Below are positions 1 through 64,000 of a DNA stretch of 64,000 nucleotides, piece by piece. Position numbers and translations under genes: made by a program. Under the pieces are notes generated by a model that ran no database searches, was not told the origin of the DNA, and worked only from the letters and a program-made list of their open reading frames with translations. Where the stretch lies: contig NZ_CP150203.1 in NCBI RefSeq assembly GCF_037969725.1, positions 6,811,501 through 6,875,500 on the forward strand, given 5' to 3'. Within the stretch, counting starts at the first letter, position 1. The number at the start of each line of letters is the position of its first letter. This DNA comes from Paenibacillus sp. FSL W8-0426 (GTDB lineage Bacteria > Bacillota > Bacilli > Paenibacillales > Paenibacillaceae).

Positions 1-745
<745 letters not shown>

Positions 746-763
746 AGTTTAATTATTAGGAAT

Positions 764-792
764 ATGCTATATCACCTATACTCTGGTGTCAA
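764..792 (-). promoter_or_regulatory. Sigma-A type promoter for the leuA T-box leader
   Basis: The minus strand has TTGACA at 792-787, a 17-base spacer and TAGCAT at 769-764, ending about 20-25 bases before the predicted start of stem I. The -35 is perfect and the -10 is moderate. Confidence 0.6.
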
Positions 793-813
793 GTGTTAAT
801 TGACAACGATCGG

Positions 814-1665
814 TTAGCTGAGCGAATTTGGAATTGAAGTAAGCTTTGAAATCGCATCGATGATTATTCCCCAGTCATCCTCATGTAGCTCATGCCCTGC
901 ACCTTCCAGTGTCAATAAAACCGCGCCCGGAATTTCACTCGCTATATGTTTTCCATGTTCATAAGGGATAATGGGATCTTCCGTACCGTGTATGATCAGA
1001 GCGGGTACATTGATTTCACTCGTCCTAACCAGATAAGATTCTCCACCAGTCACCAAGCCGTGATTGCTCATGCTGGCCATATTGTCACTTCTTGCGAACT
1101 CTTTTCCGGCCAACATGCCCACTTTCTTCTCATTAAAAATATGCTTTGAACCAACCAGGATTCGGGACCGATCAATCGCAAATTTGATTACCGATTCGCT
1201 GTTAGTCCAATCGATCGCCCCCATATTCGAGAAAAAATCCATAACCCTTTCCTCCATCGGGGGGAGATGAGGCGCAAAATTGGACGTTGCCAGGAGCGTA
1301 ATGGTTAGAACTCTCTCCGGATGCCGTAAAGCGATCATTTGAGTCAGCATACCGCCCATGGACATACCCATGATATGCGCTTGCTCAATCTTGTAAGCAT
1401 CCAGTACTCTAACGGCATCATCGGCCATATCTTCGAAAGAATAGCCCGGCTGACCCGGTTCGTACGTGGTTGAACGGCCGACATCGCGGTTATCATAACG
1501 AATAACAAAGCGCCCTGTGTCTGCCAGACGTTGGCAAAACTCTTCTTCCCACCAAATCATTGAGGATTGGGCACCCATAATCAGCAAAATGGCCGGATTA
1601 CTTGGCTCTCCAAAACTGTCTGTACATATATGAATTCCATCTACGTTTACGAATCGTTCGTTCAT
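814..1665 (-). CDS. Alpha/beta-fold hydrolase
   Basis: A 283-residue soluble alpha/beta hydrolase. The nucleophile elbow Gly-Met-Ser-Met-Gly-Gly places the catalytic Ser at about residue 102. The acid lies in the HGTEDPIIP segment and the His in GAGHELHEDDWG near the C-terminus. The pattern (YDNRDVGRST, then GMSMGG) is like aclacinomycin methylesterase/RdmC-type and other esterase-like hydrolases; the substrate cannot be read from sequence. I chose the ATG at 1665 because GGAGG lies eight bases upstream; the TTG at 1680 falls inside that binding site. A terminator-like hairpin lies just upstream at 1693-1722, so the gene is probably transcribed alone. Confidence 0.85.
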   Translation of the reverse strand: MNERFVNVDGIHICTDSFGEPSNPAILLIMGAQSSMIWWEEEFCQRLADTGRFVIRYDNRDVGRSTTYEPGQPGYSFEDMADDAVRVLDAYKIEQAHIMGMSMGGMLTQMIALRHPERVLTITLLATSNFAPHLPPMEERVMDFFSNMGAIDWTNSESVIKFAIDRSRILVGSKHIFNEKKVGMLAGKEFARSDNMASMSNHGLVTGGESYLVRTSEINVPALIIHGTEDPIIPYEHGKHIASEIPGAVLLTLEGAGHELHEDDWGIIIDAISKLTSIPNSLS

Positions 1666-1692
1666 ATTCGAATCCTCCAATGACTAAATTAA

Positions 1693-1722
1693 AATAAAAA
1701 AACACAGGCTATTGGCCTGTGC
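1693..1722 (-). terminator. Rho-independent terminator hairpin
   Basis: CACAGGC and GCCTGTG form a perfect 7-bp stem with a 5-base loop. On the minus strand it is followed by seven T. It would stop transcripts entering the hydrolase gene from the right. Confidence 0.6.
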
Positions 1723-2116
1723 AAACTGTAATCGAATTAGAGAATTTGAAAATGAACGCCATAAGATCATATTCCCTCTGGAGGACCCGAAGTTCGGTCA
1801 CGGGACAGATCGCAAAAGGCTGCATGACATGTTCTTCAAATTCAGTTTATATGACAAGAAGGAGGAATTATTCCCTACCTTCAATTACATATAACAATCC
1901 AGGTTACCGTAAGGCAAACCATTCTTCGATTACGATGCACACTAAATAGCCTTAAACCACCGTTTAATTCATTGTGCAAAGAATATCGAAGAATTAGTTC
2001 AACACACGTAACCCCTCCGTTCATATCGGTTAGGCTGATCCTAACATAGGGTACGGATCTTTGTCAATACCTGGGAATCCACCCCAAGATAACATAGTCT
2101 GCCCAAAAAGAAGCCT
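1723..2116. other. Intergenic stretch, no supported gene
   Basis: Short overlapping open frames exist on both strands, but none has a ribosome binding site or recognisable motif. I see only the two terminators at its ends. It may be a decayed gene, but no remnant is identifiable. Confidence 0.4.
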
Positions 2117-2146
2117 AAAAAAACGCGTCCTCCAAGGGAGAACGCG
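2117..2146 (-). terminator. Terminator after the sortase gene
   Basis: On the minus strand, arms CGCGTTCTCC and GGAGGACGCG (one G-T pair) are followed by seven T. It ends the adhesin-sortase operon. Confidence 0.75.
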
Positions 2147-2181
2147 ATATTAAAACAGCTTGTCGCCGGGTTTCAACATAG

Positions 2182-2961
2182 TCATTTGCGTTTTCGAGCG
2201 ACCACCGCTAAACGACCGTTTTCGGTCGAGTACTCGCAGGTAGACAGTACAACAAGCTTGTCACCATATTGGGCATTTACGCCCGTGTCATAAAGAGCAA
2301 GTTTTTTGATGCTCTGAACATACGAATCGAACTCGGCGGGCGTATTTACATTCTCAATCTGGTAGTATTTAAAAACGTCGTCCGATTTTCGATAAACTTG
2401 GGACAAGATTACGGCAACAATCTCATACTCTTCCTTTTCGTAAAGCGTGCTGAACTGGAACGCAGCATGCTCTTTATAGAAGCTTTCGTTCTTGTACTTC
2501 ATTAAATCTTTAAACATCCAGCCGCTTTTCATGTGGTGTCCATGAATCAGCAAAATGTCCGAATCGTTGACCCGGCTATGCTCGTCCAAAAAGGGGAGAC
2601 CGCCTTTGTTTTCCTTTTGATCGAAATCATGATTGAGATAGTACCCCGCATCCTGCGGATTCTGCATAACCGGGTACTCAATTCGAGTGCCGTCAATCTT
2701 CAGCCAGCCGACAATGTCCGAGTTTCTCTCGTAAAGCGCTCGAAATTCGGGAAGCATGACCGGCTCATTCTCCGTATTGAACAAAAGGGAGGGGAATGCA
2801 TCCCCTCCGCCTTTATCAGACCCTTCCTCCCAAACCTTGGTCAACTCTTCGATTTTCTGTTTCTCCGCATAATCCCCCAGAAAGGTTCTTGCCAGATTAA
2901 CGAGGGAAAATACCAACACAAGGGAGGAAACGGCGATAAGAAACTTTTTGGTTTTGCTCAT
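2182..2961 (-). CDS. Class B sortase
   Basis: A membrane-anchored cysteine transpeptidase of 259 residues that should join a wall protein to peptidoglycan or polymerise it. Residues 7-27 form one N-terminal membrane segment. The class B signature is clear: catalytic His in LIHGHHM, catalytic Cys in VVLSTCEYS and the Arg ten residues later in NGRLAVVARK, plus the NHDFD and GGLPFLDE segments typical of SrtB. The start is ATG at 2961 with an AAAGGCGG site upstream. It begins only 19 bp after the stop of the giant adhesin, so the two form an operon and the adhesin is the obvious substrate. Class B sortases of clostridia accept (S/P)PXTG-like signals, and the adhesin ends in APQTG. Confidence 0.92.
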   Translation of the reverse strand: MSKTKKFLIAVSSLVLVFSLVNLARTFLGDYAEKQKIEELTKVWEEGSDKGGGDAFPSLLFNTENEPVMLPEFRALYERNSDIVGWLKIDGTRIEYPVMQNPQDAGYYLNHDFDQKENKGGLPFLDEHSRVNDSDILLIHGHHMKSGWMFKDLMKYKNESFYKEHAAFQFSTLYEKEEYEIVAVILSQVYRKSDDVFKYYQIENVNTPAEFDSYVQSIKKLALYDTGVNAQYGDKLVVLSTCEYSTENGRLAVVARKRK

Positions 2962-2980
2962 TTTCTTACCGCCTTTCCGG

Positions 2981-5900
2981 TCATTGGATGTGCTTTCTCT
3001 TTTTGTTGCCGAGTAGACAGAATCCGATGATCACCATGGACATCAGCGCCAAAATCATATAGAAGATTGGCGATACGCTGTTGTCTCCGGTTTGCGGAGC
3101 ATCGTCCAGCTCGTTATTTGCATTGCCCGCACCCTTATCGGCTAAGTCGCCGACATTACCAACTCCGTTGTCATCGTGATCAGCCACGTCGTCGATGTTG
3201 TTAGTCCCATTGTTGACGCTGCCAGGTTGGTCAGGAACAGGGCTGACAGGAACCGGATTCACCGGCTCTGGTTCAGGGTCCACAGGAACCGGATTCACCG
3301 GCTCTGGAGCAGGGTTGACAGGGCCTGGATTCACTGGCTCTGGTCCAGGGCTAACAGGACCCGGATTCACCGGCTCTGGTCCAGGGCTAACAGGGCCTGG
3401 GTTCACTGGCTCTGGTCCAGGGCTAACAGGGCCTGGATTCACTGGCTCTGGAGCAGGGTTAACAGGGCCTGGATTTACCGGATCTGGTCCAGGGTTAACA
3501 GGGCCTGGTACGCCGCCGGTGTTTATCGGCTTCATTGGCACGTCTTTTCTGACAATGTCAAAATCGACAGAAATCGTTTCACTCTTGTACGTCTCGTATC
3601 CGTCTTTCGTTACGATCAGATAGTAATCCGCTTCAGGAAACACCATGTATGCATAGAAGCCATTTGCGTCGCTATCCTGCTCCGGACTTTTGTTGTCGTG
3701 CGGCGCAAAATTCGGAACCGGAGGAAGCGTTACTTTTGTATCCGGAGTACGGCCTTTATCTCTATTCCGCTGCGTATCCGCATAGTACAGGGTAACTGTG
3801 GCTCCTTCAATTTTCTTGCCAGTGATGGCATCTCCTGTCGTTTCATCATAAACCGTACCGTAAGGGTCGACCAATGCCTCGGAAATATTCAGCTCTCCGT
3901 TAGCCTTCACGTTCAGCTTCGTCACGTTGAAGAGAAGTTCCTCGCCGGTCTCAGCTTGATAGCGAACTTCCATGGTGTACTGCTGCTCGCTTAACCCTTC
4001 CACGGAGAAGGTTCCGTTCGGATCCATCGGAAATGCCTTAGGAAGATAATTGCCGTCCTTGTCCTTCAAATAGATACGCATCTGGCTGGTAAACGAATCA
4101 TTGAATAGCTCTTTGGTTCCATCCAGCTGCTTGAACAGAACGATCCCTACCGCCGTAATGTCCGCCGGAACGGTCTCGTCCGTCACGCCGTTGTTCACGT
4201 TTCCTTTTTGGGTGAACTCGACAGGGACATCCTTCCCGCCAACGTGATACAACTTCGTATATGTGATCGTATAGTTGGTATCCGCTGCGGCCAGGACCGA
4301 ATATTCACCATTTTCGTTCGTCCAAATCGTTTGCTGTTCGTTGGTCTTCTTGTTCGTCACGATGATTTTCGCGTTCGGAATGATTTCGCCTGTGTTGTTG
4401 TCACGCAGCACGCCTTCCAGAACTGGAAGCTGACGGGTATTAACAAAGTGTGCTTCAGCCGCGCTTTTCGCCGGAATGGAGCCCGTGCGAACGAAACTTT
4501 CAGGATCCGTCACATAGCCGTCTTCCGAATAATCATCTTGGGTCACCTTGTACTCGAGATACGTTGGAAGTCCTTGCATAACGAGCGTCTGGCTATCAGT
4601 AAGCTCGAAGGTATCCCCGCTCTTAATCTTGCCCTTGGTGCCGTCCGACTTAACATAGTCGTAGGATTCGTCTGCTCCCTCGCCTGTGAAGACGACGGTG
4701 TACTTGAACACCTTCGTTTTGTCGCCGGCATTACCTTTAACCGCGTTGCTGATGAGCAGGCCGCCCTTCAAGACTCGCGTGTTCGTGAACGGGGCATCTT
4801 CATCAGTGCCTTTCATAACTCCGGTATGGTTCCGCTCCTGAGGAGTAGTTACGTACTCATCCGCTGTGTAGTCTTTCTGGGTAACCGTGTATTTCAGATT
4901 CTTCGGCAGACCCACAATTTCCAGTGTCTCTCCATCCTTGAGTGTGAAGGATTCGCCAGACTTGATCGTGCCCGGTGTACTTGTCTCGCCATCCGACTTC
5001 GTATACGCGTAGCTTCCATCCTTGCCTGCATCCTCAAAAATGACGGTGTACTCGAATTCCTTCGTTTTGTCGCCGCCATTGCCCATGACCGTATTGCTAA
5101 CGGTCAACTTGCTGACAGCCCGTTCATTCACGAAATCTGCCGTGCGATCGGCGCCCGCCATAACTCCCTTATCAGACAGCGCAGGAGTGGTCGCGTAGCC
5201 GTCGTTCTTGTAATCGTTCTGGGTAATATCATACTTCAGATTGTCGGGAAGGTCCTTAATTATAAAGGTCTCACCATGCTTGAGCTCGAAAGTGGCGCCG
5301 GATGTGACCGTGCCCGTCGTGCCGTCTGAAAGCTCGTAATTGTAAGTTTGACCCTTACCTGCACCGTCAAAGGTCACGGTGTACTTGAACGGCTTGTCCG
5401 ATTCTGCGCCGTCCCCGGTTACGGTATTGCTGACGGTCAGATTATAAACGTATCGTTTGTTGACAAAATCTGCTCTGTGATCACCTTTATTCTCGATCTT
5501 GCCTGACAACTCTCTCGTCTCCGGCTCAGTCGTATAACCGTCAACAGTCGTATAATCGGCCTCGGTTACGGTATAGACCAGACCCGCAGGCAATGTCGGA
5601 AATACAACAGATTCCCCGTTCTTGAGGATGATCTTATCTCCGCTCTTGAACTTAACAGTGCTAACTTCACCATCTGGCTTCTTAAAGGTGTACTCTCCGT
5701 CCTCGCCCTCTCCGGTGAAGTTCACGGTGTACTCGAACTCTTTGTTCGGATCGCTGCCGTTGCCTTCCACCTTATTGGTAATGGTCAGCTTGCCCTGGGC
5801 CGGCGTAGGCACGACCAGCGGACTATCAGAGGTTACTTTCACGCCGTCTACCCAGATGGGTTTCCCAGGCGTATTCCCCACATATACTTGATAAACTCTT

Positions 5901-8900
5901 GTAGTAGGCAGCCAAGTATTGGTGTCAATATAAGTTTCCTTCAGCTCATAATATCCTGGATCTGGGAATAGGAGATTAAGTTTCCCTCCGCTATCGGTTG
6001 TTCCTTTGGCGATTTGAGTTCCGGTATCCTTCTTGTAGAGCGTAAACTCTACGCCTTTTAGCGGATTGCCATTGGGATCTACCTTTTTCAGGGGCAGCAG
6101 GGCGTTGGAGCTTGAGCTGCCAGCTACGTCTGAATTGTCCAGCGTGCTTTCGCTTCTGGCACTGACAGATTTCAGATTGTCATCGCCCTCCAGTTTTACC
6201 TCGTTGCCCATTTTGTCTCCGGCTTTCGCTTTAGATGGATCAACCTCTGTTTGGTACACAAACTGGTAAAACTTGTTAGGGTTTTTCATTTTGAATTTTA
6301 GAACTGTGGTGCCTCCTGCGCCTGGTGCAGCTTCTACCTGAACTTCAGTATTCGGATCGCTAAGATCCAGGGCTGCGCCCTCCCGTTCCAGAGCACCGCT
6401 GGCAGTGAGTTTGGCAGGATAGACTGCCATACTAGGCGCTGTCAGCACAAGCTTTCCGTTTTCTTCATAACGCAGATTCATGCCTGCACCTAGGGTATCC
6501 TGCAGGTAAACGTCCTGCTTCATGTTGAATGGCGGGGTATAGTTTACCGTCCATTCGAGCACCCCTGGAACTGGCTTCGTTACCGATTTGCCCAGAGTCT
6601 GAATAGGTACAATAATCTTACGTTGTTCGGTAAGGACTTTCTCCACTCCGCCCCATGTCATATGAAGGTCGGCTTTGTTATACAGCACCTGCTTGTCTGT
6701 GCCGTTGGTCGTGTACTCGTCCAAATATTTCGCCAAAGCTTCATTCGAAGGTCTTGCTTTTACCAAAATGACATAAGGGCCTTCCAATTTAGAGAAGGTG
6801 AAGGTGCCTTCGTTGCCGCTATGGGAGAAGTTCACGACGTGAGCAGGGTCGTTCGGCTCGATGATTGAAACAGCGTTGTTTCGAAACCCATATCCGGTGC
6901 CGCTGCCATTATCCGAAAAACCTTTCCAAAGCTCAAATTCCTTCTCCTCGGAAAACGGAACGAACTCCCATCCCGCCGGCAAGGTGTCCACCAGCTTCAC
7001 ATCGGTGATGACCCGGCTTCCACCACTTTTCGCCATTTCAACCGTGTTGTAGCCCGGCATATTGACGCTTAGACGGAAGGTGACCGTCTTGGTTGTTCGG
7101 TCATAACCTGCCAAGGTGTATTCGTCGCCGCTTGATGATCCATCATAACCGATATAACGGTTAACGTTGTTCGGAGTATACCAAGTGTCGGCCGTCCCGT
7201 CCTTCTTAATAGGATAGGATGCCGTAAGCATATCCTTGTTCAGCATACGCAGATGGAGATTGGCATTGTTTTCCGCTTTTTTTACGGCTTCGCCGTCAAA
7301 TAGCAAAGCCCGATTCCAGCGTGTTTTCTCTGTGTTAATATCCTGCCTGAAGAGGATATCCGGGTTGGTTTCAAGTGCACGGAAGCTGAAGGATGCAGCT
7401 TGGTCGGTGTATCCCGTCACCTTGATCAAATCTGCCACGACTTCTCCGTTCACCGTCAAAGGAATGGCTTTCATGGTCAAGCTGCTTGCATTGGTTACAC
7501 CCTTCAAGGTTCCCGCATGATACTGCTTCCAAAGCTGAGCAGTATTGACATTTGCCTTGATTTTCGCAATCGTTTCCGCGCTAACCTCGCCGGTTGCATC
7601 CACTGCGTTATCCAAGACGTTCAAATCCCCGCCATGTACCAGCACGTCGTATACTACCGCATTTGGCAGAGCATACTGTGGCGCTAGATTGACAGTCCAT
7701 GTGATGGCGCCGAGGTTGTAATCCTCCGTCGAAACAGCTCCGCTTTTTGTAAAAGTATGCGCACCGATCGTTACGATTGCCTCGTCAGTTACCGCGACAG
7801 GTCTTAATCCAGTTGTCGCATCATTGTTCTGAATACCGCCTGGTGTGTCTAAATTCCAGTTGGCACGAGGGTCGATTCTGAAGTCGGAGCCGCTTGTTAC
7901 CTTACTCTTAATCACCAGTTCGACTTTACCATTAATATCCCCAAAGGAATAAACGCTGTTCTCATCCGGTGTAATTGGTTTTACCTCAGATGCAACGCCA
8001 TCCACCCATGTCTGCCATTCAGCTGATAAAAAGTCCAGCCCAGCAGGTAATGCATTTGTGATGGTTAAGTCCTTTAACCCTTTTTTGTTATACTGGTTAA
8101 CAGTGATTTTCCATGTGATTGTTTCATTAGGATTGTCATACGAGGCGCTGGCTTGAATCCAGTCGGGAGCAAAAACAATTTCCTGATTTCTATTCGCAAG
8201 CACAGCATTGCCATCTTTGAGCTCCACTTTGCCATTCATGTTCACAGCGCGACCAGGATCGCCCGATGGACTCCGATGCTCGTAATAGTAGCCTCCCTTT
8301 GGAATCCAGGTTTTATATTCGACCTGTGGATCTACACCCGTTCCCGGCGGGAAGACATAGCTTAGAGCGCCATTGGCATCGATGGTTGGTTCTACCACCT
8401 CATTATTTACTTTGAATGAACCTGGCACATAGATACCACTGACTCGATACGAAGATGAAGGCGAATCCATATTATAGGATGCAGGGTTCGTATAGAACGT
8501 CTTCCCATCCAACGGTAGTTTAATTGTATTATCAAACTGATCGGAAGCAGACACAGTAGACTGCCAAGTAATCGCTCCCGCTACAAAGAAATCGGGGTTA
8601 ATTATGCGATAAGCCCAAGAACTATTTCTCATTCCCGGTGAGGTCAATGTGAGATTGTATTTCGCTGTAACATCCGGGTTCTTTAGCTCATACGCTCCCC
8701 CGAAAATCGAGATAGGCTTTGTATCGCCGTATTCTATCCCATTCAAATCCGAATTGGCAGTGGTATCAAAGCCGAAGGTAACTGCTACTCCAATACCATT
8801 GAAAAACGAATCATCGCCATTAAATACAATCTTGATGCTGTCCGGAGTGAAATAGGCGGTGCCCAGCTGTTTCTGACCATAATCAGTTGTTGCCATCAAG

Positions 8901-9397
8901 GTTTTGGTAGCTGTCGGCAGCACCACTTCCTTGAAGTAGTCTTCTCTTTTCAGCTCGATTGAGTCGCCCTTCTGAATGTACTTGGTGGTGTCATTTTCAT
9001 GCTCCGTATTGGCAAAATCGCCTCTCACCGGAACCTTGAGGCCCTCAGATTTGAGAGTAAATGCCTGTCGGCCCTGAATCGTACCGCCTGGGGCAATGTC
9101 AGTTCCCTGCGTCACCTTCAGCGGAAAGGTTGAATTAGCTTCCATAAACACCGCTGTTTTGTCCGTCGGAACTGCCGCCATCGCTACGAAATTGTTCGGC
9201 GCATCATACACTGCCTCAGGTACTGACAGCGGTTCCTCCGCGCTCGGCGAGGCAGATTCACTGACTGCTTCCGTTCCGGAATCGTTTGGCACACTCTCCG
9301 CATATGCGCCAGCAGAGAACATCACTGTCTGCAAGACAAGCAAGATTGCCATAAATAAAGACAGCAACGGTTTACCTATACTGCGTTTTTGTTTCAA
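2981..9397 (-). CDS. Giant cell-wall-anchored adhesin with tandem pilin-like domains
   Basis: About 2,138 residues. Residues 1-34 are a signal peptide (KQKRS basic start, long hydrophobic core, AYA cleavage site). Residues 90-1,100 are all-beta adhesin-type segments with repeated ITWTVN/LEWTVN strands. Residues 1,105-1,190 are a SpaA/CnaB-like domain with Lys in LPLKKVD and Glu in YELKET, a pattern that can form an isopeptide bond. Residues 1,200-1,655 are four tandem domains of about 113 residues, each opening (K/L)LT(I/V)(T/S)N and closing (D/H/T)FVN(K/E/T)R. Two carboxypeptidase-regulatory-like beta domains, a Pro-rich repeat stalk, an APQTGDNS sorting signal, a membrane helix and a KKRK tail follow. 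I chose TTG at 9397: AGGAGG sits eight bases before it, while the ATG at 9415 lies upstream of that site. It is co-transcribed with the class B sortase. The ligand is unknown. Confidence 0.9.
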   Translation of the reverse strand: MKQKRSIGKPLLSLFMAILLVLQTVMFSAGAYAESVPNDSGTEAVSESASPSAEEPLSVPEAVYDAPNNFVAMAAVPTDKTAVFMEANSTFPLKVTQGTDIAPGGTIQGRQAFTLKSEGLKVPVRGDFANTEHENDTTKYIQKGDSIELKREDYFKEVVLPTATKTLMATTDYGQKQLGTAYFTPDSIKIVFNGDDSFFNGIGVAVTFGFDTTANSDLNGIEYGDTKPISIFGGAYELKNPDVTAKYNLTLTSPGMRNSSWAYRIINPDFFVAGAITWQSTVSASDQFDNTIKLPLDGKTFYTNPASYNMDSPSSSYRVSGIYVPGSFKVNNEVVEPTIDANGALSYVFPPGTGVDPQVEYKTWIPKGGYYYEHRSPSGDPGRAVNMNGKVELKDGNAVLANRNQEIVFAPDWIQASASYDNPNETITWKITVNQYNKKGLKDLTITNALPAGLDFLSAEWQTWVDGVASEVKPITPDENSVYSFGDINGKVELVIKSKVTSGSDFRIDPRANWNLDTPGGIQNNDATTGLRPVAVTDEAIVTIGAHTFTKSGAVSTEDYNLGAITWTVNLAPQYALPNAVVYDVLVHGGDLNVLDNAVDATGEVSAETIAKIKANVNTAQLWKQYHAGTLKGVTNASSLTMKAIPLTVNGEVVADLIKVTGYTDQAASFSFRALETNPDILFRQDINTEKTRWNRALLFDGEAVKKAENNANLHLRMLNKDMLTASYPIKKDGTADTWYTPNNVNRYIGYDGSSSGDEYTLAGYDRTTKTVTFRLSVNMPGYNTVEMAKSGGSRVITDVKLVDTLPAGWEFVPFSEEKEFELWKGFSDNGSGTGYGFRNNAVSIIEPNDPAHVVNFSHSGNEGTFTFSKLEGPYVILVKARPSNEALAKYLDEYTTNGTDKQVLYNKADLHMTWGGVEKVLTEQRKIIVPIQTLGKSVTKPVPGVLEWTVNYTPPFNMKQDVYLQDTLGAGMNLRYEENGKLVLTAPSMAVYPAKLTASGALEREGAALDLSDPNTEVQVEAAPGAGGTTVLKFKMKNPNKFYQFVYQTEVDPSKAKAGDKMGNEVKLEGDDNLKSVSARSESTLDNSDVAGSSSSNALLPLKKVDPNGNPLKGVEFTLYKKDTGTQIAKGTTDSGGKLNLLFPDPGYYELKETYIDTNTWLPTTRVYQVYVGNTPGKPIWVDGVKVTSDSPLVVPTPAQGKLTITNKVEGNGSDPNKEFEYTVNFTGEGEDGEYTFKKPDGEVSTVKFKSGDKIILKNGESVVFPTLPAGLVYTVTEADYTTVDGYTTEPETRELSGKIENKGDHRADFVNKRYVYNLTVSNTVTGDGAESDKPFKYTVTFDGAGKGQTYNYELSDGTTGTVTSGATFELKHGETFIIKDLPDNLKYDITQNDYKNDGYATTPALSDKGVMAGADRTADFVNERAVSKLTVSNTVMGNGGDKTKEFEYTVIFEDAGKDGSYAYTKSDGETSTPGTIKSGESFTLKDGETLEIVGLPKNLKYTVTQKDYTADEYVTTPQERNHTGVMKGTDEDAPFTNTRVLKGGLLISNAVKGNAGDKTKVFKYTVVFTGEGADESYDYVKSDGTKGKIKSGDTFELTDSQTLVMQGLPTYLEYKVTQDDYSEDGYVTDPESFVRTGSIPAKSAAEAHFVNTRQLPVLEGVLRDNNTGEIIPNAKIIVTNKKTNEQQTIWTNENGEYSVLAAADTNYTITYTKLYHVGGKDVPVEFTQKGNVNNGVTDETVPADITAVGIVLFKQLDGTKELFNDSFTSQMRIYLKDKDGNYLPKAFPMDPNGTFSVEGLSEQQYTMEVRYQAETGEELLFNVTKLNVKANGELNISEALVDPYGTVYDETTGDAITGKKIEGATVTLYYADTQRNRDKGRTPDTKVTLPPVPNFAPHDNKSPEQDSDANGFYAYMVFPEADYYLIVTKDGYETYKSETISVDFDIVRKDVPMKPINTGGVPGPVNPGPDPVNPGPVNPAPEPVNPGPVSPGPEPVNPGPVSPGPEPVNPGPVSPGPEPVNPGPVNPAPEPVNPVPVDPEPEPVNPVPVSPVPDQPGSVNNGTNNIDDVADHDDNGVGNVGDLADKGAGNANNELDDAPQTGDNSVSPIFYMILALMSMVIIGFCLLGNKKRKHIQ
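3238..3508 (-). repeat. 36-bp tandem repeats encoding a Pro-rich stalk
   Basis: About seven imperfect copies of a 36-base unit encode PVSPGPEPVNPG-type 12-mers just before the sorting signal. Unit variants include PVNPAPEPVNPG and PVDPEPEPVNPV. Such stalks hold wall proteins away from the surface and often vary in copy number between strains. Confidence 0.85.
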
Positions 9398-10117
9398 TAC
9401 CGAAACCTCCTCCATTCCCTAAATCTCTGGAATACTTTGGTGACAACAAGATCATCTACACGATATAACGGCTAACACAAATAAATATATGCTGTTTGCC
9501 TAGGTCCAGCGCCCCTTTCCATCGTCGAAATCCCGAGGAGTTCGGATGAATGCCGGGGTGTGTAGGCCGTTGACCTTGCCTTAGTACTTTCTTCCCCCTT
9601 TCTTTCGACTCTTCGCCACGTACATACTGTAGTGGCAAAATACGCCCAATTTACAAAGCGTGCCCTTCTATTATATGAAGGAGGACCTATACAAAAAATA
9701 GACAATGCTCGACAATAAAGCGTAAAATTCGGTGTCCAACCTCATAATCGGATCAGATCCGATCAACAACCAAGGGCAAAACGAGAAAAAAGCCCTAAAT
9801 CCTGTCTATTCCCAGTCGTTCTATGCTCTTTATAGGCACAAAGAAACATTCAAAAACGGTATTAAGGGCCTATAAAATTTTCGCAAAAACGAACAGAAAG
9901 ATAGGAATTATGGAGCCGTTCCATTATTTCATTCCGGGATTTACACGCTTAATGAATTTAAAGAGATGGAGGCATTCAAACTACAGTCCTCGGCTAAACG
10001 TTGTGGAGTTACGAAAGTGGAAAAAGCCCTCTAAATGTGGTCAAGCTTTTTAATCAAACTTTGTATAGTGTAAACGTTGCAATGTGTACAGTGTACGATC
10101 CCAACCTTGGGCATATA
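9398..10117. other. Long intergenic region upstream of the adhesin
   Basis: 720 bp with no gene I can support; the small open frames at 9456-9705 and 9823-10053 lack plausible start signals. It must contain the adhesin promoter. A weak candidate on the minus strand is TTGTCG near 9715 with GTATAG about 17 bases on, but this is not convincing. Confidence 0.4.
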
Positions 10118-10717
10118 TTAATAGTCTAATAGGCGGCCATGATCGTTCCATTGACCATACATTTTGTTTTCTCTCGTGTTGGATATAAATTTGTCTAATC
10201 TGCTCTTAAATAATTTCGGCTGCTTCTTATTGCTCTGTATCGTGTCGATCCGAACCCTTTTATAAAGATCTGGAAATGACAGAAAATTTTCATATACCTG
10301 CTTTTCCTCTCTTAGCCTGTGCTCTATAACCGGGTCGATGCGAAAAGAATCGTAATCCATCTCAGGTAGAACCTTTCTCCCTTCGTCTGTCATCAACCCC
10401 AACTTTTCGAGGCGGCGGACACGCTCTTTATTCAATTCAGTCCATGAGCTTTTTTTGCTTCGAGGGGACAGTCTCTGAGCCAGCTCCGTTTCGGATATTT
10501 TCTTCTTGACCCCATCAATCCATCCAAAACACAAAGCTTCCTCGACCGCATCCAAATACAAGAGCGTATCCGATTTGGGCTTCATACGAACCAAGACCCA
10601 ACAAGACTTTTCCGTCTTACAATGGTTCTGCAGCCAAATCCTCAAATCTTCTCGTGATTTTACCGGAATGATATGATCCATCTCGATATTTGAAAAAGAA
10701 GAAGAGCTATTTTTCAT
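10118..10717 (-). CDS. YdeI/OmpD-associated family protein
   Basis: A 199-residue cytosolic protein of the YdeI family. The family's conserved core is visible: LRIWLQNHCKTEKSCWV, then YLDAVEEALCFGWIDGVKKK and LSPRSKKSSWTELNKERV(R)RLEKLGLMT. The molecular function is unknown. In Bacillus, YdeI-type proteins have been linked to bacteriocin or peptide resistance, which should not be transferred without evidence. The ATG at 10717 has GGAGG eight bases upstream. A bidirectional-looking hairpin upstream (10744-10780) separates it from the VOC gene, so it probably has its own promoter. Confidence 0.8.
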   Translation of the reverse strand: MKNSSSSFSNIEMDHIIPVKSREDLRIWLQNHCKTEKSCWVLVRMKPKSDTLLYLDAVEEALCFGWIDGVKKKISETELAQRLSPRSKKSSWTELNKERVRRLEKLGLMTDEGRKVLPEMDYDSFRIDPVIEHRLREEKQVYENFLSFPDLYKRVRIDTIQSNKKQPKLFKSRLDKFISNTRENKMYGQWNDHGRLLDY

Positions 10718-10743
10718 AAATCGTGCCTCCGTTGGTGTAATAA

Positions 10744-10780
10744 AAAAATGGCCTCCAGTTGCAAGACCATTTTTTTAGAA
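10744..10780 (-). terminator. Terminator after the PhnB-like gene
   Basis: AAAAAAATGG(C/T)CT arms with a short loop and runs of A on one side and T on the other. It can fold in both directions and serves the minus-strand gene ending at 10785. Confidence 0.7.
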
Positions 10781-10784
10781 TGAG

Positions 10785-11249
10785 TTATTTTTTATTCGAA
10801 ATTACGTTATCCAGAAACTGATCTGCATCCCGATTAAATTTCCAGCAGACCCCAAACTTATCCACCAGCATTCCAAAGCACGAAGACCAGGGAGTATTGG
10901 ATAACGGCATGATGACATGGCCGCCAAGGGACAAATGGCTGAAGTATTCTTCCAGCTTTTGCTTATCATCCATGACCAGACTGATCAAGATATGATTCCC
11001 TTTCACCAGCTCGCCTGTTACCGCCTTCATCGAAGGCAGAATGTCCGACATCATGATTCTCCCGCCTGTGAATTCTATGGAAGACTCCATGATCATATTT
11101 AATTCATTTTCCGGCATGGGGTAGTTTGGATCTTGCGGGATATCCCCGAATTTCACTTTTTTGACTTCAATTGCGTTTAAAGCCTCAGCATAAAATTCAA
11201 TCGCTTCTTCTGCAATTCCATCAAAATTCAAGTATGCAATAGCTGACAT
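10785..11249 (-). CDS. PhnB-like VOC-superfamily protein
   Basis: A 154-residue protein of the 3-demethylubiquinone-9 methyltransferase-like/PhnB branch of the vicinal-oxygen-chelate fold. The start AIAYLNFDGIAEEAIEFYAEAL is the usual PhnB opening, and the end (GGHVIMPLSNTPWSSCFGMLVDKFGVCWKFN) is the conserved second beta-alpha-beta unit. These proteins bind small ligands, but the substrate is not known. I used the ATG at 11249, preceded by GAGGGAGGGA; the upstream extension is not supported. It is divergent from the WYL regulator at 11350, its likely regulator. Confidence 0.82.
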   Translation of the reverse strand: MSAIAYLNFDGIAEEAIEFYAEALNAIEVKKVKFGDIPQDPNYPMPENELNMIMESSIEFTGGRIMMSDILPSMKAVTGELVKGNHILISLVMDDKQKLEEYFSHLSLGGHVIMPLSNTPWSSCFGMLVDKFGVCWKFNRDADQFLDNVISNKK

Positions 11250-11349
11250 AAAGTAATCCCTCCCTCTTCTGATGAATGTAGTATAATTCATGATAGGTGA
11301 CATATGTATGGCACCATTCGACGACGAGACAGAAAAATAAGGAGATCCT
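11250..11349. promoter_or_regulatory. Divergent control region with candidate operator
   Basis: 100 bp between the divergent VOC and WYL-regulator genes. It holds GTATAAT at 11281-11287 and an interrupted dyad GGTGACATATGTATGGCACC near 11296-11319. The dyad is a plausible regulator site, but the symmetry is weak. Confidence 0.35.
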
Positions 11350-12258
11350 ATGGAAAAGGCTGAGAGATTAATCTCGATCATCATGATTTTGCTGAAAAAG
11401 GATATCGTTTCCTCCAAAGAGCTGGCTCAATTGTTCAACGTTTCCAAAAGAACCATTCTTCGCGATATGGAAACGCTGAGTTTGTCAAACATCCCGATTT
11501 ACTCTGTCAATGGAGTGCACGGCGGCTATCGTCTTATGGAGGAATACAAGGTCGATAAGCGTCTTCTGAACAGCTCCGACTTGGAAAATATACTAACGGC
11601 GCTCAGCGGATTGGAACAAATTCTAATTAGCGAAGAAGTTGGCGTGACGATCAAAAAAATAGAGGCAATGGTCAGCCCATTGTCTCCGAAAGGTTCCATA
11701 CAACTATCGTTTTATGATTGGGAGGGTCGGTCCGAAATTCGCCAAACCTTGAAAATATGCCAGGAGGCCATAGCCAAGAGAAGATTGGTTTCATTTGACT
11801 ATATGGATAAAAACGGCGCGAAAACGAAAAGAGTCATCGAGCCATATCAGCTTCATTTTAGTGAAATGAGTTGGTATCTCAAAGGATTCTGCCTGCAGCG
11901 TATGAAATATAGAACCTTTAAATTGTCCAGGATCGATCATCTCGATTTGGATGAGAAAACCTTCAACCCTAGGGATGACTCCCTAGAACGAGTGCGCGAA
12001 TCCGATCATCTGCAGCTAGTCGCTGTAAAAGCATTGATTTCGCCGAGCATAAAAGATCATTTCATTGAAAGGTATGGCCGAAAGAGCATTAAAGACTATA
12101 GTCCTGAACTTTTCATGGCAACAATCGATGTTCCTCAAAACAGTATTGGATTTCAATTTTTAGCCGGTTTCGGTACCAATCTGGAAATTGTGGAGCCCCA
12201 ATCATATGTAAAAGAATTTCGAGAGTATTTGCTTGAAATGGTAAATAAATATTCCTAG
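11350..12258 (+). CDS. YafY-type HTH/WYL-domain transcriptional regulator
   Basis: A 302-residue DNA-binding regulator. Residues 1-60 are an HTH_11 winged helix (VSSKELAQLFNVSKRTILRDMETL). Residues 140-220 form the WYL domain; its core is RLVSFDYMDKNGAKTKRVIEPYQLHFSEMSWYLKGFC, with the WYL triad intact in SWYLKGFC. The C-terminal WCX-like extension follows. WYL proteins sense nucleic acids or small ligands. The ATG at 11350 has AAGGAGAT five to six bases upstream. Its divergent neighbour is a PhnB-like VOC protein, a pairing commonly seen in Bacillales. Confidence 0.88.
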   Translation: MEKAERLISIIMILLKKDIVSSKELAQLFNVSKRTILRDMETLSLSNIPIYSVNGVHGGYRLMEEYKVDKRLLNSSDLENILTALSGLEQILISEEVGVTIKKIEAMVSPLSPKGSIQLSFYDWEGRSEIRQTLKICQEAIAKRRLVSFDYMDKNGAKTKRVIEPYQLHFSEMSWYLKGFCLQRMKYRTFKLSRIDHLDLDEKTFNPRDDSLERVRESDHLQLVAVKALISPSIKDHFIERYGRKSIKDYSPELFMATIDVPQNSIGFQFLAGFGTNLEIVEPQSYVKEFREYLLEMVNKYS

Positions 12259-12365
12259 GAGGTCCCTTTAACAAAGCCGGCGGGCCCCCTACTCCAAACA
12301 ATAACGATAACAGCCGCTCCGCTTGAAGGCTTCCGTACAGCAAGCTCTCATAAGAATTCGTCAAT

Positions 12366-12953
12366 CTATATGCTGCGGTATTGAATCTCGTTCCACTTCT
12401 CCTTCAAGGCTTTCAAATCTTCTTCGAAGAACCTAAGCAGATTGGGGCGTCTTCTTACTGCAAGCGGGTGATAGGTAAAGCTGGTGGGCGTACCCTGCCA
12501 CTCATACCAGCTGCCCCGCAACTCCTTGACACTGGCGTCCTCCTTATCTGTGAATATGGCTTCCGCTACAACATTGCCAAATCCAAATAATACAAGCGGC
12601 TGCTTCTGAAAGATCTGCAGTTGTAGGTGCGGGAGACAAGCCGCTCTAGCCCCGGGTTTATTGTAGGCACGCATCGGTCGGCATTTCAGCAAATAGGTGA
12701 CATATACATCGTTTACATCGATCCCCGCTTCTCTCATGCCGAATTGGAGCGTTTCTCGGGTACCGCATAAAAACGAATTCCCTTCCCGATCCTCTCGTGC
12801 TCCGGGGTTATCCAGAATCAACATAAGCGGGGCCTTCGGATTTCCTTCCCCCCAGACGACACGATTCCGCTGTTTGGATAGTTCGCAAATTTCACAGTGC
12901 TCTATACCATTGGGTGCTTGTTCTTCAGGTAAGATTACATAGGGATGATCCAT
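12366..12953 (-). CDS. Uracil-DNA glycosylase superfamily protein with Fe-S cysteines
   Basis: 195 residues with the family 4/5-like UDG fold. Four cysteines suited to a 4Fe-4S cluster are present: C20 and C23 (HCEIC), C91 (KCRP) and C106 (AACLPH). The WGEGNPKAPLMLI start, YVTYLLKCRP and the catalytic-site TYHPLAVRRRP segment match the family. The motif 1 region reads LDNPGAREDREG, where family 4 has GEAPG, so glycosylase activity is not certain. I prefer the ATG at 12953 because family members begin near MxHPYV. A purine-rich AAGGAAGGAGA lies 15-20 bases upstream, which is further than usual; a GTG at 13007 would give a longer form. Confidence 0.75.
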   Translation of the reverse strand: MDHPYVILPEEQAPNGIEHCEICELSKQRNRVVWGEGNPKAPLMLILDNPGAREDREGNSFLCGTRETLQFGMREAGIDVNDVYVTYLLKCRPMRAYNKPGARAACLPHLQLQIFQKQPLVLFGFGNVVAEAIFTDKEDASVKELRGSWYEWQGTPTSFTYHPLAVRRRPNLLRFFEEDLKALKEKWNEIQYRSI

Positions 12954-13014
12954 TTCCTTGTCGTGGCGTCTCCTTCCTTTTACACACAATGAACCTATTA
13001 TGCCCACTCAAAAC

Positions 13015-13060
13015 AAAAACTTGCCCTTATTGATGATACGGTTCAGCTTAACGGATCAAT
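13015..13060 (+). repeat. Dispersed intergenic repeat, copy 1
   Basis: Contains ACTTGCCCTTATT, then GATACGGTTCAGCTTAACGG. The same block is found at 34996-35035 and 41253-41306, always on the plus strand, outside genes and followed by a hairpin. Origin unknown. Confidence 0.7.
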
Positions 13061-13066
13061 ATTAAA

Positions 13067-13102
13067 GGGAGTCCGGTAAAATCACTACCAGACTCCCTTC
13101 AT
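13067..13102 (-). terminator. Terminator-like hairpin after the bL25 gene
   Basis: GGGAGTC(C)GGT and ACC(A)GACTCCC form an almost perfect stem with a 10-base loop. On the minus strand TTTAATATT follows, a weak T tract. Confidence 0.55.
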
Positions 13103-13172
13103 ATTAACTACCCAATACATATGATGCCCGGTTTATCAGATTCACTCCACCGATGGCAATGCATCTATATCA

Positions 13173-13718
13173 TTAAGGCTTCGATACGGATACGAGAAGC
13201 TCGTTTCCCCCGGAGATGACCGTCACTTCAGGCGGTAGGATCAGGTCCTTCACGAAGCGTGTATCTCCGATTTCCATCGCACTGATGTCCAGCTCAACGG
13301 TAGACGGCAGGTCTTTCGGAAGAGCCTCTACTTCAACATAGGGATCCTGAATTTGCACAACGCCGGCGGACTTCGTTCCGATCGGAGTACCTACGAACTT
13401 CACCCCGAGCTTCGTACGAATGACCTCACCCGTCTGAACGAACTGAAAGTCGACATGCACAAGAGCGCCGGTTACCGGGTCTCGCTGAAGATCCTCCATC
13501 AGCACCGTCATTGACCGCTCACCTTCCATCTGCAGCTCAATAAAGCCGGACGCCCCTTTTCTCAGCCATTTTTCAAATTGTTTAGCGGAAATATGAATGA
13601 TTTCGTTATCAGCGTTTTTGCCGAACACAACCCCTGGCAAACGCCCCTTTTGACGTAAATGACGTAGTCCCGAAGAATTCAATCGTGGACGTCTTTCTGT
13701 ATGAATGCATGCATCCAT
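13173..13718 (-). CDS. 50S ribosomal protein bL25, Ctc-like
   Basis: A 181-residue member of the bL25/TL5/Ctc family, which binds 5S rRNA; in Bacillus subtilis Ctc is a general-stress protein. Residues 1-95 carry the RNA-binding beta-barrel (RRPRLNSSGLRHLRQKGRLPGVVFGK, then LMEDLQRDPVTGALVHVDFQFV). Residues 96-181 are the C-terminal TL5-like domain (GVKFVGTPIGTKSAGVVQ ... VEALPKDLPSTVELDIS). ATG at 13718 with AGGAGAGG eight to nine bases upstream. It lies far from other translation genes, so it is probably a stress-related extra copy instead of the main rplY/ctc next to prs; this is inference. Confidence 0.87.
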   Translation of the reverse strand: MDACIHTERRPRLNSSGLRHLRQKGRLPGVVFGKNADNEIIHISAKQFEKWLRKGASGFIELQMEGERSMTVLMEDLQRDPVTGALVHVDFQFVQTGEVIRTKLGVKFVGTPIGTKSAGVVQIQDPYVEVEALPKDLPSTVELDISAMEIGDTRFVKDLILPPEVTVISGGNELLVSVSKP

Positions 13719-13939
13719 GCTCTACCTCTCCTTTACATGAGTGATCTTAGCGCGCTACAGCCGCCGTCGAACCTCCCCTGCCGGGGATCAATAGAGAAAC
13801 ATAGCATCCAGACCTCCATCCTTTCAGATAGATAGCAATACACATTAAATGTAAAAACCCACAAATATAGACGAAGGCACCCCACTCCGAAGAGTGGAAT
13901 GCCTAATGGGTTTCATCTACTATATCATAGATTGGCTTG

Positions 13940-14842
13940 TCAAACCATAGAGCTCCGCAATCGGCGTACGTCCCGGATCGGCGGCATTCCAAACATCCGT
14001 GCATATTCCCTGCTAAAATGCGATGGGCTCTCGTACCCCACCTGGAACGCTGCTTCCGCCGCATCGATCGATCCAGAGAGGAGCAGCCGGCGCGCCTCCT
14101 GCAATCGGATTTGCTTTTGGAACTGGATCGGGCTCATGCCTGTGACTTCCTTAAAATAATCGTACAAAGACGAAGCGCTCATACGGGCCTCCGCTGCCAA
14201 TTCATCCACTCGGAGGGGTTGGGCAAACTCGCGATTAAGCTTCTCAACGACCCCCGCGATTCGCTGTGCATGGCTTCCGACAACTGCAAATTGCATCAGT
14301 GATGCGCTGTTTTCGTTCTGAAGCACCCGGTAAATGATTTCCCGCATGGCATAAGGCGCAAGCACCGGGATATCCCGCGGCGTTTCGACCAGTTTCAGAA
14401 GCCGCAGCACGGCATCGAGAAGCGTATCGCTCACCCGGCTTACCTTCAACCCCCGGCTGGTCTCATTGCCTGGTCGGATGGCATCGCCGGATGCCTGAAT
14501 GACATCAAGAATTTGGCTCATATCAAAAAGGATCTGCAGGCTCAAGTATGGCGCTTCCTTCGAAGCCTCTACCACTTGCCCCGTAATCGGTAAATGTACC
14601 GAAGCGGTTAAATAGCTGCTCGGGTCATACCGATACACCTCTTGTGCTAGCATGACCACTTTGGAACCCTGCGCCACGACGCAAAGGGAAGGCTCATAGA
14701 CAGAGTATACCGGCTCGGATAACCGGGAAGAACGAATCAAGCGCAACCCGGGAACTTCCGTATCATGCGTACCGTCTTCCGGTGTGAACTTCTCGATGAT
14801 GCGCAGCATTTCTCTCCTTTGTTTCTCGAACCATTCCTCCAT
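13940..14842 (-). CDS. AraC-family regulator with AraC_N domain
   Basis: 300 residues. The N-terminal half (about residues 25-170) is the AraC_N cupin-like domain (RLSEPVYSVYEPSLCVVAQGSKVVML, YRYDPSSYLTASVHLPITGQV). The C-terminal AraC HTH spans about 195-295 (VDELAAEARMSASSLYDYFKEVTGMSPIQFQKQIRLQEARRLL, then AAFQVGYESPSHFSREYARMFGMPP). Regulators of this subclass usually sit next to SDR or aldo-keto reductase genes and respond to small molecules. It is divergent from the Atu4866/SDR pair at 15060-16139, its likely targets. ATG at 14842, with a purine-rich GGGGGAGAAAGGGATGG stretch upstream. Confidence 0.88.
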   Translation of the reverse strand: MEEWFEKQRREMLRIIEKFTPEDGTHDTEVPGLRLIRSSRLSEPVYSVYEPSLCVVAQGSKVVMLAQEVYRYDPSSYLTASVHLPITGQVVEASKEAPYLSLQILFDMSQILDVIQASGDAIRPGNETSRGLKVSRVSDTLLDAVLRLLKLVETPRDIPVLAPYAMREIIYRVLQNENSASLMQFAVVGSHAQRIAGVVEKLNREFAQPLRVDELAAEARMSASSLYDYFKEVTGMSPIQFQKQIRLQEARRLLLSGSIDAAEAAFQVGYESPSHFSREYARMFGMPPIRDVRRLRSSMV

Positions 14843-15059
14843 CCCTTTCTCCCCCTTTTATCCATAAGATTAACTTAAATTTATCCTCTTCTGGAGGATT
14901 AGGCAATCATCGTGTTTGATCCGGCTACCGACTTGCTTCCCGAAAGAACGATAATGAACATGTAAGACATGCGATACACCCGGCACGGAGGTCCTAACCG
15001 CAGGAAACGAGTGGCGGGCAGGATTCAGTTTAGCATCACAAATGGAAGGAGAATTTTCA

Positions 15060-15314
15060 ATGAATACTCAAAACGAACAATCCCATCCCTATGTCGGCAT
15101 GTGGGTGACCAAAGACGGTTATATCCGGCATGAGCTGCTGCCGAACGGGCGGTATGACGAAGCACGCGGAAAACGGAAGAGCGCTTACCAAGGCAGATAC
15201 ACCATCGTAGGTGACCATATCGAATATGTGGATGATACAGGGTTTACAGCGGACGGCGATTTCCGCGATTCTGTGCTCTACCACGCCGGAATGGTTCTCT
15301 ACCGTGAAACATAG
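15060..15314 (+). CDS. Atu4866-domain protein
   Basis: A small soluble 84-residue protein matching the Atu4866 family from memory: HPYVGMWVTKDGYIRHELLPNGRYDEARG, YQGRYTIVGDHIEYVDDTGFTADGDF and the VLYHAGMVLYRE end. The fold is a small beta barrel of unknown biochemical role, often encoded beside SDR enzymes and AraC_N regulators, as here. I use ATG 15060, seven bases after GGAAGGAGA; the upstream ATG at 15042 has no site. It is followed 87 bp later by an SDR on the same strand. Confidence 0.82.
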   Translation: MNTQNEQSHPYVGMWVTKDGYIRHELLPNGRYDEARGKRKSAYQGRYTIVGDHIEYVDDTGFTADGDFRDSVLYHAGMVLYRET

Positions 15315-15401
15315 CGGGAAGTCGCCATTTTCATCCTGGGCCATGGAATTAATGTAATGAGATAGACGGGAATGAATCAAATTGAAAAGGGGAAATGTGC
15401 A

Positions 15402-16139
15402 ATGTCTGAAATCCATGGAAAAGTCATTTTGATTACAGGAGCAAGCAGCGGAATCGGCGAAGCAACGGCGAAGCTTCTCGCCAGCCAGGGGGCCCATGTC
15501 GTCATTGGAGCCAGACGCGTGGAAAGACTGGAAGCTCTGGCATCCCTCATTGAGGCCGAAGGAGGCTTGGTCGCTTATCAACAATTGGACGTTACAAATA
15601 TCGATCAGATGCAGGCATTTGTCCACTTGGCGCAAAGTCGGTTTGGTCGTGTAGATGTGGTAGTGAACAATGCCGGCGTGATGCCTCTCTCTCCTTTGGA
15701 GGCCTTGAAAATCGACGAATGGAACCGGATGATCGACGTCAATATCCGAGGGGTTCTCCACGGCATTGCTGCAGGCCTCCCCGTGATGAAAGAGCAGCAA
15801 TCCGGTCACATCATTAATGTGGCCTCCATCGGTGCCTACGCAGTCTCACCGACGGCAGCGGTATATTGTGCGACCAAATACGCCGTTCGCGCCATCACGG
15901 AAGGTTTGCGGCAGGAGGTTGGCAGCAGCATCCGGGTAACGCTGGTTTCTCCTGGCGTGACGGAGTCCGAGCTCGCTGAGAGCATTTCGGACGAAGAAGC
16001 GAAGGACCTCATGAAAACGTACCGACGCGACGCCCTCCCGGCTGCCGCCATAGCCCGTGCCATCGCTTATGCGATAGAACAGCCGGCAGACGTCGACGTG
16101 AACGAGCTGGTCGTTCGGCCTACAGCCCAGCTTGCCTGA
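15402..16139 (+). CDS. Short-chain dehydrogenase/reductase (SDR)
   Basis: 245 residues of a classical NAD(P)-dependent SDR. Cofactor motif TGASSGIG at 12-19, ARR after strand beta-2 (suggesting NADP preference), NNAG at 89-92 and the catalytic S142, Y155, K159. It resembles YdfG/serine-dehydrogenase-like SDRs that accept varied carbonyl substrates. ATG at 15402 with AAAAGGGG upstream; the ORF opens earlier at 15372 but without a better site. It is probably co-transcribed with the Atu4866 gene and controlled by the divergent AraC_N regulator. Confidence 0.87.
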   Translation: MSEIHGKVILITGASSGIGEATAKLLASQGAHVVIGARRVERLEALASLIEAEGGLVAYQQLDVTNIDQMQAFVHLAQSRFGRVDVVVNNAGVMPLSPLEALKIDEWNRMIDVNIRGVLHGIAAGLPVMKEQQSGHIINVASIGAYAVSPTAAVYCATKYAVRAITEGLRQEVGSSIRVTLVSPGVTESELAESISDEEAKDLMKTYRRDALPAAAIARAIAYAIEQPADVDVNELVVRPTAQLA

Positions 16140-16380
16140 CGCTATCCATTGATCCCACTAACCTGCCGCTCCAAAGCGGTTGAGGTGGTTATATTTCGAA
16201 ATTTAGAAAATACCTGCCGGAGCTGCCGTCCCTTGTGGTACGGTTCAGCCTTCGCGAATAAATCCCCTACTACGGATGTCTTCAAGGAAAAAGCCGCCAT
16301 ATCGGCGGCGGCTGCTCCGGTTATTTTCTAGAATTACTGACTTGCCTGAGTATAAGTGCATGAATACGAATCGATAAGAG

Positions 16381-16848
16381 TTAGACCCCGGGATTCAATA
16401 ATGATGCAAGTTCCTCCTTCTTATCTTTCAGCTCCTGTTCAATCCGCTGCAGCTCACATTGCGCCTTCCGATAAGCACTCTCAGCTTGTTCAATCTGCTG
16501 TTCATACTCCTTCCTGCGCAATATGGGAATTAAGACACAGTCGTGGAACGATTCGTCTTCCCGTTCTCGAACCACCGCGTTTAGAAGAACGGGAAGTGTT
16601 CCGCCGCTGCCTGTTTTCATCATTAAATACATTTCATCCACGTGGCGATTCAGATTAATCAACGGCAAAAAGTAAATCCGAAAGAAAATTTGGCTGGACC
16701 GGGTGAGCAGGGATTCAAAGCTGGTGCCTATTACCCCTTGTTTTTCGTATTGTAACAAGTGACAAAAGGTCGCGTTGACGGCGCGGATCGTCCGATTTTG
16801 ATCCATCGATAAGTAACCGCAGGGAGCATGATCCAACCGTTCGTCCAT
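16381..16848 (-). CDS. PAS-domain protein like the N-terminus of RsbP, without phosphatase domain
   Basis: 155 residues. Residues 1-110 are a PAS domain closely resembling the sensor half of Bacillus RsbP (MDxxLxxAPCGxL start, AVNATFCHLLQYE, IFFRIYFLPLINLN, EMYLMMKTGSGGTLPVLLNA). Residues 110-150 form a charged coiled coil (EQQIEQAESAYRKAQCELQRIEQELKDKKEEL), matching the RsbP linker. The protein then stops; the PP2C phosphatase that follows in RsbP is absent and no remnant fits in the 240 bp downstream. It starts 22 bp after the rsbQ-like gene, so the two are co-transcribed. The only in-frame start after the preceding TGA is the ATG at 16848; its spacing to AGGAAAG is long. Likely an energy-stress sensor partner of RsbQ with an altered output. 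Confidence 0.83.
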   Translation of the reverse strand: MDERLDHAPCGYLSMDQNRTIRAVNATFCHLLQYEKQGVIGTSFESLLTRSSQIFFRIYFLPLINLNRHVDEMYLMMKTGSGGTLPVLLNAVVREREDESFHDCVLIPILRRKEYEQQIEQAESAYRKAQCELQRIEQELKDKKEELASLLNPGV

Positions 16849-16870
16849 TTTAGGTATGCAGCTCGCTTTC

Positions 16871-17689
16871 CTATCTCAATTCCATTGAGGCGAAATATTC
16901 ACGGATGAGACGAATGGTTTCATCCGGATGGCTCAGGTGCGGACAATGCCCCGTTGCATCCATCAGTCGAAACTCGCTCCCCTTCATCTGCTGATGGACG
17001 TAAGCACCGGCTTCCAACGGAGCGATCATATCATCGGAGCATTGCAGGATCAACGAAGGCACCACGACCTTGCCGAGTTCCTTACGGTAATCAGAGAGAA
17101 AAGTGGCTTCCGCAAAATGGCGGGCTATCTTGGGATCGGTTGCGCAAAAGCTCGTTTCCAGCTCCTCGGATAGTTCCGGCCGGTCTGCATTTCCCATAAT
17201 AACAGGTGCCAGATAATTCGCCCATCCTTGAAAGTTCAAATCCATCATATCCAATAAAGCCACCAAATCTTCCCGTTCAAACCCGCCGATGTAATCCGGC
17301 AGATCGTTCATATAACGCGCAGAAGGACCTATCAGAACAAGCCGCTCAAAGTAATCCGGCCTTTGAATAGATGCCAGCATACCGATCGTTGCACCGACGG
17401 AGTGACCTACTAGAATGGCATCCTGCAATTCTAGTGCTGAACAAATGTCCAAGATATCCTGGGCATAACCGTTCAGGTCATGATAACGAGATGGATCATA
17501 AGCTTGAATATCGGACCTTCCAGAACCCACGAAGTCAAACAATATCACCTTGTACTTCTCTTCGAAAGCAGGTGCGACAAAGCGCCACATATTCTGATCA
17601 CAGCCAAAGCCGTGAGCAAATATAAGAGCCTTCGAACCATAGCCGGTTACCTTGACGTTGTTTCGGATGAGAATCTGCTGGCTATCCAT
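16871..17689 (-). CDS. rsbQ: RsbQ-like alpha/beta hydrolase
   Basis: 272 residues closely similar, from memory, to Bacillus subtilis RsbQ, the hydrolase that binds RsbP and is needed for energy-stress activation of SigB. The KAI2/D14/RsbQ family features are visible: AHGFGCDQNMWRFVAPAFE, FDFVGSGRSD, catalytic S97 in GHSVGA, the acid in LQCSDDMIAP and the His in ATGHCPHLSHPDETI. ATG at 17689 with GGAGGAAGAG upstream. It is the first gene of a two-gene operon with the PAS-only protein downstream, mirroring the rsbQ-rsbP order. No sigB, rsbV or rsbW is in the window. Regulatory role is inferred from the family. Confidence 0.9.
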   Translation of the reverse strand: MDSQQILIRNNVKVTGYGSKALIFAHGFGCDQNMWRFVAPAFEEKYKVILFDFVGSGRSDIQAYDPSRYHDLNGYAQDILDICSALELQDAILVGHSVGATIGMLASIQRPDYFERLVLIGPSARYMNDLPDYIGGFEREDLVALLDMMDLNFQGWANYLAPVIMGNADRPELSEELETSFCATDPKIARHFAEATFLSDYRKELGKVVVPSLILQCSDDMIAPLEAGAYVHQQMKGSEFRLMDATGHCPHLSHPDETIRLIREYFASMELR

Positions 17690-17950
17690 TGTCTCTTCCT
17701 CCTAGTTGCGATGAACTCTAGCTCTAAAAGTACATTATACCACTATATCAAGATTTACAATTTAATGCTAAAGCCCTATCCGTTGCTTGGCTCCTCGCGT
17801 GTACCCATCCCAACTAGTTGAATAAACATGGCGATCTCCCGCATCTGCCTCAAAATATATTATGATTTTGCTTTAGTTCCGGCCGCAGCAAAACGTTGCC
17901 CCAGAAATCGAACGATCCATTTTCCCCATTAGCCGATGGAGGCGACTCAC

Positions 17951-18589
17951 TTATGAGATGGTTTGCAAAATATGAACGATTTTCGCCTCAATATTGGAAT
18001 CGTCGATCATCTTGAGGTATTCAGGTTTTATCAATTGATACTGCTTCATGCGGTAGAAATCCATAATTGCTTGTTTCAAGGTGATATCATACTGAATCGA
18101 AAATGATGGCTCAATAAAGCGCCGCAGCACGGCGTCATCTTGAACCATAAACAGCACGGCATTCAATCTGTTGAAAATCTGCTGCTCCATTCCGGATTCA
18201 AAAAAAGCATGTAAGTTTTTATTCCGATTTTGCAGGGCAGCTGACAGATTCTCAAAATGGTGGGGATAAAATTCCTTCAGATCTTGCAGGAACAAATCAG
18301 AGATATACATGGCACACATCAAAGATTGTAAAAACGTAATTTGAAACCGATCCAAAAAAGAGACGGACTCATCATTGGCCGTGGCGTCAGCTTTCTTCGA
18401 ATAATCAATGTAATAATCTACAACTTGTTCGATGATGTCATCTTTGGAGGCAAAATACTTATATAGCGTCACTTTACTGATATCCATATATTTTGCGAGA
18501 TCGTCGACTTTCAGTTGGCTGAATTTTGTTCTTCTAATGACAGGTTTTATTTTTTCTATATATGTCTCCACACTCACGGCTTTTCTCAC
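17951..18589 (-). CDS. TetR/AcrR-family regulator
   Basis: 212 residues. The N-terminal HTH covers about 12-60 (KPVIRRTKFSQLKVDDLAKYMDISKVTLYKYFASKDDIIEQVVDYYI), with the canonical TetR KVTLYKYF recognition helix. The C-terminal helical ligand domain is not assignable. The start is GTG at 18589, nine bases after GGAAGGGG. It is divergent from the SDR at 18784. The 194-bp gap holds two perfect palindromes, one over the -35 of the SDR promoter, so it most likely represses that SDR and itself. Confidence 0.88.
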   Translation of the reverse strand: MRKAVSVETYIEKIKPVIRRTKFSQLKVDDLAKYMDISKVTLYKYFASKDDIIEQVVDYYIDYSKKADATANDESVSFLDRFQITFLQSLMCAMYISDLFLQDLKEFYPHHFENLSAALQNRNKNLHAFFESGMEQQIFNRLNAVLFMVQDDAVLRRFIEPSFSIQYDITLKQAIMDFYRMKQYQLIKPEYLKMIDDSNIEAKIVHILQTIS

Positions 18590-18678
18590 GAATACATGCC
18601 CCTTCCTGTGATACGTATCAAATGCATTATAACAAATTTGCCGTCTTATTATTTACACCAATAATTAAATGAATTAAG

Positions 18679-18695
18679 TTAACTAATTTAGTTAA
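18679..18695. promoter_or_regulatory. Palindromic operator 1 (TetR candidate)
   Basis: TTAACTAATTTAGTTAA is a perfect 17-bp palindrome in the TetR/SDR divergent region. It shares the half-site TTWACT with the second palindrome three bases away. Confidence 0.7.
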
Positions 18696-18697
18696 AT

Positions 18698-18716
18698 GAG
18701 TTTACTTAGTAAACTC
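18698..18716. promoter_or_regulatory. Palindromic operator 2 over the -35 of the SDR promoter
   Basis: GAGTTTACTTAGTAAACTC is a perfect 19-bp palindrome. It contains the TTTACT -35 hexamer at 18701-18706, so a bound regulator would block RNA polymerase. Confidence 0.75.
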
Positions 18717-18729
18717 GCTGTTGTATAAT
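18701..18729 (+). promoter_or_regulatory. Sigma-A promoter of the SDR gene at 18784
   Basis: TTTACT at 18701-18706, a 17-base spacer and a perfect TATAAT at 18724-18729, about 55 bp before the start codon. It overlaps palindrome 2. Confidence 0.75.
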
Positions 18730-18783
18730 CGTTCCTGTACCTAATCATCCGCTTGCGGATTATACAAAGGGAGGACGATTCAA

Positions 18784-19542
18784 ATGGAACAATCCAGTAA
18801 GGGCAAATTCTTCGGCAAAAAAGTCGTGATCACGGGAGGCAGCAGTGGAATCGGCCTCACGACAGCGAAGCTGCTAGTGGATGAAGGAGCACACGTGATG
18901 ATTACCGGACGTACTCAGGCGACGCTTGATGCGGCTCGTGAACAACTCGGCAACAACGCAATCGCGTTCTTGAGCGATGCCGCCTCATTGAAGGATATCG
19001 CCGCGTTAGCCGATCAAGTGAAGGTTGAATTCGGAACGATAGATGCCCTGTTCGTTAACGCAGGTGTCACCGGCTTTGTCCCGTTCGAGTCAACAACCGA
19101 GGAAACGTACGACGAGATTTTTACGGTCAACGCCAAAGGGTCGTACTTTACCGTACAAAAACTCTCTCCACTTCTAAGCACAGGAAGCGGGGTAGTACTG
19201 ACTACTTCAATCGTAAACGTTGTGGGTCTCCCGATGCTCAGTGCGTATGCAGCTAGTAAAGCGGCGCTGCGCTCCATGACTCGAAGCCTGGCACGCGAGT
19301 TATTGCCTCGAAATATTCGCGTCAACGCAGTCAGTCCTGGCGTCATTGACACAGGTATCTTAGAGAAGGCGATGCCGAAAGAAGCTGCCGAACAGACAAA
19401 GGCACAGATGACACAGCAGATCCCGATGCTGCGTTTAGGCGATCCCGTCGAGGTTGCCAAAGTCGTAGCATTCCTAGCATTTGATGCTACCTATACCACC
19501 GGGGCTGAGTTCCCCGTCGACGGAGGCGGCTCCCAGATCTAA
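18784..19542 (+). CDS. SDR-family oxidoreductase
   Basis: 252 residues, classical SDR. TGGSSGIG at 17-24, TGR after beta-2 (NADP-type), VNAG at 91-94, catalytic S142, Y155, K159, and a C-terminal TGAEFPVDGGGSQI, the usual FabG-like end. ATG at 18784 with AAGGGAGGA seven to eight bases upstream. Controlled by a palindrome-covered promoter facing a TetR gene. A second, unrelated SDR follows on the same strand. Substrate unknown. Confidence 0.9.
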   Translation: MEQSSKGKFFGKKVVITGGSSGIGLTTAKLLVDEGAHVMITGRTQATLDAAREQLGNNAIAFLSDAASLKDIAALADQVKVEFGTIDALFVNAGVTGFVPFESTTEETYDEIFTVNAKGSYFTVQKLSPLLSTGSGVVLTTSIVNVVGLPMLSAYAASKAALRSMTRSLARELLPRNIRVNAVSPGVIDTGILEKAMPKEAAEQTKAQMTQQIPMLRLGDPVEVAKVVAFLAFDATYTTGAEFPVDGGGSQI

Positions 19543-19572
19543 GGAATCCAGCATCTAACCCTGTGACCATGC

Positions 19573-19609
19573 GGCCGGTTCGCTTCCGTGACTACGGGGA
19601 ACCGGCCGA
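19573..19609 (+). terminator. Hairpin between two SDR genes
   Basis: GGCCGGTT and AACCGGCC form a perfect outer stem with an inner CCGT/ACGG stem. There is no T run, so it may be a weak terminator or an mRNA 3' protection structure. Confidence 0.4.
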
Positions 19610-19699
19610 TGTCTTGCGTTTGGAGAGTTGGCAATCCCAGAACAAGACCCGGGACGCATACGCTTGAGCGTATTTTGAAATATGAGGGGGGGACATCCA

Positions 19700-20566
19700 T
19701 TGAATACGAATCAACGGGAACATATCGCATTGATTACAGGCACGAGCCAGGGAATCGGCTTGGCACTAGCCCGAAAACTTCTATCGCAGAACTGGCAGGT
19801 CATTACTTTGAACCGTTCCGATTTACCGGCGGACGATATGCTCATACAAAATGCCCTCAAGAACGGATGGCTCCGAACCTATAAAGTGAAGGATCTCACC
19901 GATTATGGCAGCTTGAGACACACTTTGGAAGAAATCAAAAGCAAGGAGCAGCGGATCGATATGTTGTTCAACAACGCCGGAGGAGGCTTAAGTGAACTGC
20001 GCTATTCGAAACAAGGCCGCGAAATGCATTATGAGTTGTTGACGGTCGTTCCTTATATCATTCTGATGGAATTGAAAGAGCTTTTGAAAAAAGGCAGTTT
20101 AAAAACGGTGATTAACACTTCATCGCAGGTGTTTAGATTTACGAAGGAGTTTTCGATCGAAAACTTGGAGCATCCCACAACCTTCCGCAAAATGTACGGC
20201 CCTTATGCAACTTCAAAGCTGGCTCTTTCGTTGTGGACCCAAGCCGTCGCACCACAACTTGCCAAGGAAGGCATCAAGATCCGCAGTGTTGATCCGGGAA
20301 TTAATAACACGCTAAGAAAAGGGAAAGATTCCGGGCTGACCGGATCGTTTGGACTGTTTATGAAGCTCTTTGCCTCTCCGCCTACCCATGGCGCCAACCT
20401 GTTATTTGAAGCAGCCCTCGGTAAACACCGCAATGAAACCGGCGTGTTTTTGTTGAAAGATCGGGTGACCGACTTGAAGTTTACAGAGCACGCGCAGGGT
20501 GTGCTGGACAGAATCTCCGACATATATAGCCGTGAGTTTCTTGGTGGGAGTGTTCTTCATGGCTGA
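19700..20566 (+). CDS. SDR-family NAD(P)-dependent oxidoreductase
   Basis: 288 residues. TGTSQGIG at 13-20, NNAG at 91-94, S151/S152 region (NTSSQVF) and Y169-x3-K173 in YGPYATSK. The insert between the Ser and Tyr (about 16 residues) and the long C-terminus resemble WW-domain-oxidoreductase or retinol-dehydrogenase-like SDRs instead of FabG. I chose TTG at 19700 because GGGGGGG lies seven bases upstream; the ATG at 19682 precedes that site. Follows the TetR-controlled SDR by about 160 bp, with a hairpin between. An alpha/beta hydrolase remnant follows directly. Confidence 0.83.
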   Translation: MNTNQREHIALITGTSQGIGLALARKLLSQNWQVITLNRSDLPADDMLIQNALKNGWLRTYKVKDLTDYGSLRHTLEEIKSKEQRIDMLFNNAGGGLSELRYSKQGREMHYELLTVVPYIILMELKELLKKGSLKTVINTSSQVFRFTKEFSIENLEHPTTFRKMYGPYATSKLALSLWTQAVAPQLAKEGIKIRSVDPGINNTLRKGKDSGLTGSFGLFMKLFASPPTHGANLLFEAALGKHRNETGVFLLKDRVTDLKFTEHAQGVLDRISDIYSREFLGGSVLHG

Positions 20567-20590
20567 GTTCCAGAAGAACGTTGCTTAGGA

Positions 20591-20722
20591 GACGATTTTC
20601 CGAGGCCATTTAAGGAGCCGACCGCTCACATCCATCGGCTAGCCAGCGTGGGTCATTACTGCCTGAAGGACGCGACGGACGAGATCGGACATCTCATTGC
20701 AGACTTCATCCGACCTCATTGA
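20591..20722 (+). pseudogene. C-terminal remnant of an alpha/beta hydrolase
   Basis: This frame reads DDFPRPFKEPTAHIHRLAS, then VGHYCLKDATDEIGHLIADFI, ending in RPH and a stop. The VGHYCLKDATDEI segment matches the catalytic-His loop and last helix of haloalkane-dehalogenase-like hydrolases (GHF-QEDAPEE type). No start or nucleophile elbow precedes it: the upstream SDR ends 24 bp earlier and the frame is closed by a stop at 20564-20566. I read it as the leftover 3' end of a deleted gene. Confidence 0.6.
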
Positions 20723-20747
20723 AGGCTTCTGTCGGGATATCGCTTTA

Positions 20748-20776
20748 AGGGACACCCTTATGGGTGCCCCCTTCAT
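20748..20776 (+). terminator. Terminator-like hairpin
   Basis: GGG-CACCC and GGGTG-CCC pair around TTAT, followed by CCTTCATCGGTT. It lies after the hydrolase remnant and between convergent genes. Confidence 0.45.
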
Positions 20777-20947
20777 CGGTTGTGAGTATGCCTCATTTTT
20801 ATGGCGGACTCACCTTGTCTAATGTAACCTGGAGTCCCCCTAATAAGGTTATTGAGCCAGCACCCGCAACAACTTCCTCCTCTATTGCCCACCTTCTAGA
20901 CAACTCCTCCTAATCAAAGTCTCGCTTTCCTTCACCGTACAAGAAAC

Positions 20948-21697
20948 TTAAACCAGAGTAGATCCGCCATCTACGACAATGATTTGACCGGTGGAATATT
21001 TCTCGCGCATTAAGTAAAGAAATGCCTCAGCACCGTCCTCCGGTTCGCCGACTCGCCCAACCGGCAATGATTTCCCAGCATCTTCATACATCGCGTTCCG
21101 GTGTTCCTCTGGAATACCGTCCCACAACTCGGTACGCATAAGGCCGAAGCAAACGGCGTTGACGCGAAGCGGACTCAGCTCGACGGCCAACGCCCTGGTG
21201 AGTGACTCAACAGCGCCGCATATGCTGGCTGAGACAGTAAACCCCTTCTGCGGACGAACTCCGGCAACGCCCGAAGTCAACGTAATTGACCCTCCCCTTC
21301 TGATGTTTCGGCTGCCGTATTTGGCGGCCATAAACGCTCCCCAGTATCGCACGTTAAACAATCGGCGTGCTGTATCGACATCGGTGGTGCCCAGACTTTC
21401 AACCATCAATGGGTCGCCGGCAGTAAAGACCAAGTGATCGAATTCCCCGATTTCGCTGAAAAATTGACGAACTTGTTCCTCATCTGTCAGATCAATCGCA
21501 TACCCTTGGGTACCTTCGGGCAAACGCGAAACGGCACGGTCAGCTTTTTCTTTTTGACTGGACACGACGACTAAGGATGCTCCTTCACATGCAGCGGCTT
21601 CCGCTGCCGCAAACCCGATTCCGGACGTTCCTCCAAGAACAACAACACGTTTGCCTTTGAAACTATACCCACGTTCGATCTGTTCTGATTTCACCAT
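20948..21697 (-). CDS. Atypical SDR lacking the YxxxK catalytic pair
   Basis: 249 residues with an intact Rossmann start (GGTSGIG at 22-28), SSQ after beta-2, a TAG in place of NAG, and S142. At the place where Tyr and Lys normally sit (155 and 159) the sequence is VSASICGAVESL, giving V155 and I159. The C-terminus is normal (TGQIIVVDGGSTLV). Such YxxxK-less SDRs form a recognised subgroup and may use other residues or act non-enzymatically. ATG at 21697 with AAGGAGA six bases upstream. Divergent from an MmyB-type regulator, a pairing typical of these SDRs. Confidence 0.85.
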   Translation of the reverse strand: MVKSEQIERGYSFKGKRVVVLGGTSGIGFAAAEAAACEGASLVVVSSQKEKADRAVSRLPEGTQGYAIDLTDEEQVRQFFSEIGEFDHLVFTAGDPLMVESLGTTDVDTARRLFNVRYWGAFMAAKYGSRNIRRGGSITLTSGVAGVRPQKGFTVSASICGAVESLTRALAVELSPLRVNAVCFGLMRTELWDGIPEEHRNAMYEDAGKSLPVGRVGEPEDGAEAFLYLMREKYSTGQIIVVDGGSTLV

Positions 21698-21806
21698 AAA
21701 TTCTCCTTCGTATTCTATGATTGGACTGACCTTGCAATATGATTCTCTTCAGCCGCGAACAGCTAATCCATGCGAACGGTACAGCTTGTCTTATCTCCGA
21801 CTCTCC

Positions 21807-21835
21807 TTCACGACGGAAGATAAGTAGATTATAAT
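21807..21835 (+). promoter_or_regulatory. Promoter of the MmyB-type regulator
   Basis: TTCACG at 21807-21812, a 17-base spacer and TATAAT at 21830-21835, about 90 bp before the start codon. The -10 is perfect; the -35 matches four of six. Confidence 0.55.
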
Positions 21836-21926
21836 GAGTCATAAAATCGGCAAATAGGTCTGGATTTATAGTATTGCCGTGAACACTGCTATAAATTCTA
21901 TCACCCTATGGAGAGGGAACTTCGTG

Positions 21927-22754
21927 ATGAATGATGAAAGAAGACGTAAACAATTGGCTGACTTTCTCCGGTCACGCCGCTTGCGTTTATCCCCGATAGA
22001 GGCGGGTCTGCTGGTTGAAACATCGCGCCGTCGCATAACGGGCTTAAGACGGGAGGAAGTCGCGAGCTTATCAGGCATTTCCTTGCCGTGGTATACCGCA
22101 CTGGAGCAAGGCCGGGACATTCATGTGTCTGAGCAAGTCTTGGAAAGCTTGGTACGAACATTACGGCTTAACAGCGACGAACGCAACCACCTGCTCGTAT
22201 TGGCCAATCATTCCTCGCTTCCTCAGCCAAAAGCGAATGATTCCGTCCCCACTTCCCTGCAGCGGATTCTGGACAGAATGGGGACCTACCCGGCCTACAT
22301 TATCGATAGGCACTGGAACGTTCTCGCATGGAACCGAATATCAGGTACGCTGTGCGGAGACTTAAGCCGAGCCCCGGAGCTTGAAAGAAATATGCTCTGG
22401 CGCGTCTTCGAGGTAGAGGAGAACAAGTCTCGGATCGTTAACTGGGAGAATGTCGCCTCTACGATGGTGGCTCATTTCAGAAATCGGTTTGCCTTGTATA
22501 TGAACGATTCGTGGTACCAAGAGCTATTCGACAAGTTATATGACAGAAGCGAAGAGTTCAAGACGTTATGGGATCGACAAGAGGTTTCCGGTATATTGGA
22601 AGGGGAACAAATAATCCGTCTTCCAGAAGCTGGCCTGCTGACTTTCCGTTACCATACGTTTACAATCTCTGAAAGCAGCGCTTTTGCAATGAGGGTGTTC
22701 ACGCCACTTGAAAACTCGGGGACCGACGAACAGTTGGAAGAATTGCTAAAGTAA
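21927..22754 (+). CDS. XRE/MmyB-type HTH regulator
   Basis: 275 residues. The N-terminal HTH_31/XRE domain (about 5-75) carries LADFLRSRRLRLSP, TGLRREEVASLSGISLPWYTALEQGRD, the hallmark of this actinobacterial/Firmicute family. The C-terminal MmyB-like ligand-binding domain (about 100-270) has YIIDRHWNVLAWN and NMLWRVF, a PAS-like fold that in homologues binds fatty-acid-like ligands. I chose ATG 21927; GGAGAGGG lies about nine bases upstream. Divergent from the YxxxK-less SDR, its likely target. Confidence 0.88.
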   Translation: MNDERRRKQLADFLRSRRLRLSPIEAGLLVETSRRRITGLRREEVASLSGISLPWYTALEQGRDIHVSEQVLESLVRTLRLNSDERNHLLVLANHSSLPQPKANDSVPTSLQRILDRMGTYPAYIIDRHWNVLAWNRISGTLCGDLSRAPELERNMLWRVFEVEENKSRIVNWENVASTMVAHFRNRFALYMNDSWYQELFDKLYDRSEEFKTLWDRQEVSGILEGEQIIRLPEAGLLTFRYHTFTISESSAFAMRVFTPLENSGTDEQLEELLK

Positions 22755-22844
22755 GTTCATCCTCCCAAAACAACATTTCTTTGCTGCCGCAGTTTTCTGC
22801 ATGAAGGCCCTATGTTATCGTGAATGAAAAAGTACCGCACATGC

Positions 22845-22900
22845 AAAAACCGCACGAATCCTGATCACGCTAGGTGGCCGGACTCGGGCGGTTTTCATTT
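22845..22900. terminator. Bidirectional terminator between convergent regulators
   Basis: AAAACCGC-CGA-TCC pairs with GGA-TCG-GCGGTTTT with two mismatches; A-rich on one side, T-rich on the other. Serves both the MmyB gene and the AraC gene that converge here. Confidence 0.7.
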
Positions 22901-22907
22901 TGAACAG

Positions 22908-23813
22908 CTAAATCTTCTTTTTTACCGGCCGTAACACTGCATAACCATATCCCTCTGGAAAATGCCGCTGGTAATCCTGTTTGATCTCCTCATCCCATTC
23001 ATATCCCATTTCTTCGGGGTCGAATTTCGATGCAGCTTCTTCAACGGTTCTCATCACTGCACCATTATCCTTCAGGTAATCGAACGGCGGGTGGAAAAAG
23101 ACCAGGTACTCCGATTCCGGAATATCCCTGCATTCCATTCCTGCCGGAATGGGTCCATCGTATTCCGATGAAACAGGGATTCCATACAAGTATCCCTTCT
23201 GACCGTTCTGATAAAACCATCCTGCCGTCTGACCGAGCTGTCCGGGGAGGACGTGGTTCGACATACTCTCTAAAGTGCCACTGATTTCATCACAATTGTG
23301 GCCATTGTTCCAGAAATCTCCGTAGTTTTGTACACAAATGTCCCAGATGCCGATAAATTTGTGCGCCGGAATGAACTCGACTTTGATCCCAACCGGTTGC
23401 AAATGTACATTGCTCATCTTTTCGCGCTCCTTGATCCAATAATGATAAGGCGAGAATACCTCCTGACGAATAGCCAGCTTAATAGGCCTGGGCGCTTTTC
23501 GGTAGGCTGTCGGAGTAAGCTGAAAAGCCTTGCTGAATGCTCGTGTAAACGCTTCTTGTGATGAAAATCCGTACTTTACGGCAATATCCAGAATCCGCTG
23601 GTCCGTGTCACGGAGCTCCAAGGCGGCACGACTGATTCTTCGGGTCCAGACGTAATCGCGTAATGTCATTCCAGTTAATTGGTTGAACTGCCTGGAACAA
23701 TAATAGGGGGAATACCCGAGCTGCTCCGACATTTTTAATAGAGAGCTGCTCTCTGTTATATTAGCCTCCACCCAATCCACCATAAGCTGCACCATTTCGT
23801 TCCATTCGTACAT
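22908..23813 (-). CDS. AraC-family regulator with GyrI-like effector domain
   Basis: 301 residues with the reverse layout of most AraC proteins. The HTH is N-terminal (about 5-105: LLKMSEQLGYSPYYCSRQFNQLTGMTLRDYVWTRRISRAALEL, then ILDIAVKYGFSSQEAFTRAFSKAFQLTPTAYRK). The C-terminal half (about 140-300) is a GyrI-like/Rob-type small-molecule-binding domain with AGWFYQNGQKGYLYGIPV and IPESEYLVFFHPPF. Rob/BltR-like architecture suggests a drug or small-molecule sensor. I use ATG 23813, preceded by GGAAAGGAGGGAAGA; the earlier start at 23843 is upstream of that site. Confidence 0.88.
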   Translation of the reverse strand: MYEWNEMVQLMVDWVEANITESSSLLKMSEQLGYSPYYCSRQFNQLTGMTLRDYVWTRRISRAALELRDTDQRILDIAVKYGFSSQEAFTRAFSKAFQLTPTAYRKAPRPIKLAIRQEVFSPYHYWIKEREKMSNVHLQPVGIKVEFIPAHKFIGIWDICVQNYGDFWNNGHNCDEISGTLESMSNHVLPGQLGQTAGWFYQNGQKGYLYGIPVSSEYDGPIPAGMECRDIPESEYLVFFHPPFDYLKDNGAVMRTVEEAASKFDPEEMGYEWDEEIKQDYQRHFPEGYGYAVLRPVKKKI

Positions 23814-23949
23814 GGACGTCTTCCCTCCTTTCCCCTCAATCATATCACCAGCCTTTGTGACATATTTGATTCCAGTTGCATAACAAAAGCTTGTCTGTAA
23901 CGGTTAAGTTTTTGGGCCCTCATTTGTGGTAACAGACCAAAAGCGAGAA

Positions 23950-23985
23950 ATGGCGGAGCAGGGATGAACTCCCTGGCGCCGCCAT
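23950..23985 (-). terminator. Terminator-like hairpin downstream of a VOC gene
   Basis: ATGGCGG...GGG pairs with CCC...CCGCCAT. On the minus strand a TTCTCGCTTTT tract follows. Confidence 0.45.
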
Positions 23986-24072
23986 TCCTTTAATTCTGCT
24001 GATTTTTTTATAAAGTGAACTGAACTCGAATCGCTGCTTTTTAAGCTCTGACAATTTCTTGGAATGTATTTC

Positions 24073-24486
24073 TTAGGCATTCTCCGCCGTAACGGGGTTA
24101 ACTGCAAAGAGGGAATGAATGTTGCCTTCTGGATCTGCAAAGAAGCCCGTGGTGTGCCCCCAGGACGTCACCTTCGGCGCTGTTATCCCTGTAGCCCCTT
24201 TTGAAACAAAATCATCATACATCACATAGACATCCTCAGGAGAATCACATTCGAAGTTAAGCTCAAAAGCTTGCCCTCTACGCTCTTCTACAAAAGAATG
24301 GTGGCCGTTTGTGTTATCCGCCATTAAGGGTGCCGCGAAAATGGCCAGACGAACGCCATCATTCTCAAATTCAGTGTAATGTTCTTCTTCTACAAGAACC
24401 TTAAATCCCAGGACATCACGATAAAATCTAGTCAATCTAGGGACATCAAGCGCCAAAACAGTGATTCCTTCTAATTTTACTCTCAT
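24073..24486 (-). CDS. Glyoxalase/VOC-superfamily protein
   Basis: 137 residues of a typical bacterial VOC protein. ITVLALDVPRLTRFYRDVLGFKVLVEEEHYTEFEND gives the first half and FECDSPEDVYVMYDDFVSKGATGITAPKVTSWGHTTGFFADPEGNIHSLFAV the second; the D-PEGN turn and following metal-site region are intact. Could be a bleomycin/fosfomycin-like resistance or dioxygenase-like protein, but no specific family is evident. ATG at 24486; a GGAGGGG lies about 17 bases upstream and GCAGG nearer. Confidence 0.8.
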   Translation of the reverse strand: MRVKLEGITVLALDVPRLTRFYRDVLGFKVLVEEEHYTEFENDGVRLAIFAAPLMADNTNGHHSFVEERRGQAFELNFECDSPEDVYVMYDDFVSKGATGITAPKVTSWGHTTGFFADPEGNIHSLFAVNPVTAENA

Positions 24487-24947
24487 GCCTATACCTGCAC
24501 CCCTCCAGCATCAATTTAATCAAATTCTGTCATCGGATATCATTACTATGAAATATTATATATCATCCTCATCCAATCTTACATATTAAAGTATAATATA
24601 CAAAGTCTTCCTCAACCTTCGGTACGGTTCTCCGTGCTGTCCAATCTCCCTCTCGGAATGGAATTCCTCCAGAATCATTTTCGATACCTGCCGGCTTAAC
24701 GGGGTGTCGGCGAACCGCTTAAGTCGAGAAGCATTCTCCAAAGCATGTCGCGTAAAGGGAATGGTTACTACAATACCAAACGGTTGAAGGCAAAAATAAA
24801 AATGAGCCCGGTACAGTACCGAACTCATTTTGAGAAAGCTGCCTGATGAAATCACCGCGTCTAACTTTTGGGGGGCACTTCAATCATATGGCTTTTTCTT
24901 TTTCAGCGACTTGGCCCAATCGTATATCAAAATTCCTACATTTAGAA
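24487..24947. other. Intergenic region with one terminator
   Basis: Apart from the terminator at 24798-24831 I see nothing convincing. A minus-strand open frame at 24586-24855 runs through that terminator and lacks a ribosome binding site. Confidence 0.45.
24798..24831 (-). terminator. Terminator of the exported-protein/sigma-factor locus
   Basis: AAAATGAG and CTCATTTT enclose a second GGTAC/GTACC stem. On the minus strand it is followed by TTTTTATTTTTG. It lies about 117 bases after the last gene of the locus. Confidence 0.75.
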
Positions 24948-26021
24948 TTAGTTGTTTAATAATTTTGGTTGCTCATTTGCAGGCCCTACGATCGTGTTTC
25001 CGCCGAAACTGAGATGCTGACCATACTTCTCTACGATAAAGCTGTTAAACGATCCATCTGCATTCATTGTGGCAATGACTGTGGGAGCCCCTTTTTTGGT
25101 GAACGTCATTTGATCCTTGTCCCATGCATTTGTTCCTCTTGCTCCCTTATATCCTTTCAAATCCAGATTTAGCATCGTTTTTGCGTCTTTCACTGCATTC
25201 TTCATTAATGTATCCAACGTCAGATTCTTGATCTTTGCATCTTTTGCTTTTTCATCCTTTTGGAATTCTTCGTAATTATCTATGCTTTTACCATTACTAT
25301 GATGTACGCCGGCTTGGAGCAGTTCCAGCGTTTGTTCTTCAATGGCAAAGCTCACATTCATCGTTTTTGATTTATACTTATATTGATACACATTCGGTTT
25401 GCCATCGAGGACAAACACACGATCCAACTTTTCTCCTTTCTTGACCTTACCATTGGTAAGCTTGGATAATACCTGAGCAGCCTTCTTCTGCACGCTTGCC
25501 GGGGCATCGTCAGGTGCATAATTTACGCCATGCAGCTCTCCGTTGTCTTCCATATAAACTTGTTTATTTTGTTTGGCATTCGATGAGATGGTACCCACAT
25601 AGTAAGTTGACTCTGAGATATCCACATACTTTGGTGTTTCCCCTGGGAACAATGCTTCCCACGTTTCCTTCAGTTTGGTTTGATATTTCCCACCGTTTAA
25701 CTCTTCATAATTGATTTTAATACTGATATTTTCGAGCTTTCCATTCTTTTTATAAGAAATCGTATCATATTTGAAATTCTCTCTTTTAAAATTCACAAAA
25801 TCTTTCATGGCTGTTCCCTGAACTAACTTATAGGTATTTCCTGTTAGCTCTTTCAGTTTATCCTGAGCCTGCTGCATAAGCTTTTGATCCACCTTAACAT
25901 CCTGTGAAGCATTGATATTTACCTTGTTAGGCGAATCTGCCTGAACAGGTGTTTGGCACCCCAGCAAACTTCCTGATAATAAGGCTACTCCGAGTAAAGG
26001 GAAAATTTTCTTTTTGTTCAT
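24948..26021 (-). CDS. Lipoprotein resembling the anti-sigma-factor ectodomain
   Basis: 357 residues. The N-terminus is a lipoprotein signal with a clear lipobox (LSGSLLGCQT, lipidated Cys at about 22). The rest is a folded extracellular domain of no named family that I recognise. It aligns along its length with the ectodomain of the membrane protein at 27290-28351: LKETWEALFPGE matches LQKVWNEIFPQG, PNVYQYKYKSKTMNVSFAI matches PVYKFVYHTHEGSILIDV, and KDAKTMLNLDLKGY...MTFTKKGAPTVIA matches KQAKAWMNLDLADY...LTFTKEGSPDVTA. A close paralogue lies directly upstream. ATG at 26021 with AAAGGAG upstream. Probably a secreted antagonist, co-sensor or product of the sigma regulon; inferred. Confidence 0.8.
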   Translation of the reverse strand: MNKKKIFPLLGVALLSGSLLGCQTPVQADSPNKVNINASQDVKVDQKLMQQAQDKLKELTGNTYKLVQGTAMKDFVNFKRENFKYDTISYKKNGKLENISIKINYEELNGGKYQTKLKETWEALFPGETPKYVDISESTYYVGTISSNAKQNKQVYMEDNGELHGVNYAPDDAPASVQKKAAQVLSKLTNGKVKKGEKLDRVFVLDGKPNVYQYKYKSKTMNVSFAIEEQTLELLQAGVHHSNGKSIDNYEEFQKDEKAKDAKIKNLTLDTLMKNAVKDAKTMLNLDLKGYKGARGTNAWDKDQMTFTKKGAPTVIATMNADGSFNSFIVEKYGQHLSFGGNTIVGPANEQPKLLNN

Positions 26022-26100
26022 ATCAATGAACTCCTTTCTTTTACTACCTCATGGTTATACTGAAATATAAGTGCATCTCCAAGCCGCTTTTCAATACATA

Positions 26101-27174
26101 TCAGTCAATTAACAATTTGAGTTCTTCATTTGGAGGACCTGCGATAGTCATTCCGTAAAAATCGATTTCCTGATTATACTTATCAATGGTAAAGCTGCTA
26201 AACGATCCGTCTTTATTAAATCTGGCAGTAACTGAAGGCGCCCCTTCTTTGGTGAACGTCATATAATCTTCATCCCATGCATCTGCACTTCTTTCTCCCT
26301 TATATCCTTTCAAATCCAGATCCAACATCGTTTTTGCGTCTTTCATTGCGTTCTTCATTAAAGTGTCCAATGTCAACTTCTTCATCTCTGTACTCTTTTC
26401 TTTTTCTCGTTCCTGGAATTCTTCATAACTATCTACACCTTTACCATCAGTATGGTGTACATCGACTTGGAGCAGTTCCAGCGTTTGTTCTTCAATGGCA
26501 AAGCTCACATTCATCGTTTTTGATTTATACTTATATTGATACACATTCGGTTTGCCATCGAGGACATACATACGATCCAACTTGGCCCCCTGCTCGACAT
26601 TTCCATCGGTAAGCTTGGAGAATACCTGATCAGCCTTCTTCTGCACGCTTGCCGGGGCATTGTCAGGAGCATAATTTACGCCATAAACATCGCCATTCTC
26701 TTGCATATAAATTTGCTTGTTTTGCATAGCATTCGATGAGATTGTACCCTCATAGTAGATTGACTCTGAGATATTCACATATTTCGGTTCTTCCCCTGGG
26801 AACAAAGCTTTCCACGTTTCCTTCAGTTTGGTTTGATATTTTCCACCGTTTAAATCTTCATAATTGATTTTAATACTGAACGTTTCGAGCTTTCCATTCA
26901 TGTTATAAGCAATAATATCGTCTTTGAAGTTCTCTCTTTTAAATTGGATAGCATCTTTCGTAGCCGTTCCTTGAATTAACGTATACGTATTTCCTGTCAA
27001 TTCTTTAAGTTTATCCTGAGCCTTTTGCATAGGGGTTTGCTCTGATTTAGCACCTTGTTCGATGTTTGAATTTACGTTGTTATATGCATTTGATTGATTC
27101 GACGTATCAAATCCAAGCAAACTCCCTGATAATAAGGCTGCTCCGATGATAGGAAAAATTATTTTTTTGTTCAT
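26101..27174 (-). CDS. Paralogue of the exported protein, lipobox Cys replaced
   Basis: 357 residues, the same length and most of the same sequence as the neighbour at 24948-26021 (long identical runs around QNKQ(V/I)YM, APDDAPASVQKKA and PNVYQYKYKSKTMNV). The signal region is nearly identical, but LLGC has become LLGFDTS, so no lipobox Cys remains. The protein is therefore either released after ordinary signal-peptide cleavage or kept as an N-terminal membrane anchor. ATG at 27174 with AAAGGAG upstream. The two genes are 79 bp apart and clearly arose by tandem duplication. Confidence 0.8.
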   Translation of the reverse strand: MNKKIIFPIIGAALLSGSLLGFDTSNQSNAYNNVNSNIEQGAKSEQTPMQKAQDKLKELTGNTYTLIQGTATKDAIQFKRENFKDDIIAYNMNGKLETFSIKINYEDLNGGKYQTKLKETWKALFPGEEPKYVNISESIYYEGTISSNAMQNKQIYMQENGDVYGVNYAPDNAPASVQKKADQVFSKLTDGNVEQGAKLDRMYVLDGKPNVYQYKYKSKTMNVSFAIEEQTLELLQVDVHHTDGKGVDSYEEFQEREKEKSTEMKKLTLDTLMKNAMKDAKTMLDLDLKGYKGERSADAWDEDYMTFTKEGAPSVTARFNKDGSFSSFTIDKYNQEIDFYGMTIAGPPNEELKLLID

Positions 27175-27289
27175 ATGAATAAACTCCTTTATTTTTTATT
27201 TACTTACACACAGTTTTTAATGGAACTCTTCAGCCACGTTGAAATAAATCTATGAAATCAGCAGTCACCACCCCCTCTCATTGCATTGA

Positions 27290-28351
27290 TTAGTCCGTTC
27301 CTTTTTCAGATAACTGCTTTAGCTCAATTTTAATTGAATAGATCGTTCCTTTAGAGGTGAATAGCGCAGTCACGTCTGGAGAACCCTCTTTTGTGAACGT
27401 TAATGTGTCAAACCGTGATTCAAGTTTGGATACGTTATAATCAGCCAAGTCCAAATTCATCCATGCTTTAGCCTGTTTCACGGTTTCCTCATGAATCATG
27501 TCCAGCTCAATTGCTTTTGTTTTCTCAACTAAATCATGATATTTATTTTTATCGTCCAATTGATTAAGTTGATCCGACAGCGGAAAAGCTACAATCCTTG
27601 TGATCTGATTCGTATTTTTTTGTACATCAATGAGGATCGAACCCTCGTGTGTATGATACACGAACTTATACACCGGATTCTGATCAGGTCTTAAGACCAT
27701 TTGACTTACTGACCGTTCAATTTCTTTAAAATCCCCAACTTTATGAAAAGCTTGGTCCGCTGCATCTTTTGCAGCATCTGGAACCTGCTCCTCTCCAATC
27801 GTTTGCTGCGCATAATACCATTTACCTTGGTCAAATTCGATGGATCTGTTTTCGTTTCGCGCCTCTATGTGAAATGTGTCCGGTTTATATTCGTACATAA
27901 CCACATCATTAATTCCTTCTCCTTGGGGAAAAATCTCATTCCATACCTTTTGCAGCTGACTTTTAAACTCTTGATCCTCAATGTCATCAAAGCGAATCAT
28001 CCCCGAATGAAATTTCTTATTCCCATCCGAGCCTTGTACATAAATTGTATCGGCCTTCTCATTTGGATTTACTTTCATTTCTTTGGCGAACGGATTAATA
28101 TATTCAAGCAAGGATAGCCGCTCTATGGCTTGAGCCATGACAGGAGTTAGAGACACACAAAAAGCAACCAATGCCGCTGCGATAACTCCCACTCTTCTTG
28201 TGAAGATCGGTTTTTGTGGTGGCACGCTTTTGGATTCAAGTTTTTCGACAATCTGTTGACTCATGCTGTGCTCTGGCGTCTCCGTATCCCGAATCATTTG
28301 CTCCACCTGGTGAATACTAACGGTTTTAGATGGATTTGGTGATCGACGCAT
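27290..28351 (-). CDS. Membrane anti-sigma factor with extracellular sensor domain
   Basis: 353 residues. Residues 1-52 are a short cytoplasmic part with helix-forming sequence (SIHQVEQMIRDTETPEHSMSQQIVEKLES), the place where an anti-sigma factor would hold its sigma. Residues 54-73 are one membrane helix (VGVIAAALVAFCVSLTPVMA). Residues 80-353 are an ectodomain like the two following exported proteins. No zinc-binding ZAS motif (HxxxCxxC) is present. The gene overlaps the ECF sigma gene by 26 bp, the usual arrangement for a cognate pair. ATG at 28351 with AGGAGG eight bases upstream. Anti-sigma function is inferred from position and topology. Confidence 0.8.
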   Translation of the reverse strand: MRRSPNPSKTVSIHQVEQMIRDTETPEHSMSQQIVEKLESKSVPPQKPIFTRRVGVIAAALVAFCVSLTPVMAQAIERLSLLEYINPFAKEMKVNPNEKADTIYVQGSDGNKKFHSGMIRFDDIEDQEFKSQLQKVWNEIFPQGEGINDVVMYEYKPDTFHIEARNENRSIEFDQGKWYYAQQTIGEEQVPDAAKDAADQAFHKVGDFKEIERSVSQMVLRPDQNPVYKFVYHTHEGSILIDVQKNTNQITRIVAFPLSDQLNQLDDKNKYHDLVEKTKAIELDMIHEETVKQAKAWMNLDLADYNVSKLESRFDTLTFTKEGSPDVTALFTSKGTIYSIKIELKQLSEKGTD

Positions 28352-28913
28352 TCACTGTTCCTCCTTCACTAACTTCCTTCGTCTGCAGTTTTTTGCGAAG
28401 GCGTTCATACTTTTTGCGCACGGTTGCCGGCTTCATATTCATGATTTCACTAATCTCGTTAAAGTGATATCGATGAATCGCCCGGAGAACTAATATATGT
28501 CTCTCTTCGGTAGTCAGTAAATTTAGAAGATCCTTCAGTGTCGTTTGACTGTCTATTTGCTGAGTCGAGGTTTCAGGCTGATCATATTTATAACGATCGA
28601 TAAAACGAAACCACCTTTTTCTGCTCCTGATTTGATTCAGACTGTAGTTGTAGGCAATTTTGTACAGCCATGCCGAGAAAGTCATATTTGGACGATACTT
28701 ATGTATCTGTTCATACACTCTGATAAATATTTCTTGTAGAGCATCCTCGACTTCTTCTTTGTTTTTGAGCATATGGTAACAATAGATATACATTGGTTTT
28801 TCAAAGATTTTAATAATAGAAGCGAAAGCTTCCTTATCCCCAAGTTTAGTCCTTTCGACCAGCATCTCAATTTCTTCTGGGTTTGATTCATACTCTCTGT
28901 AGTCTCTATCCAA
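28326..28913 (-). CDS. ECF-type RNA polymerase sigma factor
   Basis: 195 residues. Region 2 spans about 17-90 (KEAFASIIKIFEKPMYIYCYHMLKNKEEVEDALQEIFIRVYEQIHKYRPNMTFSAWLYKIAYNYSLNQIRSRKR), with the DALQE and FSAWLYKIA hallmarks. Region 4 spans about 120-180 (LLNLLTTEERHILVLRAIHRYHFNEISEIMNMKPATVRKKYERLRKKL). I take the TTG at 28913, eight bases after AGGAGGGGG; the ATG inside that spacer is in another frame and closes after four codons. Closest in style to SigW/SigX-like ECFs. It heads a locus with an overlapping anti-sigma gene and two paralogous exported proteins. No typical ECF AAC/CGT promoter is obvious upstream. Confidence 0.9.
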   Translation of the reverse strand: MDRDYREYESNPEEIEMLVERTKLGDKEAFASIIKIFEKPMYIYCYHMLKNKEEVEDALQEIFIRVYEQIHKYRPNMTFSAWLYKIAYNYSLNQIRSRKRWFRFIDRYKYDQPETSTQQIDSQTTLKDLLNLLTTEERHILVLRAIHRYHFNEISEIMNMKPATVRKKYERLRKKLQTKEVSEGGTVNASITKSI

Positions 28914-29018
28914 AAGTCATACCCCCTCCTGCCTACACTCTTAAAACACCAATGCAGCTCATTTTGTGACAGCAGCATCAAAAATAATACTTGGTAACAT
29001 CATCAAGGCAAGTTTTAG

Positions 29019-29042
29019 AGCCATCCCTAATGGGATGGCTCG
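29019..29042. terminator. Hairpin between the HxlR and sigma-factor genes
   Basis: GAGCCATCCC and GGGATGGCTC form a perfect 10-bp stem with a TAAT loop. On the minus strand TAAAACTTG follows, so it is at best a moderate terminator for the HxlR gene. Confidence 0.55.
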
Positions 29043-29142
29043 GGCGCTCTTTGCATCAATTACACTTTACGTACCGTAAACCAGATGCGTTCAGATCTGG
29101 ACGCTGCCGAAATTTCCGGTTCCTTGCAAAAATTCATGAACC

Positions 29143-29478
29143 TCACCGATTCTGTGCTCCCCACTCGCAAAGCTGCTCTAACACAGGCAGCAGCGTCTGC
29201 CCTCTCGGTGTCAGCGAATACTCCACTTTGGGCGGAATCTGCGGATACTCCACGCGCTTAACCAGCCCGTCGGCCTCCAATTCCTTAAGCTGCGCGCTGA
29301 GAACTTTGTACGTCACCGCTCCGAGCTGTCTCTGCATTTCGTTGAATCGAATCGGCTGCTTGGCGGACACCAGATACAGAATTGCCATCTTCCACTTCCC
29401 GCCGATCACTGACATCGTATAACCGAACGGTGTGTCTTGGATTACCGTTTCCTTGCCCTTCAAATCGGAAATGCCCAT
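29143..29478 (-). CDS. HxlR-family winged-helix regulator
   Basis: 111 residues of a classical HxlR protein: TPFGYTMSVIGGKWKMAILYLVSAKQPIRFNEMQRQLGAVTYKVLSAQLKELEADGLVKRVEYPQIPPKVEYSLTPRGQTLLPVLEQLCEWG. The usual N-terminal CP dipeptide Cys is replaced (DTPFGYT), so this member may not sense quinones or electrophiles through that Cys. I take ATG 29478, ten bases after AAAGGA; a GTG at 29484 lies too close. It is divergent from ridA with a perfect palindrome in between. Confidence 0.88.
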   Translation of the reverse strand: MGISDLKGKETVIQDTPFGYTMSVIGGKWKMAILYLVSAKQPIRFNEMQRQLGAVTYKVLSAQLKELEADGLVKRVEYPQIPPKVEYSLTPRGQTLLPVLEQLCEWGAQNR

Positions 29479-29484
29479 GTTCAC

Positions 29485-29502
29485 ACTATCCTTTCGGATA
29501 GT
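29485..29502. promoter_or_regulatory. Palindromic operator between hxlR-like and ridA-like genes
   Basis: ACTATCC-TTTC-GGATAGT is a perfect dyad just upstream of the HxlR start. A second half-site TACTATCC lies at 29521-29528. HxlR proteins bind such paired sites. Confidence 0.7.
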
Positions 29503-29583
29503 AGCCCACTTCTTTGTGCGTACTATCCTTTTATTTTCGCCCAGTCTATACTAGCCTTACTTTAAAGTAAAGGGGCTAAAACA

Positions 29584-29967
29584 ATGACGACCATTCAAAC
29601 ATACAACCATAATCTCTGGGATCACGGAATTTCGCAGGGGTACCTTGTCGACAACACGCTGTATATCTCGGGACAGTTCTCCCATAACGCCGAGGGCGAG
29701 TTCGTCGGAGCAGGCGATATTCGGGCACAGATGAAGCAGACGCTGGAGAATTTGGATGCCGTGTTACGAGAGTTCGGAGCGACGAAGCATAATCTGGCTT
29801 ACGTGGAGCTGTATCTGACGAATGCGCAGGAGCACGGGGAAACCGCGATCGAACTGTTCAAAAAGTATGTCGGAGAGCATCGGCCGGCGGGGAGCATGAT
29901 CGGGGTGACTTACCTGGCATTTCCGGAACAGTGGGTAGAGGTTCGGGCTGTGGCGCATGTAGGCTAA
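29584..29967 (+). CDS. RidA/YjgF-family protein
   Basis: 127 residues of the Rid family, whose main members hydrolyse reactive enamine/imine intermediates. Recognisable segments: GYLVDNTLYISGQFSHNAEGEFVGAGDIRAQMKQTLENLDAVLREFGAT, AYVELYLTN and the C-terminal AFPEQWVEVRAVAHV; the Arg of the strict RidA site (usually R in CxxRxxxxVxxxP) is not in place, so it may be an Rid6/7-like member. ATG at 29584 with AAAGGGG eight to nine bases upstream. Probably controlled by the divergent HxlR protein. Confidence 0.85.
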   Translation: MTTIQTYNHNLWDHGISQGYLVDNTLYISGQFSHNAEGEFVGAGDIRAQMKQTLENLDAVLREFGATKHNLAYVELYLTNAQEHGETAIELFKKYVGEHRPAGSMIGVTYLAFPEQWVEVRAVAHVG

Positions 29968-29972
29968 GAAAA

Positions 29973-30004
29973 AAGAGAGGAGCTTCGCTTGAAGCTCCTC
30001 TCTT
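29973..30004. terminator. Strong bidirectional terminator
   Basis: AAGAGAGGAGCTTC pairs perfectly with GAAGCTCCTCTCTT around a four-base loop, with A and T runs outside. Separates convergent ridA-like and ABC-F genes. Confidence 0.85.
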
Positions 30005-30052
30005 CGAATATTCGATTGTTCTTCCCGAAATCGTCTAAGCTTGTGGCGTATG

Positions 30053-31801
30053 CTAGAGTGCAGACAGCTGCTTGATCCATCCTTCCAGCTCGTCGACCAA
30101 TCCTTTTGCAAGTTCGAAATCGGTATCTTTCAAGGCCAATTCGATTTGCATTTCGACCAACTTTTTCTTTTGCTCCGTTTCCAAGTAGTCTTTATCGAAA
30201 TGACTGGCATAGATCATCTGTCTGAATTTTCGCATACTCATTTTTCGAATGGTCTTATTGTCAACGATCAGCACATAATCCATCCCGTTTACGACGGAAT
30301 AGAAATCGTGCGAGACCATAACGATCGCACCTTTGTAGTCGATGATGGCTTTTTCCAGCGCGATCTGTGTATAGATGTCCAAATGGCTCGTCGGTTCGTC
30401 AAGCAGCAGCAGGTTGGCTTGACTGGCCGCGACTTTAGCCAATTGGAGCATGTTCTTTTCTCCGCCGGACAACGATTCGATCTTCTGCGCAAGGATCTCT
30501 CCTTCGAAGCCGTAGTTCGCCAGATACGCTCTGACCTCGTCATAAGTTTTGAATCCGGCGTCGATGAATTCATGCAGGATCGTATTCGAATCTTGCAGCG
30601 TTTCGCCTTGAAGCTGAGATAAGTACGCCGCTTTCGTATCCGCATGGACTCCGATCGAGTCGTGATGGTTTCGGAAGATGTCCCGCAGCAAAGTCGTTTT
30701 CCCGGTGCCGTTCGGACCGATGATCGCGACTTTATCCGTGGATTTGATCTCGAAGTTTACGTTTTCCAACAGCAGCTCGTCGAAGGACGCGCTATAATGG
30801 TCGACTTTTACGACAACTGCGTCTTCCATTTCATGCTCGATCCCGAAGCGGATATCCGGCTGCTTGATCTCGACGAACGGCGCTTTGATTCTGCGCGCTT
30901 CCAGTCTTTCTTGGAACTTGACTCTGGCTTTTAACGCTCGGCCTCTGGATGCTTCTGAATTATAAGTCGCGATCGCTCTGAGGTTGTCGATGATGTGATC
31001 GTATCGCTCGATCTCTTCTGCCTCAGCGACAGCGATCTCCTGCAGCTCGATTTTGGTCTGAAGCAGCGAGAAATGATATTCGACATAGCTTCCGTCAAAC
31101 TCTTGAATTTCCGTATTTTCCAGGTGAATGATTTTGTTGAAGCAATGGTTTAGAAGATAGCGGTTGTGCGTAACGACCAGCAGCATGCCTTTGTGGGAGT
31201 TGATCAATTTTTTGAGCGCGTTCAGATTTTCGAAGTCCAAAAATACATCGGGTTCGTCCATGATCATCAAGTCCGGATTCGTCAGCATTTCCTTCATGAC
31301 TTGAATGAGTTTGAATTCCCCGCCGCTTAAGGAGGTTACGCTAACATCTTTTAACTTCGCGAGATTGGCCAGATTCAGCTTCTTATGAATGCGGCTCTCG
31401 AAATCGTCCCCGCCCATCGATTCCAACGCGTCCAGAGTGAGTTGATATTTCTCCATCAGCGAATTCATATCCGATGTCGTCGCCATTTCGGCATAGATCA
31501 CGTTGAGCTTCTCCTGAATCTTGGTAAATTCTTCACTAATATATTCAAAAACGGTCATTTCTTTCGCCGGGTCCACCTGAGAGAACTGACTGACGTAACC
31601 GATTCGGCAGTTCGGATCGATCTCCAGCTTGCCATCGAACAAATGCTTTTCCGGGTCCATCAGGATCTCGATCAGGGTGCTTTTCCCGCTGCCGCTTGTT
31701 CCGATAAAGGCGCAGTGCTGCCCTTCTTCGAGTGTGAACGAAATGTCGGTATACAGTTCTTTTTGCGGGAATGAGAAGGATAAGTGTTCAACTTTGATCA
31801 T
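30053..31801 (-). CDS. ABC-F family ATPase
   Basis: 582 residues with two ABC cassettes and no membrane segment. Cassette 1: Walker A GTSGSGKST, signature LSGGE, Walker B LMIMDEPD. Cassette 2: Walker A GPNGTGKTT, signature LSGGE, Walker B LLLLDEPTSHLD. An arm/linker of about 80 charged residues sits between them (QEIAVAEAEEIERYDHIIDNLRAIATYNSEASRGRALKARVKFQERLEARR). ABC-F proteins act on the ribosome, some giving resistance to drugs that target the large subunit. Cassette 1 has DEPDVFLD instead of the usual DEPTNHLD. ATG 31801 with AAGAAAGGT upstream; the longer ORF start is not supported. Whether it is a resistance factor or a translation factor is unknown. Confidence 0.87.
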   Translation of the reverse strand: MIKVEHLSFSFPQKELYTDISFTLEEGQHCAFIGTSGSGKSTLIEILMDPEKHLFDGKLEIDPNCRIGYVSQFSQVDPAKEMTVFEYISEEFTKIQEKLNVIYAEMATTSDMNSLMEKYQLTLDALESMGGDDFESRIHKKLNLANLAKLKDVSVTSLSGGEFKLIQVMKEMLTNPDLMIMDEPDVFLDFENLNALKKLINSHKGMLLVVTHNRYLLNHCFNKIIHLENTEIQEFDGSYVEYHFSLLQTKIELQEIAVAEAEEIERYDHIIDNLRAIATYNSEASRGRALKARVKFQERLEARRIKAPFVEIKQPDIRFGIEHEMEDAVVVKVDHYSASFDELLLENVNFEIKSTDKVAIIGPNGTGKTTLLRDIFRNHHDSIGVHADTKAAYLSQLQGETLQDSNTILHEFIDAGFKTYDEVRAYLANYGFEGEILAQKIESLSGGEKNMLQLAKVAASQANLLLLDEPTSHLDIYTQIALEKAIIDYKGAIVMVSHDFYSVVNGMDYVLIVDNKTIRKMSMRKFRQMIYASHFDKDYLETEQKKKLVEMQIELALKDTDFELAKGLVDELEGWIKQLSAL

Positions 31802-31839
31802 TGTGTTACCTTTCTTGGTAGCTGAAATGGGGTTGATTA

Positions 31840-31879
31840 GAGGTACTGCAGAACATGAATACGGAGTCTGCCGCACCTC
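31840..31879 (-). promoter_or_regulatory. Leader hairpin of the ABC-F gene
   Basis: On the minus strand GAGGTGCGGCAGA and TCTGCAGTACCTC pair in 11 of 13 positions, about 40 bases before the start codon. Resistance ABC-F genes often have attenuating leaders, but no T run follows here, so its role is uncertain. Confidence 0.35.
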
Positions 31880-32012
31880 AGATTAACACTGTTTACTGCC
31901 AAATTCAATGCTTAGACCAAGCCCCGTTTTATTGTTAAATGATGTCTATATGATTTACTGTTGGTGATCCTCAAGTGCATCGAGACTCTACGTCAAGAAC
32001 CGGATCCCACTA

Positions 32013-32810
32013 TTAGTGCCTTTTGGGTTTTGACATACGTTCCATGATCAAAGCCACCCTGCGCCTGCTGAAAAGTCGGATCATTAGAGCCATAAAGTAA
32101 TTGCTGCGGCCATCGATGATATAGCTGCGCCCCTGATCAATTCCGCGGAATCCGGCCTGTACAACCTTTTCCGGGGTCGAGAGCTTCTGACCTGCTCCCA
32201 TCTCCTCGCTGCCGACCGCATCGAAAAATCCCGTCTCGGTTGCACCCGGGCACAGTGCGAGCACGCGAACACCACGCCCGCGCGTCTCCGCCCATAGCGC
32301 CTCAGAGAAGGACAATACAAATGCTTTGGTACCCCCATAAACTGCAGAATATGCACAAGGCATGAACGCAGCCATCGAAGCCACGTTAACGATGACTCCA
32401 TCCTTTCTCTCCAGCATATCGGGCAGCAGCCGATGCGTAAGATCAACTAACGCAGCCGTATTCAACAGAATCTCCTCCTGCTCGCGCTCCGGGTCTATTT
32501 CCTCGAAACGGCCATAAGTGCCAACGCCTGCGTTGTTAATGAGAATATCGACAGACAAGCCCAGTTCGGATATTTGTTCGGCCAGTTGACGCGGAGCATT
32601 CGCTTTGGACAAATCGCAAGAGAGTGCATAAGCCTCTACACCGTACTGGCGGTTGATTTCCCTTGCCATTGCATCCAGTTTGTCCTTGGAGCGAGCTGCC
32701 AGAACGACATGACAGCCTCGTGCCGCCAGTTCTTTGGCATACACTTTCCCGATTCCGGATGAAGCACCAGTGACTACAGCCAGCTTGTTTCGATATATAT
32801 ATTTGTTCAA
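32013..32810 (-). CDS. SDR-family oxidoreductase (DltE/ketoacyl-reductase-like)
   Basis: 265 residues. TGASSGIG at 14-21, AAR after beta-2 (NADP-type), NNAG at 92-95, S145, Y158, K162. The C-terminus is long and basic, with a hydrophobic stretch (SNYFMALMIRLFSRRRVALIMERM) like membrane-associated DltE/17-beta-HSD12-like SDRs. The start is TTG at 32810, eight bases after AGGAGG. Divergent from an MmyB-type regulator at 33064. Confidence 0.87.
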   Translation of the reverse strand: MNKYIYRNKLAVVTGASSGIGKVYAKELAARGCHVVLAARSKDKLDAMAREINRQYGVEAYALSCDLSKANAPRQLAEQISELGLSVDILINNAGVGTYGRFEEIDPEREQEEILLNTAALVDLTHRLLPDMLERKDGVIVNVASMAAFMPCAYSAVYGGTKAFVLSFSEALWAETRGRGVRVLALCPGATETGFFDAVGSEEMGAGQKLSTPEKVVQAGFRGIDQGRSYIIDGRSNYFMALMIRLFSRRRVALIMERMSKPKRH

Positions 32811-33063
32811 GAAGCCAACCTCCTATTTAAGCGTCTCTGACGTAAATTAGCTTCATTGTACTGTCGGTGGAGGGAAGTCAACCACATCATGCTTATACTA
32901 TTAGCGGGATTAACAGCCTCTGTACTCGTTATGGTTCTCTTTTGTAGAAACGGCATTCAACAGAGATTATAATAATCATATATAACGTTCTTTTGGTCCA
33001 TTTGGTACTAGCAATCTGCATCTTCCCTATGAGTAAATAGATAAGTAAATAGAGGTGACCCAC

Positions 33064-33918
33064 TTGAAAAAGAATCATTCTCCATCCGCATTGGGTGACT
33101 TCCTTAAATCGCGCAGGGAACGATTACAGCCGTCAGAGGCAGGGATCCAGCCGCTGCCCGGACGAAGACGTACTCCGGGTCTTCGAAGAGAAGAAGTCTC
33201 TTATCTTGCCAATATAAGCGTGACTTACTATGCCTGGCTGGAGCAAGGCAAGGAGGTTAATCCTTCGCCGGAAGTGCTGCTAAGTATCAGCAAAGCGCTT
33301 CAGCTTGACGAAGACGAGCAGAAGCATCTATTCGATCTGGCCAATGTAGATGTGGCGAGCGTCGTCACAGTGCCAAATAGCGAAGGGCCGGATACGAGAG
33401 TTTTGCAGCAAATCGTAGATCAGCTGCATTATCCTTCTTTTATCACGGACGAAGGTACGGACGTTATCGTCTGGAATCGAGCGGCAGAACTGATCGTAGC
33501 CGATTTCGGCAGTCTGCCGGACAACGAACGGAATATGATGGACATTATGTTTTTAAAGCCGGATTACCGCAATAGACTGGTGAACTGGGAAGCCGCTGCC
33601 CGTTACTCTGTAGCCGTTCTGCGGGCAGGCTTCGATCTTTACAAGAACAACCCGTTATATATGGAAAGGTTTGAACGCTTGACGCGGGAAAGCGCGGAGT
33701 TCGTACATTTCTGGGAGTTATATGAAATCAAACAAAAACGCGTAGCCACCGCTTTATTCCGTGTTCCTGACGCACAGGAGATGGAGTTCGAGCTCCATTC
33801 CGCGGCTGTAATCGATAATGACCCGGGACTGCACTGGTGTTTCTTTGTTCCGGTGCCCGGTTCAGGTACGGAGGAGAGATTACTGCGTTTACTTGAGCGG
33901 GACAGGCAGCTACCGTAG
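33064..33918 (+). CDS. XRE/MmyB-type HTH regulator
   Basis: 284 residues, same family as the gene at 21927. HTH at about 10-80 (ALGDFLKSRRERLQPSEAG, RTPGLRREEVSYLANISVTYYAWLEQGKEVNPS) and MmyB ligand domain at about 105-275 (YPSFITDEGTDVIVWNRAAELIVADF, NMMDIMFLKPDYRNRLVNWEAAARYSVAVLRA). TTG at 33064, with AGAGGTG six bases upstream; the GTG at 33055 is inside that site. It sits between a divergent SDR and a downstream SDR on its own strand, both plausible targets. Confidence 0.88.
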   Translation: MKKNHSPSALGDFLKSRRERLQPSEAGIQPLPGRRRTPGLRREEVSYLANISVTYYAWLEQGKEVNPSPEVLLSISKALQLDEDEQKHLFDLANVDVASVVTVPNSEGPDTRVLQQIVDQLHYPSFITDEGTDVIVWNRAAELIVADFGSLPDNERNMMDIMFLKPDYRNRLVNWEAAARYSVAVLRAGFDLYKNNPLYMERFERLTRESAEFVHFWELYEIKQKRVATALFRVPDAQEMEFELHSAAVIDNDPGLHWCFFVPVPGSGTEERLLRLLERDRQLP

Positions 33919-34014
33919 ACTGTTACTCCCGTTAATAGAATAGATGTGCTGTGGCTAGCTCCCTCCAGTTGCTTGTATGATTCAGTGGATGACAACGATT
34001 GGAGGGTGTTTAGC

Positions 34015-34887
34015 ATGCAAACATGGTTCATTACAGGAGCATCAGGAGGCTTGGCTTCACGTATAACTCGCCAGTTGCTTGATAGAGGGGACCGTGTAGC
34101 CGCAACGGTACGCAAGCCGGGTGTGCTGGATGATCTGCAGGCACAGTATGGCTCTGGGCTATGGCAGGCTAATTTAGATCTGACAAACTCTCAGCAAATT
34201 GCTGAAGTGGTGGAACGTGCATTTTTAGAACTGGGCACGATCGATGTGTTTGTCAATAATGCAGCCTATGGCTTGTATGGCGCAGTGGAAGAAGCAAGCG
34301 ACAGGCAAATTGAGCATCAGTTTATGACCAATGTGCTTGGCTCCCTACGTGCAGCGCGTGCAGTCCTGCCCTTTTTCCGTAAGCAGGGCGGCGGTCACAT
34401 GGTACAGATTTCGAGTATGGCGGGTCATTATTCTATTCCGGGTATGGGGCTGTATTGCTCTTCGAAATGGGCGGTCGAAGGAGCCTTTGAAGCGCTGGCT
34501 AAGGAAGTGGCTCCGTTCAATATTAAGACCACTATGGTGGAGCCCGGCGGAATCCGAACGAATTTCATTACAAGCAACGCCGTATTCGGCGAGCGGATGG
34601 ACGAATACCGGGATACGGAGGCAGGCCAATTCGTTAGCATGATGAAGGGAGAACTGCCTGGTATAGATATGAGCATGTTCAATCAAATGGTTGTCGGCGA
34701 TCCGGATAAAATGGCGCAGCAGATTATCCGTCGTGTCGACCAGGGAGAGGGCCCGATACGTATGGCGTTGGGCAGTGACGCCTATGAGCAAATCCGGGCA
34801 GCCCTGCTGGACAGACTGGCCGCTCTGGAAGCACAGAAAGAGCTGGCTTACTCCACTGATTCAAATGATGTGGTAAAACCATTTTAA
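34015..34887 (+). CDS. SDR-family oxidoreductase
   Basis: 290 residues. TGASGGL at 7-13, VRK after beta-2, NNAA at 81-84 (Gly of NNAG replaced), S133-S134, Y147, K151. The order and the VEPGGIRTNF segment after the active site match YusZ/KduD-like short SDRs common beside MmyB regulators. ATG 34015 with GGAGGGTG eight bases upstream; the longer ORF upstream overlaps no site. Follows the MmyB-type gene by about 95 bp. Confidence 0.87.
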   Translation: MQTWFITGASGGLASRITRQLLDRGDRVAATVRKPGVLDDLQAQYGSGLWQANLDLTNSQQIAEVVERAFLELGTIDVFVNNAAYGLYGAVEEASDRQIEHQFMTNVLGSLRAARAVLPFFRKQGGGHMVQISSMAGHYSIPGMGLYCSSKWAVEGAFEALAKEVAPFNIKTTMVEPGGIRTNFITSNAVFGERMDEYRDTEAGQFVSMMKGELPGIDMSMFNQMVVGDPDKMAQQIIRRVDQGEGPIRMALGSDAYEQIRAALLDRLAALEAQKELAYSTDSNDVVKPF

Positions 34888-34995
34888 AGGATACCAAAGC
34901 ATTCGACATCCACGACAACTGATATGCTCCTCTGAAGTAGCCGATTTATTTATTAACCCAGTCTACTTAAAGGGGAGCTTGTTTAGGGATTTTCG

Positions 34996-35035
34996 TTATT
35001 TGTGATACGGTTCAGCTTAACGGGTCTACGGCGAA
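34996..35035 (+). repeat. Dispersed intergenic repeat, copy 2
   Basis: TTATTTGTGATACGGTTCAG followed by CTTAACGGGTCTACGGCGAA. Matches copy 3 (41253-41306) nearly base for base and copy 1 (13015-13060) in its left two thirds. Confidence 0.7.
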
Positions 35036-35078
35036 TTTTAAAAGTACCCAATTAATTAAATGACCATTTAAGCAACTC

Positions 35079-35121
35079 AAAAACCGGGATTCGCCAAATA
35101 AGGCGTCCCGGTTTTTGACGT
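35079..35121. terminator. Bidirectional terminator
   Basis: AAAAACCGGGA and TCCCGGTTTTT enclose an inner CGCC/GGCG stem. Lies between the convergent SDR and esterase genes. Confidence 0.8.
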
Positions 35122-35177
35122 TCTATGTTGGGTTAATCATCTCAGATAGCAGAGGATATTTTTCTCTCCCTGATCCT

Positions 35178-36131
35178 TTATTGAAATCCATCTTTCAGCC
35201 AAGCGCTGGCTAATGCAGTAGCACCGCGGGCGGCCAACGTATCCGCCAAAGCATTCAACATGACGAAATCATGAATGATTCCTTGATAACGCACCGTTGT
35301 GACCTCTACACCAGCTTCCCGAAGCTTATTCCCATAGGCCTCGCCTTCATCTCGAAGAACGTCGGCTTCCGCCGTAATGATGAGAGCTGGAGGAAGATCG
35401 CGAAGCTGGTCGATGGAAGCTCTCAGAGGAGAAGCATAGATTTCATTTAACTCTTCCGGTTTGTTGATGTACTGTTCCCAGAACCAAGCCATCCCGTCAC
35501 GGCGAAGGAAGTATCCTTCGGCAAATTCATGATACGAGTCCGTATCCATTCCCCCATCCGTAACCGGATAGAATAGCAGCTGGCGTTTAATCGCAGGTCC
35601 CTTTCTTTCCTTAGCAATCAACGTTATTGCCGCTGTCATGTTGCCGCCAACGCTATCGCCGCCGATGGAGATATGATCCGAATCCAGGCCATGATCCTTG
35701 CCGGAGGAAGCGATCCATTGCAGCGTAGCGTAGATCTCTTCAAGAGCTGTCGGGTATTTGACTTCGGGAGACAAGCTGTAATTAGGAAATACGATGGCCG
35801 ATCCGCTTCTGACCGCTAGCTCGCGAATCAACCGATCATGGGTATGGGCATTACCGAACACCCATCCTGCACCATGTATGTACAAAACCGTTTTAAGCAG
35901 TTGGCCAGCCGTGTTCTTCGGACGCAGGATCCGAACGGACACTTGACCGCCTGGTCCGCCTGGGATATTGAGATCCTCAATGTCTACATCTTTTTTCTTG
36001 GTATCTCCCGACTGAACTTCGTCTACCGTCGCTCTCCCCTGCTCAGGTTCAAGATGGAATAAGTAGGGCGGATTCGCAGTTGCCTCAGCAAATTGTTGTG
36101 CGGCGGACTCCAGAATAATTTTTTTGGTCAT
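35178..36131 (-). CDS. HSL-family alpha/beta hydrolase (esterase), cytosolic
   Basis: 317 residues of the hormone-sensitive-lipase-like esterase family. Oxyanion-hole motif HGAGW (usual HGGGW with one Gly to Ala), nucleophile S160 in GGDSVGGN, acid in ITAEADVLRDEGEAY and His in GIIHDF. No signal peptide. The ATG at 36131 has GAGGAG nine bases upstream; the ATG at 36140 abuts it. Highly similar to the next gene upstream on the strand (36212-37474), sharing even the DGMxWFW(E/D)QY and NEIYASPLRA runs, so they are a tandem duplication. A perfect AATTGTGCACAATT palindrome lies 40 bp upstream, the same type as in front of the OhrR-like gene. Confidence 0.9.
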   Translation of the reverse strand: MTKKIILESAAQQFAEATANPPYLFHLEPEQGRATVDEVQSGDTKKKDVDIEDLNIPGGPGGQVSVRILRPKNTAGQLLKTVLYIHGAGWVFGNAHTHDRLIRELAVRSGSAIVFPNYSLSPEVKYPTALEEIYATLQWIASSGKDHGLDSDHISIGGDSVGGNMTAAITLIAKERKGPAIKRQLLFYPVTDGGMDTDSYHEFAEGYFLRRDGMAWFWEQYINKPEELNEIYASPLRASIDQLRDLPPALIITAEADVLRDEGEAYGNKLREAGVEVTTVRYQGIIHDFVMLNALADTLAARGATALASAWLKDGFQ

Positions 36132-36171
36132 TTTCAACATCTCCTCATATCACATTAGTTTTAAGAAATTA

Positions 36172-36185
36172 AATTGTGCACAATT
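36172..36185. promoter_or_regulatory. OhrR-like box 1, upstream of the cytosolic esterase
   Basis: AATTGTGCACAATT, a perfect 14-bp palindrome. Boxes of the same type lie at 37584-37597 and 38782-38793. Confidence 0.75.
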
Positions 36186-36211
36186 ATTAAGGGTAAAAAA
36201 ATTCGTTTCTA

Positions 36212-37474
36212 TTATTGGGACAGCCAAGAATTGGCCAACAGCATTGCTCCGCGTGCAGCATTTGTATCCTTTAAGGCATTCAACATTACAAAGTCATGAA
36301 TAATGCCTTGAAAGCGTACAGCCGTTACAGGTACACCTGCTTCTCTGAGCTTGTTAGCATAGGCTTCGCCTTCATCTCGCAGGACATCCGCCTCACCAGT
36401 GATTACAAGCGCTTCCGGCAATCCCTTTAACTGATCCTTCGTTGCACGAAGCGGTGAAGCATAGATTTCGTTTCTTTGTTTCGGATCTGTCGTATACTGA
36501 TCCCAGAACCACTGCATACCATCACGACGCAGGAAATAGCCCGTAGCGAATTGTTGATAGGAGGCGGTGTCGAATTTGGCATCCGTAACAGGGTAGAAAA
36601 GAAGCTGCTTGCTAATTTTCGGGCCTTTACGGTCTTTAGCCATCAATGTAACCGCCGCCGTCATATTGCCCCCCACACTATCTCCAGCTACTGTGATTTT
36701 CTGTGAATTCAGTCCATTATTATTTCCATCTTTGGCCACCCATAGTAGCGCTGTGTAAATCTCCTCGATAGCAACCGGATATTTTGCTTCCGGAGAGAGA
36801 TCGTAGTTCGTAAAGACTACAGCTGAGTTGGAACCAACGGCTAGCTCACGAATGAGACGCGAATGTGTCAGCTCGTCTCCAAATACCCAACCTGCTCCGT
36901 GGGTGTACAATATAACCGGCAGATCTTTCGTTACTCCCTTCGGACGAACAATAGTAAGTGACACGCTGCCTTTTGGTCCGCCTGGAATCGTCAAATGCTG
37001 AAGATCCACGTCTGGCATTTCCACGTCACCTGATTGTACTTGATCCACGGCTTTCCTTCCCTCTACTGGGCCGAGATCGAACAAATAAGGAGGTTTGGCA
37101 GTATCCTCGACAAACTTCTGAGCTGCCGGTTCAAGCACGACTTTATGATTAGAAGTGGTGGTGTTATTTTCCGACACCGTGGAACCGATCGAAATCTGCT
37201 TATTCTGAGCGTCGTAGACGGTCGAAACGTGTAGAGCATCCGCTAGGGTGCGAACCGGAAGATAAGTCAAGTTCTTATAGCTGATCGGCAAAACCTTGTT
37301 ACCGTTCGCATCCGTAGGAGCATATTCCGCGCCATTGACCTTAAACTTGATATCATTGTTTAAATATGCCGTGATCTTCTCTTGATGGGTTCCTGCATAT
37401 ACGCCGGCCGTGCCGGTAATGGTCATGCCGAGCGCCATCATGGCCACAACGGATGTTTTGAATTTGTTCTTCAT
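36212..37474 (-). CDS. Exported HSL-family esterase with stalk domain
   Basis: 420 residues. Residues 1-27 are a signal peptide (KNKFKTSVVAMMALGMTIT, then VYA). Residues 32-100 are a copper-amine-oxidase-N-like stalk domain (KFKVNGAEYAPTDANG, NLTYLPVRTLADALH, QISIG), a typical Paenibacillus wall-associated module. Residues 110-420 are the HSL-type hydrolase: HGAGW at 192-196, S266 in AGDSVGG, acid in ITGEADVLRDEGEAY, His in GIIHDF. It is a paralogue of the cytosolic enzyme downstream. ATG 37474 with AAAGGAGAG upstream; the ORF extends to 37564 without a better site. The stalk plus esterase fusion places the activity outside the membrane. Confidence 0.9.
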   Translation of the reverse strand: MKNKFKTSVVAMMALGMTITGTAGVYAGTHQEKITAYLNNDIKFKVNGAEYAPTDANGNKVLPISYKNLTYLPVRTLADALHVSTVYDAQNKQISIGSTVSENNTTTSNHKVVLEPAAQKFVEDTAKPPYLFDLGPVEGRKAVDQVQSGDVEMPDVDLQHLTIPGGPKGSVSLTIVRPKGVTKDLPVILYTHGAGWVFGDELTHSRLIRELAVGSNSAVVFTNYDLSPEAKYPVAIEEIYTALLWVAKDGNNNGLNSQKITVAGDSVGGNMTAAVTLMAKDRKGPKISKQLLFYPVTDAKFDTASYQQFATGYFLRRDGMQWFWDQYTTDPKQRNEIYASPLRATKDQLKGLPEALVITGEADVLRDEGEAYANKLREAGVPVTAVRFQGIIHDFVMLNALKDTNAARGAMLLANSWLSQ

Positions 37475-37583
37475 TTTCGGGTTCTCTCCTTTGTTATTCC
37501 ATTCATTGGTAATCATATATTGCATCAATGGCAGGCCTTTGCCGTCCAATGTAGTTATGGCCATTATTAGTTGTTAAAAATTT

Positions 37584-37597
37584 AATTTTGCACAATC
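37584..37597. promoter_or_regulatory. OhrR-like box 2, upstream of the exported esterase
   Basis: AATTTTGCACAATC, 12 of 14 matches to box 1. The flanks also match (TTAA to the left, CTTTACGGGTAAAAAA to the right), showing that the promoter was duplicated together with the esterase gene. Confidence 0.65.
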
Positions 37598-37616
37598 TTT
37601 ACGGGTAAAAAAAAGA

Positions 37617-38255
37617 TCATAACTTTTGCAGCTCCCAGAGAATATCCTCCGGTTCCATTCTTTTGGTAAAATCGGGATTCACATATGCGGAACGGATAAC
37701 GGCGTATTCGTCAATCATGAACGTTCCCGTCATCGGAAGCACCCAATGATCTGTCCCATTGTACTCGTGCAGATCAATATTATGGCTTAAGTACATGTCC
37801 CTCAGATAGTCAGGCACGTCATACAACAGGTTATATTTGGCGGCAACGATTCCCTTAGGGTCGCTGAGAACTTTAAATGACATTTCTGCTTTCTCTTGAT
37901 CAGACAGTGTATAATCCGGCAATTGTGGACTGACTGCGATAAGCTGCGCGCCTAGCGCCTGAATGTCGGGGAGAATCTCTTGGTATGCTCTTAACTGCCG
38001 ATTGCAGTAAGGGCACCATCCTCCTCTGTAAAAGGTAAGGACAACGGGACCTTTTGCCAGTTCGTCGGCTAAATTTATTTGGTTCCCAAGTGAATCTGAC
38101 AGTTCAAAGTCCTTGGCTTTCGTCCCGACTGGTAGCCCTGTGGCGTTCCCTCCCTCTTGAAGCTGCTGGATGACACGTTGGTGTATCGCCTGCACTTCAA
38201 AAGGGCTTGCTGCCGTAATCTTCTCTAACGCTGAAGTTAAGGTCATAGTTGACAT
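37617..38255 (-). CDS. Peroxiredoxin-like (AhpC/TSA) protein
   Basis: 212 residues with a thioredoxin-like fold. The active-site segment is VVLTFYRGGWCPYCNRQLRAYQEILPDIQALGAQLIAVSPQLPDY, so a CPYC pair takes the place of the single peroxidatic Cys; this is the PRX_like2 group. Residues 1-45 are a helical N-terminal extension. Expected role is reduction of hydroperoxides or thiol-disulfide exchange. ATG 38255 with GAGG seven bases upstream; a GTG at 38261 lies too close. It follows the OhrR-like gene by 18 bp, so they are co-transcribed and the regulator probably controls it. Confidence 0.87.
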   Translation of the reverse strand: MSTMTLTSALEKITAASPFEVQAIHQRVIQQLQEGGNATGLPVGTKAKDFELSDSLGNQINLADELAKGPVVLTFYRGGWCPYCNRQLRAYQEILPDIQALGAQLIAVSPQLPDYTLSDQEKAEMSFKVLSDPKGIVAAKYNLLYDVPDYLRDMYLSHNIDLHEYNGTDHWVLPMTGTFMIDEYAVIRSAYVNPDFTKRMEPEDILWELQKL

Positions 38256-38273
38256 GATCACACCTCGAATGGA

Positions 38274-38705
38274 TTATTTCCCGCTAGTCTGAACGACTTT
38301 CTCTACTAACTCTTTGATCGTTTTGTTTAATTCCGAGACATCTTCGATTGACATTCCGCTGGCTGAGAGGAGTTCGGATGGAATACAATCGGATTGCTCC
38401 TTAAGGGCCAACCCTTTCTCTGTGAGCAGGACCAAGACAACCCTCTCATCTTCCGTTGATCTTACTCTCCTAATCAGTTCGTTCATCTCCATCCGTTTCA
38501 GCAGCGGCGTCAAGGTGCCTGAATCGAGGTCTAATTGTTCTCCCAGTTCTTTCACCGTCCGCCCGTTACTTTCCCAGAGGGATAGCAATACGAGATACTG
38601 AGGATAGGTAATTCCCATCTCCTCTAATAGCGGTCGATACAACCGAGAAATAGCTCGGGAGCAAGTATATAAGGAAAAGCAAAGGTGTTCGTTAAGTTGC
38701 AGCAT
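38274..38705 (-). CDS. OhrR-like MarR-family peroxide-sensing regulator
   Basis: 143 residues, closest in memory to OhrR. The redox-sensing Cys of OhrR (LENQLCFLLY) is conserved at C9 in NEHLCFSLYTCSRAISRLYRPLLEEMGITYPQYLVLLSLWE. The MarR winged helix follows (TVKELGEQLDLDSGTLTPLLKRMEMNELIRRVRSTEDERVVLVLLTEKG), with the DSGTLTPLLKRME recognition helix identical in type to OhrR. ATG at 38705 with GAGAGG upstream. First gene of an operon with the peroxiredoxin. A palindrome lies downstream of its promoter and another A/T-rich box upstream, consistent with autoregulation by organic peroxides. Confidence 0.9.
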   Translation of the reverse strand: MLQLNEHLCFSLYTCSRAISRLYRPLLEEMGITYPQYLVLLSLWESNGRTVKELGEQLDLDSGTLTPLLKRMEMNELIRRVRSTEDERVVLVLLTEKGLALKEQSDCIPSELLSASGMSIEDVSELNKTIKELVEKVVQTSGK

Positions 38706-38781
38706 GTGAGGTCAACCTCTCTATAATGTTGATTAATGATGTGACATGTACTTCACCTCATTTTAAGTTGTTTGCAAATTA

Positions 38782-38793
38782 GTTGTGCACAAC
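38782..38793. promoter_or_regulatory. OhrR-like box 3, in the leader of the regulator
   Basis: GTTGTGCACAAC, a perfect 12-bp palindrome placed just after the -10 of the promoter at 38806-38834, a position suited to repression. Confidence 0.75.
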
Positions 38794-38805
38794 CTTTATA
38801 AGCCA

Positions 38806-38834
38806 ATAATACATACCCCTCTCTATATTGTCAA
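38806..38834 (-). promoter_or_regulatory. Promoter of the OhrR-like/peroxiredoxin operon
   Basis: On the minus strand a perfect TTGACA (38834-38829), a 17-base spacer and TATTAT (38811-38806). An AATTGTATAAAATT-like half-box lies just upstream at 38841-38855. Confidence 0.85.
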
Positions 38835-38933
38835 CGATTTAATTTTATACAATTTAAATTTAGGGAATTTTTTTGAACACGTATTTCATGATAGGCGCTA
38901 GAGATGCCCGCTCAATAGTGAAGATTCCCAGGT

Positions 38934-39158
38934 AACGTGGCGGAGGTCACGTGCACCTAGAAGTTCGTCGAGTACTGGAAGAAGCGTGGATTTGAGATCG
39001 TGCAGAAGAATGAGGTGCGACTGATGCAGGATAGAGAAAATCATCCCGAGACTAACCTGACGTTTACCGACCAGGCCGTGAAGCTAGTCAAAATAGGAGC
39101 TGAGTGTAATTCTCGAACACCCAGGGGTTGTCCCACGCCCAGAAGACGCGGGCTATGA
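38934..39158 (+). pseudogene. Possible decayed gene fragment
   Basis: The frame reads FPGNVAEVTCT, a TAG, then KFVEYWKKRGFEIVQKNEV, RLMQDRENHPETNLTFTDQ and AVKLVKIGAE before drifting into an unlikely Arg/Pro-rich end. The central part looks like real protein, but there is no start codon or ribosome binding site and one internal stop. I do not recognise the family. The rest of 38860-39501 shows no gene. Confidence 0.3.
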
Positions 39159-39412
39159 GGCTGTGCACGGGAAAAGATAGCTTTGATTTACTCGGTATGT
39201 ACCCCAGAATGCAACTGGGACTTCTCTAAGTAAATAAGAACTCTACTTAAAGCGCTAAAATTGGACGGGCGGTTTGTTCTCCTATTCCTTTATCACCTGC
39301 CTCAATCCCTAGGATTCAACATCACGCCGACCCCAAAAGCCCGTCGGTTGGTGCCATCTCCTTACTCGGATTCTCCACTTGGTTGACAGTGTAAAATGAA
39401 AGACAAGACAAA

Positions 39413-39436
39413 TACCCCTTCTTGTGAAAAGGGGTA
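39413..39436 (+). terminator. Hairpin downstream of the SASP gene region
   Basis: TACCCCTT and AAGGGGTA form a perfect 8-bp stem with an 8-base loop, about 65 bp beyond the end of the SASP gene. Weak T tract on either strand. Confidence 0.45.
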
Positions 39437-39501
39437 CGTTATCTTCATAAAAACCACCGGATGTTCTTTCAAGCCAGTGCTCAGAAAGTTTCAGTTCAGG
39501 A

Positions 39502-39783
39502 TTACTCCCTGTTCGCTATTTGCTCCTGAGCGAGACGGACCAATTCCCTAACCATGGAACCGCCAATTTTGCCACCGACATGGCCTGCTGATTCTGTTGT
39601 CAGTTGACCATTGTTTCCTGGGTGCAGAGGCACACCAAGCTCCTTCGCCACTTCGTATTTTACATCGTCTGGTTGATTCGGATTTACGGTATATCCTTCG
39701 CGCTTCATTACATCTGCTTTGAACGCTTGCATTCCCTGTTCGACCCCTGGCACCGCATATTTTCTCCTTCTTCTTGCCATCAT
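39502..39783 (-). CDS. Alpha/beta-type small acid-soluble spore protein
   Basis: 93 residues. The two SASP signatures are present: a KYEVAKELGVP segment holding the GPR-protease-like site, and VGGKIGGSMVRELVRLAQEQI at the C-terminus. These proteins coat spore DNA and protect it from UV and chemicals. The N-terminus has a basic RRRRK stretch and PGVEQGMQAFKADVMKREGY, longer than in the classical SspA-D. ATG at 39783 (a second ATG follows directly) after GAGGGGAG. It is a monocistronic gene; a forespore SigG promoter is expected but I could not place it with confidence. Confidence 0.92.
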   Translation of the reverse strand: MMARRRRKYAVPGVEQGMQAFKADVMKREGYTVNPNQPDDVKYEVAKELGVPLHPGNNGQLTTESAGHVGGKIGGSMVRELVRLAQEQIANRE

Positions 39784-40172
39784 ACAGCACTCCCCTCGAT
39801 GTTATTCCATAACATGCCCGGAAGCACAAAATTTCATCCCTATTCCCTAAAATTTATGAGTTAAATCATCATCTCCTCATAATCTCCCGATCAAAGTACT
39901 TTTGATTCATTTACTAAAGACGAAGAAGCTGTTTTTGCACTTCTCACTTGCTAAAGAATCTGAAGCGACTGGATCAGTCGCCAAATTCAGCAGGCTATGA
40001 AACAATTGTTTTATTGACAATAGTCATTCGTAAAGCATAATGCCTCAAACAGACGTTTTTTAAAGATCTCAAGGCCAGGAAACAGCATTTTCGCCCTACT
40101 TATGAACGGTTCAGCCCGCTAACTATTACGGCAGGTTTGATAAGCTATCATTCCAGAATAAATTTGACAGAT
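39784..40172. other. Intergenic region with a short dyad
   Basis: No gene is supported. GCGACTG-GAT-CAGTCGC at 39965-39981 is a perfect inverted repeat without a T run. A partial resemblance to the dispersed repeat (ACGGTTCAGC near 40108) is too short to count. Confidence 0.4.
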
Positions 40173-40607
40173 TTAGAGTACAACCCTGTGTTCCAATATA
40201 TTTTTCAAACTGATATGAGACTTTGAGGGACCCAGCTTTAAAAGGGAATCTTGAAATTCGGCAAGTTCCTCAATCGATGCCGTTTGTACCTTGATAAGAT
40301 AATTATATTCTCCGCTTATTCGATATAAATCCGTTACTTCCCTAGCCATTTCACAAAAATCAACGATCATCTGGCAATGTTCTGTTTTGACTAGTATAAA
40401 CGTAGTCATGCCCCGATTCAGATTCTTTAAATTTAATTCTGTGGAATACCCGGAAATTATCTTCTTATCTTCAAGTTTCAAAATCCTCTCTTTAACTGAA
40501 GGTTGGGACATACTGACTTCTTTACTGATTTGAGAGATAGACATTCGTGCATTGTGTTGAAGCAGCTGCAAGATCTTTTTATCCATATCATCGATTAAAT
40601 GATCCAC
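40173..40607 (-). CDS. Lrp/AsnC-family transcriptional regulator
   Basis: About 144 residues. N-terminal HTH (DDMDKKILQLLQHNARMSISQISKEVSMSQPSVKERILKLEDKKIISGYSTELN) followed by the RAM/AsnC ligand-binding domain (TTFILVKTEHCQMIVDFCEMAREVTDLYRISGEYNYLIKVQTASIEELAEFQDSLLKLGP). I prefer GTG 40607, eight bases after AAGGGAG; the ATG at 40613 and GTG at 40616 lie too close to that site. It is divergent from the VOC gene at 40778 across a 170-bp A/T-rich gap and may control it. Confidence 0.87.
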   Translation of the reverse strand: MDHLIDDMDKKILQLLQHNARMSISQISKEVSMSQPSVKERILKLEDKKIISGYSTELNLKNLNRGMTTFILVKTEHCQMIVDFCEMAREVTDLYRISGEYNYLIKVQTASIEELAEFQDSLLKLGPSKSHISLKNILEHRVVL

Positions 40608-40777
40608 CCCCATCACTCCCTTGAATTGAATTTTAAAAAACTAAGCCATATCCATTAAAATAGCTTATATTTAGTTACCATCCTTTCATTATATCCTCAT
40701 ATAACATATGTAATTCAACAAGTTAGTAGCTGTATACTATAAACAACATTCAAAATATACACAAGGAGAAATCAAGA

Positions 40778-41242
40778 ATGAGCATAAACGGTCTTTCACA
40801 TGTGGCGATCCAAGCCAAAAACTATAAAGATACTATTACATTTTATATTGAAGTTCTAGGGTTCAAGGTTGGTCATCATTGGTCTCTGCCATCCTTTCAA
40901 ATCAAAGAAGCCTCCATGCTAGTTTCACCTGACCAAAGAACCTGTATTGAGATCTTTGATAACGACGCTGTCATCCCTGCTCAAGGGAAGAAAGCATCGT
41001 CTGAAGAAGATATAACTTACGGAGCGTTATTACATTTAGCCTTCTACGTGAATAATGTGGATGAAATGTATCAAAAAGCCCTTGCTCATGGAGCAAAGGC
41101 TTTTATAGAACCGGATTACCTTTCACTTGGCGAACCCCCACTTTTAGTCAAGAATGCTGTCATTCACAGTCCCAACGGAGAAGTTATCGAATTTATTGAA
41201 GAGGTTGATTTTGATATGTCTATCAAGACTCATGCAAATTAA
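40778..41242 (+). CDS. VOC/glyoxalase-superfamily protein
   Basis: 154 residues. LSHVAIQAKNYKDTITFYIEVLGFKVGHHWSLPSFQIKEASMLVS opens with a metal-ligand His (SHVAI). The second half has LLHLAFYVNNVDEMYQKALAHGAKAFIEPDYL (second His) and the end IHSPNGEVIEFIEEV (Glu ligand), so the metal site looks complete. Likely a lyase, dioxygenase or resistance-type VOC enzyme; substrate unknown. ATG 40778 with AAGGAGA eight bases upstream. Divergent from an Lrp-type regulator. Confidence 0.83.
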   Translation: MSINGLSHVAIQAKNYKDTITFYIEVLGFKVGHHWSLPSFQIKEASMLVSPDQRTCIEIFDNDAVIPAQGKKASSEEDITYGALLHLAFYVNNVDEMYQKALAHGAKAFIEPDYLSLGEPPLLVKNAVIHSPNGEVIEFIEEVDFDMSIKTHAN

Positions 41243-41252
41243 GCTTTATAAC

Positions 41253-41306
41253 GAAAACTTGCCCTTATTTGTGATACGGTTCACCTCAACGGGTCTATCG
41301 GCGAAA
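41253..41306 (+). repeat. Dispersed intergenic repeat, copy 3
   Basis: ACTTGCCCTTATTTGTGATA, then CGGTTCACCTCAACGGGTCTATCGGCGAA. It begins 10 bp after the VOC stop codon. See copies at 13015 and 34996. Confidence 0.7.
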
Positions 41307-41313
41307 AATGCGA

Positions 41314-41341
41314 AAAGGAGCTGTCGCGGCCAGCTCCCTTG
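41314..41341 (+). terminator. Hairpin after repeat copy 3
   Basis: GGAGCTG and CAGCTCC pair around TCGCGGC, followed by CTTGT. Probably ends the VOC transcript. Confidence 0.5.
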
Positions 41342-41487
41342 TACTGTAATCAATCCAATTCGGCGCGAGAGAATAAATCCCTGATTGCTCTTGTTTGACA
41401 TACGACCCGCTATAAAAATGAAACTATTGTCGCAGCTCTAGCTCTTTTTTGTCTTATCCCAAGCAAATCAGGGCAAAAACATCCTGG

Positions 41488-41904
41488 TTACGGAAAATCC
41501 AGCTCATCATCGATGACATGGAATATCTCCCTATTCCGCACCGGATACCGGGCATCCAGTTCCTCCCACTGCAGCTTCGGTAAAATCAAAAAGTCGTGCG
41601 TATCGGAAAGATACGAGGCCTCAAATCGTCGAATTTCGTATTTGTCCCGGATCAGCTCCTGAAAGCCGCGAATCGTGATATAGCGATCATTTCCGGTAAA
41701 GGTAAGCGCAATCGAATGCAGTTGTCCATTGTAGGTAACGTCCAGTCCTTTGTCCGTAGACGTCACCTCGACCGTTTCATCTGGAAGCCGTTTACCGAAC
41801 AATCGGATGATCTCCTCGTCATCCTCTCCCCAATCTACAGTGACGCTGTATACAAAAGCCCATAGAAAGCCACCGAAGTAATCGGCAGCCTTATTATCGA
41901 TGAT
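41488..41904 (-). pseudogene. Conserved hypothetical protein, apparently lacking its 5' end
   Basis: The open frame starts after a TGA at 41907-41905 and reads IIDNKAADYFGGFLWAFVYS, then VTVDWGEDDEEIIRLFGKRL and about 100 more residues ending IDDELDFP. The segment before the first possible start (TTG at 41802) has good protein character and no ATG/GTG/TTG, so the natural start seems lost. Alternatively translation begins at the TTG and gives a 104-residue protein. I do not recognise a function; acidic, soluble, no signal peptide. Confidence 0.45.
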
Positions 41905-42194
41905 TCAACTATCGTTCCGTTAGAACTATGGAGCTATTTAACGAAACGATACCAAAAACTTTATTCAAGTTTTTTCCAACTCTGTGTGGTGGCTGATCTA
42001 CCATCATCATCTTCATCATTGACTCTTCCAAGTTGTTCAAGGGACTTTTTGTGTTCCTAGCAAAATAGTTCGTAGTAAGTAGAAGATTATGATAGCAATC
42101 TAATTTTTTATATCGTATGATTCTTCACATACCATAAGATTTTGCAATAATAAGCTTCATAATATATATCTTATTACACTTTAGGGGAATAAGG

Positions 42195-42235
42195 CGTACT
42201 GCGGATTATTTATATTTTCCGTACGGGAGTTTTTT
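42195..42235 (+). promoter_or_regulatory. Possible attenuator before the beta-lactamase-like gene
   Basis: CGTAC-TGC-GGA pairs with TCC-GTACG, then GGGAG and six T, ending 15 bases before the start codon. It overlaps where a leader would be read, so a termination control is possible; the stem is short. The rest of 41905-42250 is A/T-rich without a gene. Confidence 0.3.
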
Positions 42236-42250
42236 CGGAATGGAGAGACT

Positions 42251-43699
42251 ATGAAAAAAAATATTGTCTTTATGATTGCATTACTTATACTGTTCACCGG
42301 CTTCGCAACACCAAGTTATGCATTATCAGATTCGCAATCTGATTCAATACAAGCCTTGTTGGATGATGCAAGCCGTATATCAGGTGTACCGGGAATGTCA
42401 ATCTCCATACTTACGAACAATGAAGTACTCTACTTTTCTTCCGGGTATGCAGATCGTGAAAAGGGACTGTCAGCAAGTGAAAATACTCTATATGAGCTGG
42501 CTTCGGTAAGTAAAGCTTTTACCGGCATGGGTATTCTGCTGATGGAAGAACAAGGACTGCTGTCAATGTCAGACCCTATCCAGAAATATTTGCCTTGGTT
42601 TACGTTAAAGTATCAGGGGAAACACGTTGATATGCAAAGTATGACACTCAATAACTTTTTACACCATACTAGCGGCTTAACAAATGGCAGTCACAGTCAA
42701 AACATTCCACAAGGCAATACGCCGGATATGTTGCAAAAAACCGTAGAAATGCTCGTAGATTCTGAATTGTCGTTCTATCCCGGTGAGCAGTATAATTACG
42801 GAACTGTTAATTATGACGTATTAGGTCTGGTTATTGAGATTGTGTCGGGACAAAGCTATGAAGACTTTATGAGGGAACAGGTATTTCAGCCGTTGGGTCT
42901 TCACCAGACGTATGTTTATAAAGAAGATGCTCGAGCCACCGGACAGTTGGCACAGGGCTACCGTTCTTCCTTTTTTATGACAACCCCATATAACGCGCCG
43001 GATTTTTCCGGGAATAAACCCGCAGGCTACATCATTTCTTGTACAAAAGATATGGCGCGTTGGATGGGCATACAGATGGGTATTGTGCAGGACATACCCG
43101 AAATATTCCATACGGTTATCGAAAAATCACATCAGGGTGATATGTCTGTTCCTGCTGTCAACGAAATGTATTATGCGGCGGGCTGGTCGGTAAACGCCAA
43201 CCAAACGATTATAGAGCACCCCGGGGGCAATCCCAATTTCGGAACCGAAGTGGTCATACTGCCAAATGAACGAATAGCCATCAGCTTGCTGACCAACGGC
43301 GAAAATATCAATAGAAGCATGGTACTAAAAGTTAAAGATATATTAGATGGCAATCTGACGCAGTCATATGGAATAAGCGGCACACAGCTTTTGGACATCA
43401 TTTTGTCGTCTGCCACAATTATTCTTTGCCTATTGGCTGTTCTGTTCTTTCTCTTAGGATTACGCAGAAGGAAAACGAATGAGCGGCAGCCAATGACAAA
43501 AAGGCGAATAATCGTAACAGCTATTTTGCTAATTGCTACGATTGTCCAGTGTATAATATGCTATGCATTAGATTGGTCAGAGATACTTATTTGGCGAACA
43601 TATAGTGTTCTTACAGCTTTGATTTCGGCGGCCTTATTAACAGCAAGCATTACATGGTTTGTATACACTCACCGATATAATGCCTCGCTCCGAAAATAA
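42251..43699 (+). CDS. Exported serine hydrolase of the beta-lactamase/PBP class C family with membrane anchor
   Basis: 482 residues. Residues 1-25 are a signal peptide. The class C-like catalytic domain (about 30-375) has S85-V-S-K88 (SxxK), Y-G-T-V-N (YxN) in PGEQYNYGTVNYDVLG and HPGGNP in place of KTG. The C-terminal 90 residues hold three hydrophobic helices (LLDIILSSATIILCLLAVLFFLLGL; IIVTAILLIATIVQCIICYAL; YSVLTALISAALLTASITWFVY). This layout matches D-aminopeptidase/esterase-like PBP relatives (Fmt/PbpE type) more than true beta-lactamases. ATG 42251 after GGAGAG. A lower GC content than the neighbours hints at transfer. No regulator is adjacent. Confidence 0.87.
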   Translation: MKKNIVFMIALLILFTGFATPSYALSDSQSDSIQALLDDASRISGVPGMSISILTNNEVLYFSSGYADREKGLSASENTLYELASVSKAFTGMGILLMEEQGLLSMSDPIQKYLPWFTLKYQGKHVDMQSMTLNNFLHHTSGLTNGSHSQNIPQGNTPDMLQKTVEMLVDSELSFYPGEQYNYGTVNYDVLGLVIEIVSGQSYEDFMREQVFQPLGLHQTYVYKEDARATGQLAQGYRSSFFMTTPYNAPDFSGNKPAGYIISCTKDMARWMGIQMGIVQDIPEIFHTVIEKSHQGDMSVPAVNEMYYAAGWSVNANQTIIEHPGGNPNFGTEVVILPNERIAISLLTNGENINRSMVLKVKDILDGNLTQSYGISGTQLLDIILSSATIILCLLAVLFFLLGLRRRKTNERQPMTKRRIIVTAILLIATIVQCIICYALDWSEILIWRTYSVLTALISAALLTASITWFVYTHRYNASLRK

Positions 43700-43802
43700 G
43701 CATTTCATTCGTTCGCCTTATTGAAAAAACGCGAAGATTTCTTTTAATGAGAGAACAATATCAGCTTAGAAAGAAGTGTCAGGCACCCCCTATTTTTCGC
43801 CG

Positions 43803-44282
43803 TCACTTATGGTAGGGTTCTCCGCGGTTAATCTTCACCGCCCGATAAATTTGCTCCACTAGCACCAGACGCATCAGCTGGTGCGGCAAGGTCATGCGCC
43901 CAAAGCTCAAACGCTGCTTCGCGCGGCGCAGCACCTCATCGGAGAGCCCATGGCTCCCTCCGATGACAAACACGACATGGCTCGTCCCGTACGTGCCGAG
44001 CTTGTCGATTTCCGCGGCCAGCTCTTCCGAGCTCCAGAGCTGGCCATCAATGGCGAGCGCGACGACATGCGCCTCGCTCTTCACATGCGCGAGGATGCGT
44101 TCGCCCTCGCGCTCTTTTACCGCCCGTACCTCTGCTTCGCTCAGGGTATCGGGCGCTTTCTCATCCGCGACCTCGATCATCTGAAATTTGATGTACGGGG
44201 CGAGGCGCTTGGCATATTCCTGAATGCCCAGCGTCAAATATTTTTCCTTCAGCTTGCCCACGCCAATAATCTGAATCAACAT
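43803..44282 (-). CDS. rlmH: 23S rRNA (pseudouridine-1915-N3) methyltransferase
   Basis: 159 residues, full length for RlmH (SPOUT class). [28 protein letters not shown] at the start, then the SAM-binding knot [44 protein letters not shown] and RGEPYHK at the C-terminus, all family hallmarks. It methylates pseudouridine 1915 of the assembled 70S ribosome. ATG 44282, with a GGAGGAAATGG sequence upstream. In Bacillales rlmH lies downstream of the wal/htrA block, as here. Confidence 0.96.
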
Positions 44283-44408
44283 AAAACCATTTCCTCCATA
44301 TCTTCAATCTCGGTATGTATCCATTTATGAGCGATGCCTCCACACACCGTATATCCTCTAACGAACCTCACACACCTTATTCAGCCTCATTTACACATTT
44401 TGCGCGCC

Positions 44409-44491
44409 TAATGAACTTCAGCCACGCTAATACGCAGCATTTAAGCCATATGCACATCATTCCGGGCAAATAGCGTGGCTACGGTTCGTTA
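44409..44491. repeat. Imperfect inverted repeat with 41-base loop
   Basis: Arms TAATGAACTTCAGCCACGCTA and its near reverse complement at 44471-44491 match in 17 of 21 positions; the inner ten are perfect. A further direct copy of the outer half-arm (CTAACGAACC) lies near 44357. Confidence 0.55.
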
Positions 44492-44624
44492 GCGCAAACA
44501 TCGACCCAATTTACTCCGAATAAGACGTCTGAAGTTCCTTAGCATGATTGCCCCCCTGCTCGACCTCCCCACAAACAGCACAAGACAGCACACCACGCCA
44601 ATGCGCAAACTCCCCCACAAAACG

Positions 44625-44650
44625 CAAAAAGAGCGCTCCGACACGCTCTC
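44625..44650 (-). terminator. Terminator of the CxxH/CxxC gene
   Basis: On the minus strand AGAGCG-TGTCGGAG-CGCTCT followed by TTTTG. About 95 bp after the gene. Confidence 0.7.
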
Positions 44651-44743
44651 TTTGCTTCTTGCCTGTGATGTTCATACCGGATGGAAGGCAGGCCGGGGAC
44701 ACCCTATCATACAGTGCCTGCGGCCGTTCGTTCCTACAGTACG

Positions 44744-44911
44744 CTAAACGACGAGGAATTCCGCGTGCTGTTCGCATTCGGAACATTTGGCAGGCGGGTC
44801 CCAGTCGGCAAATTCCGTCTCCTTCAGATCAACGATATCCGGAGCGTCCTCATACTCATCGACGAACTTGTCAATGGCGATGTCCACGTGTTCTTTGCAT
44901 ACAACGTACAT
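44744..44911 (-). CDS. CxxH/CxxC small protein (YyzF-like)
   Basis: A 55-residue protein: MYVVCKEHVDIAIDKFVDEY, then EDAPDIVDLKETEFADWDPP and AKCSECEQHAEFLVV. The CxxH near the start and CxxC near the end can form one zinc site, which defines this small Bacillales family. Its function is unknown. Position is diagnostic: family members lie beside rlmH, as here. ATG 44911 with AAAGGA 11 bases upstream; an in-frame ATG 12 bases earlier abuts that site. Confidence 0.9.
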   Translation of the reverse strand: MYVVCKEHVDIAIDKFVDEYEDAPDIVDLKETEFADWDPPAKCSECEQHAEFLVV

Positions 44912-45082
44912 CCGTTCAAGCATCCTTTCTGTAACCAGCTATGCTCCCGATTCACAACCGCTTATCCATACAGGATAGCCACTTCTCTGTTCTATCACAC
45001 CTCAGGCTGAAAAGAAACCCCTAACTCCCATTTATCGTGCCCAACTTCCAGAAAACCTCTCCATTCGCCACGAGCAAACGGC

Positions 45083-45107
45083 AAAAAAAGCGCCCTCTCC
45101 GGGCGCT
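45083..45107 (-). terminator. Terminator of the lipoprotein gene
   Basis: AGCGCCC and GGGCGCT with a five-base loop, followed on the minus strand by seven T. Confidence 0.85.
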
Positions 45108-45140
45108 GTATCATACATATATTCGGTTAGGCAGCTCCAT

Positions 45141-45668
45141 TTACTCCAACCCGGATTGCGCCTTCGTCAGCAGCTTGCCGCCCTGAAATGCCAATACCGC
45201 ATTGGCCCCCGTATCGCCAACCCCTTTGTAGTTATAAACCACCATATTTTCTGCTTCGCTCAAGGCTTCTCCCTCACCGCCCAGGATGTCGATTACTTCG
45301 TCAAACGTCATGCCCACTTCAATTTTCTCGTACTGTGCAAACGTAATAACTACGCTATCGCCCCTGCCTGCGGAACCGTTATTGCCTAGTCCGGCAGATG
45401 AGCTGCCTCCGCCCTGGCTTGCAGCAGCGACGCTTGCGCTCAGCTCATCCAGCTTTTTTTTCAGATCCGTAATTGTAATGTTCTGTTCTTCCAGCTTGCC
45501 GGACTGTTCCTCCAGCTTTTTCTCCAACGCGGCTACGCGGTCCTCCTGCCAGGAAGCATCGCCGCCGGATGCAGCATTCGTTTCTGTCTTGCTTCCGCAT
45601 GCCGACAATACGGATAACAGCATCATAAGCGAAGTTCCGCCAAGCAGCAGCTTTCTAGCGTATTTCAT
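45141..45668 (-). CDS. Lipoprotein with coiled coil and DUF3862/BamE-like domain
   Basis: 175 residues. Lipoprotein signal LLLGGTSLMMLLSVLSACGS with Cys at about 24. Residues 40-85 form a coiled coil (DRVAALEKKLEEQSGKLEEQNITITDLKKKLDELSASV), then a Gly/Ser linker, then residues 110-175 (ITFAQYEKIEVGMTFDEVIDILGGEGEALSEAENMVVYNYKGVGDTGANAVLAFQGGKLLTKAQSGL) form a small BLIP/BamE-like fold as in DUF3862. The role is unknown; it is anchored outside the membrane. The start ATG 45668 follows GGGGG ten bases upstream. It is monocistronic with its own terminator. Confidence 0.8.
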   Translation of the reverse strand: MKYARKLLLGGTSLMMLLSVLSACGSKTETNAASGGDASWQEDRVAALEKKLEEQSGKLEEQNITITDLKKKLDELSASVAAASQGGGSSSAGLGNNGSAGRGDSVVITFAQYEKIEVGMTFDEVIDILGGEGEALSEAENMVVYNYKGVGDTGANAVLAFQGGKLLTKAQSGLE

Positions 45669-45870
45669 AGTCCCAGGGCCCCCTATATTCATATCTGCTT
45701 CCATTCATCCGTCCAATACAACAACTCAGGCGCAGCACCAACGCCAACCCTCGACCATCGTCTCATGTCCTATAAGGCATAGTACTCACATGCTAACCAG
45801 TGTATCATAGCAGAAAACTTCTGTAACTGAGACTTTCGCTCTGGGCCCATCCGCTTAATCGGATAAACAA

Positions 45871-45947
45871 AAATCCCCTATATTCGCCAAACTGCGAGCC
45901 ATGCCTGCATCAGACAAATGACAACGCCGTTCCCGAACAGGGGATAC
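45871..45947 (-). terminator. Long hairpin after htrA
   Basis: ATCCCCTGTTCG and CGAATATAGGGGAT arms about 50 bases apart, then TTTTTG on the minus strand. The rest of 45669-46030 holds no gene. Confidence 0.5.
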
Positions 45948-46030
45948 TCGCAATAATGTGCAACTGATAAACGGAGTGACTCCGTGCCTTGATCGAACAA
46001 GCAACAAGGCGGGACGATCTCCGCTTCGTT

Positions 46031-47302
46031 TTACTCCGGTTTATCTGCCAGCGTTACGCTGACCTTTTCCACTTTGCCATCGCGGTAGAACGTCACTTCC
46101 AGCGTATCGCCGATTTTCTTTTTGTCGTACAAGTACTTCCGCAGATCCAGCGTAGAGGTAATCGGTTGCCCGTCAAATTCCGTAATGACGTCGTTCAGCT
46201 TCAGGCCGGCTTCGGCAGCCGGACCGGATGCCTCCAGCACAACCACCCCGCTGTCTACATGCGAAGGCAGCTTCAAATCCTTGCGCTGCTCATCGTCGAG
46301 CGGAGCGTACGGGTTGCTAAGATCAACGGTGTACACGCCCAAATATGGACGCGTTACCTTGCCGTGCAGCAGGAGGGCATCCACCGTTTTCATCACTTCA
46401 TTCATCGGGATCGCAAATCCAAGCCCCTCTACGCCCGTATCCGAAATTTTCATCGTATTGATGCCGACGACCTTGCCGTTCAGGTCCACCAGCGCACCGC
46501 CGCTGTTCCCTTCATTGATCGCCGCATCCGTCTGAATGACGTTTTGCTCCCAATCGTACACGCCATCCTGGTTGATCGACACCGGCAGAATGCGATCCGT
46601 GTAACTGACGATGCCGGAGGTCAACGTACCTCCCAGTCCGAGCGGATTACCGATGGCCAGCACCGTTTGCCCGCGCTGCAGCTTGCTCGAATCGCCGATC
46701 TCGGCTGCCGGGCCAAGCCCTTCCGCATCCGCAGACAGCACGGCAATATCGCTCACCCTGTCCTGACCGACCAGTTTGGCTTTGTGCGTTTCGCCATCTA
46801 CCGTCACAATTTCCAAGTCGCTGGAACCTTCAATAACGTGATGGTTGGTCATGATGAAGGCTTTGCCGTCTTCCTTCTTGAAGATAACCCCGGAACCGAG
46901 CGCGGACTCCTCCATCGACAGACTGCTGCCCGTTTTGTGATTGACGATGCTGACGACGGAAGGACGGACCTTCGCAGCCGCCTGGATAATCCGGTCATAC
47001 GGATCGGCTGCTTGCGCCGCTTGAACCGAGCCTCCGCTTCCGCTGCCAATGACGTTGGACAACGGGACTGCTGTCGGCTGCGAAATGAAGCTGTAAAGCA
47101 TCACCGTCACGACCGAGCTAATCACCGAACTGATGACAGCCACTTTGACGGTCGAACCGAATCCGGAGCGGGAACGCGATCTGCGCGGGTTCTGCCAGCG
47201 ATCGCGCCCACCGGGGCGGAGAATCTGAAGCTTGCCTTTCTGTACAGGCTCGGCGCGTCTTGATACCTTGGTTGAATAAAAGTCGTCTCCAAACAATCCC
47301 AT
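46031..47302 (-). CDS. htrA: HtrA/DegP-like trypsin-type serine protease
   Basis: 423 residues. A basic cytoplasmic N-terminus (residues 1-55, rich in Arg/Ser) precedes one membrane helix (about 56-78). The S1C protease domain follows: His in TNHHVIEG, Asp in VSDIAVLS, Ser in INEGNSGGALV, with oxyanion-loop Gly residues intact. One PDZ domain ends the protein (GVVVLEASGPAAEAGLKLNDVITEFDGQPITSTLDLRKYLY). It degrades misfolded proteins outside the membrane. ATG 47302, eight bases after AAGGGGAGAGG; the longer ORF overlaps non-coding sequence. Corresponds to yycK/htrC of the Bacillus wal operon region but is separated here from walJ by 650 bp and a small plus-strand gene. Confidence 0.93.
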   Translation of the reverse strand: MGLFGDDFYSTKVSRRAEPVQKGKLQILRPGGRDRWQNPRRSRSRSGFGSTVKVAVISSVISSVVTVMLYSFISQPTAVPLSNVIGSGSGGSVQAAQAADPYDRIIQAAAKVRPSVVSIVNHKTGSSLSMEESALGSGVIFKKEDGKAFIMTNHHVIEGSSDLEIVTVDGETHKAKLVGQDRVSDIAVLSADAEGLGPAAEIGDSSKLQRGQTVLAIGNPLGLGGTLTSGIVSYTDRILPVSINQDGVYDWEQNVIQTDAAINEGNSGGALVDLNGKVVGINTMKISDTGVEGLGFAIPMNEVMKTVDALLLHGKVTRPYLGVYTVDLSNPYAPLDDEQRKDLKLPSHVDSGVVVLEASGPAAEAGLKLNDVITEFDGQPITSTLDLRKYLYDKKKIGDTLEVTFYRDGKVEKVSVTLADKPE

Positions 47303-47962
47303 CGTGATCCTCTCCCCTTCGTTGTCACGCATCAAGACCTTGACTGCCGCCTGCCCTAATGTTCGTCGCGAACATGAACCGTCGCGCATCCCCGCATCGT
47401 TCACGCAAGCGACGGACAAAATTTCCGATCACTATTCCTTAAGCATGCTGCATCCATCATATTGGCGCTTGCCCGTTTTGCTACTTCATGCTCATTTTCG
47501 GAAATCTTTCATATCGTTACATTTTCGAAGGCAGCGGATGCCATCGACTATGTATAACAACATCGCTTCCATCCCGGTTCGCCATGCTGTTTGCAGCCTG
47601 ATATTTATGCATAAAGCTTCTCGATTCCACACGAACTTATGGCCTTTAATCCAGCCCTCTATATACTAAACACGAAATATTCCAAAAAGTTGCATAATCA
47701 TGAAGATGATCGTAAATTCTCTGCATTTTTTCTGTCTTCCGCACCCTGCGGCTAATTAGTCACACTATCTATCACCACAAAAACAGCCCTGCTAACCGCC
47801 TATTTCCGGCGTAAATAAAATAATTTCCAGTCCTGCCGAGCCGTCCCTTTCAGCATACACGCCATTCCAGCCAATTTGTAGAGGGAAAAAGAGGAATGTT
47901 TTCCACGTCCTCTGACTACAATAATAGTAAAAGATATTCGAAGCTTCATAGAAGGAGGGTTA
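47303..47962. other. Intergenic region between htrA and a small divergent gene
   Basis: 660 bp with no supported gene. It must hold the htrA promoter (minus) and that of the small plus-strand gene; I see no strong consensus for either. Confidence 0.45.
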
Positions 47963-48178
47963 ATGTTGAATCGCACACGCACACTCACAGCTATGGAAGA
48001 GGTTCATATGGCATCCAAACTGGCCGACCTGAAGGAAGAGCATTATCGCAACACGCTTGCGCTCAGTACGATGATCGAACTGCTGGTGGACAAAGGCATA
48101 CTCACCCGCGAAGAGGTGGAACGCAAGGCTGCCGAACTCGACAGCTTTATGGCTGACCCACCCTATCCCATGGCGTAG
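47963..48178 (+). CDS. Small helical protein, unknown function
   Basis: 71 residues, acidic and helical: MASKLADLKEEHYRNTLALSTMIELLVDKGILTREEVERKAAELDSF. The LVDKGILTREEVERKAAEL segment recalls the helix pair of nitrile-hydratase-like subunits (where GVLTREEL occurs), but length and context argue against such an enzyme. A GAAGGAGGG precedes the ATG at 47963, so translation is likely, perhaps from the TTG three bases later. It runs against the core operon and its end overlaps the end of walJ by 32 bp, so antisense transcripts are expected. Confidence 0.65.
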   Translation: MLNRTRTLTAMEEVHMASKLADLKEEHYRNTLALSTMIELLVDKGILTREEVERKAAELDSFMADPPYPMA

Positions 48179-48953
48179 GTCGGTCGTAATACGTGTCGCA
48201 CAGCCTGAACTCATGGTCCTTATAAAAGCAACCGCGGCTCTCCATGGCATCGCGCACCGACATTCTGGCCAAATCGATCATATTATGGTCCAAGCTAAGG
48301 TGCGCCAGATAGGTGCGCTTGAGGCGCCCGTTCATCAGCTCGCTGAGCGCCGCTCCTGCCGCCTCGTTCGAGAGGTGCCCGATATCGCTCAGAATGCGAC
48401 GCTTCGTATTCCACGGATAACGTCCCATGCGCAGCAGCTCCACGTCGTGATTCGCCTCCAGAACGAGCACATCCGAATCTGCAATCGCGTCGCGCACCTT
48501 ATCGCTCATATAGCCGAGGTCGGTCGCCACCGCCAGCTTCTCGCTGCCGTCATCGAACGTATAGCCGACCGGCTCTGCGGCATCATGGGAGATGCCGAAC
48601 GATTCGACGCGCAAGGAACCGAAATCCTTGTTCTCCCCCGTCTCGAAAATACGCCGGTTTTCCTCCGGAATGGCTCCGACCGATTTCTCCAGCGCTTTCC
48701 ACGTGTTCGTGTTCGCATAGATTGGTAAATTATATTTGCGGGAGATCGCGCCTAGTCCTTTAATATGATCCGAATGTTCGTGCGTGACCAAAATTCCGTC
48801 CAGCTCCGCTCCCGAAATCTCCCGTTCCAGAAACAGTGCCTCCAGCCGCTTCGCACTGAGCCCAGCATCGATCATCAACGAGGTTCCCCCATGTTGGATG
48901 ACTGTTGCATTTCCCGTCGAACCGCTGGACAACACGGTAAAATATATCCCCAT
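48147..48953 (-). CDS. walJ: Metallo-beta-lactamase-fold exonuclease WalJ
   Basis: 268 residues. The metal-binding motif THEHSDH (HxHxDH) is at about 57-63, with further ligands in SHDAAEPVGYTF, ATDLGY and LEANHD, and the C-terminal YLAHLSLDHN. WalJ (YycJ) is linked to DNA replication and cell-division coordination and to mismatch repair-like 5'-exonuclease activity. ATG 48953 immediately after walI. Tail-to-tail overlap of 32 bp with a small plus-strand gene. Confidence 0.95.
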   Translation of the reverse strand: MGIYFTVLSSGSTGNATVIQHGGTSLMIDAGLSAKRLEALFLEREISGAELDGILVTHEHSDHIKGLGAISRKYNLPIYANTNTWKALEKSVGAIPEENRRIFETGENKDFGSLRVESFGISHDAAEPVGYTFDDGSEKLAVATDLGYMSDKVRDAIADSDVLVLEANHDVELLRMGRYPWNTKRRILSDIGHLSNEAAGAALSELMNGRLKRTYLAHLSLDHNMIDLARMSVRDAMESRGCFYKDHEFRLCDTYYDRPTPWDRVGQP

Positions 48954-48959
48954 AACGCA

Positions 48960-49703
48960 TTACTCCTCTAGTTTGTCTGTCTTGGGACTGAATACATCCC
49001 CGCTGATACCCTGCACGTACAGAATCTCGCCGCTTTCCAGCACGAACCGCCATGCCGGCATCGCCACTTGCATATCCGAGTTGAATAACTGACCATAATA
49101 TCCCAATTGAATATCCTTCACGATGGCATCATTGGGCAAAAAGTTCTCGATCAGCGTTCCCAGCGCCTTCGACGCCGGGAGCACCTGCTGCTCGCTGTCC
49201 TCCGTTGTCGTGATCCGCACCGGCGTCTGACGGTAACCCGTAATTTTCTGATCGCTGTAGAACAGCTCCAGGCTGACGTTGAAGAGCGGCCATTTCCCGT
49301 CCACCAACGGATGAAGAACGAAGGCCCCATCTTCGGCCATCAGTTGATCAAGTCGATAACTGCCGATTTGTACAATTTCATCTTTTAGCGCATTTTCCAA
49401 CTCGCCCTGTGCAAAGATCAGCTTGCTGTCGATCGGTTGATCGAGATTGACTTCAAGGCCCGCCTTATCCTCTTCAATGAACTCATAGGACAGTTTCGGC
49501 AGCTTCGGCGTTTCACTCGGGATGGGGGCAAGCACTTGAATGCCCTTTTCCTCCATCGCCAGCTGGGTATTGTCCGCCAGGGAGGTGAAGTCCAGATTGG
49601 CTCCGGCCGTCTCCCGGGCATCCACCCAGATCTGATAACCAAGCACCAGGTTAAGCAGCAAAAAGGCGTAGATCAACACATTTTTCGCGCGTCCCCAATC
49701 CAA
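48960..49703 (-). CDS. walI: WalI (YycI), regulator of the WalK kinase
   Basis: 247 residues. Opens MDWGRAKNVLIYAFLLLNLVLGYQIW, the hallmark of YycI: a short cytoplasmic WGRAK followed by one membrane helix; the rest is extracellular. With WalH it binds WalK and tunes its activity. The start is TTG 49703, eight bases after GGAGG; the frame opens ten codons earlier without a better site. Gap of 57 bp to walH and 6 bp to walJ. Confidence 0.94.
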   Translation of the reverse strand: MDWGRAKNVLIYAFLLLNLVLGYQIWVDARETAGANLDFTSLADNTQLAMEEKGIQVLAPIPSETPKLPKLSYEFIEEDKAGLEVNLDQPIDSKLIFAQGELENALKDEIVQIGSYRLDQLMAEDGAFVLHPLVDGKWPLFNVSLELFYSDQKITGYRQTPVRITTTEDSEQQVLPASKALGTLIENFLPNDAIVKDIQLGYYGQLFNSDMQVAMPAWRFVLESGEILYVQGISGDVFSPKTDKLEE

Positions 49704-49759
49704 CAACCTCACCTCCGCTATGACATGATTCAAAAGAAAACCGTTACACTAGGCCATTC

Positions 49760-51040
49760 CTATGACACCGTGGTCTCTTCTCCGTTCGTGAAACGGATGA
49801 CCCATACGGGGATCAGCTTCAAGCCATCCTCCGTCGCAGACGGGCGGTATGCCGGATATACGTCCTCTACCTGACGAGTGGAGCCGGTCACCTTTTCGAT
49901 CAGTGCCTTCAGCTTGTCCCCTCCCGAGAGCTTGACCGCCTTTTTGGTCTCCGAGCCTTCGTTCAGGTACTCCAGCGAACGTTCATAACTCGACACCGTT
50001 TCCTGCTGCATTTCCATGCTGATCGTACCGAAACGGAATTGCGCCAGATCGAGAATCGGAAAACTGCCATAGTACTGCTGGAATTGGAGACTGGTCCGGT
50101 TATCGCTGGATTCGATCATCATGCGGGACCTGCCCTTCCACCCGCCATGCTGGTTGACGAAATCCACCGCAGACAGCGCATCCTTGGCCGGGTCGCTCTG
50201 ACCCGCCGGCGGTGCCGCAGGATCGGTATACGTCATCCAGCGCTGCTCCTGTTTGATTTGCAGACTGCGCTTGCTGTCCGTATAAATCTCCGATCCGTCC
50301 TTTTCCCGAATGTTTCGGGTCATGCTTGGATCGAAGAACAGGCTGCGCTGCATCTGCTCGACCGTGAATTGGCCTGTCGGCACCTCGGCTTCGATCGTTT
50401 CCAGCGCCGCCCTTGGAATGTAATATCCGCCTTCCATCAACGTATACGGCGTCCAATTGCTGCCGAAATCCACATGCTGCTGCACGTCCTGCACGGTCAG
50501 GTCGGCCTGTGCAGCTTCGTATACCACATCACCTTTGGCACTAAAGAACAGCGCATGCACCTTAGAGTCGTTTTTGGCCGTATAAATGGAAATTCGGTTG
50601 ATCGTCTCTCCCTGGAACAGCGAGTCCGTGCCAAGCCGCATTACCCGCTGCAGCAATTGCACGGGAATGCCTTCTTTGAAAGACAGCTCAAAGCCTTGAT
50701 TCTCCTTGCGAATCTTCTCCCAATTCACGGATTGCACGTTTCGGCGCTGGAAATCCTCAAACGTCCGGCCCTGAATCCGCGAATAGATCAACTGATAAAA
50801 GGTATTGCCCGGATAGAACACGGTATGTTTATCCCCACCCAAATGAATAATCATCTGATCGGGGAAGATCAATTCCTCAATATTGCGCTCCTGGCCCATA
50901 TTCTCGGTTTTGACATAGTTTGTCTCGGAGGTGACTACCGAATCGCCGCCGCCAGGCAGACGATAAATCAAGAAATAGCTCTGCACGAGGCTCGCAGCTA
51001 CCAGCGAAGCAAGCACGAGTGACTTAATGCGTTCCTTCAC
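49760..51040 (-). CDS. walH: WalH (YycH), regulator of the WalK kinase
   Basis: 426 residues. One N-terminal membrane helix (KSLVLASLVAASLVQSYFLIYRLPG) then a large extracellular domain with segments such as DQMIIHLGGDKHTVFYPGNTFYQLIYSRIQ and DRTSLQFQQYYGSFPI, as in YycH. The start is GTG 51040, eight bases after AGGAGG; the frame opens further upstream inside walK without a site. Overlaps the end of walK by 17 bp, so it is translationally coupled. Confidence 0.94.
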   Translation of the reverse strand: MKERIKSLVLASLVAASLVQSYFLIYRLPGGGDSVVTSETNYVKTENMGQERNIEELIFPDQMIIHLGGDKHTVFYPGNTFYQLIYSRIQGRTFEDFQRRNVQSVNWEKIRKENQGFELSFKEGIPVQLLQRVMRLGTDSLFQGETINRISIYTAKNDSKVHALFFSAKGDVVYEAAQADLTVQDVQQHVDFGSNWTPYTLMEGGYYIPRAALETIEAEVPTGQFTVEQMQRSLFFDPSMTRNIREKDGSEIYTDSKRSLQIKQEQRWMTYTDPAAPPAGQSDPAKDALSAVDFVNQHGGWKGRSRMMIESSDNRTSLQFQQYYGSFPILDLAQFRFGTISMEMQQETVSSYERSLEYLNEGSETKKAVKLSGGDKLKALIEKVTGSTRQVEDVYPAYRPSATEDGLKLIPVWVIRFTNGEETTVS

Positions 51041-52874
51041 TGTGCTCACCTCCTTCGCTCCGCATCGGCAGCTTAAACGTAACCGTTGTGCCGACGTCCA
51101 GCTCCGATTCGAGCGAGATGCTGCCGTCATGCGCTTTTACGATTTCCCGGGCAATGGACAGTCCGAGCCCTGTGCCGCCCATGCTGCGGGATCGGGCCTT
51201 GTCTACCCGGTAAAACCGCTCAAAAATGCGGTCCAGGTCCCGCTGCGGAATACCCACCCCGGTATCGCTCACCGAAACGGCCAGCGTATTCCCGCCTTCG
51301 CGCCTTGCCGAAATCGTAATCGTGCCGCCCTCCAGCGTGTATTTCAGCGCATTGGACACCACGTTGTCCAGCACCTGGTCGATCTGGTCGCGATCCAGCG
51401 GAACAAGCGGCATCCCGTTTTCCACCGACAACACGGACTGAATATCCTTCTGATGCATCTGGAAGGAGAAACGGTCCGTCACTTCCTCCAGCATTTCCAG
51501 CACATCGGTGGGCTGTTTGCGGAGTCGCGCCTCTTTGGAATCGAGCCGCGACAGATGCAGCAAATCGGTAACCAGCCGAATCATACGCTCCGTCTCGTTT
51601 TGGATGACGCCCACGAAACGGCCCGCCAGCTGCGGATCTTCCAGTGCGCCGTCATCCAGCGCTTCGGCATAACTCTTGATGGTTGTGAGCGGCGTGCGCA
51701 GCTCATGGGATACGTTGGCGACGAACTCCCTCCGCGACGCTTCCAGTTCTTCTTGCTCCGTGACGTCCTGCAGCACGGCAATCGTCCCCGTAATGCCCAG
51801 GTCGCGCCGATGCACAGGCGTGAATGTCATGCGGATGACGACAGGCTCCTCCTGCCCGGCTGGCGCAATCTGCAGCAACGTCGATCCGGTGAATCCGCTC
51901 GCCAGCGCCTCGGCATCCTCCGGATCTATGCCGAGCAGGACGGCAAAATGCCTGCCCTCGATATCCGCAGGACGCATGCCCAGAATGCTGCTGGCGCGGC
52001 GGTTCACCAGTATGACTTTGCCATATTCATCGGTTGCCACCACGCCGTCGCTCATATTGGTCAGAATCGAAGTCAGCTTTTCCTTCTCTTCTTCGTTCTG
52101 GGAGAGAGCGTCGCGCAGCCTGCTCGTCATATAGTTAAAGGCCCGGCTGAGCTGTCCGATCTCATCCGTGCCGAATACGGGCGTCTGCTGGTCGAAGTTG
52201 CCTTCGGCCACCGCCGTGGCCCGCCGCGTGACTTCTTTGATTGGCTGGGTGATCGTATGCGACAGGATCACGCCAAGCACTGCCGTTAGCACCAGGGCGA
52301 TCAGAATGCCCGAAATGAAAATTTTGTTGATGCCTTCCATGGTGGCGTACAACTCGCTCATCGAAGCGGCGATGTACACTGCGCCGATAATTTTGCCGCC
52401 GGACATGACCGGCTTGGCGACGACTTTTTTGCGCACATTATCTTCGTCGACAATGTACTCTTCATTATCCCGAATGCCTTGCAAGGCACGACTAACTACG
52501 GTTTGCGTGTTTTTCCGCCCCACGTAATCGGAGTGCGAGCTTAAAGAGGTCGTCAGCACCTTCCCGCTGGCATCGAGAACCTGAATTTCCGCACCGTTGA
52601 TATTGAACAGATTGTTCACCAACACGCGCAGGTTTTCCGTACGGTCTTCACCAGCCTCCGGGTCGCCGCCAGCCAGCGTTTCGCCCACCAGCACAGACAA
52701 CATTTCAGCCCGGGCCTGCAAATCCTCCGTAAAATTGCTCGTTAACGAATTCTTCATCGCGCTGACGAAATAAACCCCGATCAGTTGCATCGCAATCAGG
52801 ATTAGCAGCACATAGATAATAATCAGCTTGGCTTGAATCGTGCGAAAGAACGAAAACTTCAAGAAGCGGCTCAT
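51024..52874 (-). CDS. walK: Sensor histidine kinase WalK
   Basis: 616 residues. Two membrane helices (about 14-38 and 185-206) flank an extracellular Cache-like domain; then HAMP (SHTITQPIKEVTRRATAVAEGNFD), PAS (about 265-370: MSDGVVATDEYGKVILVNRRASSILG), HisKA with the phospho-His in FVANVSHELRTPLTTIKSYAEAL and HATPase_c with N box DNVVSNALKYT, G1 DTGVGIP and G2 GGTGLGLSIA. It senses cell-wall state and phosphorylates WalR. ATG 52874 overlaps the walR stop (TAATG), so the two are coupled. Confidence 0.97.
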   Translation of the reverse strand: MSRFLKFSFFRTIQAKLIIIYVLLILIAMQLIGVYFVSAMKNSLTSNFTEDLQARAEMLSVLVGETLAGGDPEAGEDRTENLRVLVNNLFNINGAEIQVLDASGKVLTTSLSSHSDYVGRKNTQTVVSRALQGIRDNEEYIVDEDNVRKKVVAKPVMSGGKIIGAVYIAASMSELYATMEGINKIFISGILIALVLTAVLGVILSHTITQPIKEVTRRATAVAEGNFDQQTPVFGTDEIGQLSRAFNYMTSRLRDALSQNEEEKEKLTSILTNMSDGVVATDEYGKVILVNRRASSILGMRPADIEGRHFAVLLGIDPEDAEALASGFTGSTLLQIAPAGQEEPVVIRMTFTPVHRRDLGITGTIAVLQDVTEQEELEASRREFVANVSHELRTPLTTIKSYAEALDDGALEDPQLAGRFVGVIQNETERMIRLVTDLLHLSRLDSKEARLRKQPTDVLEMLEEVTDRFSFQMHQKDIQSVLSVENGMPLVPLDRDQIDQVLDNVVSNALKYTLEGGTITISARREGGNTLAVSVSDTGVGIPQRDLDRIFERFYRVDKARSRSMGGTGLGLSIAREIVKAHDGSISLESELDVGTTVTFKLPMRSEGGEHSEGTH

Positions 52875-53605
52875 TACAGACCTACGCTTTTGGGGCTGCG
52901 CACCAGATAACCGAGACCGCGCCGGGTCAAGATCGTTTCCGGCTTGCTCGGATTCTCCTCAATCTTCTCGCGCAGGCGGCGAATCGTCACGTCGACGGTC
53001 CGCACATCCCCGAAGTATTCGTAACCCCATACTGCCTGCAGCAGATGTTCGCGCGTCATCACCTTGCCCGAATTTTTCGCCATATAATAGAGAAGCTCAT
53101 ACTCGCGATGAGTCAGGTCGAGCGGTTCGCCTCCTTTGTACGCTGTATACATGTCCATATCGAACGCCAGGTCGAACAAACGCAGCACTTGCTTCTCATC
53201 ATCCTCTGGTGCCTCCGTTGACGCTGCAGCGATGACCGGCTTCTGCCGCCTGCGCATCTGTGCCTTTACCCGGGCAAGCAGCTCGCGCGTACTGAACGGT
53301 TTCGTGACGTAATCATCCGCGCCCAGCTCCAGCCCGAGTACCTTGTCGATCTCGCCATCCTTGGCGGTCAGCATGATAATGGGCATCTCCAAATGAGCGC
53401 GAACTTCACGGCATACGTCCATGCCGTCTTTGCCCGGCAGCATCAAATCCAGCAGCATCAGGTCCGGCTTCTCGGATAGCGCCAGCTCAACCGCACGAAT
53501 GCCGTCAAAGGCACAAATGACCTCATACCCTTCTTTCTCCAGATTAAACTTCAGAATGTCCGCGATGGGCTGCTCGTCGTCAACCACCAGAATCTTTCCC
53601 TGCAT
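52874..53605 (-). CDS. walR: Response regulator WalR
   Basis: 243 residues, OmpR/PhoB class. The receiver domain has acidic DDE near residue 10, phospho-acceptor D53 ([12 protein letters not shown]), T80 and K102 (TKPFS). The linker contains an Ala-rich insert ([17 protein letters not shown]), and the C-terminal winged helix (about 145-240) ends [51 protein letters not shown]. It is the essential regulator of wall-hydrolase genes. ATG 53605 after AGGGGTGA. First gene of walRKHIJ. Confidence 0.97.
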
Positions 53606-54126
53606 CTGCTGTATTCACCCCTATATCCTGCATGATCCGCCGCAGCGGTCTATTTCTCTTTTCTATATAAGCAACGCTTCGCTTCTCCAGATTGGTTCTG
53701 CCTCTCCGTTAGCGTGTAAAAATTGAGTTCAGCCTATATGCATGCTCATTCTCTATATAACGCACAAACGATGCTGCTATTTCCCGGTAGCGAAGCTTGT
53801 CTCCCCATTTCGGGAAATCACACATGTTTGTCCTACATTGGATGGATTATAATCAATAGTTTAACATACCTTGAGCGGCGTAACATCCCGAACCGGCGTC
53901 TCAATACTCAGAAATTGAAAGTTTTTTACATATTGATGATCATCGCAATAACATCTGCGGGAACCCGCCTGACCTCAGTCCCTGATCGGTCCAACGGTTC
54001 CTCTATCTTCCAGAACCAGAAAACCGAAGTCCTGCCATCGCAAAAAGGCCAGCCTAAGCTGACCCATAGATATAGCGGTTCGCACAGCAGCATTCGCAGC
54101 CACCACAATCCGCCTTATATTCAGTT
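53606..54126. other. Region upstream of the wal operon
   Basis: 520 bp holding the walR promoter. Open frames on both strands (for example 53723-54130 plus) have no ribosome binding site and unusual composition; I do not accept them as genes. Confidence 0.5.
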
Positions 54127-55662
54127 CTAATTCAAATAAGTGAGCGGGTTCTCCACCGTTCCGTTGTTATGGATCTCAAAATGAAGATGGGTTCCGGTAG
54201 AGCGTCCCGTATTGCCCATAACGCCGATGCTTTCGCCTTTTTCGACGACTTGTCCTACCTTGACGCCGATGCTGTCCAGATGACCGTATAACGTTTCGTA
54301 TCCGTTGCGATGGTTGATGATGATCACATTGCCATAACCGGTCTTCTGGCCTGCAAACGTCACTACGCCTTCGTCGGACGCCTTCACGTCCCGATTGCCG
54401 ACCAGGTCGATGCCTTTATGCTGGCGGCCCCAGCGTTGTCCGTAGCTGCTGGATATGGAAGCGCTCGATACCGGCCAGGCAAACGCGCCAGTCCCTTCGC
54501 CCACGACCTTGGTTCCTTTCAGAACCACTTCCGTTACGGCAGCCTTCACGACTTCCTGACCCAGCCATTCTTCCTTAACGACCTCGCCATTCTCCTTGGT
54601 GACGCGGTACTGCATGTTTTTCAGGCCGCTCTGCCCCGGGCGGACCACTTTGGTCGTGCCAGCTTTCAGATCGGCGCTTTTGCGCACCTCGACTTGCGGT
54701 TTAATCTCGATTTGTTCCACGATCTGTTCGACCGACTTGACGGTCACGGCCGGTTTCGGAACCGTCAGCGTCAGTTTATCGCCGATTTGCATCGACGTTT
54801 CCTTGATTCCGGGATTGTTCTTGCGAATCTCCGCCTGCGTAATCTCGAATCTCGCTGCGATGGAGGAAATCGTGTCTCCTTCCTGCACAACGTAAGTTAC
54901 CGGCGAGTCCTTGCCTACGGTCAAAGCCTTGACCGCTTCGGACACGTCCCAAATTTTGTTGGGGTCGGCTTTTACGGCGTCGGTGGAAACCTCCTCCTGG
55001 ATGTCGACCGACTTCAGCGTGGTGCTGGGTCCATCTGCCTTGGAGGAAGAATTCGCCGATACCGACTTCGTCTTGAGCGGGCTGCTCACGGCCGCTGCCG
55101 ATATGTATTTGCTCTGCACCTGTTCAAGTACCTTGTTCGCCGTTTCCTCGTCTTTCACGATGCCGATGACTTCACCGTCCACCTTGATTTCGACGCCTTT
55201 GGCGTAAGCTGTCAGCATATCGCTCAACTTATCCAACGTACCCTGACTGTCCACTTGAGGCTTGTAGGATTTCGCCGTTTCCGTCGTAATGCCTTCGGTA
55301 TTCAGGACCATCTCTGCGTCCGGATATTTATTTTGGTATTCCTGCGTTTTGTCTGCGAATAGTTGTTGCAATTGTGCCTCGTCCGAGATGCTTCCGACAG
55401 GATTGCCTTTAACCAATACGTTGTAATACGTAAGCGTGTTGGCCGCTATGTATTGCTTGGCTGCGAATCCGATCGAAGCTGCGATGAATATCCCGCATGA
55501 CGCGGCGATGATCCATTTGCGCGAGGTCCAGGCGCGCGCTTTCGTTACACTGAAGTTGGACATGCTCATGCTGTTCTTGTCTTCGGCCTTCGGGTGTTTT
55601 CCGGATGGTTCGTGTTTCCGGATTTTTTTGCCCGGTTGGCTTATGCCTTTGAAACCTTTCAT
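54127..55662 (-). CDS. M23 peptidase with LysM and G5 domains
   Basis: 511 residues. Basic N-terminus, one membrane helix (about 49-68), an extracellular region with a YycH/PBP-like stalk, LysM at about 262-308 (TYVVQEGDTISSIAARFEITQAEIRKNNPGI), a G5 domain at about 315-392 (VEVRKSADLKAGTTKVVRPGQSGLKNMQYRVTKENGEVV) and an M23 domain at about 400-508 with metal ligands in GRQHKGIDL and THLHFEIHNNG. It should cut peptide cross-links in peptidoglycan while attached to membrane and wall. ATG 55662 after AAAAGGAGAG. Sits directly upstream of walR, fitting wall-hydrolase control by WalRK. Confidence 0.92.
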   Translation of the reverse strand: MKGFKGISQPGKKIRKHEPSGKHPKAEDKNSMSMSNFSVTKARAWTSRKWIIAASCGIFIAASIGFAAKQYIAANTLTYYNVLVKGNPVGSISDEAQLQQLFADKTQEYQNKYPDAEMVLNTEGITTETAKSYKPQVDSQGTLDKLSDMLTAYAKGVEIKVDGEVIGIVKDEETANKVLEQVQSKYISAAAVSSPLKTKSVSANSSSKADGPSTTLKSVDIQEEVSTDAVKADPNKIWDVSEAVKALTVGKDSPVTYVVQEGDTISSIAARFEITQAEIRKNNPGIKETSMQIGDKLTLTVPKPAVTVKSVEQIVEQIEIKPQVEVRKSADLKAGTTKVVRPGQSGLKNMQYRVTKENGEVVKEEWLGQEVVKAAVTEVVLKGTKVVGEGTGAFAWPVSSASISSSYGQRWGRQHKGIDLVGNRDVKASDEGVVTFAGQKTGYGNVIIINHRNGYETLYGHLDSIGVKVGQVVEKGESIGVMGNTGRSTGTHLHFEIHNNGTVENPLTYLN

Positions 55663-56282
55663 GATTCTCTCCTTTTCAGCACTTCTAAAACCGCATTCTG
55701 TCAAGACATTACCCGTCGTGTCTGTCTTATGCCTGTCAATGGTTATATTGGGTGTCCGCAAAAATCAGGACTTTAGCTGCGTTTGTAAAAGTGTCAAAAT
55801 TTTAACCTTTCATCACACCCGTTTACTTTAACACAGGTTTTACAGGCATTTCAACTACAGCGATCACGGCTCAAATGTGCGCTCCCAGGCCGTTTTCCTT
55901 ATTTATGCATAATGTGGAAGACCATCACCGTCTGTGGCGATGCATTTTTTCCAAACTGGATTCACCCAAAAGCAAAGCCATTAGGAGTAGGTTCTAAGAC
56001 CCAGTTTAACATCTTGATGATGCGCATTCACACCTTGCCTGGCTTGGGGTTTCACCTTCTATGAAAGAGTCGACCATCCTGTACGGCCGACCTCATCATA
56101 GCGGAATTTTGATCCGTTCATCCGATGGCGTCCCAAGTTTTAGCGAATGTTCCAATGTAGTTTTGATCGTCCGGCAACCACGTATACAGTGAATTATTTT
56201 CCAGCGGAGAATGCCTGCGATGAATCGGCCACAGGATCTCAAAGATGTAATTGCGCTAATTCCCTCCCAGCTCCCGAGAGCC
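55663..56282. other. Intergenic region upstream of the M23 peptidase gene
   Basis: About 620 bp. I looked for a c-di-AMP (ydaO) riboswitch, often found before such wall-hydrolase genes, and do not see one. No gene supported. Confidence 0.45.
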
Positions 56283-56325
56283 AAAAAAGCCACCGGGAAG
56301 GGGATAATCCCGTTCCGATGGCTTC
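56283..56325 (-). terminator. Terminator downstream of the membrane-anchored Ser/Thr-rich protein
   Basis: On the minus strand GCCA-CGG-GGG pairs with CCC-CCG-TGGC and is followed by six T. Confidence 0.65.
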
Positions 56326-56407
56326 TATTACATGTCCTGACCAGCATGCGTACATAAGTCTCTATTCCGGCCCTAGGCCTTGAAAATACCTAGCTATTTT
56401 AACCTCT

Positions 56408-57175
56408 TCATTCAGCCTGCAGTACTTCCATCAGGCCGTCGTATTCTTCGCTCGTTAAATACTTGGAAATGACCTGCTCAATCTCTCGCAATTCTTCTTC
56501 CGTCAATCCGCCCTCCATGGCGCTCGATATTTGCTGCATCTCCTGTTGCGGCAGCTTGTTCATGAGCAGACTGAAGATCTTCTCTTTCTCCGCCTGCGGC
56601 AAGCTGTCTTTTTTGTTCGTAATATCGTCCGGTGATACAACGACCGCTCCGGTCTCTGTGGAGGCTTTGCCTTCCTCCGTTCCATTGGACGCGTCTGTGG
56701 TACCAGCGGTTCCATTGGACGTCCCTGCTGTACCAGCGCCAGCATTTGCACCGGTTTCCGATCCTGTTTCAGAATTGGCTCCTAGATCCGATTTTTCATT
56801 TAAGTTGCCCTGGCCTGAATCCGGGTTGCCCTGCGATGCATCCTGCGAGGCTTTTTCCTCACTCTTCGTGCTCCCGTCGCCTTCGTTCCCCATCACTGAA
56901 ATGGCACCCTCGGGCACCTTCTCCTCCTCGGCCCCGACGGGTTTATCGGTCGGTTCCGATTCAGGCTCACTCTTCTTTTCGTTGGTTTTGCTCCCGCCCA
57001 GAGCACCCTGAAACATGGAGGTTAATCCAAGCGATGACCCTTCCCATTCAATATTGAAGCTTGCCAGCAGCGATTTTACGTACGATTGCACTATCAGTCC
57101 GGTTGTCAGCAGCGTCAATGAGCTGACCAGCACAACCGTGAGCAGCATTTTTACAAACCATTGCAGCAGTTTCAT
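56408..57175 (-). CDS. Membrane-anchored low-complexity protein, unknown function
   Basis: 255 residues. One N-terminal membrane helix (about 8-30: VKMLLTVVLVSSLTLLTTGLIV). Residues 60-180 are a low-complexity region rich in Glu, Gly, Ser, Thr and Asn (for example SETGSETGANAGAGTAGTSNG). Residues 185-255 form a helical acidic domain (KEKIFSLLMNKLPQQEMQQISSAMEGGLTEEELREIEQVISKYLTSEEYDGLMEVL). I do not recognise a family; spore-related or wall-related roles are possible in Paenibacillus. ATG 57175 after GGAGGGAG. Lies between purA and the M23 gene in the core block. Confidence 0.75.
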   Translation of the reverse strand: MKLLQWFVKMLLTVVLVSSLTLLTTGLIVQSYVKSLLASFNIEWEGSSLGLTSMFQGALGGSKTNEKKSEPESEPTDKPVGAEEEKVPEGAISVMGNEGDGSTKSEEKASQDASQGNPDSGQGNLNEKSDLGANSETGSETGANAGAGTAGTSNGTAGTTDASNGTEEGKASTETGAVVVSPDDITNKKDSLPQAEKEKIFSLLMNKLPQQEMQQISSAMEGGLTEEELREIEQVISKYLTSEEYDGLMEVLQAE

Positions 57176-57290
57176 TTCTCTTCACTCCCTCCGATGATCC
57201 GTCCTCCAGCCTGTCCGGGTGACGGTTAAGCCAAATCCGCTGTTAACCAGTATTGACGGAAAATCGGGGTTTCATATCAGATCAAATGCG

Positions 57291-57332
57291 AAAAAGCCCC
57301 AAGCGACGCCGGATAGGCAGTACTTGGGGCTT
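57291..57332 (-). terminator. Terminator of purA
   Basis: AAGCCCCAAG and CTTGGGGCTT enclose a 22-base loop; five T follow on the minus strand. Confidence 0.8.
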
Positions 57333-57351
57333 ACTTATTTATAATGATGGA

Positions 57352-59059
<1,708 letters not shown>

Positions 59060-60421
59060 CTACATCGCGAATGCATCGTTATGCGCCCGCTCGTAGTTGA
59101 CGAATTTGTTGAACTGCTTCAGGAAGACCAACTCTACCGTACCTACCGGACCGTTACGCTGTTTGGCGATAATGATCTCGATAATGTTCTTCTTCTCGGT
59201 CTCCTGGTTGTAATAATCATCCCGGTACAAAAACGCCACGATATCGGCATCCTGCTCGATCGAACCCGATTCCCGCAAGTCACTCATCATTGGGCGCTTG
59301 TCCTGCCGCTGCTCCACGCCCCGGCTGAGCTGGGACAACGCGATAACCGGAACTTCAAGCTCACGGCCGATCTGCTTCAGCGTACGGGAAATCTCGGAGA
59401 CCTCCTGCTGGCGGTTCTCCCCTGCTTTGCCGCGGCCGCTGATGAGCTGCAGGTAATCGATCAGGATCATGCCAAGCCCCTTCTCTTTTTTGAGACGGCG
59501 GCATTTGGCACGAATGTCGGCTACCGTGATCCCGGGTGTATCGTCAATATAGACTTCCGCTTCCGACAATGCAGCAATGCCCATCGTCAGCTTCTGCCAG
59601 TCCTCGTCGCCCTTGAAATCCCCGTTACGCATGACACCCGCATCCAGGTTCGCCTCAGCGCAGATCATCCGCTGCACAAGCTGTGCCGCCGACATCTCCA
59701 GACTGAAGATGGCTACCGTCTCCTGCGCACGAATGGCCACGTTCTGGGCGATATTCAGCGCAAAGGCGGTCTTACCTACGGAAGGACGTGCCGCTACAAT
59801 GATCAAGTCACTGCGCTGAAAACCTGCGGTCATCTTGTCCAAATCGATAAATCCGGACGGGATGCCTGTTGTTGTTCCCCTGTTCTGATGCAGCGTCTCG
59901 ACACGGTCGAACACTTCCATCAGAACATCGCGGATGGCAATAAAGCCGCTGCTGGAGCGACGATTGGAAATTTCCAGGATGCGCCGCTCGGCTTCCCCGA
60001 GCATGGCCGATACATCCTCTCCGCCTGCATAACCTTCGCTCACAATCTGCGTGGCGGTACGGATGAGTCGCCGCAGCATCGATTTTTCTTCGATGATCTG
60101 GGCGTAATAATCGACATTGGCTGCCGTAGGCACGCCATGGGCCAGCTTCGCAAGATAGCTGACGCCGCCGGCCTCCTCCAGCTCGCCTTTGTCCTTCAAA
60201 CGCGAAGTCAGCGTGACAAGGTCAATCGGCTGATTTTCCTCGCCAAGCTGAATCATCGTTTCATAGATGAGTTGATGCGGCTTGTCATAGAAATCCTCGG
60301 TTTGCACCCGTTCCATCGCTGTAATCAGGGCCTCGCCCTGAAGCAGGATTGCACCCAGCACGGCCTGCTCGGCTTCCAGGTTCTGCGGGGGAATCCGGTC
60401 GAATAACATTTCGCCGCCCAT
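59060..60421 (-). CDS. dnaB: Replicative DNA helicase
   Basis: 453 residues (DnaC in Bacillus naming). The N-terminal DnaB domain (about 8-110) and the C-terminal RecA-like ATPase, with Walker A ARPSVGKTAFALNIA, Walker B MILIDYLQLISG, the arginine region SQLSRGVEQRQDKRPMMSDLRESGSIEQDAD. Works as a hexamer at the replication fork. ATG 60421 with GGAGG; one base separates it from the rplI stop, so the two are coupled. Confidence 0.97.
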   Translation of the reverse strand: MGGEMLFDRIPPQNLEAEQAVLGAILLQGEALITAMERVQTEDFYDKPHQLIYETMIQLGEENQPIDLVTLTSRLKDKGELEEAGGVSYLAKLAHGVPTAANVDYYAQIIEEKSMLRRLIRTATQIVSEGYAGGEDVSAMLGEAERRILEISNRRSSSGFIAIRDVLMEVFDRVETLHQNRGTTTGIPSGFIDLDKMTAGFQRSDLIIVAARPSVGKTAFALNIAQNVAIRAQETVAIFSLEMSAAQLVQRMICAEANLDAGVMRNGDFKGDEDWQKLTMGIAALSEAEVYIDDTPGITVADIRAKCRRLKKEKGLGMILIDYLQLISGRGKAGENRQQEVSEISRTLKQIGRELEVPVIALSQLSRGVEQRQDKRPMMSDLRESGSIEQDADIVAFLYRDDYYNQETEKKNIIEIIIAKQRNGPVGTVELVFLKQFNKFVNYERAHNDAFAM

Positions 60422-60422
60422 C

Positions 60423-60866
60423 TTACTCCTCCGTTACCTGTACCTTGATAGTCGCTTTGACTTCAGGATGAACCTTCACCGTTACTTGTGTTACGCCGAG
60501 CGTACGGATTGGATCGTCCAGTTCGATTTTGCGTTTATCGATTTTCAAGCCTTTGGCTGCAAGCGCCTCAGCGATTTGTTTGCTTGTGATGGCCCCGAAC
60601 AGGCGACCGCCTTCACCCGCTTTGGCTTTCAGTTCGGTGACTTCAGCCTCCAGCTTTTTGCCGAGCACTTCCGCTTCCGCTTTTTCTTCTTGTTTGCGGC
60701 GCTCTTCAGCTGCATTCTGGTTCTCCAGCGTTTTCATGTTTCCGTCGGTAGCCAGACGCACCAGCCCGCGCGGCAGAAGGAAATTCTGTGCATATCCTTC
60801 CGATACTTCCTTCACTTGTCCTTTTTTCCCCTGACCTTTAACATCTTTTATAAAAATGACTTTCAT
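60423..60866 (-). CDS. rplI: 50S ribosomal protein bL9
   Basis: 147 residues. N-terminal domain [40 protein letters not shown], long connecting helix (about 45-75) and C-terminal rRNA-binding domain ending [20 protein letters not shown]. Binds 23S rRNA near the L1 stalk. Its ATG overlaps the gdpP stop by four bases (ATGA), showing translational coupling. Confidence 0.97.
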
Positions 60867-62854
60867 TCGAACAGCCCCTCTTCCTTTTCGATTTCAGCCA
60901 GTACGTTCATCAGCCGTTTTTCTGCCTCTCCCAGCGATCCTTCCAGCTGAACAGCCGCATTGGTCAAATGCCCGCCGCCGCCGAGCCGTTCCATGACGAC
61001 CTGTACGTTCATGCGGCCGAGCGATCTTGCACTGATTCCGATCAGCCCGTCCGGACGCTCGCTGATCACAAATGAAGCGACGACGTCGTTCATGTTCAGC
61101 AAGGTGTCCGCCACTTGGGCGATCATCATTTGCGGGAGCTTGCTGCCGCGTTCAGTGACCGCAAGCGCAATGTTCCCATATACCATTTTAGCATGCTTTA
61201 TGATTTCTGCCTTAGCAATATATTCTGACAGATTTTCTTTCATCAGCCGCTGGATCATGATGGTATCTGCACCACTTCTGCGCAGGAAGCCGGCCGCCTC
61301 GAACGTTCTTGACCCGGTATGCAGCGCGAAATGCTTCGTATCCACCGTAATTCCCGCGAGCAGCGCCGTCGCTTCCAGCGGCGTGAACTGTACCTTGTCA
61401 TGGATATATTGCAACAGCTCGGTAACAAGCTCGGCAGCCGATGAAGCGTAAGGCTCAAGATAAATCAGCACAGCGTCGTTAATGAATTCCTCGCCGCGGC
61501 GGTGGTGGTCCACCACGACTACGCGCGTAGCGGCCTGTACCAGCTTGGGCTCCATCGTCATGGAGGCTTTGTGGGTATCGACAACGACGAGCAGCGTGTG
61601 CTCGGTCATGACCTGGGTTGCCTGTTCGGGCGAAATAAAGGCTTTGGCCAACTTTTCGTCCTTGTTCACCAGCTCCATCATTCGTTCAATGGACGGATTT
61701 ACCCCATCCAGGACGATGCGTGCCTCCACATTGTACAGGCTGGCCGCTTTCCACACCCCGATGGAAGCGCCGATCGCATCCATATCGGGCATTTTATGCC
61801 CCATAATAATGACCCGATCGCTCTCCTGCATAAGATCCCGCAAAGCATGCGCAATGACCCGGGCGCGAACCCGCGTCCGTTTCTCGACGGCATTGGACTT
61901 GCCGCCATAGAAGGACAGCCGCTGTCCCGATTTGACGGCAGCCTGGTCGCCGCCGCGTCCTAGCGCCATATCGAGACTGGACTGAGCAAGCTCTCCCAGC
62001 TCGCTAATGCTATCCGAACCAAAGGCCAGCCCGATGCTAAGCGTCATCGGCACCTTGAGATCGGCGGTCATTTCCCGCACCTCGTCCAGAATGACAAACC
62101 GGCTCTGCTCCAGTTCCTGCAGCGCCTTGTGGTTCAGCATCATCAGGTAGCGGTCGGACGACAAACGGCGCAAATACACTTCGTACCGCTTCGCCCAAGC
62201 CGTGATTTCGCTGGTTACGCGGGCAATCAGCGAGGTGCGCTGCTGGTCGTCCATGCCTTGTGCCGCCTCGTCCAGATTGTCGAGCACCAGAATGCCCAGC
62301 GCGATTCGTTCATTTTCGTACTTATCCCGGAGAACAGCCAACTCGGTAATTTCATACACGTACACGTACCGTTCCAGCGGGTTATGGATGACGCCGTAAT
62401 ATCGGTCATCGAGTTGGAACTCGTCGTGCAGTTCCTTGGATGCCGCGTCTTTCGATCCGTCCTTCTTTTCTTTCGGCTGCGGCAGCTTTGGAAACAGATG
62501 GGTTAGCGTGCTGCCCACCATCGTTTTCTCCTGAAACATATCCGCCACAAAGCGGTTATGCCATTCTACCGTACGGTCTTCGCTGTACAGCACAATGCCG
62601 AAGGGAAGCATGTTTACCGCTTCCCCCTCCATCCGTTTGATGCGTATGGATAATCCGTTAATGTAATCATTCAATTCCCGGCGAAAGGCAAGCTCCGCTT
62701 TGATCATGACAATGCCGAGCGCCGAAGCGAGTATCAGGCTGATCAAACCAAGCGTCCAGTTGTAAATGGTCACGAACATGACCAGCAGGAGCAATAGAAT
62801 AAACGCCCATACGGTATAGTAGCCGTGCCAGCGCTTCTTCAGAAATTTAGGCAT
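60863..62854 (-). CDS. gdpP: c-di-AMP phosphodiesterase GdpP
   Basis: 663 residues. Two N-terminal membrane helices (about 12-52), a PAS-like sensor domain (about 85-150), a degenerate GGDEF domain (about 175-310, lacking the GGDEF signature: [11 protein letters not shown]), then DHH (about 345-480: [30 protein letters not shown]) and DHHA1 (about 500-650, ending [13 protein letters not shown]). Hydrolyses c-di-AMP, so it affects osmolyte balance and wall stress. Part of yybS-gdpP-rplI-dnaB. Confidence 0.97.
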
Positions 62855-62865
62855 GACTCATCACC

Positions 62866-63786
62866 CTATCGTTTTGGTTTCGAAATTGCCTCTCGAAGCG
62901 GGAACGCCAGATCAATGATCCCGATAATCCGAAGCGGCCCAATGAAAAAGACGGCGGCGGCCAGCAGATAGGGGATTACCGGATTCCATTTCCTCACATG
63001 GGACAAGAAAAAGAAAAAACCGATAGCTTGAATCATGAAGCCCAAATTGATTAGCGGCGACAGATTGGCCGCGATCATCGTCCAATACGTCCCGTCGCTT
63101 TGTCTTGACACGACCTCGAAGATCAATGCAAGGAAGTAGTACCAGATCAACGCGCGTGGCATTCTCCATTCGCGTGCAGGCGGCAATTTGGACACCGTCA
63201 CGCCCATAACACTCAGGATGGGACGAGCGACTGCATGCGTGATAAGAGCCATCACCATAGAGGTGACAACCAGTGCAAACGGAATCATGAGCTGCGTCTG
63301 TCTCGCCACGTCCTGCGTCATTTCCGGCGTCCATACAAAACCGTTAACCATCTGTGTGGATGATCCGGTTAATGGTTCGACCGTCAATTGAACCACATCG
63401 GTAATATAGCCGGACAGGTCGAACTGGAAAAATACAGTGCCTAAAAGCAAAAGGAACAAATATTCCCCCAGCATCGCACCCATTCCTGACATCAAAGCAA
63501 ACAGAGCCGATTTCCTTTTCTTATAAGCATTACCCATAATCATGGCAGGAATCGTGAAAATCACGAGCAATAACAAATATATGGGACTGATCATCAACAA
63601 AATGACGGCTACCGGCACGAGATGCCATACAAAGGACTTCACCGATAAGGACGCGTACAATACGACTCCCGGAACCAGCACGAAAAAGATCGCGAGCACC
63701 GATAGAGGCGTTGGCAGCGAAAGCAACAAGAGCAAATACACGACGCTCCAAACGGCCGTTTTAAAGCTAAATTTCAACAATTTCAC
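62866..63786 (-). CDS. yybS: YybS family DUF2232 membrane protein
   Basis: 306 residues, eight or so hydrophobic helices, a family found upstream of gdpP-rplI in Bacillales. Function unknown; the fold is like a small transporter or S-component-like protein. The GTG at 63786 overlaps the stop of the MazG-like gene (GTGA). A TTG at 63777 lies six bases after AGAGGTG and may be the real start, giving a protein three residues shorter. Confidence 0.9.
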   Translation of the reverse strand: MKLLKFSFKTAVWSVVYLLLLLSLPTPLSVLAIFFVLVPGVVLYASLSVKSFVWHLVPVAVILLMISPIYLLLLVIFTIPAMIMGNAYKKRKSALFALMSGMGAMLGEYLFLLLLGTVFFQFDLSGYITDVVQLTVEPLTGSSTQMVNGFVWTPEMTQDVARQTQLMIPFALVVTSMVMALITHAVARPILSVMGVTVSKLPPAREWRMPRALIWYYFLALIFEVVSRQSDGTYWTMIAANLSPLINLGFMIQAIGFFFFLSHVRKWNPVIPYLLAAAVFFIGPLRIIGIIDLAFPLREAISKPKR

Positions 63787-64000
63787 CTCTTACGCATATG
63801 ATCTTCGAGCGCGGATATATCCTGGTACCAGTCTTCCAACTGGTGACCTTCCGATTTGTGCTTTTTCAGTTTCTCTACTAGCAGTGCATCCAGATCCTTG
63901 AACGGAATACCAAGCCTGCGGCCCAATATGTACACGCTCATCATCAGACTGGCGAGACTGTCCCCGATTCGGGAGGTGCTGCCTTCCCATAACGCTTTGA
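63783..64000 (-). CDS. MazG-like protein, C-terminal part
   Basis: The last 71 codons are present: ALWEGSTSRIGDSLASLMMS, VYILGRRLGIPFKDLDALLV, EKLKKHKSEGHQLEDWYQDISALEDHMRKR. The helical pattern (GDSLASLMMSVYILGRRLGI and KLKKHKSEGHQLEDWYQD) matches the small MazG-like nucleotide pyrophosphohydrolase relatives found beside yybS in Paenibacillus-like genomes. The 5' part lies outside the window. The stop overlaps the yybS start. Confidence 0.8.
   Translation of the reverse strand, partial: KALWEGSTSRIGDSLASLMMSVYILGRRLGIPFKDLDALLVEKLKKHKSEGHQLEDWYQDISALEDHMRKR

Follow-up and report, generated by a model that had tools for sequence, protein, structure and literature searches.

An ECF sigma factor locus of Paenibacillus in which exported proteins share the sensor domain of the anti-sigma factor

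Why would a bacterium export free relatives of the domain with which one of its anti-sigma factors appears to sense the envelope? The question is raised by a locus of Paenibacillus sp. FSL W8-0426 (assembly GCF_037969725.1), lying in a window, i.e. the whole stretch of DNA that was analyzed, of 64,000 nt (NZ_CP150203.1, positions 6,811,501 to 6,875,500). Four consecutive genes on the minus strand encode, in this order, a sigma factor, a membrane protein and the exported proteins B and A, and no terminator-like sites occur between them. The sigma gene (28326..28913; 195 aa, TTG start) is of the ECF type, with Pfam matches to Sigma70_r2 (PF04542, 6.4e-15) and Sigma70_r4_2 (PF08281, 3.3e-09). As the first-pass annotation had it, the next gene (27290..28351; 353 aa) overlaps the sigma gene by 26 bp (28326-28351), and this overlap is preserved in orthologous loci. 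Its product, the predicted anti-sigma factor of the adjoining sigma, begins with some 50 residues predicted to be cytoplasmic; a lone hydrophobic stretch follows around residues 49-72, and roughly 278 residues lie beyond it, in keeping with the single transmembrane helix and 270-residue ectodomain originally described. The exported sensor domain, which aligns with the free proteins by profile comparison (hhalign), spans residues 76-353 (27293..28126, minus strand). Proteins B (26101..27174) and A (24948..26021), both of 357 aa and minus-strand, are putatively of tandem PepSY-like structure. Protein A carries a lipoprotein signal with the lipobox LLGC already recognized in one of the two (residues 19-22; 25956..25967, minus strand), and the signal sequence of B reads LLGF at this place, with no lipobox.

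The anti-sigma ectodomain and the two exported proteins belong to one family, as had been proposed from the translations. Over most of the ectodomain A and B are 23% and 24% identical to it. BLASTP of the anti-sigma factor, each time as a single comparison, gives 50.1 bits against A (3e-11) and 54.3 bits against B (1e-12), which rise to 53.5 and 62.0 bits with the ectodomain alone as the query; among 4000 shuffled sequences, of which BLAST reported 500, the highest score is 29.3 bits. Profile-profile comparison of the anti-sigma sensors with the free proteins of locus types I-III, which are treated below, yields 99.9% probability and an E-value of 1.8e-36 over 242 columns, and the free proteins of other locus types still align to the sensor at 5.5e-31. 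Sequence identity between sensor and free proteins is low, 17-27%. The motifs quoted for the three proteins are indeed present in the forms W(E/K/N)(A/E)(L/I)FP, xVYxxxY, NLDL or DLDL, and FTK(K/E)G(A/S)P, but the second had been misread: A and B read PNVYQYKY there, and the anti-sigma factor reads NPVYKFVY. Five residues, which may reflect the fold core only, are invariant across sensor and free proteins in a 20-row alignment.

Pfam and NCBIfam scans of the anti-sigma factor, A and B returned nothing significant, nor did a PDB sequence search with A (best E-value 0.092). In an AF2 model of B (pLDDT 75.6, pTM 0.70) the nearest PDB fold is the C-terminal domain of YpeB, in a fold-search list from which the absence of a fold carries no weight. 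The domain lacks a Pfam family and is modelled as tandem PepSY/YpeB-like units. A curated PepSY match was not reached, the best E-values being 0.032 (3 of 20 members) and 0.19 (1 of 42 members), and an orthologue named PepSY by UniRef (P0022) has no such match either. The ectodomain domains of RsiV are DUF4163 and DUF3298. The window proteins have no Pfam match to these at E-values up to 10, and neither domain is among the best 25 of 36 families for 20 members or the best 25 of 27 for 42; a free orthologue (P0065) bears the UniRef label DUF3298, yet its own Pfam scan has no match of this kind.

The membrane-proximal architecture of the anti-sigma factor, read from its sequence, is that of RsiV and of BAS1627 from B. 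anthracis: a short cytoplasmic N-terminus, a single transmembrane segment and, right after it, a signal-peptidase-like site (P-V-M-A). By analogy with RsiV, V-M-A at residues 71-73 (28133..28141, minus strand) is a candidate site for signal peptidase (site-1) cleavage. Across 28 anti-sigma factors of types I-III, many of them close relatives, P70 and A73 never vary, and V71 and M72 are conserved to at least 90%. Unlike RsiV and BAS1627 (DUF4179), the window protein continues past the membrane with a putative tandem PepSY-like domain, and the protein itself stays below Pfam detection, with no match to DUF4179. In its relatives the E-values for DUF4179 all fall short of the cut-off (0.13 in the orthologue P0014, 0.0036 and 0.009 in type II, 4e-5 and 1.8e-4 in type III), and the similarity is restricted to the transmembrane-proximal half: type III proteins resemble DUF4179 anti-sigma factors over the first half of that domain (positions 3-49 and 6-48).

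The co-occurrence across genomes suggested as a check in the first-pass annotation bears out a conserved unit. Sigma, anti-sigma and at least one free copy stand together in all 16 genomes with a close anti-sigma orthologue (two copies in 15, one in the other), gene order having been checked for a minority of the 38 and 44 homologues found. The arrangement recurs in divergent versions, at 3/3 type II and 2/2 intact type III loci. An exported relative of the ectodomain, devoid of the sigma-binding domain, is encoded in the sigma operon. In types II, III and IV, 18-32 bp separate the anti-sigma gene from the free gene. Exactly one copy carries LLGC in 14 of the 15 two-copy type I loci, the other having LG(F/Y) at the same place, and A and B, to judge by their 71% identity, are the later duplicate of a single free gene. 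In all three type II genomes a second unit has kept its promoter and free gene, but its sigma and anti-sigma genes are broken, probably through a single ancestral event. That the promoter and the exported gene were the parts retained suggests that the exported proteins are the system's output.

Free genes also accompany other kinds of ECF loci. The anti-sigma factors of types IV to VIII lack the domain, yet free exported relatives are encoded alongside, and some free genes adjoin ECF sigma genes whose anti-sigma ectodomain is DUF4179-DUF5643; we found nothing on DUF5643 in the open-access papers searched. A class of anti-sigma factors of 850-873 aa carries the domain C-terminally, where it follows DUF4179 in L115 and L118 (in L118 below the cut-off). 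Three of its four loci have a separate free gene, which is full-length only in L117 and encodes 160 aa in L115 and 248 aa in L118; L137 has none. Anti-sigma factors of the g8 class, with a related C-terminus, have no adjoining free copy at any of 14 loci, and L179 likewise has none.

A promoter-like motif precedes the sigma gene in 14/14 aligned type I loci. The sigma genes of the group have in common TGTCAC-N15-GGTGTNNTA, a pattern almost confined to these loci: a scan for TGTCACN{14,16}GGTGTNNTA finds 27 matches in 16 genomes against 4 for the reversed control, and since the pattern was derived from these same sites, only its rarity elsewhere is independent evidence. Of these matches 21 lie 5' of a type I-III sigma gene, three at the duplicated type II unit, one just 5' of a stand-alone free gene (L167) and two elsewhere. 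In the window the motif TGTCAC-N15-GGTGTTTTA (28942..28971, minus strand) ends 28 bases before the sigma start codon and is the single match in its own genome (G000:C1:6840442-6840471; reversed control 0 and 1 matches in two scans); we predict it to be an autoregulatory ECF promoter. Neither a TGTCAC promoter nor a terminator-like site was found in the stretch between the anti-sigma gene and B (27175..27289, minus strand), which is partly conserved and mostly absent in L093 and L095, and an Rfam search of the locus including this stretch gave no match. No TGTCAC-type promoter lies directly 5' of B in type I loci. A relaxed scan over the fetched domain-matching genes matched L167 alone, leaving the stand-alone free gene of the own genome without the motif. 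Because B and A appear to have no promoter of their own and no terminator-like site intervenes, they are probably transcribed by read-through from the sigma promoter.

In other locus types the 5' region of the free gene tends to resemble that of the adjoining sigma gene by a two-box score. With three alternative sets of representatives, 4, 1 and 12 of 720 permutations attained the observed sum; the score had been devised post hoc. Out of 14, own pairs average 12.2 and cross-type pairs 10.5 (maximum 13); 47.5% of 80 cross-type pairs score at least 11, and L047 and L107 score no higher in their own pairs than in cross-type ones. An ungapped 34-base comparison of sigma and free 5' regions leaves most pairs at the shuffle level, except that L118 exceeds the shuffle maximum and L112 and one L107 gene equal it.

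The locus was originally described as an ectodomain copied twice; the phylogeny favors the opposite direction. Of 175 domain matches (L005-L013 included), 131 passed filtering and 92 remained after removal of near-copies (at least 88%); a later tree left out eight distant free rows and added six. The anti-sigma ectodomains of these loci form one clade nested among free exported proteins, in a midpoint-rooted tree from which the direction of change is inferred and where the grouping of type I-III free proteins has a support of only 83. Given this nesting, and free relatives beside anti-sigma factors devoid of the domain, capture of an exported protein family by anti-sigma factors is more parsimonious than descent of the exported copies from an anti-sigma factor. 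A tree constrained to unite all anti-sigma rows in a single clade is rejected (AU p 0.0047), and so is one that joins types I-III with the 850-873 aa class (p 0.0127, a test named after seeing the tree). By these tree tests anti-sigma factors acquired the domain at least twice. A count of three or four captures would be too firm: the long and g8 classes together are not rejected (AU p 0.588), and the tree that holds them together is even slightly better. L179, with weak support, may be a further capture.

The first-pass annotation knew of no characterized system of this design, but two precedents exist. According to the accessible text of PMC9044953, the csfV operon of C. difficile encodes LbpA, a relative of RsiV without the sigma-binding domain; this membrane-bound protein binds a ligand and confers some resistance, and both LbpA and RsiV bind lysozyme, LbpA playing no role in SigV regulation. 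The likeness lies in an ECF operon that encodes an anti-sigma ectodomain relative without the sigma-binding part. The window proteins differ in being seemingly PepSY-like, with no Pfam match to the RsiV ectodomain domains, and in usually comprising two free copies, one with a lipobox and one without. In C. thermocellum, as far as the accessible part of PMC4711584 describes it, the ectodomain of RsgI6 shares 57% identity with Xyn10D, and SigI6 activates the Xyn10D promoter in B. subtilis. There too an exported product is a homologue of an anti-sigma ectodomain, but the sigma factor is of the SigI type, the sensor is a carbohydrate-binding GH10 module, and Xyn10D is an enzyme whose gene has its own promoter. 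In the accessible text of PMC10653890 the tandem PepSY proteins YpeB, TseB and CopD do not figure as anti-sigma sensors, and the window proteins have no curated PepSY match. Among the open-access papers searched we did not find one on Paenibacillus ECF sigma factors and anti-sigma ectodomains, and no title concerns this locus.

Our preferred reading, tentative and somewhat short of an even chance, is an ECF operon that activates itself and produces chiefly free copies of its own sensor domain. The anti-sigma factor would hold sigma at the membrane until a ligand in the envelope, either a protein or a wall product, is bound by the PepSY-like sensor; this would expose the segment past the membrane to signal peptidase at V-M-A, as in RsiV. 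A site-2 protease would then free sigma to transcribe its own operon. Anchored and soluble free copies would accumulate, bind the same ligand and neutralize or buffer it, and with less free ligand at the sensor the response would switch itself off. Scavenging of the sensor's ligand by the exported proteins is our inference, and the titration of a ligand or partner of the anti-sigma factor, already put forward in the first-pass annotation, is a best guess. That such switches acquired the domain more than once suggests that sensor and exported proteins deal with the same cell-surface signal. The feedback step is weakened by LbpA, the nearest precedent, which in the accessible account does not affect SigV activation, and the domain-less anti-sigma factors of types IV to VIII indicate that sharing a ligand with the sensor is not a general rule. 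Further points against are the g8 class and L179, where no free copy adjoins, and the distant free relatives, most of them unlinked to sigma genes. A bolder version, which we consider doubtful, is a homeostat made of a single domain: anti-sigma factors in more than one lineage of Bacilli would have captured the exported tandem PepSY-like protein of their own operon as a sensor, the cell would measure the ligand that its anchored and secreted copies of the sensor have not bound, and the exported family would be a general output and partner module of ECF systems.

Could the exported proteins be an ordinary paralogue family that happens to adjoin a sigma gene? Many distant free relatives are indeed unlinked to sigma genes, with 5/35 within 3 kb of one and 3/18 linked at the f23/f12 loci. 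Among close free genes the figure is 46/57, not counting the anti-sigma factor L096_5548 and the broken long anti-sigma factor L113_4892, both excluded by hand, against an estimated 5-9% of the genome that near to one; at least half the members are linked in 11 of 20 clusters at 40% identity and 13 of 34 at 60%. Sigma-linked members contributed to the census profile, and the family and class searches scored five candidates per genome at most, so the counts are lower bounds biased to close kin. Together with the promoter-motif scan and the duplicated type II unit, this linkage makes a chance neighborhood highly improbable.

A fairly unlikely alternative makes the free protein a ligand-carrying partner that touches the anti-sigma ectodomain and triggers site-1 cleavage, the two being fused in some lineages. 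It would account for free genes next to sigma genes with the different DUF4179-DUF5643 ectodomain, and for a C-terminal domain plus a separate free gene in three loci of the 850-873 aa class. Gene fusion is a frequent mark of physical partners, and PbpP, a separate protein required for RsiP cleavage, offers a parallel. The built-in sensor of types I-III would make a separate one redundant, yet one or two free copies are retained, and the second type II copy, kept with its own promoter despite the decay of sigma and anti-sigma, looks more like an output. We judge it unlikely that the free proteins are effectors protecting the envelope or modulating enzymes, from which the anti-sigma factor borrowed a fold whose ligand is no longer common to both. 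The low identity of sensor and free proteins would agree with this, as would the diverse envelope partners of PepSY proteins, e.g. SleB and PBPs (accessible text of PMC10653890), and the PepSY-associated membrane proteins that are ECF-dependent in Neisseria (SigE, PMC3240639) and P. syringae (PMC3597554), with no sensor role described in the accessible parts of these sources. The five invariant residues argue against it unless they mark the fold core only, and more than one capture is more easily explained if the domain brings its ligand along.

The reading of the exported proteins as output of the operon gives a testable design rule: what the system exports can also serve, as a tethered copy, as the sensor of its anti-sigma factor. 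With repeated acquisition of the domain and with free genes beside several kinds of ECF systems, several lineages are open to a search for the ligand and for any feedback. The similarity to DUF4179 near the membrane suggests that this part of DUF4179-type anti-sigma factors can be joined to new sensors, and an exported protein family without a name gains a likely regulator.

The locus is read from the minus strand of the window (G000:C1:6811501-6875500, in a genome of 6.9 Mb), where a promoter motif (28942-28971) is followed by the sigma gene (28326-28913), the anti-sigma gene (27290-28351, overlapping the sigma gene by 26 bp) and the genes of exported proteins B (26101-27174) and A (24948-26021). 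Terminator prediction over the locus found no terminator-like sites between these genes, and two weak calls, overlapping each other, lie inside the anti-sigma gene. Past A, the next such site on the same strand is a 15-pair hairpin (24831-24799), located in an apparent IS3-type remnant, read from the sequence, directly 3' of A (24586-24885, minus strand). The anti-sigma ectodomain displays homology to A and B far above chance level, and Pfam and NCBIfam scans return no significant assignment for the three proteins. The anti-sigma is 99% identical to its counterpart in Paenibacillus sp. JJ-223. Elsewhere in the genome, at 3.70 Mb, a stand-alone free relative of 285 aa adjoins a cupredoxin-domain gene (L003:1495-2352; L-numbers denote fetched loci, G-numbers genomes); the stretch fetched there contains no sigma gene. 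The longest of the ORFs listed for the window (2144 codons) lies at 2981-9415, minus strand.

Close orthologues of the locus (type I; the type names were coined in this analysis) were found in 16 genomes, and in each of them sigma and anti-sigma are accompanied by one or more free copies; G010 was read as L005, with identical coordinates. Two free copies stand behind the anti-sigma gene in 15 genomes and one in L090; 14 of the 15 two-copy loci carry LLGC in one copy and LG(F/Y) in the other, the exception being L087, with Y in both. Judged from ORF sizes, the flanks vary among many type I loci. Type II loci (L040, L042, L044) have two free copies each and 62-63% (sigma) and 36-37% (anti-sigma) identity, and the intact type III loci (L099, L101) comprise sigma, anti-sigma and a single free copy. 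Decay is also observed: a type III locus in G264 (L096) has truncated sigma and free genes, and the 6 kb fetched from G015 lack a sigma gene but still contain a fragment of a type I free gene (L055, 87% to A). A third free relative (L041:3295-4350) lies 3.7 kb upstream of the type I sigma gene in G053, and S-layer genes (Big_12 with SLH, and 5'-nucleotidase with SLH) are found upstream of one type I locus (L012:429-5213). Two type I locus proteins (P0004, P0039) come from a 6.7 kb contig that NCBI lists under Clostridioides difficile, perhaps through contamination.

All 14 type I loci that were aligned share the motif TGTCAC-N15-GGTGTNNTA upstream of sigma, and it recurs in types II and III. 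The pattern TGTCACN{14,16}GGTGTNNTA has 27 matches in 16 genomes, against four for its reverse; since it was derived from the very sites matched, these counts show the rarity of exact copies elsewhere, not the full regulon. Twenty-one matches precede type I-III sigma genes and three precede the duplicated unit of type II. Of the others, one ends a short way ahead of a stand-alone free gene of G053 (L167; motif start 53 bases before the ORF), one precedes the first of the S-layer genes in G043 (L166:3624) and one lies within an ORF of G221. In type II, a decayed copy of promoter, sigma and anti-sigma occupies the stretch between the two intact free genes: in all three genomes the motif and the free gene are intact and this copy's sigma and anti-sigma are decayed (L040:5448-6218, L042:7788-8514, L044:6995-7764), probably through one event. 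We also compared the upstream regions of free and adjacent sigma genes in six other locus types, where, with boxes defined after inspection, own pairs have a mean two-box score of 12.2 out of 14 versus 10.5 for cross-type pairs. With three choices of representatives, 4, 1 and 12 of 720 permutations attained the observed sum; the own pairs of L047 and L107 are unremarkable.

A profile built from 20 members matches in 106 of 394 family genomes at E 1e-3; in a sample of 398 Bacilli genomes, 26 match at 1e-6. The fetched family loci contain 92 free genes with a length of 250 aa or more, and an ECF-type sigma gene lies within 3 kb of 46 of the 57 with E below 1e-40 and of 5 of the 35 weaker ones. 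At least half of the members are sigma-linked in 11 of 20 clusters at 40% identity and in 13 of 34 at 60%. PF08281 matches number 51 to 77 per genome (six genomes), and from sigma density we estimate that about 5-9% of genome positions fall within 3 kb of a sigma gene; the linkage test took 7% as the expected proportion. In the f23/f12 set, three of the 18 free genes have a sigma gene beside them (those of L185 and L188, and a fragment in L187), L198 has no ORF matching the domain, and L179 is an anti-sigma bearing the domain, for which no free copies were found.

Anti-sigmas beside free genes of other types exceed the cut-offs for DUF4179 and DUF5643 in L104, L050, L108, L047, L112, L131, L155 and L157; in L109 DUF4179 is over the cut-off and DUF5643 just under, and L106 and L107 have neither match over cut-offs. 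An unfiltered search for the domain gave no match with E <0.5 in the anti-sigmas of L104, L110, L050, L051, L108, L107, L106 and L047 and listed none for L109, L112 and L103; at 1e-3 there were none in L131, L155 and L157. The domain forms the C-terminus of the long anti-sigmas (852-873 aa) of L115, L117, L118 and L137; DUF4179 was detected in L115 and, at a score under the cut-off, in L118. In genus g8, 14 anti-sigmas of about 400 aa have a related C-terminus, each with a sigma gene (L123, L124, L128, L133, L140, L142, L143, L145, L146, L149, L154, L156, L160, L164) and, as far as the fetched stretch extends, no neighbouring free gene. A sulfatase-family protein (PF00884) follows the anti-sigma in L124, and similar-sized ORFs follow in most other g8 loci. 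The DUF4179 matches of the type III anti-sigmas (4e-5 and 1.8e-4) span positions 3-49 and 6-48, which cover the TM and the stretch that follows; type II matches are weaker, and type I proteins match hardly or not at all. The picture suggested by these sequences is that of a DUF4179-like stub joined to an exported protein's domain in types I-III.

In the 92-row tree the ectodomains of type I-III anti-sigmas form a single clade with support 100, which is nested within free proteins, and anti-sigma rows fall into three groups with four label changes, one being the broken long protein L113. A tree constrained to keep every anti-sigma row in a single group is rejected (AU p 0.0047), as is one uniting types I-III with the long class (p 0.0127, a hypothesis named after the tree was seen); one uniting the long and g8 classes is not (p 0.588). 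On this sequence phylogeny, whose capture history is limited by long branches and a midpoint root, at least two captures of the domain by anti-sigmas are thus shown. L179 is perhaps a further capture, its nearest neighbours in a second tree being free proteins (L052, 44%).

In RsiV, amphipathic helices after the TM protect the protein until lysozyme binding leads to signal peptidase cleavage, a switch contained in DUF4179 (PMC6066255). A P-V-M-A motif directly follows the TM of the window anti-sigma, and by analogy a ligand would trigger its site-1 cleavage. Sigma would then be released and the operon transcribed, and free copies, one of them anchored and the other soluble, would accumulate and bind the sensor's own ligand. 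There is good support for the operon part of this scheme; that the free copies and the sensor share a ligand is a guess, and feedback by the copies is more of one, because LbpA, encoded in the csfV operon of C. difficile, reportedly has no part in SigV regulation (PMC9044953). The main rival to this scheme is that the exported proteins act as co-sensors.

The first-pass annotation named no characterised system of this design, but precedents already exist. In the described cases of LbpA (PMC9044953) and RsgI6/Xyn10D (PMC4711584), the ectodomain of the anti-sigma has an exported relative that is controlled by the same sigma, and PepSY-associated membrane proteins of Neisseria and P. syringae are reported to be likewise ECF-dependent (PMC3240639, PMC3597554). 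Since membership tests on the sequences do not place the window locus in the RsiV/LbpA family, it is a variant of this known design.
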